From: Pirellulales bacterium
GTDB lineage: Bacteria > Planctomycetota > Planctomycetia > Pirellulales > JADZDJ01
DNA: 43,288 nucleotides
Direction: 5' to 3'
Assembly: GCA_035656635.1 (NCBI GenBank)
Contig: DASRSD010000125.1
Coordinates: 1-43,288, forward strand
The notes under the pieces were generated by a model that saw only the letters and a list, made by a program, of their open reading frames with translations, was not told the DNA's origin and did not search any database. The position numbers and the translations under genes are program-made. Position 1 is the stretch's first letter. Each line of letters begins with the position of its first letter. Of this stretch, positions 1 to 43,288 are shown in pieces.

Positions 1-392
1 AGCATTCTCCCCCTTAAATTACCTATCGAAAACGCGGCTTTTCTTGGTGCTTTCGGTTTCAAAAACAAGTTCACATGAACCATTAGTCCCGACAGAGCCG
101 CAATCGTTTAAAAATCGTCTTTGCCCGCGGAAATACAGAGACGTATTGACCGCCGATAGGTCTTTGGTGATGGCAATGCAAAGATCGGGCCATAAATCTA
201 AAATTGAACATGGAAATTGCTTCGAAGCTTAACACATCAAGATTGTTGAGCCGAGGAGCGCTTAGTTAAGATGTGACGCCGCGCGGAAAACCGCTAACAA
301 ATATCGAGGAAGCCGAGAGGATCGATTTGTTCCAGGTTGACTAGTTCAGCGATCCGAAGAACTCAGCCTATAATTCTTTCGATATCTTTCCT
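1..392. other. Non-coding left edge, no supported gene
   Basis: I see no convincing gene here. The only open frame longer than 60 codons starts at a TTG (44) without a ribosome-binding site, and its translation has no recognisable domain. The stretch probably holds the upstream region of the ABC transporter gene at 393, but I found no clear -35/-10 pair. Confidence 0.5.
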
Positions 393-2723
393 TTGTCATT
401 CCCGCCGGAGAAACCCTTGGATTTCAAATCCGATTCACGAAACATTTTGCCCGAACCCTGGCGAACATCGTTGTCAGCTGAAATCCCTGAGGACGAAACG
501 TTGATCGGGTGGTTTGAAACAGATCTCGACAATCAATTGCATTATGCCTCGGGTTTGGTGGTGGTAACGAACCGTCGGATTTTGGCCCTTGCACCCACGA
601 GCCCAGTTCTACCCACGACACACCCTACTCCAAAATTGAATGGCCACCCCGGCATGTGGCAAAACTGGCCACTGACGTCAGATTTGAAATTGCACGTTGT
701 GGAGCAGGCCGCTATTGGCATGTTGGAGCTTTGTAATTCGACAGGCCGTTTGGCACATTGGCGATATACAGCTGCCCGCAGCGCTTTTGCCCGCCGGCTG
801 GAAGCCCAATGGGCGGTATTGCAGTCACGCCTGGAGAACTCGTCCGTTGGCACATCGGTTTTGCCTACCGTTTGCCCAAGTTGTGGCGCCATCATTACCA
901 CTATTGATGGCATCTGCACTGCCTGCGCTCCAGCAGCTCCTCCTCCACCGGTTTCCTCGTTGTTCCGTTTGCTTACCTTTGCTAAGCCGCGCGCCGCAAT
1001 GGCTGTGCTCGGTTTGTTGCTAACCATCGTCGGCAATTTTGTCGGGCTCATGCCTGCTTATCTTACTGGTCCACTGATCGACAACGTTTTGAGCCCCTGG
1101 CACGATGGTCGGCAAATCGTCGGCCATTCGGCACAATTTTATTTGGTTCTGATGTTTGTCGCGGCCTTTGTGGCGTGGGGACTTAATTGGGGGCGCCTGT
1201 TTGTTACTTCCTGGGTTAGCGAGCGCATTGCTGCCGACATGCGAAGCCGCACCTATGAGCACTTGCAAAGCCTATCTTTAGAATTCTTCGGTAAGAAGCG
1301 CACTGGCGATTTGATGTCCCGGATCGATACCGATAGCGACCGCATTTGTGTGTTTCTGTCTGTCAGTCTGGTCGATTTCGTCAACGACATGGTAATGATT
1401 GCTATCACCTCTGTCCTGCTACTGTACAAAGATGCCCGTTTGGCCATTTGCACGCTGGTTCCTTTTCCGATCATTTTATGGCTCGTGTATGTGGTAAAGT
1501 TGAAACTGCGCCATGGCTTCAGCCAATCGGCAGTGGCGATGGGGCAGCTATCCAGTGTGCTGGCCGATACCATTCCCGGCATCCGCGTGGTCAAGGCGTT
1601 TGCCCAGGAACGGCGCGAAATTGAACGTTTCGAACGCGCCAATCAGCATCTGCTCACAGTGAACAGCCGACTGAATGTCATTTGGTCGTTCTTCGGCCCG
1701 GTCGTTTCGTTGCTCACCGATATTGGCATAGCCGGTGTGTGGTGCTTCGGTGTGTGGTTGATTTTTCGCACGGCTCCTGGCGAAACTTCAACGCTGGCAG
1801 TCGGCACGCTCGTCGTGTTCGCCACGTTGATGAGCAAGTTCTACGGTCGCATGGAAACGATGATTCGCATCGTCTACAGTACTCAGCGCGCCGCTGCCAG
1901 CGCTCACCGTATTTTTGAAATTCTCGATCGTGTTTCCAGCGTTCCCGAACCGGTCAAGCCGGTTCATCCCAATCGATTGGAGGGCCGCATTGAATTACGC
2001 GACGTCCGCTTTAAGTATGGCACGCGCGAAGTGTTGCATGGCCTCAATCTACAAATTGAACCAGGCGAAATGATCGGGCTTGTTGGCCCGACGGGGGCAG
2101 GAAAAAGCACGCTGATCAATTTAATCTGCCGCTTTTTCGACGTCGCCGAAGGAGCTGTTTTGGTCGATGGCGTGGATATCCGTTCTTATCCTGTCAGCGA
2201 ATATCGCAAGCACATTGGCATTGTGCTGCAAGATCCATTTCTGTTCTACGGTACCATTGCTGAAAACATCGCGTATGGCAAGCCTGGTGCCAGCCAGGCC
2301 GAAATTATTGCCGCCGCGCGCGCTGCTCGGGCTCATGAATTCATTTTACAACTACCTGACGGATACGATTCGCTCGTTGGCGAACGCGGCCAATCCCTTT
2401 CCGGCGGCGAGCGGCAGCGAATTTCCATCGCTCGGGCGTTGCTCATTGATCCGCGTATTCTGATCCTCGACGAGGCCACTTCGGCGGTCGATACCGAAAC
2501 CGAACGGGAAATTCAAATTGCACTAGACAATCTGATTCGCGGACGCACCACGTTAGCCATAGCTCACCGGCTTAGTACGCTGCGGAAGGCGAACCGGCTG
2601 ATCGTGATAGAACGTGGTCGGATTTCGGAAATTGGTAAACATACAGAATTGTTAAAAGAAGATGGCACATACGCCCGGTTACATAAGGCACAAATGGAAT
2701 TAATGCAAGGCATTGGAGTCTGA
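393..2723 (+). CDS. ABC exporter (fused TMD-NBD) with N-terminal PH-like domain and zinc ribbon; DUF1854-partner type
   Basis: A 776-residue half-transporter that should dimerise in the inner membrane and export an unknown substrate using ATP. Residues about 1-150 resemble a small beta-rich PH-like module. A four-cysteine zinc ribbon follows (C161, C164, C175, C178). Residues about 190-500 form the six-helix exporter membrane domain. The nucleotide-binding domain has Walker A GPTGAGKST (about 565-573), signature LSGGE (about 669-673), Walker B ILILDEATS and the switch His in AIAHRLST. The start is uncertain: the frame opens with TTG at 393 and there is no early ATG. The DUF1854 gene follows at once. 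From memory, this architecture paired with DUF1854 is the type annotated as associated with cyanophycin metabolism. No cyanophycin synthetase lies in this window, so the substrate stays open. The exporter call is very secure. Confidence 0.93.
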   Translation: MSFPPEKPLDFKSDSRNILPEPWRTSLSAEIPEDETLIGWFETDLDNQLHYASGLVVVTNRRILALAPTSPVLPTTHPTPKLNGHPGMWQNWPLTSDLKLHVVEQAAIGMLELCNSTGRLAHWRYTAARSAFARRLEAQWAVLQSRLENSSVGTSVLPTVCPSCGAIITTIDGICTACAPAAPPPPVSSLFRLLTFAKPRAAMAVLGLLLTIVGNFVGLMPAYLTGPLIDNVLSPWHDGRQIVGHSAQFYLVLMFVAAFVAWGLNWGRLFVTSWVSERIAADMRSRTYEHLQSLSLEFFGKKRTGDLMSRIDTDSDRICVFLSVSLVDFVNDMVMIAITSVLLLYKDARLAICTLVPFPIILWLVYVVKLKLRHGFSQSAVAMGQLSSVLADTIPGIRVVKAFAQERREIERFERANQHLLTVNSRLNVIWSFFGPVVSLLTDIGIAGVWCFGVWLIFRTAPGETSTLAVGTLVVFATLMSKFYGRMETMIRIVYSTQRAAASAHRIFEILDRVSSVPEPVKPVHPNRLEGRIELRDVRFKYGTREVLHGLNLQIEPGEMIGLVGPTGAGKSTLINLICRFFDVAEGAVLVDGVDIRSYPVSEYRKHIGIVLQDPFLFYGTIAENIAYGKPGASQAEIIAAARAARAHEFILQLPDGYDSLVGERGQSLSGGERQRISIARALLIDPRILILDEATSAVDTETEREIQIALDNLIRGRTTLAIAHRLSTLRKANRLIVIERGRISEIGKHTELLKEDGTYARLHKAQMELMQGIGV

Positions 2724-2766
2724 TAAATTAATCCGTCGTAAACACCTTCAGGGCAAACAACTGATA

Positions 2767-3249
2767 ATGAACAATCGTTTCACCACGACCGATTTCGAAC
2801 TAACGCACGATGCGTTTGGCCGCGCCGTGCTTAACACAACCGATGGCGCGCGGCATGTAGGTGTGCATCCGGTTCGCGGCTTTCCAATTTCTGATCCGCA
2901 GCGCGGCATTGGGTTGTGCACGTCGGAAGGAACCGAATTGGTCTGGCTGGACGATTTGGCCCAGTTGCCTGCGGACGTTCGCAGCGCGGTTGAAGCAGAG
3001 TTGGCCCAGCGTGAATTCCTCCCCAAAATCGAGCGAATTTTTTGGGTTTCCATGGAAACCGATCCAAGCGAATGGGATGTGCAAACCGATCGTGGCCGCA
3101 CTAAGTTTCTGCTCAAAGGAGCCGATGATGTGAGACGGCTGGATCGTCAGCGGGCACTGATTACAGACGCTCATGGCATCCGGTATTTAATCTGCGACCC
3201 AGCTTCACTGGACCGCTACAGTCGCCGTATCGTGGAGCGGTATTTGTAA
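2767..3249 (+). CDS. DUF1854 family protein, partner of the upstream ABC exporter
   Basis: A 160-residue soluble protein starting at ATG 2767, 43 nt after the transporter stop. An in-frame TTG at 2713 would overlap the transporter, but the ATG gives the normal family N-terminus. The sequence matches what I know of DUF1854: an N-terminal region with RHVGVHPVRGFPISDP, a middle segment with LPKIERIFWVSMETDPSEWD, and an end with DAHGIRYLICDPASLDRYSRR. There is no signal peptide or membrane segment. The biochemical role is unknown. Its constant pairing with an ABC transporter suggests a cytoplasmic accessory or regulatory subunit. The two genes surely form an operon here. Family assignment is by remembered motifs, not by a search. 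Confidence 0.85.
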   Translation: MNNRFTTTDFELTHDAFGRAVLNTTDGARHVGVHPVRGFPISDPQRGIGLCTSEGTELVWLDDLAQLPADVRSAVEAELAQREFLPKIERIFWVSMETDPSEWDVQTDRGRTKFLLKGADDVRRLDRQRALITDAHGIRYLICDPASLDRYSRRIVERYL

Positions 3250-3671
3250 ATGGAATGTTGCCCCCGCCCGACATTGTAGGAATGGTGCCCAACAACTTCC
3301 TCTTCTGGAAAATCTGCAAAACCGCGTTCAATCGCCCGAGTTTTCCCGAAACGATTGCCTGAAGTTTGTTTGTCTGTCTGGCGCGGGTCTTTTATCTTCG
3401 TGCGGGGCAGCCGGAAGAATGAGGAAGTTGTCCCTATTCGCGCGGGGACCCGAAATGACATCGTTGATTTTAATCGCTTCGAACTGCTGAAAAGCAACGC
3501 TGCATCGGCCACAGTCGCAGCGCGCATTTTAACAGCCAGTCGACCCCAATTGTCAATGAGATTTTTCTTAGGGTCTCTTTCGAGCAGGTGTGGGAGATAA
3601 TCGCTGAAATCGATGCTCAGCTTGCGGTGGACTGTGGGGGTAAAGTATGTTGAAAGGAAGGGAATGGCGAA
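3250..3671. other. Intergenic region without a supported gene
   Basis: About 420 nt between the DUF1854 gene and the HEAT/TPR gene. Open frames on both strands lack domain-like composition or ribosome-binding sites. The last 20 nt carry the purine-rich AAGGAAGGG that serves the GTG start at 3672. No clear promoter or terminator hairpin was seen. Confidence 0.5.
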
Positions 3672-5615
3672 GTGACTGCCGGTGATATGGTGAATTCCAT
3701 GTGGGTGGATCGATTATTTCTACGGTACCGCGGCCCCGCTCCTATATCGTTAAGGGCAGAGGGATTCGTTTTCACCCTAAAAATCGTCCTGCTTCTGCAA
3801 TTGCTAATCGCGTGGCCAGTATGGGCTGCAGGGGAAGGTGCTCACAGCGGCGTCGATTCAAACGCGAACGCGCCGGAAGCTAATAGTGGTACGATAATTG
3901 TTACGCCAGAGTTGACCGCGGAGCAAATGCAAGTCCGCATTTCGGGACTCATTTCGCAACTAGGAGACGAGCGGTACATAGTGCGGCAGGCAGCGCAGAA
4001 CGAATTGTCTCGCATTGGGCCGGAGGCTTACGATGCACTGACCGGGGCGGAAGGCAGCCCTGATATTGAAATTTCGTCGCGCGCCAAATACTTGGTGCAA
4101 GCGATTCGCGTGCAATGGATCCATCAAAGCGATTCACCGCAAGTTCGGCATATTTTAGACAAGTACGAACTACAGGACGAATCGGGTCGGCTGGTGGCAC
4201 TCCGGCAATTGGCCGACTTACAGCAAGATGCAGGGCTGGCTCCGTTGTGTCATCTACTGCGCTTCGAAAAATCGCCACTGGTGTCGAGATATACCGCCAT
4301 GTTGATTATCAATCAGCCGGAGGATGGACGGTATTGGTGGTCGGACCGGCGAAAAACAATTGAAGCGAATTTGGTGCGCAATTCCGGGCCGGGCGCGCAG
4401 TGGTTGCGGGCGTATATCCATTATCGCAACGATCCGCAGGCGGCAGCAGCCGAGATCGACAAATTGGTGGATACGGAGCTTGAAGATCTTACGCCATTCG
4501 CTAATGAAATGGAGCGACAAAACACGCTCACTTTAGCAAAGCCGATGGTCAGCGCTCTGCAAAGAAAATTCGATCGGGGCGATCGCGCTAAGGAGGTGCT
4601 ACAAAAACTAGTGCCACTAATGGCCAGCGACCCGCAAACTATCTCCGAATTTGCCAACATGCTGGTGCAACATCAAGCCTGGAAATTGATTGACGAATTG
4701 GCGCACCGGGGTGAGGTGGCGTTCAATAACGATCCGACGCTCTTGTATACGCTGGCACATTCGCGCCGCGCACAGGGGAACACCGTGGAAGCCGACGAAC
4801 TTTCCAAACGTGCGTTCGAGCTGATTGGCGATTCTGTGGAACTGCATGCTGAATTGGGACATCGGCTAAGCAAGCGGGGCTTATTCGAGGCCGCCGAGAG
4901 TGAGTATCAGCACGTCATTAAAAAATCGCCGCAAGATACCGAGTTAACCATTGAAGTACAGGGTTTATTGGGTGAAATGCTGCATGATCAGGAGCACAAC
5001 CAGGAGGCAGCTAAGGTCTTAAAAACCCTCGTCGATGCCATGGACAAAGATGCCACTGTATTGCAGCGCGTAAAGGAAAGTGGCGACACCTATCCGGACA
5101 ATCAGCGGGGCCAAATGCATTTATACTATGCTTGCTACTATGCCGCCCTGCATAAATACGACGAACAACGGCGCGAACTGGAGGAAGGCGCAAAGTGCGA
5201 TCCTACAAACCCCGACATTTTGATTGGATTGTATGAGATTTCTGCCAACGATCCGGCGCGCCGCAAACAGGTGCTTGATATGATTCGCGCGGCCGATGCT
5301 GGTTACCGCGAAGAAATTTATCGTGTTCCCAATGATCCCAAGGCATACAACGAAGATGCGTGGCTCATCGGCAACACGGAGGGCGATTTTGATTTGGCGA
5401 TTCAATACTCGCAACAATCGCTGGCGTTGGCAACAGAGGGAGAGCAGGCCGGCCTGCTTGACACATTGGCCCATTGCTACGCTGGTAAAGGCGATTATGA
5501 AAATGCGGTGCAGTATCAAACGCGTGCTGCCGAATTGGAACCCCACACATTACAAATCACCAAAGCGCTTGATAAATTCACCAAGAAATTGGCTGAACGT
5601 CACGACGAGAAGTAG
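3672..5615 (+). CDS. Exported HEAT-like/TPR repeat protein
   Basis: A 647-residue protein with an N-terminal signal sequence or anchor (hydrophobic stretch about 33-46, ending WAAGE). A HEAT-like segment follows (about 70-140, with LISQLGDERYIVRQAAQNEL), the pattern often seen in planctomycete periplasmic proteins. The C-terminal half holds several TPR-like helical pairs, for example ELGHRLSKRGLFEAAESEYQ and DTLAHCYAGKGDYENAVQY, up to about residue 630. The GTG at 3672 has AAGGAAGGG about 10 nt upstream. ATGs at 3687 and 3699 are alternatives that keep the signal peptide. No catalytic motif is visible, so a scaffolding role outside the cytoplasm is the most that can be inferred. Confidence 0.85.
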   Translation: MTAGDMVNSMWVDRLFLRYRGPAPISLRAEGFVFTLKIVLLLQLLIAWPVWAAGEGAHSGVDSNANAPEANSGTIIVTPELTAEQMQVRISGLISQLGDERYIVRQAAQNELSRIGPEAYDALTGAEGSPDIEISSRAKYLVQAIRVQWIHQSDSPQVRHILDKYELQDESGRLVALRQLADLQQDAGLAPLCHLLRFEKSPLVSRYTAMLIINQPEDGRYWWSDRRKTIEANLVRNSGPGAQWLRAYIHYRNDPQAAAAEIDKLVDTELEDLTPFANEMERQNTLTLAKPMVSALQRKFDRGDRAKEVLQKLVPLMASDPQTISEFANMLVQHQAWKLIDELAHRGEVAFNNDPTLLYTLAHSRRAQGNTVEADELSKRAFELIGDSVELHAELGHRLSKRGLFEAAESEYQHVIKKSPQDTELTIEVQGLLGEMLHDQEHNQEAAKVLKTLVDAMDKDATVLQRVKESGDTYPDNQRGQMHLYYACYYAALHKYDEQRRELEEGAKCDPTNPDILIGLYEISANDPARRKQVLDMIRAADAGYREEIYRVPNDPKAYNEDAWLIGNTEGDFDLAIQYSQQSLALATEGEQAGLLDTLAHCYAGKGDYENAVQYQTRAAELEPHTLQITKALDKFTKKLAERHDEK

Positions 5616-5739
5616 TAAATAGTGCGTGTATTATTTCCGGCGTCTCGTGCAGACCAGAAACCTACAATCGCCAAATGGTAGACGTCCAAGTACCAGAATG
5701 ATCATCTACTAGCAGTAAACATCTTGCTCGAACTCAAGC

Positions 5740-6534
5740 ATGAAACACATTCAGGTAGGAAATACAAAGTTTGCTGTAAAAACTGCAGGAGAGAAAGGTT
5801 ATCCGCTGCTTTTGGTCCACGGATTTCCTCTGGATCACACGGTGTGGCAGCGGCAAATTGATTTCTTCGCCGATCATTGTCGTGTTATTGCTCCTGACTT
5901 GCGAGGCTTTGGTTCCAGCGATATCACGCCCGGTTCAGTGAGCATGGAGCAAATGGCCGACGATCTCGCGGGCTTGCTGGAGGCAATGGGCATGCAGGAG
6001 AAGGTGATTTTTTGCGGCCTATCTATGGGTGGCTACGTGGGCTGGCAGTTTTGGAAGCGGCACAAGCACAAAGTTCTTGCCATGATTGCCTGCGACACGC
6101 GAGCCGTGGCCGATTCGCCGGAAGCCTCCGCTGGCCGGCGCAAAATGGCCGAAAACGTATTGAAAGAGGGAGCCGGCGCTGCTTCAAGCGTGATGATGCC
6201 GCGAATGTTCGCGCCAAATACATATCAAGCCAAGCCCGATTTAGTACGACAAGTACAACAAATGATGGAGCGGCAAAAGCCGGAAGGAATTGCCGCCGCC
6301 GCGCTGGGATTGGCTGCCCGAGAAGACGTGCGCGAATGGTTGCACACGATTGATGTGCCGACATTGATCTTGGTGGGCGAGCAAGACGCGATTTCCACCA
6401 TGGATGAAATGCGGCACATTGCCGATGCAATTCTCGACGCCGTGTGGGTTGCTGTGCCGGACGCCGGTCACTTGGCGATTCTAGAAAATCCAGCCGTGGT
6501 GAACGAGGCGATCGCGGAATTTATTACGCTCTAG
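5740..6534 (+). CDS. Alpha/beta hydrolase
   Basis: A 264-residue cytoplasmic alpha/beta-fold hydrolase. The oxyanion loop motif HGFPLDH is near residue 27. The nucleophile elbow is G-L-S-M-G-G with Ser95. The likely acid is Asp216 in LILVGEQDAIS and the catalytic His is His244 in DAGHLAILE. The lid segment lies between about 110 and 190. Length and motif spacing fit the 3-oxoadipate enol-lactonase/esterase/haloperoxidase-like branch, but the substrate cannot be told from sequence. The gene stands alone and converges on the DUF2617-like gene 53 nt away. Confidence 0.9.
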   Translation: MKHIQVGNTKFAVKTAGEKGYPLLLVHGFPLDHTVWQRQIDFFADHCRVIAPDLRGFGSSDITPGSVSMEQMADDLAGLLEAMGMQEKVIFCGLSMGGYVGWQFWKRHKHKVLAMIACDTRAVADSPEASAGRRKMAENVLKEGAGAASSVMMPRMFAPNTYQAKPDLVRQVQQMMERQKPEGIAAAALGLAAREDVREWLHTIDVPTLILVGEQDAISTMDEMRHIADAILDAVWVAVPDAGHLAILENPAVVNEAIAEFITL

Positions 6535-6587
6535 CGTCTGGAAGGCGATTTGCTCAATGCCATCCACGGCTTTTCTACAAAGCCCAC

Positions 6588-7130
6588 TTACCCGGGCAGT
6601 CTGAACAGTGATTGGCTACGGACAATGGCGTAATCGTCGGGGAAGGTGTGAAAGGCCTGAATTTTCAGCACACGATTACGGGCTTCGATATTCACGTAAC
6701 TGAGTGCTCCGAGCGCCATACGGCCGCTGGAATCGAACCGGTGGAGCATCCCCTGGCGAATGTCGCCGGAAATTAGCTCATGCTGGAATGTCCAAAACAC
6801 CTCAGGCTGGACGGGTTCGAGTTGGAAATTCATTTCATAGTGGACGCCGCCGCGGCACTCTAATTCATCGCTGCGCGCCCCTTTCAAGCGAAAATGCACC
6901 AAGCGACGTTTTTGCGGTAGTGGATGTGAAGCGCTGCAGGCCACTTCGGTGAGTATGAGGCCGCGATGCTGCCATGCGACCACGTGACCGGCGCTGGTAA
7001 TGTGCACGGTAGCTTCATAATCGCCACGGCTCACACGGCGAGTGGCGAAAATTTCGAACAACTCCGGATGCAATGCTCGGCCGTACACTTGGAACACCAA
7101 CTCAGCAATTTTCGGTCGGACAGAAAGCAT
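6588..7130 (-). CDS. DUF2617-like conserved protein
   Basis: A 180-residue protein beginning MLSVRPKIAELVFQVYGRAL and ending with FHTFPDDYAIVRSQSLFRLP. The composition suggests an all-soluble beta-rich fold with no signal peptide and no membrane helix. The sequence resembles the DUF2617 family as I remember it from planctomycetes and actinobacteria, which has no known function. ATG at 7130 is the natural start and there is no clear Shine-Dalgarno site. It converges with the hydrolase gene. No enzymatic motif could be identified. Confidence 0.75.
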   Translation of the reverse strand: MLSVRPKIAELVFQVYGRALHPELFEIFATRRVSRGDYEATVHITSAGHVVAWQHRGLILTEVACSASHPLPQKRRLVHFRLKGARSDELECRGGVHYEMNFQLEPVQPEVFWTFQHELISGDIRQGMLHRFDSSGRMALGALSYVNIEARNRVLKIQAFHTFPDDYAIVRSQSLFRLPG

Positions 7131-7495
7131 TGGGTGTTAAAGCCCTTCTACGGATCTGTGGGATCCGGTTGATGATTTCAGGAAGCAACCGTGACTCTGC
7201 GAAGCGTGTGTTCGTCTGAAGTGTCATTATAGTTCAGCGGCAAAATGCCTCAAAGGGAAATTTCTGCACAAAAAATTGTGCCGCAAGGAGGGACTTGACA
7301 AAAATAACGGCGCAGCTTTCTTCCGCGATTTCTCGATTGCTAGCAGGAAAAAATTCCGCAAAAGCAATTTTTATGCCGCGCGATGTGGTAGGGAAAAGCG
7401 CGTTCGAGCAAAGAGAGTTTTTTGAAAATGTTGCGCAAAAAATCGCGCAGATTTTTTGCCAACTGCTCTTGATTAAGTTCTGTGAACTGTCTTGA
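7131..7495. other. Intergenic region between two leftward genes
   Basis: About 365 nt, AT-rich from 7260 on. It holds one inverted repeat (7435-7459, listed separately). The tract AAGGAGG at 7285-7291 sits only 3 nt before a TTG, too close for a normal start. The 66-codon frame it would open has no domain-like features. Confidence 0.45.
7435..7459 (-). terminator. A/T-rich hairpin after the CPBP protease gene
   Basis: GCAAAAAATC (7435-7444) and GATTTTTTGC (7450-7459) are perfect complements around a 5-nt loop. The hairpin lies 37 nt past the stop of the leftward protease gene. There is no classical U tract on the minus strand, so this could be a weak terminator or only a structured 3' end. 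Confidence 0.4.
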
Positions 7496-8257
7496 TTAAA
7501 ATAGTCCGACTAGCATGTCATAAGCGGCGTGTGTACCCACGGCGATACCAAACCCGCGATATAAAAATAGTATGGCAAAAAATAATCCAGCGATGGCGCG
7601 AAACAAAAACGCGTACCACTGGAATGGTTCGCCTAATGCGCCTACATGATGGGCGGCAGCAAAAATCAGGCTGGAAAGCAACGCACTGCCGGCCCAGGCC
7701 TGCTGGCAGCCGCACCAGCGCAGGAGCCATGCCAACAACGGCATCATCATCAGGCGGAAAAGCAATTCTTCGTATATGCCTGCCCCCAGAAAGCTGACGA
7801 ATCGTCGAAAGGCACTGGCCAATGAGGTTCCCAGCGAAGCGTGGAGCATGGCTGGCGGAGCTTCTCGAGTGACAAAGGCCTGTAAGTTCGCTTGAATCCG
7901 GGCAACCACTACCAGCGCTATTGCCAGCAACGCGCACTCGGCAAGTTTGGCATATAACACACTAGACGAAACGTGCCACGATTGCCTCGTCACATGGTGC
8001 CAGCCGGCCAGCAGGCTTAAAGTTAATAGCGGGAGCAGAAAATATTGGCTGAAGCCGAGCAGATCGAGCAATTGGCGGAGCCACACGTCGGCTCCATTGC
8101 GCATAGCTTGGGGCCCCAGCCACGCTACGCCCAATTCATAGATCAAAAGTAAAGGCGTTACAAACGCTAGGCTGGTGAGAGGCCGCCGCGATTGTTGCCA
8201 ATAATCGCCGTTGAACTTGCCAACTGCGAGGAAATTGCTGGTAGAAGCCGCCTGCAT
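7496..8257 (-). CDS. CPBP family intramembrane metalloprotease
   Basis: A 253-residue integral membrane protein with about six to eight hydrophobic helices. It carries the CPBP/CAAX-protease (Abi) motifs: E163-E164 in YEELLFR, paired histidines in FAAAHH (203-204), and His243 in GTHAAYDM. These residues bind the metal and form the active site in Rce1-like proteases. Bacterial members have mixed roles (peptide maturation, immunity, scaffolding) and nothing nearby indicates a substrate. ATG at 8257 is the start. It is divergent from the response-regulator gene at 8480, with 222 nt between them. Confidence 0.92.
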   Translation of the reverse strand: MQAASTSNFLAVGKFNGDYWQQSRRPLTSLAFVTPLLLIYELGVAWLGPQAMRNGADVWLRQLLDLLGFSQYFLLPLLTLSLLAGWHHVTRQSWHVSSSVLYAKLAECALLAIALVVVARIQANLQAFVTREAPPAMLHASLGTSLASAFRRFVSFLGAGIYEELLFRLMMMPLLAWLLRWCGCQQAWAGSALLSSLIFAAAHHVGALGEPFQWYAFLFRAIAGLFFAILFLYRGFGIAVGTHAAYDMLVGLF

Positions 8258-8428
8258 GAACCGTGCGCCGACCGAGAGAATTCGACAATCGCCTTTGCTG
8301 AATGAAATCGGTCGACAATTCCGCGGCGCTTGAAGCAGATTGCGCGCGGCGATTTTGTGAGAATGATCGGTGCGCGTGGCATTTGGCGATTGTCAAATTC
8401 CCCATTCCAAGGACGTAGCGTGCGCCTC

Positions 8429-8434
8429 TATAAT
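8429..8434 (+). promoter_or_regulatory. Candidate -10 element for the response-regulator gene
   Basis: A perfect TATAAT lies 45 nt before the ATG at 8480, in the divergent gap 8258-8479. The -35 at the right distance (TTCCAA, 8405-8410) is poor, so the promoter call is weak. Confidence 0.35.
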
Positions 8435-8479
8435 CGGCACAGCTGGAAGCGTGTATGAACCCGTGAGAATTCACCCACC

Positions 8480-8941
8480 ATGGCTAAGACCTTGCCACCG
8501 CGTAAAAGCCGTATTCTAATTGCCGATGATAACGCTCCCAATGTCGAGTTGCTGGAGGCGTTTTTGGCTGATGTCGATAGCGAAATTGCCGTGGCCATGG
8601 ATGGCCGCGATACTCTGGACAAAGTGGCATCGTTCAAACCGGATTTAATTTTGCTCGACATTATGATGCCTAAGCTCAGCGGCTTTGAAGTATGCCGCAA
8701 ACTGAAGCAAGACCCCAAGACCAAAAACATTATGGTTCTTATGGTCACAGCGTTGAACGAATTGGGCGATATTGAACGGGCGGTCGATTCGGGCACCGAT
8801 GATTTTTTAAGTAAGCCGGTAAACAAGCTGGAACTTCTGAAGCGTGTGGAAAACATGCTTAAGCTGCATCATGTGACCGATGAGCTCGAGCGCCTGCGGC
8901 GGTATATTGAAGGGATGGAAGATGGCGCTGGCCCAAAATGA
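8480..8941 (+). CDS. Single-domain CheY-like response regulator
   Basis: A 153-residue receiver domain with no output domain. The acidic pair is Asp16/Asp17 and the phospho-acceptor is Asp60 in LILLDIMMPKLSGFE. The switch Thr is Thr90 and the conserved Lys is Lys112 in FLSKPV. After the receiver (about residue 125) comes a short charged helix of about 25 residues that could mediate partner contacts. No histidine kinase is encoded in the window, so its partner is elsewhere. The gene converges with glgC with only 16 nt between stops. Control of glycogen synthesis would be speculation. Confidence 0.93.
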   Translation: MAKTLPPRKSRILIADDNAPNVELLEAFLADVDSEIAVAMDGRDTLDKVASFKPDLILLDIMMPKLSGFEVCRKLKQDPKTKNIMVLMVTALNELGDIERAVDSGTDDFLSKPVNKLELLKRVENMLKLHHVTDELERLRRYIEGMEDGAGPK

Positions 8942-8957
8942 GTTGTCTGGCTCTCGT

Positions 8958-10247
8958 TCACACCCGTTCCGCCGGTTCGGCTTCGAAGAAGTGTTCTACT
9001 CCTTCTGCCTTGGCGATGACCGTGATGCCTTTCTCGGTCACAGTGAAACCACGGGCGCGATCCTGTTCTGCGTCGTAACCAATTAACGTGCCGGGCGGAA
9101 TGCGGACACGTTTGTCGATGATGGCCCGGCGAATTCGGGTGTGCCGCCCAATATCGACGCCTTCGAACAAAATTGAATCTTCCACATGGGCGAAGCTGTT
9201 CACGCGGACATTGGGACCGAGAATTGAACGCCGTATGTGGCCGCCGGAAACAATGCAACCGCTACAAACGACGCTATCAATCGCTTCGCCGCGGCGACCG
9301 TCGGGTCCATTTTCAGCAAATACGAACTTGGGTGGCGGAAAATTCGGCTGGTAGGTGCGGATAGGCCATTGCATGTCATACATGTTCAACAGGGGATCGA
9401 CGGCCACTAGATCCATATTGGCTTCGTAGTAGGCATCCAGCGTACCGACATCGCGCCAGTAGGCATCTTGCTTGCGGTTTTCGTCGCGGAATGGAAACGC
9501 AAATACTCGGTGGGAATCGACAATGGCCGGCAAAATATTGCGGCCGAAATCGTGCTGACTGTTTTGCTGCGTTGCGTCCAGGCACAATTGCTCAAACAAA
9601 AAGCGCGCGCCGAATACATAAATGCCCATCGATGCCAAACAGTGATCTGGATCGCCAGGAATGGTTTTGGCGTTTGGATTTTTTTCTTCAAAGCCGGTAA
9701 TGCGGCCGCCAGCATCCATTTGCATAACGCCGAAGTGCCGTGATTCTTCCCGCGGCACGCGCAGCGCGCCGACGGTTACATCGGCGTTTTTTTCCAGATG
9801 CGCTTGCACCATGGTTTCGTAATTCATTTTGTAAATGTGGTCACCGGCCAGTATGACCACATAGTCGGGCCGCTCTTTTTCCAACGTGTAAATGTTCTGG
9901 TACACGGCATCGGCGGTGCCTTGGTACCAATGTTCGTCAATGCGTTGTTGGGGAGGCAGGACATCTATGAATTCGCCCAGTTCGCGGCTCAACAGTTGCA
10001 GCCAACCCAGAGCCAAGTGCCTGTCCAAACTGCTGGCCTTATATTGTGTCAGCACCAACACTTTGCGTAACCCGCTGTTTAGACAGTTCGAAAGCGTGAA
10101 ATCAATAATGCGGTACAACCCGCCGAAGGGAACAGCCGGTTTGGCCCGATCTCGTGTCAGCGGCTCCAAGCGAGTTCCTTTGCCACCGGCCAAAATGACC
10201 GCTAACACATTGGGGCGCTTGGGCTGGCCGTTCAAATGATGATGCAT
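8958..10247 (-). CDS. glgC: Glucose-1-phosphate adenylyltransferase (ADP-glucose pyrophosphorylase)
   Basis: A 429-residue enzyme that makes ADP-glucose from glucose-1-phosphate and ATP, the committed step of bacterial glycogen synthesis. The N-terminal nucleotidyltransferase domain has the signature LAVILAGGKGTRLEPLT and then AKPAVPFGGLYRIIDFTLSN. DHIYKMNY and the EEKNPN segment fit the sugar-phosphate site. The C-terminal third is a left-handed beta-helix with hexapeptide-like repeats ending GTLIGYD. Length is typical. GGGAGA sits about 8 nt before ATG 10247. The same strand upstream carries a phosphohexomutase-type gene (12602-14581) that could supply glucose-1-phosphate. Confidence 0.96.
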   Translation of the reverse strand: MHHHLNGQPKRPNVLAVILAGGKGTRLEPLTRDRAKPAVPFGGLYRIIDFTLSNCLNSGLRKVLVLTQYKASSLDRHLALGWLQLLSRELGEFIDVLPPQQRIDEHWYQGTADAVYQNIYTLEKERPDYVVILAGDHIYKMNYETMVQAHLEKNADVTVGALRVPREESRHFGVMQMDAGGRITGFEEKNPNAKTIPGDPDHCLASMGIYVFGARFLFEQLCLDATQQNSQHDFGRNILPAIVDSHRVFAFPFRDENRKQDAYWRDVGTLDAYYEANMDLVAVDPLLNMYDMQWPIRTYQPNFPPPKFVFAENGPDGRRGEAIDSVVCSGCIVSGGHIRRSILGPNVRVNSFAHVEDSILFEGVDIGRHTRIRRAIIDKRVRIPPGTLIGYDAEQDRARGFTVTEKGITVIAKAEGVEHFFEAEPAERV

Positions 10248-10448
10248 CGCATACTCTCCCAGGTATTGCCAAGCTTAAGGTCTTCCATTCTACCGCCGGA
10301 TGAGTCGGCGGCAAAAGGGGAAGTTTTGATTTGTCTATGCACTGCAACGGCTCAGCTTGGATATCGCGAAACCAACGGCGAGAGTAACCGAATTTATGCA
10401 TACACCTTCACAACTATGCAGCCCCCACGCGAATAATTCTCACGCTTT

Positions 10449-10589
10449 ATGATTCGCATCACAACCTGCAGCCAAGAAGAAAATGCTGCCGCCACGGAAA
10501 TCAAACTTAGACCCGACGAAGTAGCCGAAATTGAACAGGCCGTTCCGGAACACGAGTGTCAGGCGACCGCTGCACGGTGCAAGCCATGA
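10449..10589 (+). CDS. Possible 46-residue small protein, unknown
   Basis: A short frame opens with ATG at 10449 and ends with TGA at 10587-10589, inside the 365-nt gap between glgC and the glycosyltransferase gene. The translation begins MIRITTCSQEENAAATEIKL and continues with an acidic amphipathic segment (RPDEVAEIEQAV), which looks more protein-like than the frames around it. There is no good ribosome-binding site. The opening vaguely resembles small STAS-like planctomycete proteins, so it could be a truncated remnant. The rest of the gap (10248-10448) shows nothing I can name. Confidence 0.3.
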   Translation: MIRITTCSQEENAAATEIKLRPDEVAEIEQAVPEHECQATAARCKP

Positions 10590-10612
10590 TAGCAATCGAC
10601 CGCTGACACACA

Positions 10613-11713
10613 CTAGCTGTGCGAATTTTCGTACAGTTTGGTATACGCCGCCAAAAGTTGATCGATCCGATGGCACTGTTCCACGCACTGCTTAGCGGCG
10701 CAACCCAACCGCCGGGCCAAGGCGGAATCTTCCAACAGCGGCAAAGTGGCGCGAGCAAATCCGGCGCGCTCATCCAGCGGCACCAAATAGCCCGTTTCGT
10801 TGGGTTTCACTAATTCGCGATTACCGGCGGCATCGGCCGCCACAACCGGTACGCCGGCGGCCATGGCCTCCAACACGGCAGCCGATTGTCCTTCGTGATC
10901 GCCGGCATGCCATAACACATCAAAGTGCGGCATAAACTGGAGCACGTCATTTCGGACGCCGAGAAAATGCACCCGATCTTCAATTCGATTCAGCCACGAA
11001 TAGCGCTCCAAATGATCGCGGCGCGGTCCTTGGCCAATTACCAAAAAGTGCGCCGGCACGCCGACCGCCTTAAGTTGGTCTATTGCCCAAATCAACTCCT
11101 TTAATCGTTTTTGCTTGGTCAAGTGCCCCACGTACGCAATCAGCTTGGCGTCCTCAGGCAATCGAAATTCTGTAAGTAGATCACTGCGTGAAACCATATC
11201 GGGTGGAGGCGCGGCAGCAGCCCCAGGAATGACGGTGAATTTTTCCGGCGGCAGGCCATGTGCGACGTAATAATTTCGCACGGCGACGGAATTGGTAATC
11301 ATTCGCTCGGTGCGGTGCGCCAAGCAACGGTCAATGGCCCATTTATAATCGATGCTCCAACTTTCGATGGTTCGTTCTGAGGTCACTAGCCGGCGCATGC
11401 CGGCGGCCAGCGCCGCTGTCCTGCCGTACGTGTTGGCCTCGAACTGCCAAGTGTGGACGACCGTAGGCTGCAGATGCTTAATGTGTGTGCGTAGTCTGCG
11501 GAACGCAAAGGGATCGATTTTCCAGCGTCGGCCAATTACCGTGACCTTCGCGCCGCTACGTTCTAAGTCGGCTGCAGCAGGCCCCCCGGCGTTCAACGCT
11601 GCAATATGAATTTCAAACTTGCTTCGCGGTAAACCGGCGGCCAGCAATTTCAACTGTGCGGTCGTGCCCGACGGCTGCAAATCGGAAACAATATATAAGA
11701 TGCGCAGGCGCAT
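10613..11713 (-). CDS. Glycosyltransferase family 4 (GT-B fold)
   Basis: A 366-residue glycosyltransferase. The N-terminal Rossmann domain starts MRLRILYIVSDLQPSGTTAQ. The C-terminal domain contains AYVGHLTKQKRLKELIWAI and the donor-binding EX7E region in HEGQSAAVLEAMAAGVPVVA, followed by LVPLDE. These are hallmarks of retaining GT4 enzymes that use nucleotide-sugar donors for glycans or lipids. The acceptor is unknown. It lies between the hpt gene and glgC on the same strand, but gaps of 131 and 365 nt make a single transcript uncertain. A glycogen synthase role is not supported: the length and N-terminus do not match GlgA. Confidence 0.9.
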   Translation of the reverse strand: MRLRILYIVSDLQPSGTTAQLKLLAAGLPRSKFEIHIAALNAGGPAAADLERSGAKVTVIGRRWKIDPFAFRRLRTHIKHLQPTVVHTWQFEANTYGRTAALAAGMRRLVTSERTIESWSIDYKWAIDRCLAHRTERMITNSVAVRNYYVAHGLPPEKFTVIPGAAAAPPPDMVSRSDLLTEFRLPEDAKLIAYVGHLTKQKRLKELIWAIDQLKAVGVPAHFLVIGQGPRRDHLERYSWLNRIEDRVHFLGVRNDVLQFMPHFDVLWHAGDHEGQSAAVLEAMAAGVPVVAADAAGNRELVKPNETGYLVPLDERAGFARATLPLLEDSALARRLGCAAKQCVEQCHRIDQLLAAYTKLYENSHS

Positions 11714-11844
11714 GGGATCGCAACACGTCCTCTGGCGGTGGACAAATCAAAAAGTACAGCGGGGACGATCCCAGGCCCAGGGCGCGCCTCCTTCCGATCG
11801 ATGTAAAGATAGCCTCTTCGTTTTCTCGATTCTCGCTCCCTCAT

Positions 11845-12378
11845 TCAGTGTATGCTTTTTCCGATTTCGTGTTCCTCCAATGCCGCCAAATAGGGCAAGT
11901 TGCGATAAGCATCTTGATAATCTAACCCGTACCCGACAACAAACGCATTGGGAATTTCGAAGCCCACATACTCGGGTTCCTTGGTTACGGCCTGGCGACC
12001 TTGCTTGCGCAAGAGGACGGCACAGCGCACGCTGGCCGGTTTGTGTTTTTGAAGTTCCTCGACCAGCCCAACCAGAGTTTTGCCCGTGTCGAAAATATCG
12101 TCGATTAGCAAAACGTGTTGCCCGGCAACATCCGGCAACAAATCAAAGTTGATCGTCAACTGCCCCGGATCAATGGCCGCCCCGCGATAACTGGAGGCCT
12201 GCACCAGGCCGACCCGCAAGGGCATGGTGAGCCGGCGAATTAAATCGGCCAATAGCACAATGCTGCCGGTCAGCACGCCAACAATGGTCAGGTGCTGATT
12301 TCCGTAAAATTTGTTAATTTGCTGACCCAAACGATCAACGCCGGCGTGCAATTGGTCGGCGGTAAGAACGGTTTTCAC
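11845..12378 (-). CDS. hpt: Hypoxanthine phosphoribosyltransferase
   Basis: A 177-residue purine salvage enzyme that joins hypoxanthine or guanine to PRPP. The PRPP-binding loop is VLLIDDIFDTGKTL. GVLTGSIVLLADLIRRL is the helix before it and KEPEYVGFEIPNAFVVGYGLDY is the C-terminal base-binding part (given here as a region, residues about 140-162). I chose GTG at 12378 because GGAAGGA lies 6 nt upstream. A longer frame to 12411 has no such site. Length matches the family. Confidence 0.95.
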   Translation of the reverse strand: MKTVLTADQLHAGVDRLGQQINKFYGNQHLTIVGVLTGSIVLLADLIRRLTMPLRVGLVQASSYRGAAIDPGQLTINFDLLPDVAGQHVLLIDDIFDTGKTLVGLVEELQKHKPASVRCAVLLRKQGRQAVTKEPEYVGFEIPNAFVVGYGLDYQDAYRNLPYLAALEEHEIGKSIH

Positions 12379-12601
12379 AGTGCATCCTTCCGATGGATTT
12401 GATCCGGCCACGCGGTCTGGGCGAAATTCAAAGTAGCCGTTATTTTAGGGCGTCGGCGAGAAAATGCGAGGAGCGCCGAAAATAATTCGGCCGCTATTTT
12501 CGCGTCGCCTTCGCTACACGACCAAAGTCGCTCGTGGCCGCCTGTTGCGCCTTTTTGTAATTTCCATGATCTGTGCAGTTGGGTTCTCTTTTCGGTGCTC
12601 T

Positions 12602-14581
12602 TCATTCGCGGGGTTCGCTGGCGACAAGCAAATCTTTTTCCAGCGCCGCCAATCGCACCCTCAACCGCTCTTTCGTAGCGATTAAATCGGCCGATTTTTC
12701 CGGCGGCTCGTAAGCGAATAAATAGAATTTGAGCTTGGATTCCGTGCCCGAGGGGCGCACGGCAGCCCGATTGCCGGCCGGATCGAGATCGAAAATCAGC
12801 AAATCACTTGGCGGCACTTCGTCTAGTGCTTTCTGATCACCAACCACCGACCACTGGCCACTGTCCGCTGCCTTCAGCGCTTGCTGCCGCAAATAATCGC
12901 GCACTTGTAGCACGTCGAGGCCGCCCAATTGCCGGGGAGGATTATTCCGCAGGCGGTCCATCACGGCTTTCATTTTTGCCAAGCCATCGGCACCAGGCAG
13001 CGTGTGATTGATGCTCTTTTCCAGGTGGCAGCCGTATTGCAAAAACAGTGCGTCAAGTCGCTGATGCAAAGTAAGCCCCTGCGCTTTGCACTCCGCGGCC
13101 AGTTCCGCCAGCAGCATGGCCGCTACGGCTCCATCTTTGTCTCGGGCGTAGGTGCCGGCCAAATAGCCGTGGGCTTCTTCAAAGCCGAACACAAATTTTT
13201 CCGGGCCGACTTCATCCATTTTGCTGCCGATCCACTTAAATCCGGTAAGCAGATCGCCGAACGCCCGCACGCCAAACTGCTCCGCGATGCGGCAAATCAT
13301 GTCGCTAGTGACCAGCGTTTTGATGATGTAATGTTCCGGAGTCAAACGGCCCGATTGCTTCAGCCGCCCCAGCAAAAACTCACCCAGCAAAGCGCCAATT
13401 TGGTTACCGGAAAAGGTGGACCAATGTTGAGTGGGGAGTGCGGAATGCGGAGTGCGGAGTGCGGAGTTGCTGTGATTGCTCGAAGAGAGCGAAGATTCCA
13501 AACTCCGAACTCCCCGCTCCGAATTTTTCAGCAGGGCGGCGCAGCCGATGCGATCGGCGTCTGGGTCGCTGGCCAGGACGATTTCGGCGCCAGTGGTTTT
13601 CGCGTGTTCGATCAGCGCATCGAACACGGCCGGGTTCTCCGGATTGGCCACGTGATTGGGAACGTTGGGAAAATCGCCATCGGGCGTGGCATGCGGCTGA
13701 AAGACTTCGATGTTCTGGAAACCATCCGCCTGCAAAATCGGAAGTACCGAGGTCAGCCCAACGCCGTGCAGCGGAGAATATAGAATCTTCAAATCGCGCG
13801 GACCGCTCGTGGCTTGCCCGAGCACAGCGGCCTGGTAACCGGCATCGCTTTCCACTTGGCAAAACTTAATGCGGCCGGCCGATACCGCCTCGGCGTACGG
13901 CGTGCGCTTGATTTCCGTGACACAACCCACGCATTGAATCACGCCTTCATCGTGCGGAGAGCGCAGTTGTCCGCCGGTCGACCAAAATGCTTTGATCGCA
14001 TTATCGCTCGGCGGATTGTGACTGGCGCTGATCATGATTCCGCAGGCACACCGGTTGTGCCGCACGGTAAACGATAATTCCGGTGTCGGGCGGAAGCCGT
14101 CGAGGAATAGCACTTCAAAACCATTGGCGACCATGATCTCGGCGCTAAGCTCCGCAAATTGCCGCGACCTGTGGCGGGTGTCATAAGCAATGGCACAGGA
14201 AAGGCGATTTTCCCCATAATTCGCTCCCAGCGACTCGCCGGGGGCTAAATAGGCCAAAACATAATCGGCCAGGCCCTGAACGCTTTCCCCCATGGTCCGA
14301 TCGTTAATGGCATTGGTGCCGATGGGGTACATCCGTCCGCGGCGGCCGGCGGTGCCGAAGGGAATGATGGTCCAAAATGCGTCGTCTAATTCCTGCCATT
14401 GCTGGCGGTCGATGTGTTCAAGCACCAGCGGCGCATAGGCGGCGTATTGCGGCCTGGCCAACCAGGTGCGGATATTTTCCACGGCGCCGGCCGAAAGCTT
14501 TCCGGCCAAGACGGCAGATTGAAGCGCCTTAAACGCCGCTTCCGTGGAGACAGGCTCGCTGATGGCAGATTTGATGGTCAT
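12602..14581 (-). CDS. Phosphoglucomutase/phosphomannomutase family enzyme with repeat-derived insertions
   Basis: A 659-residue alpha-D-phosphohexomutase, likely interconverting glucose-1- and glucose-6-phosphate. Motifs: catalytic Ser187 in ISASHNPPSDNAIK, metal loop DPDADRIG (about 340), sugar-recognition FGFEEAHGYLAGTYARDKDG and phosphate-binding PSGTESKLKFY near the C-terminus. The protein is longer than usual for this subgroup (about 560-600). Two stretches look foreign: residues about 353-386, rich in Ser/Arg/Pro with NSALRTPHSALP, and residues about 572-583 with SGQWSVVGDQ. Both are encoded by 7-nt-period repeats (13424-13522 and 12834-12868). The first lies just after the metal loop, the second before the phosphate-binding domain. 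Both keep the frame, so the enzyme is probably functional. ATG 14581 has no strong Shine-Dalgarno site. Confidence 0.93.
   Translation of the reverse strand: MTIKSAISEPVSTEAAFKALQSAVLAGKLSAGAVENIRTWLARPQYAAYAPLVLEHIDRQQWQELDDAFWTIIPFGTAGRRGRMYPIGTNAINDRTMGESVQGLADYVLAYLAPGESLGANYGENRLSCAIAYDTRHRSRQFAELSAEIMVANGFEVLFLDGFRPTPELSFTVRHNRCACGIMISASHNPPSDNAIKAFWSTGGQLRSPHDEGVIQCVGCVTEIKRTPYAEAVSAGRIKFCQVESDAGYQAAVLGQATSGPRDLKILYSPLHGVGLTSVLPILQADGFQNIEVFQPHATPDGDFPNVPNHVANPENPAVFDALIEHAKTTGAEIVLASDPDADRIGCAALLKNSERGVRSLESSLSSSNHSNSALRTPHSALPTQHWSTFSGNQIGALLGEFLLGRLKQSGRLTPEHYIIKTLVTSDMICRIAEQFGVRAFGDLLTGFKWIGSKMDEVGPEKFVFGFEEAHGYLAGTYARDKDGAVAAMLLAELAAECKAQGLTLHQRLDALFLQYGCHLEKSINHTLPGADGLAKMKAVMDRLRNNPPRQLGGLDVLQVRDYLRQQALKAADSGQWSVVGDQKALDEVPPSDLLIFDLDPAGNRAAVRPSGTESKLKFYLFAYEPPEKSADLIATKERLRVRLAALEKDLLVASEPRE
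12834..12868. repeat. 7-nt-period repeat inside the phosphohexomutase gene (GTGGTCA type)
   Basis: Five head-to-tail heptamers read on the plus strand as TGATCAC, CAACCAC, CGACCAC, TGGCCAC and TGTCCGC. On the coding strand these are the GTGGTCA/GTGATCA family also found at 20589-20630 and 29364-29418. Translated in frame they give SGQWSVVGDQ. Confidence 0.8.
13424..13522. repeat. Inverted pair of 7-nt-period arrays inside the phosphohexomutase gene (GTGCGGA type)
   Basis: The left arm (13424-13467) has units GTGGGGA, GTGCGGA, ATGCGGA, GTGCGGA and GTGCGGA. The right arm (13500-13522) has the complementary type, AACTCCG, AACTCCC and CGCTCCG. CGGAGTT at the end of the left arm pairs with AACTCCG at 13501-13507, and an inner GCTC/GAGC stem closes the loop. 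The whole 99 nt is translated in frame in the mutase. Confidence 0.8.
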
Positions 14582-14801
14582 GTCGGCAGGGTAGTTGCTG
14601 GTGAAAAGCGATGCTGTGTTTTGCCCGCGGTTTCATTCTTCTCCCGAATTTTTATTTTCGCGTCAAAACCCCACTCTTTTGTCTGGCGCGCAATCTCGCC
14701 GTTGCGGCAAATCCGCGGGGGGTCGTCCGCTTGCCGGTGACAGAATGCGTCGAGTTTGCGTCCGAGATTGTGCATTTTCGGTAGATTGTTGGGCGAGGGA
14801 A

Positions 14802-14937
14802 GTGACTAGGGGCTAGTGGTTAGGGGCTAGTGTGTGAACAGGTGAGCGGGTGAGGAAGTGCATTGCACAACTTCAGCCACAAGCCCTCGGCTCTGGTTCC
14901 TCAGCTCTAGCCACTAATCCCTAGCCACTAGCCACTG
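14802..14937. repeat. Inverted 7-nt-period arrays (TAGTGGC type) forming a long hairpin
   Basis: The left arm (14802-14832) is built of units like TAGGGGC, TAGTGGT and TAGGGGC. The right arm (14905-14937) is the complementary type CTAGCCA, CTAATCC, CTAGCCA and CTAGCCA. Between them lie a second heptameric stretch (GGTGAGC, GGGTGAG) and the small palindrome GTGCATTGCAC. The element could fold into a hairpin of about 135 nt. Confidence 0.75.
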
Positions 14938-15089
14938 TCCTATGCCCGCGCATTTTACCAAACGAGTGGCCCAATTTTAGGAAGATTTTTTGCAGCGCCA
15001 CTAAAGCCGCAGTTTTTATAAGGAAGCCAGGAAAGCAGGAATATTCTTTTCGCCCCCGGCTTCGCCGGGGGACGCACAATTTTGCACAT

Positions 15090-15112
15090 AGCCCGACTGT
15101 GTCAGTCGGGCT
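15090..15112. repeat. CCCGACTG hairpin repeat, copy 1
   Basis: AGCCCGACTG and its exact complement are separated by a 3-nt loop (TGT). The reverse complement recurs at 33433-33453 with 21 identical bases, and a degenerate copy is at 17431-17453. Confidence 0.7.
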
Positions 15113-15120
15113 GAGGTTGC

Positions 15121-15148
15121 CTGGGGTCGAGTGCCGCCGAGCCCCCAG
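15121..15148. repeat. REP-like GC-rich imperfect palindrome, copy 1
   Basis: A 28-nt unit beginning CTGGGGTCGAG and ending GAGCCCCCAG. An identical 28-nt copy is at 17564-17591 and related copies are at 17603-17636 and 19331-19362. Confidence 0.7.
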
Positions 15149-15153
15149 CATGG

Positions 15154-15188
15154 CCAATGACGAATGACCAAGCACCACTGTCCAATTA
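15154..15188. repeat. 7-nt-period repeat (CGAATGA type)
   Basis: Units CCAATGA, CGAATGA, CCAAGCA, CCACTGT and CCAATTA run head to tail. The complementary strand shares TCATTCGTCATTG with the array at 21505-21528. Confidence 0.65.
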
Positions 15189-15235
15189 AACCATGCCCGG
15201 CTTTATGTCGCGGAAGCGAGGCACCCTCACCCCGG

Positions 15236-15351
15236 CCCTCTCCCATCAAGGGAGAGGGAGAAAATGATCGGGCACTTTGCCAAATGATCCCGGCACTTTG
15301 CCAAAGGGAGAGGGAGAAAATGATGCGATTCGCTCTCAAAGGGAGAGGGAG
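15236..15351. repeat. GGGAGAGGGAG repeat cluster
   Basis: CCCTCTCCC (15236-15244) and GGGAGAGGG (15250-15258) form a perfect 9-bp hairpin. GGGAGAGGGAGAAAATGAT occurs at 15250-15268 and again at 15306-15324, and a third GGGAGAGGGAG is near 15341-15351. GGCACTTTGCCAAA is duplicated at 15271-15284 and 15292-15305. A related hairpin sits at 17690-17714. Confidence 0.7.
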
Positions 15352-15363
15352 TAGCAGCCGGCC

Positions 15364-16872
15364 TCACACCTTAATTTCGTAGCCTTTGCGTTGCTCGCGG
15401 GCGAGCCAGTTATTGGCGTCGGTGTCGCCGACGATTTCTTCCTTGTCCGGATCCCACTTGAGGGTGCGGTTCAAGCGGAGCGAAATGTTGGCGAGATGAC
15501 AGGTGCTGATGGCCCGATGATGGGTGAACACGTCGGAAATGGGAAGCGAGCGATCGCGCACGCACTCGATAAAGTTGGCCATGTGCGTGCCCCCTTCGGT
15601 GCCGTGCTCGGGCAGCTTTTTGCCTTTGCAGAGCTTGATGAGCACGTCTTGGGGAATGGGGTTATCGGCCAGGCCGGCCACGGCATCGCCGGAAATATCT
15701 TTCAGCGTATCGCGGGAAACTTTGATTTGCCCCTTGTCTCCTTCGATCCAAATACTGTCTTCGCTGCCGCTGGAAATGGTCAGCTCCGTGCCGTTGGGGA
15801 ATTTGCAAACCACGTTGAACTTGCGGGGGCAATTGTACTGATCGTGAACGGTGGCAAAGCCGTTTTCGTAGGGGACGGGCATTTCGCCGGTCGATTCAAT
15901 GCTGGTCGGCCCACTGTGGTCCATTTGCAGAGCCCATTGAGCAATGTCGACGTGGTGGGCGCCCCAATCGGTCAGCTTGCCGCCGGAGTATTCGTACCAC
16001 CAGCGGAACTCGTAATGGGTGCGGCCGGCCGGAAAGCTGCGGTTAGACGATTGCCCTTTGGTGCCTTGCACGAAATCGAACACAGGCGCCTGGCCCTGCC
16101 ACAACTCCCAATTGAGCTCCGCCGGCACGTCGACCTTGGGCAGGGCAGGGCAAACCGGATTGGCGCGAATCACAATTTTTGCGCGCTGCACGTTGCCCAG
16201 GCGGCCGGAATGGGCCATGGCCACGGCCTGCAAAAATTGCCGATCGAACAACAGCTTGGTGGGAGCGGCGTTTTTGGCGTCTTTTGAATCTTTCGCGTCC
16301 TTTTGATCCTTGGCGTCTTTGCTTTCTTTGCCGGCGTTGTCGTCCAGAATGCGCTGGCGGACTTGGAATTCGTCGCGCTGCTGGGTGCCCACTTGCACGA
16401 CGCGGCCGGTTTGCTTTTGCACCTGGCAGATTTTTTTCCCCTCATCGATGGTCAACGTCATCGGCTTTTCGCAGTAAACGTCTTTGCCCGCCTGCATGGC
16501 TTCGATCAGAATTTTGCTGTGCCAGTGGTCGGGCGTGACGACGGTGACAATGTCGATATCTTTGCGATCCAAAATGCGGCGATAATCTTCAAAGGCCTCG
16601 GCTTTATCGCCCGCCACTTTCAGGCCGTTCTTTTCCAAGTGGTTTTTATCGACATCGCACACGGCCACAATGTCGCCGAATTTTTTCACTTGCGGGCCAA
16701 TGGCGCCGTGCCAACGATCGCCGGTGCCAATGCAGCCGATCGTGTGGCGATCGCTTTTGGAACTATCTTGGGCGCCGGCTCGGCTGGTGAACCAGTACGG
16801 AGTTAAGGTGGCCGCGCCGGCGGCGGCAGCGGTTTGCAAAAACTGGCGGCGATTTGGTCCGCGGTGCAACAT
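15364..16872 (-). CDS. Gfo/Idh/MocA family oxidoreductase, Tat-exported
   Basis: A 502-residue NAD(P)-dependent oxidoreductase of the planctomycete exported type. I start it at ATG 16872, with GAGG about 9 nt upstream. This gives the twin-arginine signal PNRRQFLQTAAAAGAATL. The Rossmann fold follows with the dinucleotide motif IGCIGTGDRW, then the conserved CEKPMTLTIDEGKK segment. The C-terminal alpha/beta domain includes FRWWYEYSGGKLTDWGAHHVDI, whose His residues are typical of the active site (named here as a region). Between QQRDEFQVRQRIL and the next conserved block FLQAVAMAHSGRLG there is a Lys/Asp-rich insert (about residues 178-205) encoded by a tandem repeat. The substrate is unknown; sugars or polyols are usual. 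A promoter at 17308-17336 could drive it through a long leader. Confidence 0.93.
   Translation of the reverse strand: MLHRGPNRRQFLQTAAAAGAATLTPYWFTSRAGAQDSSKSDRHTIGCIGTGDRWHGAIGPQVKKFGDIVAVCDVDKNHLEKNGLKVAGDKAEAFEDYRRILDRKDIDIVTVVTPDHWHSKILIEAMQAGKDVYCEKPMTLTIDEGKKICQVQKQTGRVVQVGTQQRDEFQVRQRILDDNAGKESKDAKDQKDAKDSKDAKNAAPTKLLFDRQFLQAVAMAHSGRLGNVQRAKIVIRANPVCPALPKVDVPAELNWELWQGQAPVFDFVQGTKGQSSNRSFPAGRTHYEFRWWYEYSGGKLTDWGAHHVDIAQWALQMDHSGPTSIESTGEMPVPYENGFATVHDQYNCPRKFNVVCKFPNGTELTISSGSEDSIWIEGDKGQIKVSRDTLKDISGDAVAGLADNPIPQDVLIKLCKGKKLPEHGTEGGTHMANFIECVRDRSLPISDVFTHHRAISTCHLANISLRLNRTLKWDPDKEEIVGDTDANNWLAREQRKGYEIKV
16258..16334. repeat. In-frame KDAKD-coding tandem repeat in the oxidoreductase gene
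   Basis: Degenerate units encode SKDAKDQKDAKDSKDAKN. The period is 9 to 12 nt and not 7, so it differs from the heptamer arrays. It adds about 25-30 residues between two conserved blocks without breaking the frame. Confidence 0.6.
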
Positions 16873-17307
16873 GGAAGTACCTCGTGAAGGCCAGGGGTTG
16901 GTTTGGAGAGGCCCCAAGCCAGAAGGCGCGGCGCAAAGAGAGCGCCTGCTGTCGACGGCTTAGCACCAATCCCCCCGAGACGACAAATGTTTGCGTCTCC
17001 TTGCCCACTACTGTAACTTCTGGCCGCGGCGGATGCAAAGAGGGTGCGCCAGCGCCGCCAAGTAGAAATTACGCTGCGGCAGACAGCGATGTGGCACACG
17101 AACGAGCCACGTCATGCGGCGTGATTGAATCGCTTGCCCGCCAAAGGGAGGCATCGTAGGTTACTCGCCGTACAGCGGTGTGTGGAACAGGAGGGCAGTG
17201 CCTAACTCGCCGAGGGCCAGGAATCTGAGCTGTGAGCAACCGCCCCCCTGATCGACAAACCGCTGAGTGAGAGAGTGAAGTTCCGGAAGCGAAAGCGGAT
17301 TAATACT

Positions 17308-17336
17308 TGTATATGCACTGTAATTCAGCTTGTCAA
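17308..17336 (-). promoter_or_regulatory. Sigma-70-type promoter reading leftward
   Basis: On the minus strand, TTGACA (17336-17331) and TATACA (17313-17308) are separated by 17 nt. Transcription would start near 17300 and reach the oxidoreductase gene after a leader of about 430 nt. Confidence 0.6.
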
Positions 17337-17430
17337 GCATTGGCCGCCTTTTCCACAAAATAATTTCTGTGCCGCAGTAATTAGAAATCCGTCTCTCGGC
17401 CAATGAATTCGGGAACGAGAAAACGAACAT

Positions 17431-17453
17431 AGCTCGGCTGTGCCAGTCGGGTG
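17431..17453. repeat. CCCGACTG hairpin repeat, degenerate copy 2
   Basis: AGCTCGGCTGTGCCAGTCGG matches the repeat at 15090-15112 with a few substitutions and keeps the same order of arms. Confidence 0.5.
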
Positions 17454-17528
17454 CCGAAGTCTTCGGCGGCTTGAAGGTTCGGCGGCAAAAAATCAGCCGG
17501 CATCAAAATCGAACGAGGGATGCTTTAG

Positions 17529-17659
17529 AGGCTGTTTCAAAACTGGGCTTCCATAAAGGGTGGCTGGGGTCGAGTGCCGCCGAGCCCCCAGTAAATGGGC
17601 TGCTGGGGGCTCCCTTCGGTCGACCCCCGGCCACCCGATTCTCAGTTTTGAAACAGCCT
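17529..17659. mobile_element. 131-bp MITE-like element with 17-bp perfect terminal inverted repeats
   Basis: The left end AGGCTGTTTCAAAACTG (17529-17545) and the right end (17643-17659) are perfect inverted repeats. TTTAG directly flanks both sides (17524-17528 and 17660-17664), as a 5-bp target duplication would. The inside holds two inverted copies of the REP-like GC-rich unit (17558-17591 and 17603-17636). No transposase is encoded, so the element would need one supplied in trans. Alternatively it is a large hairpin of other function. Confidence 0.7.
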
Positions 17660-17689
17660 TTTAGAAAAATCGGCAGACACTCTCGCCCC

Positions 17690-17714
17690 GGCCTTCTCCC
17701 GGAGGGAGAGGGAG
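17690..17714. repeat. GGGAGAGGG hairpin repeat after the sigma factor gene
   Basis: CCTTCTCCC and GGGAGAGGG flank a 3-nt loop just beyond the 3' end of the leftward sigma factor gene. It belongs to the family at 15236-15351 and may double as a transcription end signal. Confidence 0.5.
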
Positions 17715-17725
17715 CAGTATGGCAA

Positions 17726-18307
17726 TTATTCCGCGGCGATGCCGCTGGCCCGGCGCATTTTTTCGCGGGCCCGAGAGAGCGTGGGCCCAATGCTGTTTTC
17801 CGGCATGCCCACCGCCGAGCTGATTTCCTGATAGCTTTTGCCTTCCAAGTGATACATGCGCACTACTTGGGCTTCGGTCCCTTCCAGCTCTTCGAGCAGA
17901 CGAGCCACTTCATCGCGATCGCTCACCGGTTGCCCCGGTGCAGCGCCGTTGGCCGGTTGTGATTGCACGGCCTGACGTGCGACCCCATCCCCAGTGTGCA
18001 CGTTGCGGTTGTGAAGGAGCCGGTTAATGACTACGCGGCGGGTGATGACCGTCAGATACGTTGCCAAGCTCGATTCGGCACGGAAGCGGCGCAGCACGGC
18101 GAAATCGCCTTTGACAATCATCAAGAATACTTCGCCGACCAAATCTTCGCGGTCGTGTGGAGCGATGCGCAGGCCGCGGCTTTGGGTTGAATGATCGATC
18201 ACATGCAGCACCAGGCCCATGTAACGATCGACGAAATCTTCCCACGCCCGGGGCTGTCGGGAGAGACAGCGGCTCAACAAATTGCGATCGATTTCCGACA
18301 GTGCCAC
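17726..18307 (-). CDS. ECF-like RNA polymerase sigma-70 factor
   Basis: A 193-residue sigma factor with region 2 (about 10-85: FVDRYMGLVLHVID, then DREDLVGEVFLMIVKGDFAVLRRF, and SSLATYLTVITRRVVINRLL) and region 4 (about 125-185) with helix-turn-helix KSYQEISSAVGMPENSIGP. The linker of about 35 residues is polar and Ala/Gln-rich. GTG at 18307 is the start, with AAAGG some 15 nt upstream. No anti-sigma gene is adjacent, so control may be by other means, as in many planctomycete ECF groups. Its regulon is unknown. Confidence 0.9.
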   Translation of the reverse strand: MALSEIDRNLLSRCLSRQPRAWEDFVDRYMGLVLHVIDHSTQSRGLRIAPHDREDLVGEVFLMIVKGDFAVLRRFRAESSLATYLTVITRRVVINRLLHNRNVHTGDGVARQAVQSQPANGAAPGQPVSDRDEVARLLEELEGTEAQVVRMYHLEGKSYQEISSAVGMPENSIGPTLSRAREKMRRASGIAAE

Positions 18308-18649
18308 AGCAACAACAACCTTTCGCCCCCGCCAACTGCCCGATGGTTAGGACGATTCCCAGGTTTCGGCGGAGCTGGATGATTCAGCCGCGGTCGCACC
18401 GACCGCGCCGCCGACACCTCCTGTGTTTCCAGGAATCGGAAATCCTGTGCGAACTGCAAACAAAAAGTCCGGACTTGCTCGAGCGCGCAAAGGCCCTACG
18501 CTTTAGATTTTACGTACAATAAATGGCTGAGGCAAGGCGAAAGAAATTGCGGCTACCAACCCAGTTCATCAGGAATTCTTGTCCGCCGCGCCGTTAAATC
18601 TGTGGGAATCTCCGACTTACCCCGACTGTGAGATGATCACGAGGGGGCT

Positions 18650-18689
18650 CGGTCGGTGCCGTCAAGAATTGCCTGGTCGGCACCGGCCG
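18650..18689. other. Stable 12-bp hairpin of unknown role
   Basis: CGGTCGGTGCCG (18650-18661) pairs with CGGCACCGGCCG (18678-18689) with a single G-U pair and a 16-nt loop. There is no U tract, so it is not an evident terminator. It lies 90 nt upstream of the ferredoxin promoter. Confidence 0.4.
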
Positions 18690-18778
18690 AATGTCTTTCC
18701 TGATCGGCACGCTAGATAGGGCCTCGGGCACGGCGAAAAAAGGACGCAAAACTTACGGCTTTGGCACGTCCAGAGCGG

Positions 18779-18807
18779 TTGACAGTGCCCGCCAGCGTTA
18801 CTATGAT
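18779..18807 (+). promoter_or_regulatory. Promoter of the ferredoxin gene
   Basis: TTGACA (18779-18784), a 17-nt spacer and TATGAT (18802-18807). The expected leader is about 95 nt and ends with AAAGGAGTGG before the ATG at 18910. Confidence 0.65.
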
Positions 18808-18909
18808 TCGCGCAGAATCGCTGAATTACCCGCTCAAGTCTTTTCGATATAACAAGTTGTCTCTGGCAACCTGTGATGCAAAGTTTTCTGTGAAAGGAGT
18901 GGATGGTCA

Positions 18910-19194
18910 ATGACTCACGTTGTCGCCGAGCCGTGCTTCGGATGCAAGTACACCGACTGTGTCGTGGTTTGCCCGGTCGAGTGCTTTTACGAAGGGGAAA
19001 AAATTCTGTACATCCACCCGGATGAATGCATCGATTGCGAAGCCTGCGTTCCGGAGTGCCCGGTCGAGGCCATCTTTCACGAAGATAATTTGCCTGAGCA
19101 ATGGGCCGATTTCAAACAGCTCAATGCCGAAATGGCGCCGCAGTGCCCGGTGATTACGGAAAAGAAAGAGCCGCTGGCCAAGGAAAGTGAGTAG
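18910..19194 (+). CDS. fdxA: 7Fe-type (3Fe-4S/4Fe-4S) ferredoxin
   Basis: A 94-residue electron carrier closely matching the Azotobacter FdI/FdxA family: cysteines at 9, 12, 17, 21 and 25, then 40, 43, 46 and 50. The motif [18 protein letters not shown] and the segment [22 protein letters not shown] are diagnostic. The spacing at the first cluster fits a 3Fe-4S or 7Fe arrangement and the second is a classical CxxCxxCxxxCP. The C-terminal extension is acidic and Lys-rich. A strong ribosome-binding site (AAAGGAG) and promoter are present, and an intrinsic terminator follows, so it is a single-gene unit. The nearby nadA encodes another Fe-S protein, but the genes converge. Confidence 0.96.
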
Positions 19195-19270
19195 CAGCAA
19201 GCGCTGAAGGAAAGAATTGGTGCCGCGCGACATGTGCTTATCGTGCGCCTCTGTTAGTAGGATGACCGGA

Positions 19271-19299
19271 GCCGTCGAATTTTTCGATGGCTTTTTTTT
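19271..19299 (+). terminator. Intrinsic terminator of the ferredoxin gene
   Basis: GCCGTCGAA (19271-19279) and TTCGATGGC (19283-19291) form a 9-bp stem with one G-U pair and a 3-nt loop, followed by eight T residues (19292-19299). Confidence 0.88.
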
Positions 19300-19330
19300 C
19301 GCGCGAAGCTACGATTTGCTTCGCGCCATT

Positions 19331-19362
19331 CCGGGGGCTCGGCGGCCTCGACCCCGGCCACC
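19331..19362. repeat. REP-like GC-rich palindrome, related copy
   Basis: GGGGGCTCGGCGGC is followed by TCGACCCCGGCCACCC. It is the opposite orientation of the 15121-15148 unit and shares its outer arms with the right half of the 17529-17659 element. It sits between convergent fdxA and nadA. Confidence 0.6.
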
Positions 19363-19403
19363 CAAGCGCCCGGTCATCCAGGCTGCAGCGTAGTTAAAAA
19401 ATT

Positions 19404-20576
19404 TCACTTCACTGCCAGCATCCGTTCCAGCGCCACCAAAGCGTAGTGGGCGGTTTCGGGCAGCACTTCGATGATGTTCACCGGCGTGCCCGCGGCCAGG
19501 TTTTCCAAGGCCCAGCAAAGATGCGCCAGGTCGATGCGGTACATCGTGGCGCACATGCAGACCACGGGCGAAAGAAAATGAATTTCCTGTTCCGGATGCT
19601 CGTGCTTCAAGCGGTTCACTAAATGCAGCTCGGTGCCGATGGCCCACTTGGTTCCCGGCGGCGCTTCGCTCACTGTGCGAATAATTTTGCTGGTGCTGCC
19701 GCTGACATCGCTTTTATCGACCACTTCCATCGCACATTCCGGATGGACCAGAATTTTGATGCCGGGAAATTTCGCGCGAAACGCATCGACGTGCTCGGGC
19801 CGGAACATGGCGTGTACGCTGCAATGTCCCTGCCAGAGGAGCACTTTGGAATTTTCGATGGCAGCGGCCGTGTTGCCACCGAGCGACGAAGCGGCGCCCG
19901 CCATGCTGGCGTGCGGATTCCACACGGCCATTTCGGCCAGCGGAATGCCCATGGCCTTGGCAGTGTTGCGGCCCAGGTGTTGATCCGGGAAAAACAGCAC
20001 GCGCTTCGTGCGTTGGAAGGCCCAGTTTAAGACGGCGGCGGCATTGGACGACGTGCAAACAATGCCGCCATGCCGGCCGCAAAACGCTTTCAAGTTGGCG
20101 GCCGAGTTGATGTACGTGACCGGCGTGATGTCAGCCGTGTCGATGACTTCGCCCAGCTCTTCCCAGCAGCTTTCCACCTGATCGATGGCGGCCATATCGG
20201 CCATGGAGCAGCCGGCGGCCAGGTCGGGTAGCACTACGGTTACGCGCTCCCCGCCACGCTCCGCCAGTTTGTCGGGCCGGTTGGCGACGATGTCGGCGGT
20301 TTCGGCCATGAAGTGGACGCCGCAAAAAGCAATGGAGCGGCAATCGTGGCTGTCGGCCGCCATGCGGCTGAGCTGGTAGCTGTCGCCTTGTAAATCCGAC
20401 AGCGCGATCACTTCGTCCTGCTGATAGTGATGCCCTAGAATCAATAACCGCGAGCCCAACTCTGCACGCACCGTATTGATGCGGCGCGCTAGCTCCTCGT
20501 TCGACAAGCCGCGATACGGCTTGAACTCCTGAGCTGGCAATCCGGAAGGTGTAAGTTGGGCAGTGCTAGCGGGCAT
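19404..20576 (-). CDS. nadA: Quinolinate synthase A
   Basis: A 390-residue [4Fe-4S] enzyme that condenses iminoaspartate with dihydroxyacetone phosphate to quinolinate in NAD synthesis. Diagnostic segments are LILGHHYQQDEVIALSDLQG near the N-terminus, AFCGVHFMAETADI, the FFPDQHLGRN motif and HPECAMEVVDKSD. The cluster-ligating cysteines are in AFCGV, the CSVHAMFRPEH-to-HPEC region and VCMCATMYRI. The protein is a little longer than the E. coli enzyme at the N-terminus. The start is ATG 20576 with no Shine-Dalgarno site. A 7-nt-period repeat begins 13 nt upstream, inside the expected leader. No nadB or nadC is in the window. Confidence 0.96.
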   Translation of the reverse strand: MPASTAQLTPSGLPAQEFKPYRGLSNEELARRINTVRAELGSRLLILGHHYQQDEVIALSDLQGDSYQLSRMAADSHDCRSIAFCGVHFMAETADIVANRPDKLAERGGERVTVVLPDLAAGCSMADMAAIDQVESCWEELGEVIDTADITPVTYINSAANLKAFCGRHGGIVCTSSNAAAVLNWAFQRTKRVLFFPDQHLGRNTAKAMGIPLAEMAVWNPHASMAGAASSLGGNTAAAIENSKVLLWQGHCSVHAMFRPEHVDAFRAKFPGIKILVHPECAMEVVDKSDVSGSTSKIIRTVSEAPPGTKWAIGTELHLVNRLKHEHPEQEIHFLSPVVCMCATMYRIDLAHLCWALENLAAGTPVNIIEVLPETAHYALVALERMLAVK

Positions 20577-20588
20577 GGGCAGTGTTCA

Positions 20589-20630
20589 TGGTTGGTGATC
20601 AGTGACCGGTGGTCAGTGGTCAGTGCGGAA
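20589..20630. repeat. 7-nt-period repeat just upstream of nadA (TGGTCAG type)
   Basis: Units TGGTTGG, TGATCAG, TGACCGG, TGGTCAG, TGGTCAG and TGCGGAA run head to tail on the plus strand. On the nadA transcript they would lie 13-54 nt upstream of the start codon. Confidence 0.8.
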
Positions 20631-20889
20631 TTATGGGCCAATTTGTTCGCTATGGAATTATATCGCGCTGGCGGTGCTAGCACACGCACAAACGTAGGGC
20701 CGAAAAACTCTGGGCAGAATGGCACATTGGAGCGGCAAAACAAGGCGACAACGCAAAGTTTGCCGCCTCAGCTAGCCGATGATGGAAGTGCGGTAAACGG
20801 CAATCATTCACCGTAAGGCCGGGGGCTGCATGTAAGCGGTAATCGCGGGCAGGGCAAACACAGCACCCAACCGAGCAATTTCAAGGCGC

Positions 20890-21378
20890 ATGGCCGACGT
20901 CCCTAATTCTTCCGAAGCAACCGCCGAAGCCGACGCATCTGCCGAGGCGGCTGCCATTACACACGCGGCTGCGCCTGAAAGCGCAACCGGCCCGGTAGCC
21001 GCGGCAGCAAGTGAGATGCCGGTCGCCACGACGACACCGGAGGTGAACCCCAGCGATGTTGTGCAATCGAAGAGCGCAAGCCGGGCCGTGTCGCCGGCGT
21101 TTCCCAACTACACGCGCAATCTGCTAAATGTAAAAGTGCCGGTTACCGTGACGCTGGCGGCGAAAAAGCAACCGCTGAAGCAAATTTTGGAACTGGCGCC
21201 GGGTTCGCTTATTCAGTTTGACAAATCGTGCGATCAAACACTGGAGCTGTGCGTCGGCGATCAGTGCATTGCCAAAGGCGTGGCCGTGAAGGTGGGCGAG
21301 AAATTCGGCCTGCGCGTAAATGCACTTACATCGCCGGGCGAACGATTCCAAACGGTTAGACCGCTACGGGAACGCTAA
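20890..21378 (+). CDS. Lone FliN/SpoA-domain protein
   Basis: A 162-residue protein. Residues 1-75 are Ala/Glu/Thr-rich and probably disordered. Residues about 75-155 form a SpoA (FliN/FliM C-terminal) domain with LLNVKVPVTVTLAAKKQPLK, ILELAPGSLIQFDKSCDQTL and VKVGEKFGLRV. In flagellar FliN this domain dimerises to build the switch ring; in type III secretion it forms the C-ring. No flagellar or secretion gene is near, so it is either a dispersed flagellar gene, as is common in planctomycetes, or has another partner. It is divergent from nadA. The gap (20577-20889) holds only the heptamer array. Confidence 0.85.
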   Translation: MADVPNSSEATAEADASAEAAAITHAAAPESATGPVAAAASEMPVATTTPEVNPSDVVQSKSASRAVSPAFPNYTRNLLNVKVPVTVTLAAKKQPLKQILELAPGSLIQFDKSCDQTLELCVGDQCIAKGVAVKVGEKFGLRVNALTSPGERFQTVRPLRER

Positions 21379-21504
21379 ATCGCGCTCCGCTTTGCGCGTC
21401 GCGGCTAAACTGCACAGCCGGCGAATGAATGTCGCCCGTAAACCATGCTAGGCGGCACTGGCCCGGCCTTGCGGCACGGGCTAAACTGAACGTAACTTCG
21501 TCCC

Positions 21505-21528
21505 TCGAATTTCGTCATTCGTCATTGA
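21505..21528. repeat. 7-nt-period repeat upstream of the monooxygenase-like gene
   Basis: Units TCGAATT, TCGTCAT, TCGTCAT and the start of TGATATC end 5 nt before the ATG at 21534. It is related to the complementary strand of 15154-15188. Confidence 0.65.
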
Positions 21529-21533
21529 TATCT

Positions 21534-21824
21534 ATGCTTTATCTCAATATTTGGTTATCGGTGAAAGACGCGGCTGATGTCGAAAAGGTGAGCGGCCTGC
21601 TGGCGGAGCAAGCGCGGCTTTCGCGGGCAGAGCCCGGTTGTGTGCGGTTTGAAGTGTATCAATCGAACAATGACCCCACACGGTTTTTACTGACCGAGCG
21701 CTGGGAATCGCAAGCGGCCTTAGATACCCACCGGACCGCCAAGGCTTACACCACTGTGTACCATCCGCAAGTGCTGCCGCTGGTGAACCGCGAACCACAC
21801 CCGTCGAAACTGGTGTCGGGCTAA
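21534..21824 (+). CDS. Putative quinol monooxygenase (ABM domain)
   Basis: A 96-residue ferredoxin-like alpha/beta protein of the antibiotic-biosynthesis monooxygenase (YgiN-like) family. It has EPGCVRFEVYQSNNDPTRF, LTERWESQAALDTHR and a final VLPLV strand. Such proteins dimerise and can oxidise quinols without cofactor, but many have unknown substrates. I start it at ATG 21534, where homology begins. The in-frame extension to 21429 is encoded partly by the heptamer array and has no expected domain. A ribosome-binding site is not visible. Confidence 0.88.
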   Translation: MLYLNIWLSVKDAADVEKVSGLLAEQARLSRAEPGCVRFEVYQSNNDPTRFLLTERWESQAALDTHRTAKAYTTVYHPQVLPLVNREPHPSKLVSG

Positions 21825-21920
21825 GTAGAAAGTCGCGATCGTGGGTCGCGCAAAACTGCCAATCGACAATCAATGGATAGACCGGCGCGACCGACGGTCG
21901 CGGCTTTATATTTGAAGCGC

Positions 21921-22508
21921 ATGATCGTGCTAATCGACAATTACGATTCGTTCACGTACAACCTGGTGCAGCGGTTGGGAGAGATCGATGCGGCGCTGGA
22001 TTTGAAAGTGTTTCGCAACGATGAAATTTCGACTGACGAAATCGAGCGGCTGGCCCCTTCGCATTTGATAATTTCCCCCGGGCCATGCACTCCCAGCGAG
22101 GCGGGCATTTCGTGCGCGTGCATCGAGCGGTTTTCCGGCAAGCTGCCAATTTTGGGCGTCTGCTTGGGGCATCAATCCATTGGCCAGGCCACCGGCGGAC
22201 GCATTGTGCGGGCCAAGCAGCTGATGCACGGCAAAGTAGACCGCATTCATCACACGGGGCGCGATTTGTTTGCGGGCCTGCCGAATCCGTTCGAGGCCAC
22301 GCGCTACCATAGCCTGGTGATTGAGCCAGGCACGCTTTCGCCGGAATACGAAATGACCGCCTGGGCCGACGCTCCCGATGGAGGCCGCGAAATTATGGGC
22401 ATACGGCACCGGCGGCATCCCACATTCGGCTTGCAGTTTCATCCGGAAAGTTTTTTAACGCCGGGTGGGTACGACATTCTGCGGCGGTTTTTGGCAGTGC
22501 GAGAATAA
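21921..22508 (+). CDS. pabA: Aminodeoxychorismate/anthranilate synthase glutaminase subunit
   Basis: A 195-residue class I glutamine amidotransferase that delivers ammonia to chorismate for folate (PabA) or tryptophan (TrpG) synthesis. Nucleophile Cys81 sits in LGVCLGHQSIGQA, and His174 and Glu176 in LQFHPESFLT. The start MIVLIDNYDSFTYNLVQ is canonical and fixes ATG 21921, not the upstream ATG 21873. The synthase subunit is not adjacent, so PabA and TrpG cannot be told apart and the protein may serve both pathways. The heptamer element starts immediately after the stop. Confidence 0.94.
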   Translation: MIVLIDNYDSFTYNLVQRLGEIDAALDLKVFRNDEISTDEIERLAPSHLIISPGPCTPSEAGISCACIERFSGKLPILGVCLGHQSIGQATGGRIVRAKQLMHGKVDRIHHTGRDLFAGLPNPFEATRYHSLVIEPGTLSPEYEMTAWADAPDGGREIMGIRHRRHPTFGLQFHPESFLTPGGYDILRRFLAVRE

Positions 22509-22688
22509 AGGCAGAATGCAGAATGCAGAAAAAGAAGAGCAAAACGGGCAAAAGGAAGAACAGCAGCCAAATCGACGCACAAAAACCGTGGATTGTTTAG
22601 AATAGTCCAGCGGTAAGATTTTTGGTGTTGCCTTCCGGGTTCATCTTTCTGCCTTTCGCCTTCTGCTTTTTGCCTTCTGCCTTTTTCT
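22509..22688. repeat. Inverted 7-nt-period arrays filling the pabA-moeA gap
   Basis: The left array (22509-22529) has units AGGCAGA, ATGCAGA and ATGCAGA and starts one base after the pabA stop. The right array (22647-22688) has TTCTGCC, TTTCGCC, TTCTGCT, TTTTGCC and TTCTGCC and ends one base before the moeA ATG. The arms are complementary and could pair across about 117 nt. The pyrimidine array leaves moeA without a purine-rich ribosome-binding site. Confidence 0.8.
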
Positions 22689-22689
22689 T

Positions 22690-24009
22690 ATGCTTTCTGT
22701 TGCTGATGCGTTGAACCACATTCTTGAACACGCGCGGACCAAGCTGCCCGGTGAAGTCGCGCTGGCCGAGGCGGTGGGACTCGTGCTTGCCGAAGAAGTC
22801 GCCAGCGACATCGACAGCCCGCCGCACGATAAAGCAATGGTCGATGGCTATGCGGTGCTCTCGGCCGATGTGGTCGCGGGCCGGGCAAAGTTGGGCGTGC
22901 TGGAAGAAATTACTGCCGGCGCTGTTCCCACGTGCAAAGTTATTCCCGGCTTCTGCTCGCGCATTATGACCGGCGCGCCGCTGCCTGCGGGCGCCGATGC
23001 GGTGGTGATGGTGGAGCGCACGGGCTTCAACCCCTCACCCCTCACCCCTCTCCCACAAGGGGCGAGGGGAATTCTGGGAACAGTTGAAATTCACGATGAA
23101 CGGTTTCGCGCGGGCCAAAACATCATGCGGCGCGGCAAATCGCTGCGGCAGGGAGAAACCGTGTTGCACAGCGGCGTGGAATTAGGGCCGGCGGAAATTG
23201 GTTTGCTGGCCGAAGTGGGGCACACGCAAATTCGCGCGATTCCGCTGGTGAAGATGGCCATGGTTTCCACCGGCAACGAATTGCTGCCGGCCGATCAAAA
23301 ACCGACTGCGGGAAAAATTCGCAATTCCAATGGGCCCTTGCTGGCCGCGGCGGCTCAACGAGCCGGAGCGACGCCGGTCGATTTAGGAATTGTGCGCGAC
23401 GAACCTCACGAACTGCGGCGCTGCTTTCGTGCCGGCTTGGAAAGTGACGTGCTGGTCATTTCCGGCGGTGTTTCGGCCGGTGTGCTCGATTTAGTCCCCG
23501 CCGTGCTGGTCGAGCTGGGCGTGCGGCAGGTGTTTCACAAAGTCGATTTGAAACCTGGTAAACCCTTGTGGTTTGGGGTGTGCGAAAAACCGTTGGGCGA
23601 TGGATCGAGCAATCCCAAGAGCAACCCCCGGGCAGAGCCCGGAGCTAACGTCGGCGATCGCACTTTAGTATTTGGTCTTCCGGGCAACCCGGTGAGCAGC
23701 TTGGTTTGTTTCGAGCTATTCGTGAAGCCGGCGATCGCGCGCCTGGCGGGTCGGCATTGGGAATCCCCGCATCCAGTGCGGCGCGCGAAACTCACGCGGG
23801 AATTTTCGCAGCGGAGCGATCGGCCAACGTACTATCCGGCGCTAGTTGTATCTTCCGCCGAAGGATTGCTGGCGGAGCCCAAGGCGTGGCAAGGTTCGGC
23901 CGATTTACGGGGCTTTGCCGGCGCGAATGCACTGCTCGTGTTTCCGGCCGGCGAAAAAATTTACGCCGCCGGCGAGGCTGTGGATGTGCTCATGTTGTCA
24001 ACGGCGTAG
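22690..24009 (+). CDS. moeA: Molybdopterin molybdenumtransferase with a repeat-derived insertion
   Basis: A 439-residue MoeA, which inserts molybdate into adenylylated molybdopterin. Features are the N-terminal domain with ALAEAVGLVLAEEVASDIDS, SPPHDKAMVDGYAVL, ITAGAVPTCKVIPGFCSRIM and TGAPLPAGADAVVMVE; the central nucleotide-binding domain with VSTGNELLPADQ and ISGGVSAGVLDLVP; and FGLPGNPVSSLVCFELFVKP. The last part is the C-terminal domain IV. Residues about 112-128 (NPSPLTPLPQGARG) lie in the loop after the MVER segment and come from a CCCCTCA-type heptamer array at 23031-23069. The start codon ATG 22690 has no Shine-Dalgarno site. No other molybdenum cofactor gene is in the window. Confidence 0.95.
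   Translation: MLSVADALNHILEHARTKLPGEVALAEAVGLVLAEEVASDIDSPPHDKAMVDGYAVLSADVVAGRAKLGVLEEITAGAVPTCKVIPGFCSRIMTGAPLPAGADAVVMVERTGFNPSPLTPLPQGARGILGTVEIHDERFRAGQNIMRRGKSLRQGETVLHSGVELGPAEIGLLAEVGHTQIRAIPLVKMAMVSTGNELLPADQKPTAGKIRNSNGPLLAAAAQRAGATPVDLGIVRDEPHELRRCFRAGLESDVLVISGGVSAGVLDLVPAVLVELGVRQVFHKVDLKPGKPLWFGVCEKPLGDGSSNPKSNPRAEPGANVGDRTLVFGLPGNPVSSLVCFELFVKPAIARLAGRHWESPHPVRRAKLTREFSQRSDRPTYYPALVVSSAEGLLAEPKAWQGSADLRGFAGANALLVFPAGEKIYAAGEAVDVLMLSTA
23031..23069. repeat. 7-nt-period repeat and hairpin inside moeA (CCCCTCA type)
   Basis: Units CCCCTCA, CCCCTCA, CCCCTCT and CCCACAA are followed by GGGGCGA and GGGG. CCCCTC (23045-23050) pairs with GAGGGG (23064-23069). The array is read in frame as SPLTPLPQGARG. 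Confidence 0.8.
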
Positions 24010-24063
24010 AGCCGGCCGCCAATCAATCTGGTTTCAAAGCAGCAGTTGCTTTACTCTGGAGGC

Positions 24064-25824
24064 ATGGCAGTAACCAGCGCCAGTACAAAAAATCAACCTC
24101 GTACCTTTCCCGCGAAGAATTCGCCTGATGCAACCGCGGTGGGCAATTCTTCCTTGGCACTGCGCACGTGGGCGTGGCTGCAGACCACCCTGGGATTAGG
24201 CTTGCTCGGCAGCTTGCTGATGTATTTAGCGCAGCCGCCGTGCAAATGGTGGCTGTTAGCGTGGATTGCGCCAGTGCCGTGGCTGCTGTTGTGCCGGCAG
24301 GCCAAACTGGTCGGGCGCAGGCCCTACCGCGCTTTGTGGCTGGCCGGGTTTGTGTTCTGGCTGGGGGCGATTCACTGGCTGCGCTTGCCCCACTGGATCA
24401 CGTATTTCGGCTGGCTCGCGCTGTCGTTTTATTTGGCGTTTTACGTGCCCGTGTTTGTCGGACTGGTGCGCGTCGCGGTACAGCGGCTGGGAATTTCGAT
24501 TGTCGTGGCCGCGCCGGTCGTGTGGACCGGCTTGGAGCTGGCTCGCGGGCATTTGCTCAGCGGCTTTACCATGGGGGCCTTGTCGCACACACAAGTCCAT
24601 TGGCTGGCGTTCATTCAAATTGCCGACGTCATTGGCGATTACGGCACTAGTGGGCTGGTGATGTTGGTCGCCGCTTGCATAGCCCGAACAATTCCATGGC
24701 GCAGGCAGCGATTTACGCTGTGGCCCATCGCTCCGCTGCCGCTGGTGCTTGCCGGAGCGGTTGTCTACGGTTCTTGGCGCACTGCGGGCGTCATCACGCG
24801 GCCGGGCCCCACGGTGGCGCTGATTCAGGGCTCGATCGATGTGGAAGTAAAAACCGACGAAAAGCAGCTCAACGCGGTGCTGGCGGAATATCTGCGGCTT
24901 TCGAAGCAAGCGCTCCAGGAGCAGCCGAATTTAGATTTGCTGGTGTGGCCGGAAACCATGTATCCCAATCCGCTCTACACGTTTGCGCCGGGCTTTCAAC
25001 CGCCCACGAAATGGGAAAACACGCCCGAGGAAATGTCGCAGTGGAGCCTGAAGAATTTGCACGACATGCAAGAATATTTCCACGGCATCGTGGAAGATAA
25101 ATTCAATGCTCCGCTGCCGCCGCCGTTATTGATCGGCATCGACGCGGCGCATTACAGCAACGAGGGAAGCGAGCATTCCCAGTCCGATTATTTCAACAGC
25201 GCACTGTTTGTCGATTCGCAAGGCAATCCGTTGGCCCGGTACGACAAAATGCATCCGGTCATGTTCGGCGAGTACATTCCGCTGGCAGAGTATTTGCCAT
25301 TTTTGTACAAAATTACGCCGCTGACCGGCGGCCTAACATCGGGCACGAAGGCGGTTTCGCAAAAACTGGGCGACTTTCGTTATGCACCCAACATTTGCTA
25401 CGAAACGGTCGTTCCGCATCTCATTCGCCGCCAAGTGTGGCAACTGCGCGCGCAAGGCGAAGAGCCCGACGTGCTGGTGAACATCACCAACGACGGCTGG
25501 TTCCGCGGTTCCAGCGAGCTCGATATGCACCTGGCTTGCGGTGTGTTTCGGGCCGTCGAAATGCGCAAGCCGCTGTTGATCGCGGCCAATACCGGTTTTT
25601 CCGCCTGGATCGATAGCGACGGCCGCATCGTGCAGCAGGGACCACGACGGGCCGCCGAGGTGATTATTGCCCAGCCGGAGCTGGATTCACGGCGGAGCTT
25701 TTATCTTGACCACGGCGATTTGATTCCGGGCCTGTGTCTGGCCGGCTGCTTGGGATTGGCCGCCGTAGGGCTGTGGGATTGGCGTAGCCGGCGGCGCGGA
25801 AAGCCCGACATGGCCATGAATTAG
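24064..25824 (+). CDS. lnt: Apolipoprotein N-acyltransferase
   Basis: A 586-residue inner-membrane enzyme that N-acylates the lipid-modified cysteine of lipoproteins. Several membrane helices come first (about 35-250: GLLGSLLMYLAQPPC, ALWLAGFVFWLGAIHWLR, FYLAFYVPVFVGLV). The nitrilase-fold periplasmic domain follows, with catalytic triad Glu297 (WPETMYPNP), Lys395 (RYDKMHPVMFGEY) and Cys445 (NICYETVVP). The motif NITNDGWFRGS is the usual signature and a final helix lies near 555-575. It is somewhat longer than the E. coli enzyme (512). I start at ATG 24064; GGAGG is only one base away, so the real start may differ slightly. It implies an outer membrane with triacylated lipoproteins. Confidence 0.94.
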   Translation: MAVTSASTKNQPRTFPAKNSPDATAVGNSSLALRTWAWLQTTLGLGLLGSLLMYLAQPPCKWWLLAWIAPVPWLLLCRQAKLVGRRPYRALWLAGFVFWLGAIHWLRLPHWITYFGWLALSFYLAFYVPVFVGLVRVAVQRLGISIVVAAPVVWTGLELARGHLLSGFTMGALSHTQVHWLAFIQIADVIGDYGTSGLVMLVAACIARTIPWRRQRFTLWPIAPLPLVLAGAVVYGSWRTAGVITRPGPTVALIQGSIDVEVKTDEKQLNAVLAEYLRLSKQALQEQPNLDLLVWPETMYPNPLYTFAPGFQPPTKWENTPEEMSQWSLKNLHDMQEYFHGIVEDKFNAPLPPPLLIGIDAAHYSNEGSEHSQSDYFNSALFVDSQGNPLARYDKMHPVMFGEYIPLAEYLPFLYKITPLTGGLTSGTKAVSQKLGDFRYAPNICYETVVPHLIRRQVWQLRAQGEEPDVLVNITNDGWFRGSSELDMHLACGVFRAVEMRKPLLIAANTGFSAWIDSDGRIVQQGPRRAAEVIIAQPELDSRRSFYLDHGDLIPGLCLAGCLGLAAVGLWDWRSRRRGKPDMAMN

Positions 25825-25905
25825 AGCCGAATGGCGTTCTTTCATGTGGGAGGGTCATTGTGGCATCCTATTTTTCTCAGATTACCGATTTTCGCAGAGT
25901 CTCAA

Positions 25906-25935
25906 TTGACATTTTTGCTCGTCCGCAATTATACT
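25906..25935 (+). promoter_or_regulatory. Promoter of the cell-shape operon
   Basis: TTGACA (25906-25911), an 18-nt spacer and TATACT (25930-25935). Transcription would start near 25942 and give a leader of about 205 nt before the ATG at 26149. The rest of the gap 25825-26148 shows no gene. Confidence 0.7.
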
Positions 25936-26148
25936 AAACGAGTTAGTTCAGGGAACTTATCTCCTGACAGATTAGGTACTTATCGACCCTGCCAATCGGT
26001 GTGGAACGCCGAGTTGCCGGGTAGGTTGTCGCCGCTGGTAATCGAAGCGCGGGTAACTCAAGGAACCGGCAGATTTTTCCCCGCGCCCTTTGCGGCGGCC
26101 AAAGCAGCTTGCGCCGGAGGGTAGTCCGGCTGCAGGGAGCAAAAAACG

Positions 26149-27039
26149 ATGAACCTTGTCGGCAGAATTTTTGTGGTGCTCGTGCTGATCATGAGCATTG
26201 TGTTCGCCACGTTTTCGATCATGGTTTATTCGGCGCATCGCAATTGGCGCGAAGAAATTACGCGCACCGCCGCCGAAGTGCATGGCAACCAAACGGTCGG
26301 CTACAAAGAGCAGTTGAAAAGCTCCCGCGAGGAAAATGCCCGGCTGACCAACGAGCGCGACCAAATGGAATTGCAGCTCAACGCCGAGAAGACGGCGAAA
26401 ATTCAAGCCCTGGCCAAAGCGGAAGCGGAAATCGACAACCTGGCCAAGGAGAACAAGGAGCGCTCGCAGCAATTGGCCGCCAAGGAAGCCGATTTGGCCG
26501 CCAACACGAATGCCTTGCACGTGGCGCAAGATAATCTTTCCAATTTGACCACCGAAGTGCAAAAGCTGCGCACCGAAATCGCCGCTTCCCAAAAAGAAAC
26601 CGACGAGCAAATTAAAATGGCTACCGATTTCGCCGACAAGCTGGCGGTGGCCAACGGCATTCTGGCCAATTTACAAGAACGCAACACGCAATTGGCCACC
26701 GATGTGAGCAAAGCCAAAATGATCCTCACGGGCCTGGGCCTGTCGATTGAAGATCCGGCCGACGCCAGTCGCATTCCCGTGGCCGGCCTGATCACCGCCG
26801 TATCGCACAGCAAAGTGCAGCTTTCCATCGGCACCGACGACGGCGTGCGCGTGGGACAGGAATTGGATATTTATCGCGGCGAAAAATACGTGGGCAAAGT
26901 GCGGGTCATTGAGGTGAAGCCCGACGGCGCCGTTGCTACCATCCTGACCGAATACCAACAATACCCAATTCAAAAGCAAGACAGCGTCGGCAGCCAACTG
27001 CAAACCAAGCTGCTGCAAGCTTCGCACACAGGGGGATAA
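26149..27039 (+). CDS. Membrane-anchored coiled-coil protein, first gene of the mre cluster
   Basis: A 296-residue protein with one N-terminal membrane helix (about 6-28, FVVLVLIMSIVFATFSIMVY). A long coiled coil follows (about 45-195, rich in Glu, Lys, Gln and Leu heptads). The small C-terminal beta-rich domain (about 205-285) contains GLITAVSHSKVQLSIGTDDG and YVGKVRVIEVKPDGAVATIL. I do not recognise a named family. The order membrane helix, coiled coil, beta domain is the same as in MreC, which is encoded downstream. AGGGAG lies 9 nt before the ATG. The next gene starts after 2 nt. It should face the periplasm and may act as a scaffold for wall synthesis (inference from place and architecture). 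Confidence 0.85.
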   Translation: MNLVGRIFVVLVLIMSIVFATFSIMVYSAHRNWREEITRTAAEVHGNQTVGYKEQLKSSREENARLTNERDQMELQLNAEKTAKIQALAKAEAEIDNLAKENKERSQQLAAKEADLAANTNALHVAQDNLSNLTTEVQKLRTEIAASQKETDEQIKMATDFADKLAVANGILANLQERNTQLATDVSKAKMILTGLGLSIEDPADASRIPVAGLITAVSHSKVQLSIGTDDGVRVGQELDIYRGEKYVGKVRVIEVKPDGAVATILTEYQQYPIQKQDSVGSQLQTKLLQASHTGG

Positions 27040-27041
27040 TT

Positions 27042-27317
27042 ATGTCGCTGGGCGATCTTGGTCAACCGGAAGCGAGCAGCCGTGGCATGTTCGTGCTGAA
27101 GCAATCGGCCAACATTTACACGGCGATGATGATTTTGGCATTTGTGTTCATTTGCATCGGTTGCCTGTTTTTGTTCCTGGAAATGAAGGCGTATGGCTTG
27201 CACGTAACCGTTCCCGCCGATGCGAAAGTGCCGCAGGCCACGTGGATGCTGCCCTCGCACTCGGCGATTGTTTCGGCACAGCCGGTTCCGCGGATCATGG
27301 AAGTTCCGCCGGTTTAA
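27042..27317 (+). CDS. Small single-helix membrane protein of the mre cluster
   Basis: A 91-residue protein with one membrane helix (about 26-48, YTAMMILAFVFICIGCLFLF). The short N-terminus is polar and the C-terminal part (about 50-91) is Pro/Val-rich and likely outside the cytoplasm. GGGGAT overlaps the stop of the previous gene and serves as its ribosome-binding site, so the two are translationally linked. No family is recognised. Genomic position suggests a partner of the neighbouring coiled-coil protein or of MreB/C/D. Confidence 0.75.
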   Translation: MSLGDLGQPEASSRGMFVLKQSANIYTAMMILAFVFICIGCLFLFLEMKAYGLHVTVPADAKVPQATWMLPSHSAIVSAQPVPRIMEVPPV

Positions 27318-27352
27318 TTTTCGATTTTCTACTTTTCGCATTGTGAGCAAGG

Positions 27353-28402
27353 ATGCTCCGTCGTCTCTCCACGCTGCTGCATGCAGATTTAGCCATTGAC
27401 CTGGGCACGGCGGCCACTCGGGTGGCGCTGCCGGGCGAAGGCCTGGTGCTGGAAGAACCTTCGGTCGTGGCGGTTTCGCGCAGCGCCAATCGCTTGCTCT
27501 CCGGCGGATGCGCCGTGGGGCATTTGGCGCGGCAAATGTTGGGCCGCACGCCCGACTCCGTCAGCGTGGTGCGCCCGCTGGCCGGGGGCGTGATTACGAA
27601 TTTTCATTTATGCGAGGCCATGCTGCGCTATTTTCTGCGCAAAGCCCGGCCAATGCGATTCGGCTTGCGGCCCCGGCTGTTACTGGCGGCGCCGGCTTGC
27701 CTCACGCCGGTGGAAAAACATGCCATTTACACGAGCGCCCATCGTGCCGGCGCCGGCCGTGTGATGTTGGTCGGCGTGGCGCAGGCGGCGGCGCTGGGAT
27801 TGCGGCTGCCTGTGGCCGAGCCGGTCGCCAGCATGCTGATCGACATTGGCGCCGGCGCAACCGAAGTGGCCGTGCTGAGCTTGGGAGGCGTGGTCTCGCA
27901 GCATTCGTGCCACACCGGCGGCGATCAAATGGATCAGGCCATTGTCGACCATCTGCGCCGCAGCCACGGCTTGCGCGTGGGCCTGGCGACCGCCGAGCAG
28001 TTGCGAATGGAGCTGGGCAGCGCCTGGCCCGTCGATGACGATCGCGCGAGTGAAGTGCGGGGGCTCGATTTAGCCAACGGCCTGCCGCGGCGGATGGAAA
28101 TGAACGCGGCCCAAGTGCGCGCGGCGCTAAACGCTCCGCTGGAAAGAATTTTGGAAACGGTGCGGGCCACGCTCGACAAATGCAGCCCCGATTTGGTTTC
28201 CGATTTGGTCGAGCGGGGCGTGGAACTGTGCGGCGGCGGCTCGCTGCTGACGGGCTTGGATCGCTGGATTACCGAGCGAACCGGGCTACCGGCGCGTGTG
28301 GCGGCGGAACCAACCACGGCCGTTGTGCAGGGAACGCTGACCTGCCTGGAACATCTCGATACGTGGCGCAGTTTTGTGGAATCGAGCGATGCAAGCTTCT
28401 GA
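27353..28402 (+). CDS. MreB-like actin-family protein lacking the conserved EEP acidic pair
   Basis: A 349-residue protein of normal MreB length. Phosphate-1 motif is DLGTAAT (16-22), phosphate-2 is DIGAGATEVAVLSLGG (164-179) and the adenosine motif is CGGGSLLTGLD. The connecting block RPLAGGVITNFHLCEAMLRYF matches the usual MreB RPMKDGVIADF region. The conserved EEPMAAAIGAGLPV is replaced by GVAQAAALGLRLPV (141-154), so both acidic residues linked to ATP hydrolysis are gone. It probably forms or caps membrane filaments that guide peptidoglycan synthesis with MreC, MreD and PBP2 encoded next. Whether it hydrolyses ATP is doubtful. Another MreB may exist elsewhere in the genome. Confidence 0.9.
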   Translation: MLRRLSTLLHADLAIDLGTAATRVALPGEGLVLEEPSVVAVSRSANRLLSGGCAVGHLARQMLGRTPDSVSVVRPLAGGVITNFHLCEAMLRYFLRKARPMRFGLRPRLLLAAPACLTPVEKHAIYTSAHRAGAGRVMLVGVAQAAALGLRLPVAEPVASMLIDIGAGATEVAVLSLGGVVSQHSCHTGGDQMDQAIVDHLRRSHGLRVGLATAEQLRMELGSAWPVDDDRASEVRGLDLANGLPRRMEMNAAQVRAALNAPLERILETVRATLDKCSPDLVSDLVERGVELCGGGSLLTGLDRWITERTGLPARVAAEPTTAVVQGTLTCLEHLDTWRSFVESSDASF

Positions 28403-29384
28403 CCCGTTGGTTGAGCGCTGGCGGCGGATGTCGCCCGCCGTGATTTTGGCGGCGGTGTTGGCCGTTGCGCTGGGGTTGGGACTTGCGCCGCCGGCCAGCA
28501 CCCACTGGCTGCGTGACGCCTGGCGGGAAGCATTGCGGCCTGGCTTAGTGGCGCTGGGGGGCACCACGGGCTGGATGGAAAATCGCTGGGCGGAATTCCG
28601 CTGCGGAGATTCGCGGCTGCCGGAAGCGGAGCAAACAATTGCGGCGCTCAACGATCAAGTGCGCGCCTTGCAAACGCAACTGCTGGTGGCGCACAGCGAG
28701 CGCAGCGGAAGCACGGCCGGGGGGGCCCAGGATGATGCGCACCCGCCGCTGTTAATTACGCAAACAATTGGCGCCCGCGTGTTGGGTCGGCAAGCGCAAC
28801 TGTTTTTGCCGCCGCGCGATTTGCTCGACGTGGGCCGAACGAAAGGCGCCCGGCCGCAAGCGCTGGTAATCGACGATGAAGCCGCGGCCAAATCCAGCGG
28901 ATCTGCCGCACCGCTGTTGGACCAAGGAGAAGATGCCGCGGTGGAGCGTGGCCGATTGGTCGTGGCCGGCAGCCGGGTGTGGGGCAAAGTGGCCGAAGCC
29001 GGCCCGCACACCTGCACCGTGCAGCGCGCGACCGACGCGGGTTATCGCGACCTTGTGCAATTGGCTCGACCAAAAGAAGGACGACTTCAATTTACAGCCC
29101 GGGGCATGTTGGTGGGCCGGGGCGCAGCGCTGTGCAAAATTGAAATGGTGGAAGCCACGGATCAAGTGACTGTCGGCGATTTAGTGTTCACCGCAGAGGA
29201 CGGCGCGCTGGAGGCGCCGCTGCTTTATGGCCGTGTGACACGCGTGGAGCGTAAGCCGGGCGGTACGCAATGGGAAATTTGGATGGAGCCGGCGGTGGAC
29301 AGCCGTTCGTTGCCAATCCATGTGGCGGTATTGCGAGTGGAGTTGAATGCCAGTCGATTGGCCAGTGCGAATAGTGCTCAGTGA
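28389..29384 (+). CDS. mreC: Rod shape-determining protein MreC
   Basis: A 331-residue protein starting at ATG 28389, overlapping the mreB stop by 14 nt. It has one N-terminal membrane helix (about 17-36, VILAAVLAVALGLGLAPPAS), a short coiled-coil part around QTIAALNDQVRALQTQLLVA, and a C-terminal double beta-barrel domain with ARVLGRQAQLFLPPRDLLDV, RGMLVGRGAALCKIEMVEAT and VGDLVFTAEDGALEAPLLYG. This fits periplasmic MreC, which links MreB filaments to wall enzymes. The C-terminal barrel ends near residue 320. The last residues (ASANSAQ) and the stop codon are encoded by a 7-nt-period repeat at 29364-29418. Confidence 0.88.
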   Translation: MQASDPLVERWRRMSPAVILAAVLAVALGLGLAPPASTHWLRDAWREALRPGLVALGGTTGWMENRWAEFRCGDSRLPEAEQTIAALNDQVRALQTQLLVAHSERSGSTAGGAQDDAHPPLLITQTIGARVLGRQAQLFLPPRDLLDVGRTKGARPQALVIDDEAAAKSSGSAAPLLDQGEDAAVERGRLVVAGSRVWGKVAEAGPHTCTVQRATDAGYRDLVQLARPKEGRLQFTARGMLVGRGAALCKIEMVEATDQVTVGDLVFTAEDGALEAPLLYGRVTRVERKPGGTQWEIWMEPAVDSRSLPIHVAVLRVELNASRLASANSAQ

Positions 29385-29418
29385 TCAGCGCGAATAGTGG
29401 TCAGTGATCGGTGGTCAG
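29364..29418. repeat. 7-nt-period repeat at the mreC-mreD junction
   Basis: A 23-nt tandem duplication (29364-29386 and 29387-29409, two mismatches) is built of AGTGCTC, AGTGATC, AGTGGTC and GGTGGTC units. It supplies the mreC stop codon and ends 8-9 nt before the mreD ATG. Confidence 0.8.
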
Positions 29419-29425
29419 AAAATAT

Positions 29426-29917
29426 ATGTCGTCGTTTTTATTCATTCCGATGCTGTACTTGGCCGCCGTGCTGCAAACGTGGTTTGCAATTCGGTGGGAT
29501 GCGCTGGGCGTGGGGCCGAACTTGCTGGTGCTGGTCGGATTTTCGTGGCTGACACAAGCCGGCAGCCGGCGCGGCCTGCTGGTGGCGGCGCTGGCCGGCC
29601 TGGTAAGCGATTTGAATTCCCCAATGCCGCTGGGCTGGGCAGTCGCCTTGTTTGCCGGGTTTGCGTATGGCGTGGTGTGGCTGCGGCAGCGGATCTGCTT
29701 AGATAGCTTTCCGGCGCAACTGGGGGTGGTGTGGAGTGCGGCGGCAGGCATCACACTGGCGCAGGGATTATTGAGCATGTGGTCTGCCCAGGCCCCGGCC
29801 ACATGGAGCATGCTGGTGCAACGCAGCGCGCTGGTCGGGCTGTACACCATGTGCGTGGCGATTCCAATTTTAGTGTTTGTGTTCTGGCGGCGCGATCCGC
29901 AAAAACAATTCGGCTAA
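29426..29917 (+). CDS. mreD: Rod shape-determining protein MreD
   Basis: A 163-residue polytopic membrane protein with about five helices (PMLYLAAVLQTWFAI, LLVLVGFSWLTQ, LLVAALAGLVSDL, AVALFAGFAYGVVWL, ALVGLYTMCVAIPILVFVFW). The segment GLVSDLNSPMPLGWAVALF fits the conserved MreD region after the first helices. The start is ATG 29426; the frame extends to a GTG at 29411 that lies inside the repeat array. It lies between mreC and the PBP2 gene, which supports the call more than the poorly conserved sequence does. Confidence 0.85.
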   Translation: MSSFLFIPMLYLAAVLQTWFAIRWDALGVGPNLLVLVGFSWLTQAGSRRGLLVAALAGLVSDLNSPMPLGWAVALFAGFAYGVVWLRQRICLDSFPAQLGVVWSAAAGITLAQGLLSMWSAQAPATWSMLVQRSALVGLYTMCVAIPILVFVFWRRDPQKQFG

Positions 29918-29948
29918 GCCCAGTGCGGATGGACGTGGGGCAATAAGC

Positions 29949-32213
29949 ATGAAGATTGAACCGGCCGCCGGCCAATTATCTCCCGCCATGCTGCGCAATC
30001 GCTTGCGCTGGATGCTGGCAATCATTGTGATGTTATTTCTAACGGTGTATGTCCGGCTGATCGCTTTGGAGGTGCGCGATGGGGCGGAATATCGCGCCAT
30101 GGCCACCGAGCCGACCGTCCGCAGGCAAACGTCCCCCGGCATGCGCGGTCGGATATTGGCCCGTGATGGCACCGTGCTGGCCTGCGACGAGCCGGTGGTG
30201 AATTTGGCGGTGAATTATCGCTGGCTGGAGGAGCCTGCCGACCCGCGCTGGCTAGTGCGGACGGTGCGGGCCCGGCTGTCGTCTGCCCAGCGGCGCGACA
30301 AGCAGCTTGTCGCGGAAGAAACGGAGCGTTTTCTCGCCGAGCGAAAGGAATTATGGGCGCGCTTGGCGGCCCTGTGTGGCTGGACCGAATCGCAGTGGCA
30401 GGCGCAAAGGGAACGCGTTCAACAACAGGTGGAGGCCATTTCCGCGAGCGTGAATGCGCGGCATCAAAATGGGTCTGGTGTGAAGCCTCGTGCGGCGCGC
30501 ATGGAAGATGCGAATGTAGATACGCCAACGGGGGTACTCTCGCTGGTGGGACGCAGCATTGCCGATGCGTTTTTCTCCTGGGACGACATTGCGTCTCCAC
30601 CCCCGGTTACCGTTTCGGAGGAGTTAACCGAGCACCTGGTATTCGAAGGGCTGCCGCTGGACGCCGTGGCCGAAATCGAAACGCATCCGCTGAATTATCC
30701 CGGCGTAAAGTTAATTCACTCGTACCGCCGGACCTATCCGCAAGGAGCGTTGGCGGCGCACACCGTGGGGTATCTGGGCCATCCCAAGGCGGAAGAAATT
30801 GCAAAATCGAGCGGCCGGCAACCTCGCCCGGGTTATCTCGCAGAACATGATGGCGAAAGCCCCGATGCCTACCAGCCCGACGATTGGCTTGGCCGGGCGG
30901 GCATCGAACGTCAATACGAAGCGGTGCTGCGCGGACGGCGCGGTTTAACGACCGAGCAACTTGACGGCCAAGGCCGCATCATCAATTCCTCCGTCGTTTA
31001 TCAACCGAAGTGTGGCGAGGATGTGGTGCTAACGATCGATCCGGCATTACAACGGGGCGCACAAACATTGTTGGATGAAGCGCTGAACCGGCGGCTTCCG
31101 TGCGGCAATGAACAAGTGGATGCCGCAGCCGGCGGCGCGCTGGTGGCCATCGACGTGCATACTGGCGCGGTGCTAGCCGCAGCCTCGGCGCCACGGTTCG
31201 ATCCAAACCGCTTTCAACTTCGCGACAACAAAACCATTGAAGGCTGGTTGAACGATCCGACCCGGCCGCTGCTGGATCGCAGCGTGCAAATGGCGTTGCC
31301 CCCCGGCTCGGTTTTCAAAATTGTGTCGGCGGCCGCGCTCTTGGCCGCAGGAGTAGATCCCCAGGCTCCGCTGGAGTGCCAGGGATATTTGCATCAGCCC
31401 GACGTGCTGCGCTGTGCGGTGTATCGACGCTATGGCATTGGGCACGGGCCAGTGACCATGGTCGACGCCTTGGCCCGCAGCTGCAACGTGTATTTCTTTC
31501 ACTACGCCGAACTGGTGGGCGGAAAGCCCCTCGTCGATTGGGCCGGCCGGTTAGGATTGGGCCAAAAAACAGGAATTGATTTGCCCGGCGAAGCGAGCGG
31601 TAAAATTCCAGTCGGTGCCGCCAAGCAGGCAACAAAGGCTGTTGCGTCAAACATTCCGCGGCCAGATGCCTTGATGATGGCCATTGGCCAGGGCCCAATC
31701 ACCACCACGCCGTTGCAAATTGTGCGCGCGGTGGCAGCCATGGCCAATGGCGGATTGTTGGTCACTCCTTATACGGCGGAACGATTGATTACACCGGCCA
31801 GCGCAATTAGCGACGCCATTTCACACCAGCCGCCGGAGCCGGTCAGGGGGCTCAACGCCCAAAACTTGGCAGTCATTCAAAAGGGATTGCGGCAAGTCGT
31901 CGCCGATGAGCAGGGTACCGCGCATGCCGTGCTCGATTTAGCGCCTGTGCCCATCGCCGGGAAAACAGGCACGGCAGAAACCGGCGGAAGCTTGCCAGAA
32001 CATGCCTGGTTTGCCGGCTATGCTCCTGCCAATGACCCGCAGGTGGCATTTGTCGTCGTCATTGAGCACGGCGGCAATTCGGCCCCCGCGACTGGCCCCA
32101 TCGTAGAGTATTTGGCAATGCGCATGGAGGAGTTGGGCTATTTTGGAAACCGGAGCCAACGGGTAGCGGCAGGCATCGGCCGTGGCAGGCCACAACCTGA
32201 TATGGTTAAATGA
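29949..32213 (+). CDS. mrdA: Penicillin-binding protein 2 (peptidoglycan transpeptidase)
   Basis: A 754-residue class B penicillin-binding protein. After a membrane helix (about 17-38) comes the dimerisation domain (PGMRGRILARDGTVLACDEP), which carries a longer insert (about 100-230) than usual. The transpeptidase domain has Ser454 in PPGSVFKI (SxxK), Ser511 in ARSCNVYF (SxN) and Lys672 in AGKTGTAET. GQGPITTTPLQIVRAVAAMANGG is the conserved stretch after SxN (residues about 580-602). It should crosslink sidewall peptidoglycan together with an SEDS polymerase, which is not encoded in the window. ATG 29949 follows the mreD stop by 31 nt, so it is the last gene of the operon. It supports peptidoglycan in this lineage. 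Confidence 0.94.
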   Translation: MKIEPAAGQLSPAMLRNRLRWMLAIIVMLFLTVYVRLIALEVRDGAEYRAMATEPTVRRQTSPGMRGRILARDGTVLACDEPVVNLAVNYRWLEEPADPRWLVRTVRARLSSAQRRDKQLVAEETERFLAERKELWARLAALCGWTESQWQAQRERVQQQVEAISASVNARHQNGSGVKPRAARMEDANVDTPTGVLSLVGRSIADAFFSWDDIASPPPVTVSEELTEHLVFEGLPLDAVAEIETHPLNYPGVKLIHSYRRTYPQGALAAHTVGYLGHPKAEEIAKSSGRQPRPGYLAEHDGESPDAYQPDDWLGRAGIERQYEAVLRGRRGLTTEQLDGQGRIINSSVVYQPKCGEDVVLTIDPALQRGAQTLLDEALNRRLPCGNEQVDAAAGGALVAIDVHTGAVLAAASAPRFDPNRFQLRDNKTIEGWLNDPTRPLLDRSVQMALPPGSVFKIVSAAALLAAGVDPQAPLECQGYLHQPDVLRCAVYRRYGIGHGPVTMVDALARSCNVYFFHYAELVGGKPLVDWAGRLGLGQKTGIDLPGEASGKIPVGAAKQATKAVASNIPRPDALMMAIGQGPITTTPLQIVRAVAAMANGGLLVTPYTAERLITPASAISDAISHQPPEPVRGLNAQNLAVIQKGLRQVVADEQGTAHAVLDLAPVPIAGKTGTAETGGSLPEHAWFAGYAPANDPQVAFVVVIEHGGNSAPATGPIVEYLAMRMEELGYFGNRSQRVAAGIGRGRPQPDMVK

Positions 32214-32301
32214 CCGGCCCTCCTCCGCCAGGCTGTGAATCGGCTCGGCTCAAATCAGCCGCTGGGCGAACTCTACTTGCTATCAATCTGTCTTCGCCCG
32301 C

Positions 32302-32751
32302 ATGGCCGAACTGCCCACCATTGATGATGAAACGTTTCGCAAGCAGTTTGAAGATTGCGTCTTCCCGGCAGATCAATGGCATCATCGAGAACACGTAAAG
32401 ATTGCCTATCTTTACTTGCAGCATTATCCGCTGTCAGAAGCGGTCGAGCAAATGCGAACTGCACTCAAACGATACAACGCGGCGCAGCAGGTTCCAGACG
32501 CGCTCGATCGTGGGTATCACGAAAGGCTCACACTGGCTTGGATGCGCTTAGTGCACTTCACGCTTTGTGAATATGGCCCGGCTGATAATGCTGATGCGTT
32601 CTACCAGCAGCATCCGCAATTGTGGCAAATGAAAGTGCTGCGGCTGTTTTATTCGCGCGAGAGAATCATGTCTTGGGAAGCAAAAAAGAATTTCTTGCCG
32701 CCAGATATCACGAAACTTCCGGAGCCAAAATCTTCTCAGTCAAGCTGTTGA
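32302..32751 (+). CDS. Uncharacterised His-rich alpha-helical protein
   Basis: A 149-residue soluble protein, probably all alpha-helical. The N-terminus holds FPADQWHHREHVKIAYLYL and the middle DRGYHERLTLAWMRLVHFTL. The spacing HH-x2-H and later YHE looks like a metal-binding arrangement. I recall similar unnamed proteins with WHH/DHV and YHET/S-x-T patterns in other bacteria, but no function. There is no signal peptide. It lies 88 nt after PBP2 on the same strand and could be the tail of that operon, although no ribosome-binding site is visible. Confidence 0.75.
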   Translation: MAELPTIDDETFRKQFEDCVFPADQWHHREHVKIAYLYLQHYPLSEAVEQMRTALKRYNAAQQVPDALDRGYHERLTLAWMRLVHFTLCEYGPADNADAFYQQHPQLWQMKVLRLFYSRERIMSWEAKKNFLPPDITKLPEPKSSQSSC

Positions 32752-32875
32752 CGCGAACGTAAATCTTGTATTAACAGGAACTTGAGCTGCGATAATTCGC
32801 TATCTTATCAAACCCCGTAAGTTTTCTATTTTTACATGCATATTCGGCCAGGGGCTTGTCGGCTAGTAACCCATT

Positions 32876-32891
32876 TGGTCTAAGGGTTGCA
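32876..32891 (+). promoter_or_regulatory. Possible sigma-54-type promoter
   Basis: TGGTCTAAGGGTTGCA keeps the GG-N10-GC spacing of -24/-12 promoters and the TTGCA part of the -12 box. The -24 box is imperfect. It lies 208 nt before the Cys-rich peptide start, and chance occurrence is quite possible. Confidence 0.25.
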
Positions 32892-32961
32892 CCATCGAAC
32901 GTTAAATACTTCCCAACCTAGCGATTTTCACATTGCCGTTGAGAAGTGTTGAATGTCGGTG

Positions 32962-33047
32962 GTCACAGGGCAAGGCTGTGGTAGCACGGTCTGCTGCTTG
33001 TCCGGGATGGCGGAAGAGCTCCCGCTGTGTATGGCAAGCACTGTGAC
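32962..33047 (+). ncRNA. Candidate structured leader of the Cys-rich peptide gene
   Basis: GTCACAG (32962-32968) and CTGTGAC (33041-33047) form a 7-bp closing stem. Inside, GGCAAG (32969-32974) can pair with CTTGTC (32997-33002) through one G-U, and CGGGA (33003-33007) with TCCCG (33020-33024). This gives a multi-branched fold ending about 50 nt before the start codon. It does not match a riboswitch class I know. Confidence 0.35.
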
Positions 33048-33098
33048 TGTTGTGTTTTGTTGACCCTTCGATGTTTCATGTCAGTGGAGGATTTTGTT

Positions 33099-33278
33099 AT
33101 GAAGATCGTTAAAGTTGTGATTTTGGCTGTGGCTGTTGTGGCTGCCTCGTTGCCTGAACTGTCTCAGGCTTGCGGTCGCCGCTGCCGTCGTTCCTGCTGT
33201 GAGTCCTCTTGCTGCTCCAGTTGTTCTTCTGGCTGCAGCTCGGGTTGCACTAGCAGCGGTTGCGAAGCCGCCAAGTAA
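33099..33278 (+). CDS. Small secreted cysteine-rich peptide
   Basis: A 59-residue protein. I choose ATG 33099 because GGAGG lies 8 nt upstream. The longer frame to 33027 adds residues without domain features. Residues 1-24 form a signal peptide (MKIVKVVILAVAVVAASLPE, then LSQA) with a cleavage site likely before CGRR. The mature part, about 35 residues, is Ser/Gly/Cys-rich with ten cysteines, including two CC pairs, and a basic CGRRCRRSCC start. I recognise no named family. It could be a metal-binding or disulfide-rich wall protein, or the precursor of a modified peptide. A terminator follows, so it is expressed alone. Confidence 0.75.
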   Translation: MKIVKVVILAVAVVAASLPELSQACGRRCRRSCCESSCCSSCSSGCSSGCTSSGCEAAK

Positions 33279-33346
33279 GTCCTGTTAACTTGGGATGGAT
33301 TCCAAACTTGACCGCACGGAAGATGGCGGTCGCTTGACCGATATAT

Positions 33347-33394
33347 GCCCCGCTCTTGACGGCTTCGGCTGGCAAGCGCGGGGCAATTCTTTTG
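33347..33394 (+). terminator. Terminator after the Cys-rich peptide gene
   Basis: GCCCCGC (33347-33353) pairs with GCGGGGC (33378-33384), extended inside by CTTG/CAAG-type pairs and a GGCTTCGGCT loop region. AATTCTTTT follows. The T tract is short. Confidence 0.65.
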
Positions 33395-33430
33395 GGTCCT
33401 CAAAACAAGGGCGCGCCATGCGAGCCAAAA

Positions 33431-33453
33431 CTCCCGACTGACACAGTCGGGCT
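33431..33453. repeat. CCCGACTG hairpin repeat, copy 3
   Basis: CCCGACTG, a 3-nt loop ACA and CAGTCGGGCT. It is the reverse complement of the 15090-15112 copy over 21 nt. It lies between the Cys-rich peptide gene and the next, convergent gene. Confidence 0.7.
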
Positions 33454-33481
33454 AAGTTCACGCGGCCCTAGCTCAGAATCA

Positions 33482-33973
33482 TTACTGTTTGGCCGCGTAC
33501 AGCTCCGCGTATTCCAGCACCCACAGATCAATCATTTCCATGAACCGCTCCAAATGCACGTCGGCCAACGGCTGGAAATGAGTGCGGTTATATATTTCCT
33601 TGTTGCGGATGGTTCCATGGGCAGTTAGTTCCAACACCCGAGCCGAGCTATACGGCCGAACCGTCGTTTCCAGCCGGCTAAATACATTGGAACGCGGTTG
33701 CCCGCGAGAGAAATCAGCATCGTCGCGGCTGACCGCCGCCCCCCAACCCCGATCGCTGACAACGTTCTCGTATTTAAAGCCGGGAAAGTGTTGCGGCAAC
33801 CGGCGGAGGCACATTTCCACATGTTCCGAAAGCTGCAGGCGATACTGCGAGTGCAAACGCTTGCATTGCTCCTCGCTAAGTGCTTGGGCGGCCTCCGCTC
33901 CGCGCCGCTGTTGGGCTGCCTGATTGCCCCGTTGAATCGCACGTTGAAGCCGCTCGTCAAAATCCACTGGCAA
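33482..33973 (-). CDS. Conserved-looking hypothetical protein
   Basis: A 163-residue soluble protein. The N-terminal half is helical and charged (DERLQRAIQRGNQAA, EEQCKRLHSQYRLQLSEHVE). The middle has FPGFKYENVVSDRGWGAAVS and the C-terminal part RVLELTAHGTIRNKEIYNRTH followed by a helical tail. The protein-like composition and stable frame argue for a real gene, and antisense frames look like shadows. The frame starts with TTG 33973; GTG 33967 is an alternative and neither has a good ribosome-binding site. I recognise no family and no active site. Confidence 0.7.
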   Translation of the reverse strand: MPVDFDERLQRAIQRGNQAAQQRRGAEAAQALSEEQCKRLHSQYRLQLSEHVEMCLRRLPQHFPGFKYENVVSDRGWGAAVSRDDADFSRGQPRSNVFSRLETTVRPYSSARVLELTAHGTIRNKEIYNRTHFQPLADVHLERFMEMIDLWVLEYAELYAAKQ

Positions 33974-34017
33974 GAGTCCGGGAAGAGGGAAACAAGGAAA
34001 AGGGGTGAAGACTACCG

Positions 34018-36921
34018 CTAGGCGGTCGAATCGGCCGGAGCGGAGGATGCTATATCAGGCGCTGCCTCAACCGGTTGCCCAGCAGGTTCGCTGGTCTGGG
34101 CGGAATGCATTGGCACTTCCGCAGGAGACGTGCCGCTGGGCGTTGGTTCCTGGTGTGCTACGTCCACATGCGCGTTGCTTTCAGCAATTTGCGGAGCTTG
34201 GGTATCTGGCTTCGTTTGCGCCGAATTGGACTGTGGTTGCTGTGCAGCGACGGGGGACGCATCTTCCTGGTCCGTATTGAGTTGATGAAACTGAAACAAA
34301 TCGCTGAATGTGCGAAGCGGTTCTTTGCCTTCTTTCATCGCCTTCGTAATGGGAATTAGCGGCTTGGGTTTGGGCTTGGGACCGCGCGAATGAGCGTGTT
34401 GATGTTGTTGATGCGGGCGACCGCCCGAACCACCATAGCGCTTGCCGCCGATGTGGGGTGGACGAACGCCGGAACCCCGGCCGGCACCGGAAGGCGGCGC
34501 GGATGTTGGTGGGCTTGAACCTTCTCCGGCGGCAATCGGTGGCGCCTGGCCGCCAGCTTCGGAAGGTTGTGACCCGGCGTTGCCATTTCCGGCGGCAGCA
34601 GGCGCCCGGCCTGGACGCGCAGGACGCTGGCGTCGCGGCGGACGTTCTCCACGGGGCGCCCTTTCGCCGCGTGGCGGTCGGGCTTGCTGCCCCTCTCCAC
34701 TGGCTGGTCCCCGATGCGGTTCATGCCGCGGCGTGCCGGGAGCAATCATCGTTAGTGAAACACGGCGGCGGGTTTTATCCACCTCCACCACCCAGACTTT
34801 GACAATGTCGCCCACCGAAACCACATCGTGCGGATCGCGCACAAACCGGTTGGCCAGTTGGCTGACATGCACCAGCCCACTATCGTGCAGGCCGATATCG
34901 ACAAACGCTCCGAAATCGACCACGTTCAAGACGCTGCCCATCAATTCCATGCTGGGCTGTAAATCTTCCAGCTTCAGCACGCCACGCTTGAAAATAGGCT
35001 GCGGTAAATCTTCGCGCGGGTCACGGCCCGGGCGGGTAAGTTGCGCCAAAATATCACGCAGCGTAAGCAAGCCCACTTGCCAATCGGCGGCCAACTGCTC
35101 GGCCTGCCCTGCGAGTTCCGAAATTTTTTGGGCCACCGCCGCGATGTTTTCTTTCTGCCGTAAATCGTCGATCGAAAAGCCTAGCTTGCCCAAAATTTTT
35201 CGGGCGACTTCGTAACTCTCGGGATGAATCCAGGTGGCATCCAGGGGATTGTCGCCATCGGCAATTTTCAAAAAGCCTGCCGCTTGCACGAATGTGGCTT
35301 CCCCGAAGCCCGATACTTCTTTCAACTGCTCCAAATTGCGGAACGGACCGTTGGCCAGACGGTGATCGTACAACCGCCGGGCCGTAAGTTGATTCAGTCC
35401 GCTGACGTAGCGCAACAGCGCCGGGCTGGCCGTGTTCAAATCGACGCCCACGTAATTTACGCACGATTCGACAACAGCATCCAGCGAAGTTCGCAGATGC
35501 TTGGCTTTCACGTCGTGCTGATACAGCCCTACGCCCAAGCTGCCGGGATCGATTTTTACCAGTTCGCTCAGGGGATCCAGCAATCGCCGGCCGATGTTAA
35601 TGGCGCTGCGGAGAGTGGCATCGTACTCGGGTAGTTCCTCGCGGCCCAAGGGACTAGTGGAATACACGCTGGCGCCGGCTTCGTTCACAATGACGTAGGC
35701 CACGCCGTCGTCTTTCAGTTCGTTGGCTAACAGCTCGGCCAGCAAATCTTCCGTTTCGCGGCAGGCGGTGCCATTGCCCAGCGCCATGACGGCCAGATTG
35801 TGCTGCTTGATGAGCTCGATCAGCTTCGCGCGGCCTTCGGCTTTGCGTTCGTCTTTGCCGACCAAGTGAATCACCGCTTGATCCAGCAAATTGCCAAATT
35901 CGTCCAGCGCCGCCAGTTTGCAACCGCTTTTAAAGCCTGGATCCAGCGCCAGCACGCGCCTTCCACGCACCGGAGGCAACAGCAGCAAATTACGCAAATT
36001 CTTGGCGAACACCACCACGGCGTGCGCTTCAGCCGCATCGGTCATTTCGCGGCGAATTTCCCGCTCCAAGCTGGGCAGCACCAACCGTTGCAGTGCATCG
36101 CGGGCGCAACCTTTGATGAATTCGGCATGCGGATGTTCCGGGGGCGTGACAAAAGTTTCGATTTCCTGAATCAACCCCGCATCGTCGGCTTCGATTTTCA
36201 CGCGGAGCATTTTTGCCCGCTCGCCGCGATTGATGGCCAACACCCGGTGCGGAGGAATTTTGCCCAGCGGTTCTTTAAAATCGAAATAATCGCGGAATTC
36301 TTTTCCCTGGGCCTCGGCGATTTCGGTTTTGGTGCAGACCAAGCGCCCGGTCTTTTTGACAATCCGCCGCAAGCGGGAACGCAAATCTGCCCGTTCGCTG
36401 AAATCTTCCGCCAGAATGTGGCCCACGCCCAGCAGCACATCGGCCACGGTGGCCAACTGCCGGTCGGGATCGACGAAATCAGCAGCCCGGCGGTCCAAGT
36501 CGGCAGCGGCCGAACTGGCCTGCAACACTTCCTCGGCCAACGGCTCCAGCTTCCGTTCCCGAGCCAACGTAGCCAGCGACTGCTTCTTTGGCTTGTAAGG
36601 CAGGTACAGGTCTTCCAGCCACTTGATGTTTTCGGCCCGTTCGATGGCTTGCGCCAATTCGGGAGTGAGCTTGCCTTGGCTGTCGATGGAGCGGAGGATG
36701 GTTTGCTTCCGCTCGACCAGCATTCGCAGGCGACTTACCTGATCTTGAATGCAGCGAATTTGTTCTTCGTCCAAGCCGCCGGTCTGATCTTTGCGATACC
36801 GGGTGATAAACGGAATGGTGTTGCCGGCATCTAACAACTGCGCGGCGCTTTCGACTTGCGCCAGCGGCAGCGAAAGATGATGGGCTACAGGCGCAAGATC
36901 AATGGTAGTGGTAAAGCCCAT
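34018..36921 (-). CDS. tex: Tex family RNA-binding protein with a long disordered C-terminal tail
   Basis: A 967-residue protein. The N-terminal Tex domain has SRLRMLVERKQTILRSIDSQ and the KWLEDLYLPYKPKKQSLATL block. The YqgF/RNase H-like fold includes RRVLALDPGFKSGCKLAALD and VMALGNGTACRETEDLLAEL. The helix-hairpin-helix region has YVGVDLNTASPALLRYVSGL. The S1 domain (about 655-735) has GSVLNVVDFGAFVDIGLHDSG. These are typical of Tex, which binds nucleic acid and acts on stalled transcription complexes. Normal members end near 730-780; here about 230 residues follow. They are rich in Arg/Pro/Gly, then Gln/Ser/Ala/Pro, interrupted by a conserved-looking island KPLIPITKAMKEGKEPLRTF. ATG 36921 begins the family N-terminus. 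Confidence 0.93.
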   Translation of the reverse strand: MGFTTTIDLAPVAHHLSLPLAQVESAAQLLDAGNTIPFITRYRKDQTGGLDEEQIRCIQDQVSRLRMLVERKQTILRSIDSQGKLTPELAQAIERAENIKWLEDLYLPYKPKKQSLATLARERKLEPLAEEVLQASSAAADLDRRAADFVDPDRQLATVADVLLGVGHILAEDFSERADLRSRLRRIVKKTGRLVCTKTEIAEAQGKEFRDYFDFKEPLGKIPPHRVLAINRGERAKMLRVKIEADDAGLIQEIETFVTPPEHPHAEFIKGCARDALQRLVLPSLEREIRREMTDAAEAHAVVVFAKNLRNLLLLPPVRGRRVLALDPGFKSGCKLAALDEFGNLLDQAVIHLVGKDERKAEGRAKLIELIKQHNLAVMALGNGTACRETEDLLAELLANELKDDGVAYVIVNEAGASVYSTSPLGREELPEYDATLRSAINIGRRLLDPLSELVKIDPGSLGVGLYQHDVKAKHLRTSLDAVVESCVNYVGVDLNTASPALLRYVSGLNQLTARRLYDHRLANGPFRNLEQLKEVSGFGEATFVQAAGFLKIADGDNPLDATWIHPESYEVARKILGKLGFSIDDLRQKENIAAVAQKISELAGQAEQLAADWQVGLLTLRDILAQLTRPGRDPREDLPQPIFKRGVLKLEDLQPSMELMGSVLNVVDFGAFVDIGLHDSGLVHVSQLANRFVRDPHDVVSVGDIVKVWVVEVDKTRRRVSLTMIAPGTPRHEPHRGPASGEGQQARPPRGERAPRGERPPRRQRPARPGRAPAAAGNGNAGSQPSEAGGQAPPIAAGEGSSPPTSAPPSGAGRGSGVRPPHIGGKRYGGSGGRPHQQHQHAHSRGPKPKPKPLIPITKAMKEGKEPLRTFSDLFQFHQLNTDQEDASPVAAQQPQSNSAQTKPDTQAPQIAESNAHVDVAHQEPTPSGTSPAEVPMHSAQTSEPAGQPVEAAPDIASSAPADSTA

Positions 36922-37270
36922 GCAATGGAGCCAGGTGACCGCATCTCATCAGAGTCGCGAATATCGCACCGGAGATGCTCGGTTAGCGTGTGCGCGTGAG
37001 TTGCAAGTGAAACTGCCCTTGCGGCCAACGAAGCGAATATAAAAAAGACGCGCACCGTTTAGGCTGCGCGAGTGTTACACTGCCACAATGTACGCTGCGG
37101 TTGGTAAAGTTGTCAAGCTGGGGCAATTACCATGGCGGCCGATTCATTTTTCCACTCGAATTGCTTGCGGTCGGCCGGCGCGTTATTCTCGAAAGCTTAA
37201 AGCTTGCGGTAAACCTGCTCCAATTGTTCACCTTGAGGCGAGCGAGGTTGCTTGCCCACTTTGTTTTTCC
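36922..37270. other. Divergent gap between tex and the MFS/spermidine synthase-like gene
   Basis: About 350 nt. The downstream gene frame stays open from ATG 37088, but those extra 61 codons show no domain, so I treat them as leader. No consensus promoter was found. Confidence 0.4.
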
Positions 37271-39679
37271 ATGAGCACACCATCACGCGGCGCTTGGCTG
37301 GCCCTGAATTTTGCGGCCACGATTTTTGTCAGTGCATTTTTGCTGTTTCAAATTGAGCCACTGGTCAGCAAGTACATTTTGCCCTGGTTCGGCGGCACGC
37401 CGGCGGTGTGGACAACTTGTTTGTTGTTTTTCCAAACGCTGCTGTTCGGCGGCTATGCTTACGCACATTTCAGCCAAATGTGGCTAAAGCCCAAGCAGCA
37501 AGCGCTAGTTCACCTGGCATTGATGATCGCGGCGCTGGTGTTTTTGGTTGTTCTCGGCGCGGTCCCCGGCGAGGCCTGGAAACCGACCGACAGCTTGCAG
37601 CCGGTGGGGAAAATTTTAACGCTGCTGGCCGCCAGCGTGGGCTTGCCGTTTTTTGTGCTCTCTTCGACCGGGCCGCTGATTCAGGCCTGGTTTGCCCGGG
37701 CCTATCCGGGCCGAATTCCGTACCGACTGTATGCCTTATCGAATGTGGGCTCGCTATTGGCGCTATTGAGCTATCCGTTTTTCTTCGAGCGCATTTGGAG
37801 CGTGCCGGAGCAAGCCACGTTTTGGTCGGTTGGATTTTATTTGTATGCGGCGCTGTGTGGCTGTGCCGCCATTGTCATCGGATTTGCACTGCACTGGACC
37901 GAAAGTTCCGCGACTGATCCAAATGTGACCGATTTGCATAGCGCCAACCCCGTGGCGATGGATGTGCCCGCTCAAGCCACTGCGGCCAGCGAAGTCAGTG
38001 CATTAGCGGCAGATTTGCACAACCTGGCGGCGCCCACGCTCTGGCGGCGCATGATGTGGCTCGTGCTGCCGTGCTTTGCCTCGGTCGCTTTGTTGGCCAT
38101 CACCAACCATGTGTGCACCGACGTGGCGGTGATTCCGTTTTTGTGGGTCGTGCCGTTGTCGCTGTATTTGGTGACGTTCATTATTGCCTTCGATCATCCG
38201 CGCTGGTATCGGCCCGTGCTGACGGCCCTGTTTACCATGCTGGCGATTTATTTCGTGGCGATGGTGTTTCACAACGGTCAGTCGGAAGTCGAGCTGTACG
38301 ATTGCGGCACGCCGGGAAAAATTGCCCATTACGTGAAGTATCACCGCTTTACCGACGATGATTTGCCGGAAGCGGAACGGCCGGAATCGCCGAGCCTGGA
38401 ATTGGGGTTCCTGACGTACGCGGGCCTGAACTTTGCGGCGCTATTGGGCGTTTGCATGTTGTGCCACGGCGAGCTGTTCCGGCTGCGGCCGCATCCGCGC
38501 TATTTGACGGGTTACTACTTGATGATTTCGGCCGGCGGCGCGCTGGGAGGCGTCGCGGTGACTTTGCTGGCGCCGCGGTTTTTTGTCACGTTTTTTGAGT
38601 GGAATTTATCGCTCTTTTTGGGATTTGTGCTGGCCAGTTGGCTGATTTTGCGCGGAATTTTGTCGGCATTCAGCGGCCGTGCAGCAGGCAGCACCGCGCG
38701 CACTTGGAGCATTGGGCATTCCCTCGGCGCGTTGGCGCTGGCTCTGCCGGTGCTGCTGGTAACGGGCGTGGGAATTTTTGATATTTGCGCTTATTTTCAG
38801 CCACGGATTGAGCAGCACGAAGAAATCCTGTTGCAGAAACGAAATTTCTTCGGCACGCTGCGGGTGGATGCGCGAAAAACGAACCAGCCTGAGAACGAAA
38901 TTCATGTGTTGAATCATGGCCGGATTACGCACGGGCTGCAATATGTTAGCGAAGATCGCCGCCACATACCGACTACTTATTACGCTCCGGAAACCGGCGT
39001 GGGCCGGACCATTGGCTTTTATCGCGAAAATAAAAACGTGCATGGGCTGCAGATTGGAGCCGTGGGTTTGGGCACCGGCACCTTGGCGGCCTATGCCGAT
39101 CAGGGAGATTCGATTCGTTTTTACGAAATCAATCCGAATGTGATTGAAATTACCGAGCCCGGCGAATATTTCACGTATTTGAAAGACTGCCGCGAGCGCG
39201 GCGCTAAATGCGAAATTGAATTGGGGGACGCTCGGTTGACACTGGAGCGTGAATTAAAGGAAGGCCATCCGCAAAAATTCCACGTGCTAGTGCTCGATGC
39301 GTTTAGCGGCGACGCCATTCCGGTACATTTACTGACACAGGAAGCATGCCAATCGTACGTCGATCAAATCGCCAAGGATAGTGGAGATGCCGATGGCGCC
39401 ATTGCCGTGCACATTACCAATCGCTATGTAGATTTAGAGCCCATTGTGCTGGGGTTGGCCGAGCATTTTAGACTCGACCATGTATTGATCATCAACAACG
39501 GCGGCGATAACCAAATGTACCGTTCCGACTGGATGATTCTCAGCCACAATCGGGATTTAATTGCCGCACTATCTCAGTATGGCGAGCCACCCCCCGAAGA
39601 GCGCGACCCCAAGGAGCCGAAAAAGAAGCCCATTTTGTGGACTGACGGCAAAAGCAATTTATTCGATGTGTTGAAGTAA
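37271..39679 (+). CDS. Fused MFS-like membrane domain and spermidine synthase-like domain
   Basis: An 802-residue protein starting at ATG 37271, where the first membrane helix begins (LNFAATIFVSAFLLFQIEPL, a signature of this fusion family). About twelve hydrophobic helices occupy residues 1-505. The C-terminal 290 residues resemble a spermidine synthase: SAM-binding LQIGAVGLGTGTLAAYADQG, then YEINPNVIEITEPGEYFTYL and LVLDAFSGDAIPVHLLTQEA. The Asp residues needed for aminopropyl transfer are only partly kept, so polyamine synthesis is not assured. Such fusions are frequent in planctomycetes and proteobacteria and have unknown substrates. The hairpin at 39683-39744 probably ends its transcript. 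Confidence 0.9.
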   Translation: MSTPSRGAWLALNFAATIFVSAFLLFQIEPLVSKYILPWFGGTPAVWTTCLLFFQTLLFGGYAYAHFSQMWLKPKQQALVHLALMIAALVFLVVLGAVPGEAWKPTDSLQPVGKILTLLAASVGLPFFVLSSTGPLIQAWFARAYPGRIPYRLYALSNVGSLLALLSYPFFFERIWSVPEQATFWSVGFYLYAALCGCAAIVIGFALHWTESSATDPNVTDLHSANPVAMDVPAQATAASEVSALAADLHNLAAPTLWRRMMWLVLPCFASVALLAITNHVCTDVAVIPFLWVVPLSLYLVTFIIAFDHPRWYRPVLTALFTMLAIYFVAMVFHNGQSEVELYDCGTPGKIAHYVKYHRFTDDDLPEAERPESPSLELGFLTYAGLNFAALLGVCMLCHGELFRLRPHPRYLTGYYLMISAGGALGGVAVTLLAPRFFVTFFEWNLSLFLGFVLASWLILRGILSAFSGRAAGSTARTWSIGHSLGALALALPVLLVTGVGIFDICAYFQPRIEQHEEILLQKRNFFGTLRVDARKTNQPENEIHVLNHGRITHGLQYVSEDRRHIPTTYYAPETGVGRTIGFYRENKNVHGLQIGAVGLGTGTLAAYADQGDSIRFYEINPNVIEITEPGEYFTYLKDCRERGAKCEIELGDARLTLERELKEGHPQKFHVLVLDAFSGDAIPVHLLTQEACQSYVDQIAKDSGDADGAIAVHITNRYVDLEPIVLGLAEHFRLDHVLIINNGGDNQMYRSDWMILSHNRDLIAALSQYGEPPPEERDPKEPKKKPILWTDGKSNLFDVLK

Positions 39680-39682
39680 GAA

Positions 39683-39744
39683 GCGGTTAGCAATTAGCAT
39701 TTGGAAACCATTCTGTTTCCGGCTAACTGCTAATCGCTAACCGC
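39683..39744. terminator. Bidirectional hairpin made of 7-nt-period repeats
   Basis: GCGGTTAGCAATTAGCA (39683-39699) pairs with 39728-39744 with one G-U, and GGAAAC/GTTTCC closes the top (39703-39708, 39715-39720). The arms have heptamer periodicity (GCGGTTA, GCAATTA). It lies between two convergent genes and includes the stop codon of the DUF2063 gene (39737). Confidence 0.75.
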
Positions 39745-40624
39745 TAATTGCTACTCGTTCAAACATCGGCGCTGCGGTCCATGCGTGGAACCATTCGTGC
39801 ATGTCAGCAGCAAGCTGCTCGATTTCCCCGGAATAGACCGCGGAGGCGGCGCTGACGGCATCTCCCACGGTTTGGCCGCATCGCAGAGCATCGAGCAGCA
39901 CGAATTGCGGCCGGCTAAGCTCGTAACGCCGCACAACATAATCGCGCCTGGTAAGCGCTAGCCACGAGTTTTGTGGCTGCGGAATTTCCACGGCGTGATT
40001 TGCATTCTCGGTGGCCTTCATGGCCGTGTAATAATCGTGCAAGGGAAATCGCAGGGACAATAGGCGCACGCAGGGCGCGATTGACAACCGTGCCTGCGGC
40101 CAACGCTGGGCGTCGATCGCCAACAAATCTGCGTGCGAAATGGGAAGCGTTGCCTCCAAGCCCGGCCCGTCAAAAACTTCGCTGATCGTACGCTCCAGTT
40201 GGGCCAGGTCGATCAGAAAATCGATCCAATCGCTGTTGGTCTGCTTGACTCCGCCGGCAGGCGCCGGCCGTGAGTCGTTCAAAAATTGCACGAAATCCGC
40301 CCCCAATTGATTTAATGTGTAACTGTGCGACGGATGCCGCTGTAAATAGGCCACGGCGAATTCCGCGAACGCTTCGTCTCCGACCGTGCGATTAAAGACA
40401 GGAAACTCCGCTTGCAGGCATTCAATTAATCGGGCGTGATAGGCATTGGCGTAAATTGCCAATCGCTCGACGCTGGATTGGCGAAGAGAAGGCTCGACAA
40501 TTTGCTCCACTTGAGCCGGCGCTGCCAATCCGGCTTCTACACCCAGCGGATGCGTGATGACCGATTGCATCCAGCGCTGCACGTTTTGAAGGGATTGCTG
40601 TTTCATCTGGTTTGCGGAGTTCAC
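39737..40624 (-). CDS. DUF2063 family protein (HvfC/BufC-like partner of a MNIO enzyme)
   Basis: A 295-residue protein. The N-terminal helical domain has [40 protein letters not shown] and [20 protein letters not shown], all typical of DUF2063. The C-terminal half (about 130-295) is less conserved. In HvfBC and BufBC systems this protein presents the precursor peptide to the MNIO enzyme. GTG 40624 overlaps the stop of the upstream DUF692 gene by 4 nt, which implies coupled translation. ATG 40606 is an alternative. The C-terminal residues and stop codon lie in the heptamer hairpin at 39683-39744. Confidence 0.9.
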
Positions 40625-41553
40625 TCCACGTCGGCTAGCACCAACGTCGCCGGATGCGGCGGCGTGCCAGCGGCTTGCTGATGGGGTTGTGGAACATTGC
40701 GAAGGCGGTTGTTCGATGCGGGAAAGTTGGCTGTCATATATTGCCGGGCTTTGAGAATTTCAGCGTGCACGACGGGAAACGGTGGAATTTTGGCATCCCA
40801 CTCCAACAGCGATGCCACGCCGCCGGTTTTTTCGTGCGCCAAGCGGTACAGTTCCCATACGGGATCAACCACGTGGTTGTCGTGCGTATCGAGCAAGTGT
40901 GTAGGCCGCGACGCGTGGCCGGCCAGGTGCATTTGCACAATCCGCGGGTACGGCAAGTTGCCAATGTATTCCGCAGGGTCGAAATCGTGATTGATGCTCG
41001 ACACGTACACGTTGTTCACATCGAGCAGCAAGCCGCAATTGGTTTCCTCCGCCACGCAGGAAAGAAATTCCCATTCGCTCATGCTCGAGGCGGCAAACGT
41101 GACGTAACTGCTGGGGTTTTCCAGAACCAGCGGCCGCTCCAAATAATCTTGCACCGTGTGCACGCGCTGCACCACATGTCGCAAGGTTTCCTCATTAAAC
41201 GGCAGCGGCAGCAAATCGTGCGTGTTCAGGCCCAGCACGCCGGTCCAGCACAAATGGTCGGAAATCCAACCGGCTTTCACTTCCTGGGCCAGCCGTTTCA
41301 GCTTCGCCAAATAATCGAAATTGAGCGGATCGGTGCTGCCAATGGAAAGCGACACGCCGTGCATCACCACCGGGTAGCGCTCGGCAATTTGCTCCAGAAC
41401 GTAGCGCGGCCGACCCTGCGAATCGATAAAATTTTCCGAAATGATTTCGAACCAATCGACCGTTGGGCAGTGCTGCAAAATGTGAGAAAAATGCACACTC
41501 CGCAATCCTACGCCCAGGCCGAGGTTGGGAAATCCAAGTCGCGGCACAGTCAT
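40621..41553 (-). CDS. DUF692 multinuclear non-heme iron enzyme (MNIO; HvfB/BufB-like)
   Basis: A 310-residue TIM-barrel protein. Family blocks are [101 protein letters not shown] and [10 protein letters not shown]. His, Asp, Glu and Asn residues in these blocks match those that bind two or three irons in MNIO enzymes, which oxidise cysteines of ribosomal peptides (oxazolones, thiooxazoles and related groups). I start at ATG 41553, where homology begins; ATG 41565 and TTG 41577 are in frame. It is directly coupled to the DUF2063 gene. No precursor gene is next to it, which is unusual for HvfA/BufA-type loci. Confidence 0.93.
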
Positions 41554-41762
41554 GAAACAATCCATCGATAAAAACAAAATGGCGCCGGGCTACATGCCCT
41601 ATACGGCGTGCTGCCGTTACCGCAGTATATGAAATGATTGCCGAGTTCGCATCTTTCCAGAACAGCCATTAAAAGATATTGTGAAGGTGCATCGGAGCCA
41701 GGGCCAATCCATAACGATTGCAGGCGATCGTCGTCAAAAACTTTTTCGTCTCAGAGAATTGC

Positions 41763-42224
41763 ATGAGTGCTGAAGCCCGATTGATCGAACTGCAAATTCA
41801 ACTTCCCCCCGCGCCCAAGCCTGTGGGACTTTACAAGCCGGTGGTCGTTTGCGAAAAATGGGCGTACCTATCGGGGCATGGCCCGCTACGGGCCGACAAA
41901 TCGCTGATTACCGGCCGCGTGGGGGCGGATTTAGATTTGAAAGCCGGACAAGCTGCCGCGCGCCAAACCGGTTTGGCAATTTTGGCATCACTGCGCGAAG
42001 CCTTGGGAAGCCTCGATCACGTCCAGCGAATCGTAAAAACATTTGGGTTGGTAAATTGCACGGCAGACTTCCATCAACAGCCGGCGGTGCTCAACGGCTT
42101 TAGCGAGTTGATGGCCGAAGTGTTCGGCCCCGATGCCGGCGTCGGAGCCCGCAGCGCCGTGGGAGCCATCGCGTTGCCGGGAAACATGGCGGTCGAAGTG
42201 GAAGCGATTTTTGAAATCGGTTAG
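41763..42224 (+). CDS. RidA/YjgF/UK114 family protein
   Basis: A 153-residue protein of the large RidA superfamily, probably the longer subgroup. Motifs are WAYLSGHGPLRADKSLITGR, AGQAAARQTGLAILASLREA, LDHVQRIVKTFGLVNC and VGARSAVGAIALPGNMAVEVEAIFEI (the last given as a region). Canonical RidA hydrolyses reactive enamines and uses an Arg in the C-terminal block; here GARSAVGA carries that Arg. I start at ATG 41763, not the upstream in-frame codon at 41718. The FIST gene starts 44 nt after it, so the two may be co-transcribed. Confidence 0.92.
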   Translation: MSAEARLIELQIQLPPAPKPVGLYKPVVVCEKWAYLSGHGPLRADKSLITGRVGADLDLKAGQAAARQTGLAILASLREALGSLDHVQRIVKTFGLVNCTADFHQQPAVLNGFSELMAEVFGPDAGVGARSAVGAIALPGNMAVEVEAIFEIG

Positions 42225-42267
42225 CGCATTGATTTTAAGATTCACGCGCACGCAGAAGAGTACAACC

Positions 42268-43288
42268 ATGATGCAACCCGGGCCCGCCCGAGCGCAATTT
42301 TCCGCCGCACTTTCCACCGCGCCGGAAACCACGGCGGCTGTCGATGAAGTTTGCCGCAAAGCGCTCTCTCAATTAGGAGCCAAGCCCGATTTAGCTCTGG
42401 TATTTGTCTCGCCCGATCATCGCCAGTCCTTGGACCAAGTGGCCGCGCAGGTGTGCCAAGCCATTGGCTCGGAAATGCTGTTGGGCTGCACCGGCGAATC
42501 GATCATTGGCAAAAACCGCGAATACGAGTCGCAGCCAGCTATCTCGCTGTGGTTGGCGGTCTTGCCCAACACGAACGTAAAATTGATGCACCTCAATTTC
42601 GAGCAGACCCGAGAAGGAAGCATTTTTACGGGTTGGCCCGCCGATTTACCCGACACCTGGCCTGGCGGAACGGCGATGTTACTGTTGGGCGAACCGTTCA
42701 GCTTTCCAGCGGACGAAATTGTACGGCGACTGAACGAAGACCGCCCCGGCGTGCCGGTGTTAGGCGGCATGGCATCTGGCGGCGTGGCGCCGGGCGAAAA
42801 TCTGCTGGTGCTGGGTCCTGGCCAGCGAACGGAAGGAGCGGTGGCCGCCCTGATTTACGGCCGCGTCCGAATTCGCAGCGTGGTGTCGCAAGGTTGCCGG
42901 CCCGTGGGCAAGCCGTATGTGATTACGCGGGCAGATTCCAACGTAATTCAAGAACTCGGCGGAGTGCCGCCGCTGGTGCGATTGCAGGAGGTATTCCAAA
43001 CGCTAACGGAGCAGGAAAAGCTGCAAGCGCGGCGCGGGTTGCACGTGGGCCGGGTGCTGAGCGAATATCAAGATGAATTTCATCGCGGCGATTTTATTGT
43101 GCGCAACGTGATTGGGGCTGATCCCAATTCCGGAGCCATTTCCATCGGCGATTACATGCGCACCGGGCAGACCGTGCAGTTTCACATTCGCGATGAGGTG
43201 ACCGCCGACGAGGATTTGCGACATTTGCTGCGAACCGCCGTCATGAGCGGCGGCGAGCCAGCGCCGGCTGGCGCGCTGTTATTTACGT
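42268..43288 (+). CDS. FIST domain protein, truncated by the window end
   Basis: At least 340 residues; the frame runs open to the last base. The FIST N domain (about 25-200) has LALVFVSPDHRQSLDQVAAQ, GSEMLLGCTGESIIG and AISLWLAVLPNTNVKLMHL. The FIST C domain starts near residue 215 with VSQGCRPVGKPYVITRADSN and includes IGDYMRTGQTVQFHIRDEVT. FIST proteins are intracellular signal-transduction or F-box-like sensors thought to bind small ligands such as amino acids. Two ATGs (42268 and 42271) are adjacent. The C-terminal end and any output domain are outside the window. Confidence 0.92.
   Translation, partial: MMQPGPARAQFSAALSTAPETTAAVDEVCRKALSQLGAKPDLALVFVSPDHRQSLDQVAAQVCQAIGSEMLLGCTGESIIGKNREYESQPAISLWLAVLPNTNVKLMHLNFEQTREGSIFTGWPADLPDTWPGGTAMLLLGEPFSFPADEIVRRLNEDRPGVPVLGGMASGGVAPGENLLVLGPGQRTEGAVAALIYGRVRIRSVVSQGCRPVGKPYVITRADSNVIQELGGVPPLVRLQEVFQTLTEQEKLQARRGLHVGRVLSEYQDEFHRGDFIVRNVIGADPNSGAISIGDYMRTGQTVQFHIRDEVTADEDLRHLLRTAVMSGGEPAPAGALLFT

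Follow-up and report, generated by a model that had tools for sequence, protein, structure and literature searches.

A TNA-type 3-bp target duplication is a feature of an IS5-family group of insertion sequences (IS). REPINs are made of two inverted palindromic units, form a long hairpin and occur in many copies, and RAYT is a tyrosine transposase. To our knowledge, the origin of MITEs whose interior is something other than a deleted transposon is an open matter. The literature on Coxiella burnetii describes QMITE2, a 150–190-bp MITE that contains a GTAG REP, has terminal repeats and variable 7–11-nt duplications, and includes short versions that resemble bare REPs (PMC5896051); this REP-holding MITE is also described as a target for IS1111 (PMC5896051; PMC10969869). 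A further source reports the occurrence of GTAG/CGTC-tagged palindromic repeats in Planctomycetes too (PMC3733652).

Here we describe a 131-bp element in a 43,288-nucleotide stretch of DNA from a Pirellulales bacterium (the window, which is contig C125 of a genome of 4.9 Mb in 190 contigs, 95.6% complete) that resembles each of these systems in part. With IS5-family IS and MITEs it has in common 15-bp terminal repeats that also bound IS5-type elements, TNA-type flanks and, in the transposase-bearing relatives, DDE_Tnp_1 and in one case PF13340, whereas inside it lies a REP-like doublet that recurs at other places in the genome and that was not recognised by eye as a deletion remnant of those elements. 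Like QMITE2, the element is a MITE with terminal repeats and a REP inside, but there one MITE family holds the REP, while here one core lies between unrelated ends with different duplication lengths. The core shares with REPINs its two inverted palindromic units, long hairpin and many copies; however, an adjacent cognate tyrosine transposase was not found, and the best-resolved core copies move as MITE inserts. It is also of the same general kind as the GTAG/CGTC-tagged repeats, although such a tag was not recognised at the unit borders. Among open-access titles and abstract openings retrieved with narrow terms, none described a single core shared by MITEs that differ in their ends.

A sequence-only reading of the window had proposed a MITE with 17-bp perfect inverted ends, and the arms are indeed 17 nt each, 100% complementary and 97 nt apart (Table 1). 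The 131-nt strand is predicted to fold as a single long hairpin at −89.9 kcal/mol, where shuffles average −49.9 (z −10.2), and the opposite strand folds with z −8.4. The interior, described in that reading as an inverted pair of REP-like units, is one 79-bp doublet whose borders recur elsewhere in the genome, and the two single REP-like units noted outside the element are both there. The absence of a gene was likewise borne out, with two listed open frames running through the element (163 and 95 aa) and no Pfam family in either at 0.01. A further repeat, of the kind GTCATTGGTGCTTGGTCATT, stands next to single REP-like units at window positions 15149–15179 and at loci L304, L310, L314, L318 and L323.

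Table 1. Features of the 131-bp element and its surroundings in the window.
Feature	Position	Strand	Basis
Left target-duplication copy TTA, inside TTTAG 17524–17528	17525–17527	.	Sequence and 12-site flank comparison
Left terminal inverted repeat AGGCTGTTTCAAAACTG	17529–17545	+	Complementarity, genome-wide recurrence
Left spacer, terminal repeat to core	17546–17557	+	Sequence, copy comparison
Core, two inverted REP-like units, GGGTGGC...GCCACCC, long hairpin	17558–17636	+	Recurring borders, fold
Right spacer	17637–17642	+	Sequence, copy comparison
Right terminal inverted repeat	17643–17659	-	Complementarity, genome-wide recurrence
Right target-duplication copy TTA, inside TTTAG 17660–17664	17661–17663	.	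Sequence and flank comparison
Single REP-like unit, terminal repeats none seen; exact GCCGAGCCCCCAG at 15136–15148	15121–15148	+	
Single REP-like unit, terminal repeats none seen; GGTGGCCGGGGTCG at 19349–19362, minus strand	19331–19362	-	
Neighbour gene, ECF-type sigma factor; 3' end 66 bp from element	17726–18307	-	
Neighbour gene, Gfo/Idh/MocA oxidoreductase with Tat signal; element ~600 bp upstream	15364–16917	-	

The 131-bp element is a recently active, gene-less MITE present at at least a dozen genomic places. A whole-genome search for the 17-bp end, as the sequence-only reading had suggested, returned 14 matches per strand at up to 2 mismatches, where the reversed control gave one per strand, so that chance is not the explanation. 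Of the 28 matches, 26 fall on element copies and the other two, on C127 and C186, are lone ends. This makes 14 copies with at least one end; a gapped pattern search of the same genome found 12 with both, and the MITE assignment stands on the terminal repeats, these 12 two-ended copies and a T(A/T)A duplication. The core is present in all 12, their flanks differ from one another, and an end pair of this kind without the core was not seen in the genome. Eleven of the two-ended copies are sisters (type A), seven of them identical to the letter, from which the window copy differs by 8 substitutions and one inserted base; together with two partial copies at contig ends (C97 and C102) it makes up type B. 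In a DNA search of the genome, in which the best 40 of 81 candidates were scored, 15 places match beyond the core and 25 match essentially the core alone. For 10 of the 12 two-ended copies, frames read through the joined site are 41 to 236 aa long, which is not decisive. The copies on C146, C110, C97, C165 and C55 are inserted into or next to another intergenic repeat, built of simple words (GGCTTCCTTATAAA, CTCTGTGCCTCCGTG and the like), in which TTATAA may be a preferred target.

The window copy is flanked left and right by TTTAG as first read, but what the copies have in common is a 3-bp duplication, T(A/T)A. Beyond one intervening base at each end, the next three bases read T(A/T)A on the left at 11 of 12 sites and on the right at all 12, and they are equal at 9 of 12 (the unequal flanks being GAA/TAA, TAA/TTA and TAA/TTA); by chance T(A/T)A starts at 97 of 5760 positions (1.7%), counted in the flanks of 10 of the 12 sites. 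The intervening base is G on the left at 12/12 sites and on the right at 10/12 (the exceptions are an A in C6 and a T in the window copy). The element itself is therefore probably 132–133 bp long with a 3-bp duplication, and G17528, the base just before the left repeat in the window, probably belongs to it. The window TTTAG is the 3-bp duplication plus neighbouring bases, so that the 5-bp duplication first described was overstated. On C58 and C116, the left flank within the contig consists of four bases only, TAAG.

The search for a full transposase-bearing element with the same ends succeeded in other genomes of the phylum, where the shared end is 15 bp long. This exact 15-bp end is present in 11 of 294 phylum genomes, and inverted pairs of it occur, besides our genome, only in G520 (six pairs, elements of 892–902 bp) and G033 (one pair, 874 bp). 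Two further genomes (G062 and G070) have single ends followed by sequence resembling the G033 element, and the remaining six were set aside as unrelated by eye. Frames of two G520 elements and the G033 element were scanned, and DDE_Tnp_1 exceeded its cut-off in all three, as did PF13340 (IS4/5 N-terminal domain) in the G033 element. The NCBIfam IS5 model was the best match, with 97 bits for one G520 element and 106 bits for the G033 element, both just under the 110-bit cut-off; against the IS1182 model the G520 frame scored 19 bits (cut-off 270). All six G520 elements have flanks of TNA form on both sides, equal in four, and the unequal flanks (TTA/TAA and TAA/TTA) are on copies in opposite orientation, a pattern that may be the trace of an inversion between two copies. 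The flanks of the G033 element, CTA/TAA, do not fit TNA.

Both the T(A/T)A of the MITE and the TNA flanks in G520 fit a TNA-type 3-bp duplication. Elements of another phylum genome combine these 15-bp ends with an IS5-type transposase and flanks of TNA form, so that an IS5-type transposase very probably moves the MITE in trans. A transposase-bearing element with the 17-bp ends (up to 2 mismatches) was not found in the genome itself, an absence that is weak at 95.6% completeness and 190 contigs, and among the listed reading frames beside the two lone ends no transposase was recognised by eye. Two candidates were discarded: the only PF13340 match of this genome, on C76, is a contig-edge fragment with different adjoining sequence, and an end pair 1400 bp apart at L087 had no transposase recognisable by eye in its frames. 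In other genomes of the same order, PF13340 matches number 47 (G007) and 16 (G008), a heavy IS4/5-type load.

The core, a 78/79-bp doublet, recurs in carriers with other ends. Its half GGTGGCTGGGGTCG gave 52 and 60 matches on the two strands at up to one mismatch, with 2 and 2 for the control. A core search of the genome, in which the best 40 of 77 candidate places were scored, gave at least 40 core places, of which 15 are of type A/B and 25 are others among the matches listed. When 26 core copies were viewed with their flanks, carriers with other inverted ends came to light: type C copies have the form GGTAGTGATGCATTTTG...[core]...CAAAGTGCATCACTACC and type D copies the form GGTAGTGGGCCAATTTGAT...[core]...ATCAAACTGGCCCACTACC. 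These C/D ends, of the GGTAGTG type, are found on both sides at 15 of the 25 places and on the left only, by a loose pattern, at five; of the five with neither, one (C33, type E) has another inverted pair, TCGCCTAATTTGA. A reading of the core-only matches as bare REPs was rejected, 15 of the 25 examined sitting between other inverted ends.

Outside the C/D ends, the sequence on the two sides matches at 7–8 of 8 bases in 9 of 15 copies. Among 210 cross pairs there was no such match, and the total was not reached in any of 20,000 permutations. The 8-base duplication test failed in the other six: C183b matches over 9 bases and C183a over 9 bases with a single difference, and at C67a, C188, C165b and C140 a clear duplication match outside the ends was not found. 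An additional inverted-repeat control (cross-pair 95th percentile 13) was set aside as not clean, because copies of one carrier type have common ends.

In a sample of 11 copies, core identity between type A and types C, D and E is 86–92%, and the core of the window copy is 81–90% identical to those of the same types. The A/B arms are 0.04–0.55 alike to the C/D/E arms; when one arm pair was shuffled, likeness averaged 0.34, with a 95th percentile of 0.62. Arm likeness among the other carriers is 0.55–0.66 for C with D and D with E, and 0.17–0.30 for C with E. The main hint of a common origin for the ends of types C, D and E is thus the GGTAGT start common to C and D, and E may share that origin.

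We take the C/D carrier ends to be IS1-type in look. On C135, an GGTAGTGGGTCAGTTTGA end lies beside a 296-aa frame that matches the NCBIfam IS1 model (1.3e-14, 54.6 bits, cut-off 100); this frame has no Pfam match at 1e-5, and a second end of the C135 element was not found. This 18-base sequence is also the start of a copy with the core at locus L060 in G002, which belongs to another genus of the same family, and it also occurs on C88, where the core is absent from the 5-kb stretch. The ends of this second frame are termed IS1-like here, a putative assignment. Within our genome, 20 of 20 C/D ends at 0–1 mismatch are on core-bearing copies, as found with a pattern that was built from such copies and is hence biased to them. 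At 2 mismatches there are 16 further matches, 5 on core-bearing copies and 11 not; part of the 11 is chance, because the reversed control gave 6, and one is the C135 end and another the C88 end.

To judge by this sharing of sequence, one palindromic core is shown to serve unrelated transposon frames in one genome. The suggestion that the element is a transposon-derived carrier of a REP unit is upheld by its ends, which are those of an IS5-type IS, and by the presence of the core in MITEs with IS1-like ends as well. Two copies bear on how the core and its frames were combined. In C165b a single core is joined to a left arm of type D and a right arm of type C, and the copy at G000:C55:38621-38750 is a type A copy except for an exact 15-bp inversion, bounded by short inverted repeats, within the right core half.

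The best explanation, which we regard as probable, is an IS5-ended MITE moved in trans together with an exchange of the core between IS5-type and IS1-like frames. The outer ends of the MITE would come from an IS5-type insertion sequence, and its interior would be the REP-like doublet that is common in the genome. An IS5-type transposase, either lost from the genome or missing from the assembly, would bind the AGGCTGTTTCAAAAC ends and move the 131-bp unit into T(A/T)A sites. The core would be exchanged between transposon frames by recombination or by template switching at the hairpin, and each frame would then spread it. We infer the exchange from the shared sequence and one recombinant copy, and independent insertions of the core would look similar.

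Such independent insertions would be expected if the core were itself mobile, that is, a REPIN-like doublet moved by a Y1 (RAYT) transposase and inserted separately into IS5-type and IS1-type MITEs, which then merely amplified it. Constant borders (GGGTGGC...GCCACCC) in the carriers, the many unit halves counted above, the existence of single and tandem units without recognisable carrier ends and the 13 Y1_Tnp matches in the genome all speak for this possibility. However, in the stretches taken around 12 of the 13 Y1_Tnp loci, some of them cut by contig ends, there is no unit match at 0–1 mismatch, and at four of the 12 there is a single isolated match at 2 mismatches. The remaining locus, on C116, lies near a copy of the MITE itself, the core motif occurring there at two MITE copies and in a separate doublet, so that a cognate RAYT flanked by the same units was found at 0 of 13 loci at 0–1 mismatch, bar that MITE copy. 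Inspection by eye of the borders GGGTGGC and GCCACCC revealed neither a GTAG nor a CGTC tag, and the core travels with its ends in 26 of 28 A/B end matches and in all 20 of the C/D ends obtained with the pattern described above. We consider this reading unlikely, although some mobility of the core may occur.

Retention of the core for a function, as a palindrome that folds the ends together or as a transcription block that makes intergenic insertions harmless, appears doubtful as well. The folding of the whole element into one hairpin on either strand and the presence of the core in 12 of 12 two-ended A/B copies agree with it, as do three planctomycete-labelled loci (L110, L126 and L151) at which the same end is joined to a different REP-like palindrome; yet any MITE ancestor that held the core would pass it to all copies, a terminator-like tail was not found at the element, and no Rfam family was found within 14800–19800. 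It is highly improbable that the many copies arose as an artefact of fragmentation in the metagenome assembly. Five of the 15 copy places (C58, C116 with two, C97 and C102) are at contig edges, for which reason some joins may be assembly errors, and C97 and C102 have a common 42-bp flank in conflicting contexts, but ten two-ended copies lie well within contigs with distinct flanks on both sides. Within positions 1–400 of these two contigs, C97 has the element where C102 continues as if empty. A comparison of C102, whose part of the common flank ends in CTTCCTTATAAAA, with C97 CTTCCTTAG plus element as an empty site was rejected, as a fragment of the same core stands at the start of C102, which may be misassembled; the pair reflects strain variation or misassembly.

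Exact end pairs at 115–145 bp overall were found in our genome alone among 396 genomes of the order (1/396). A whole-element search of 57 relatives gave matches in five, our genome included, and in the other four the best match is to the core and not to the ends. In G001, a relative of the same genus, the orthologous intergenic site measures 54 bp against the 373 bp of the window with the element, and the two do not align; the site is without the element, as an empty-site comparison would have it, but a clean single copy of TTTAG is not readable in this one relative, its flanks having diverged. The two outcomes that the sequence-only reading had set against itself, no other copy in the genome and an occupied site with identical flanks in all relatives, were neither of them seen.

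An exact-match search of contigs yielded at least 120 loci, six of them labelled as planctomycete (L110, L118, L126, L131, L137 and L151). At the three already named, the same 16-bp end is joined to a different REP-like palindrome, AACCCGAAGCG or AACCCGACGCG...GAGGGC; contig ends truncate L126 and L151, while L110 has no recognisable right end, and we regard this putative second pairing of the end as a lead. Similar ends are also seen outside the phylum. In Treponema MAGs (L084, L090, L119, L144, L147, L148, L182 and L183), the AGGCTGTTTCAAAACT end occurs at up to 3 mismatches in 34–75-bp palindromes, for example AGGCTGTTTCAAAACTGAAGTTTTGAAACAGCCT at L119, possibly a REP-like or MITE family of their own. 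In a Bacteroidales MAG (L083:6659-6771), perfect AGGCTGTTTCAAAACT ends of 16 bp bound a 113-bp element that has TTTA to its left and right and is probably a MITE whose ends are similar. One Acidobacteriota MAG holds two copies of a 97-bp element (L086:2505-2601 and L174:1837-1933) with similar ends, one degenerate in each, and CGAGGG flanks on both sides.

A MITE that contains a REP is already known in QMITE2, and the addition made here is one core in at least two unrelated transposon frames. We tentatively propose, as a possibility short of an even chance, a modular mode of MITE-making in which a REP-like hairpin core would act as a common chassis, unrelated IS ends (IS5-type with 3-bp and IS1-like with 8–9-bp duplications) would be fitted to it by palindrome exchange, and successive transposases would spread it; the hairpin may aid the pairing of the ends. 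A core common to unrelated frames, together with a recombinant copy in the same genome, provides a natural set in which to ask whether palindromic cores recruit ends. The arrangement suggests that REP-like repeats could spread on DDE-type transposons, beyond RAYT enzymes alone, and that an abundance of REPs need not imply RAYT-driven movement.
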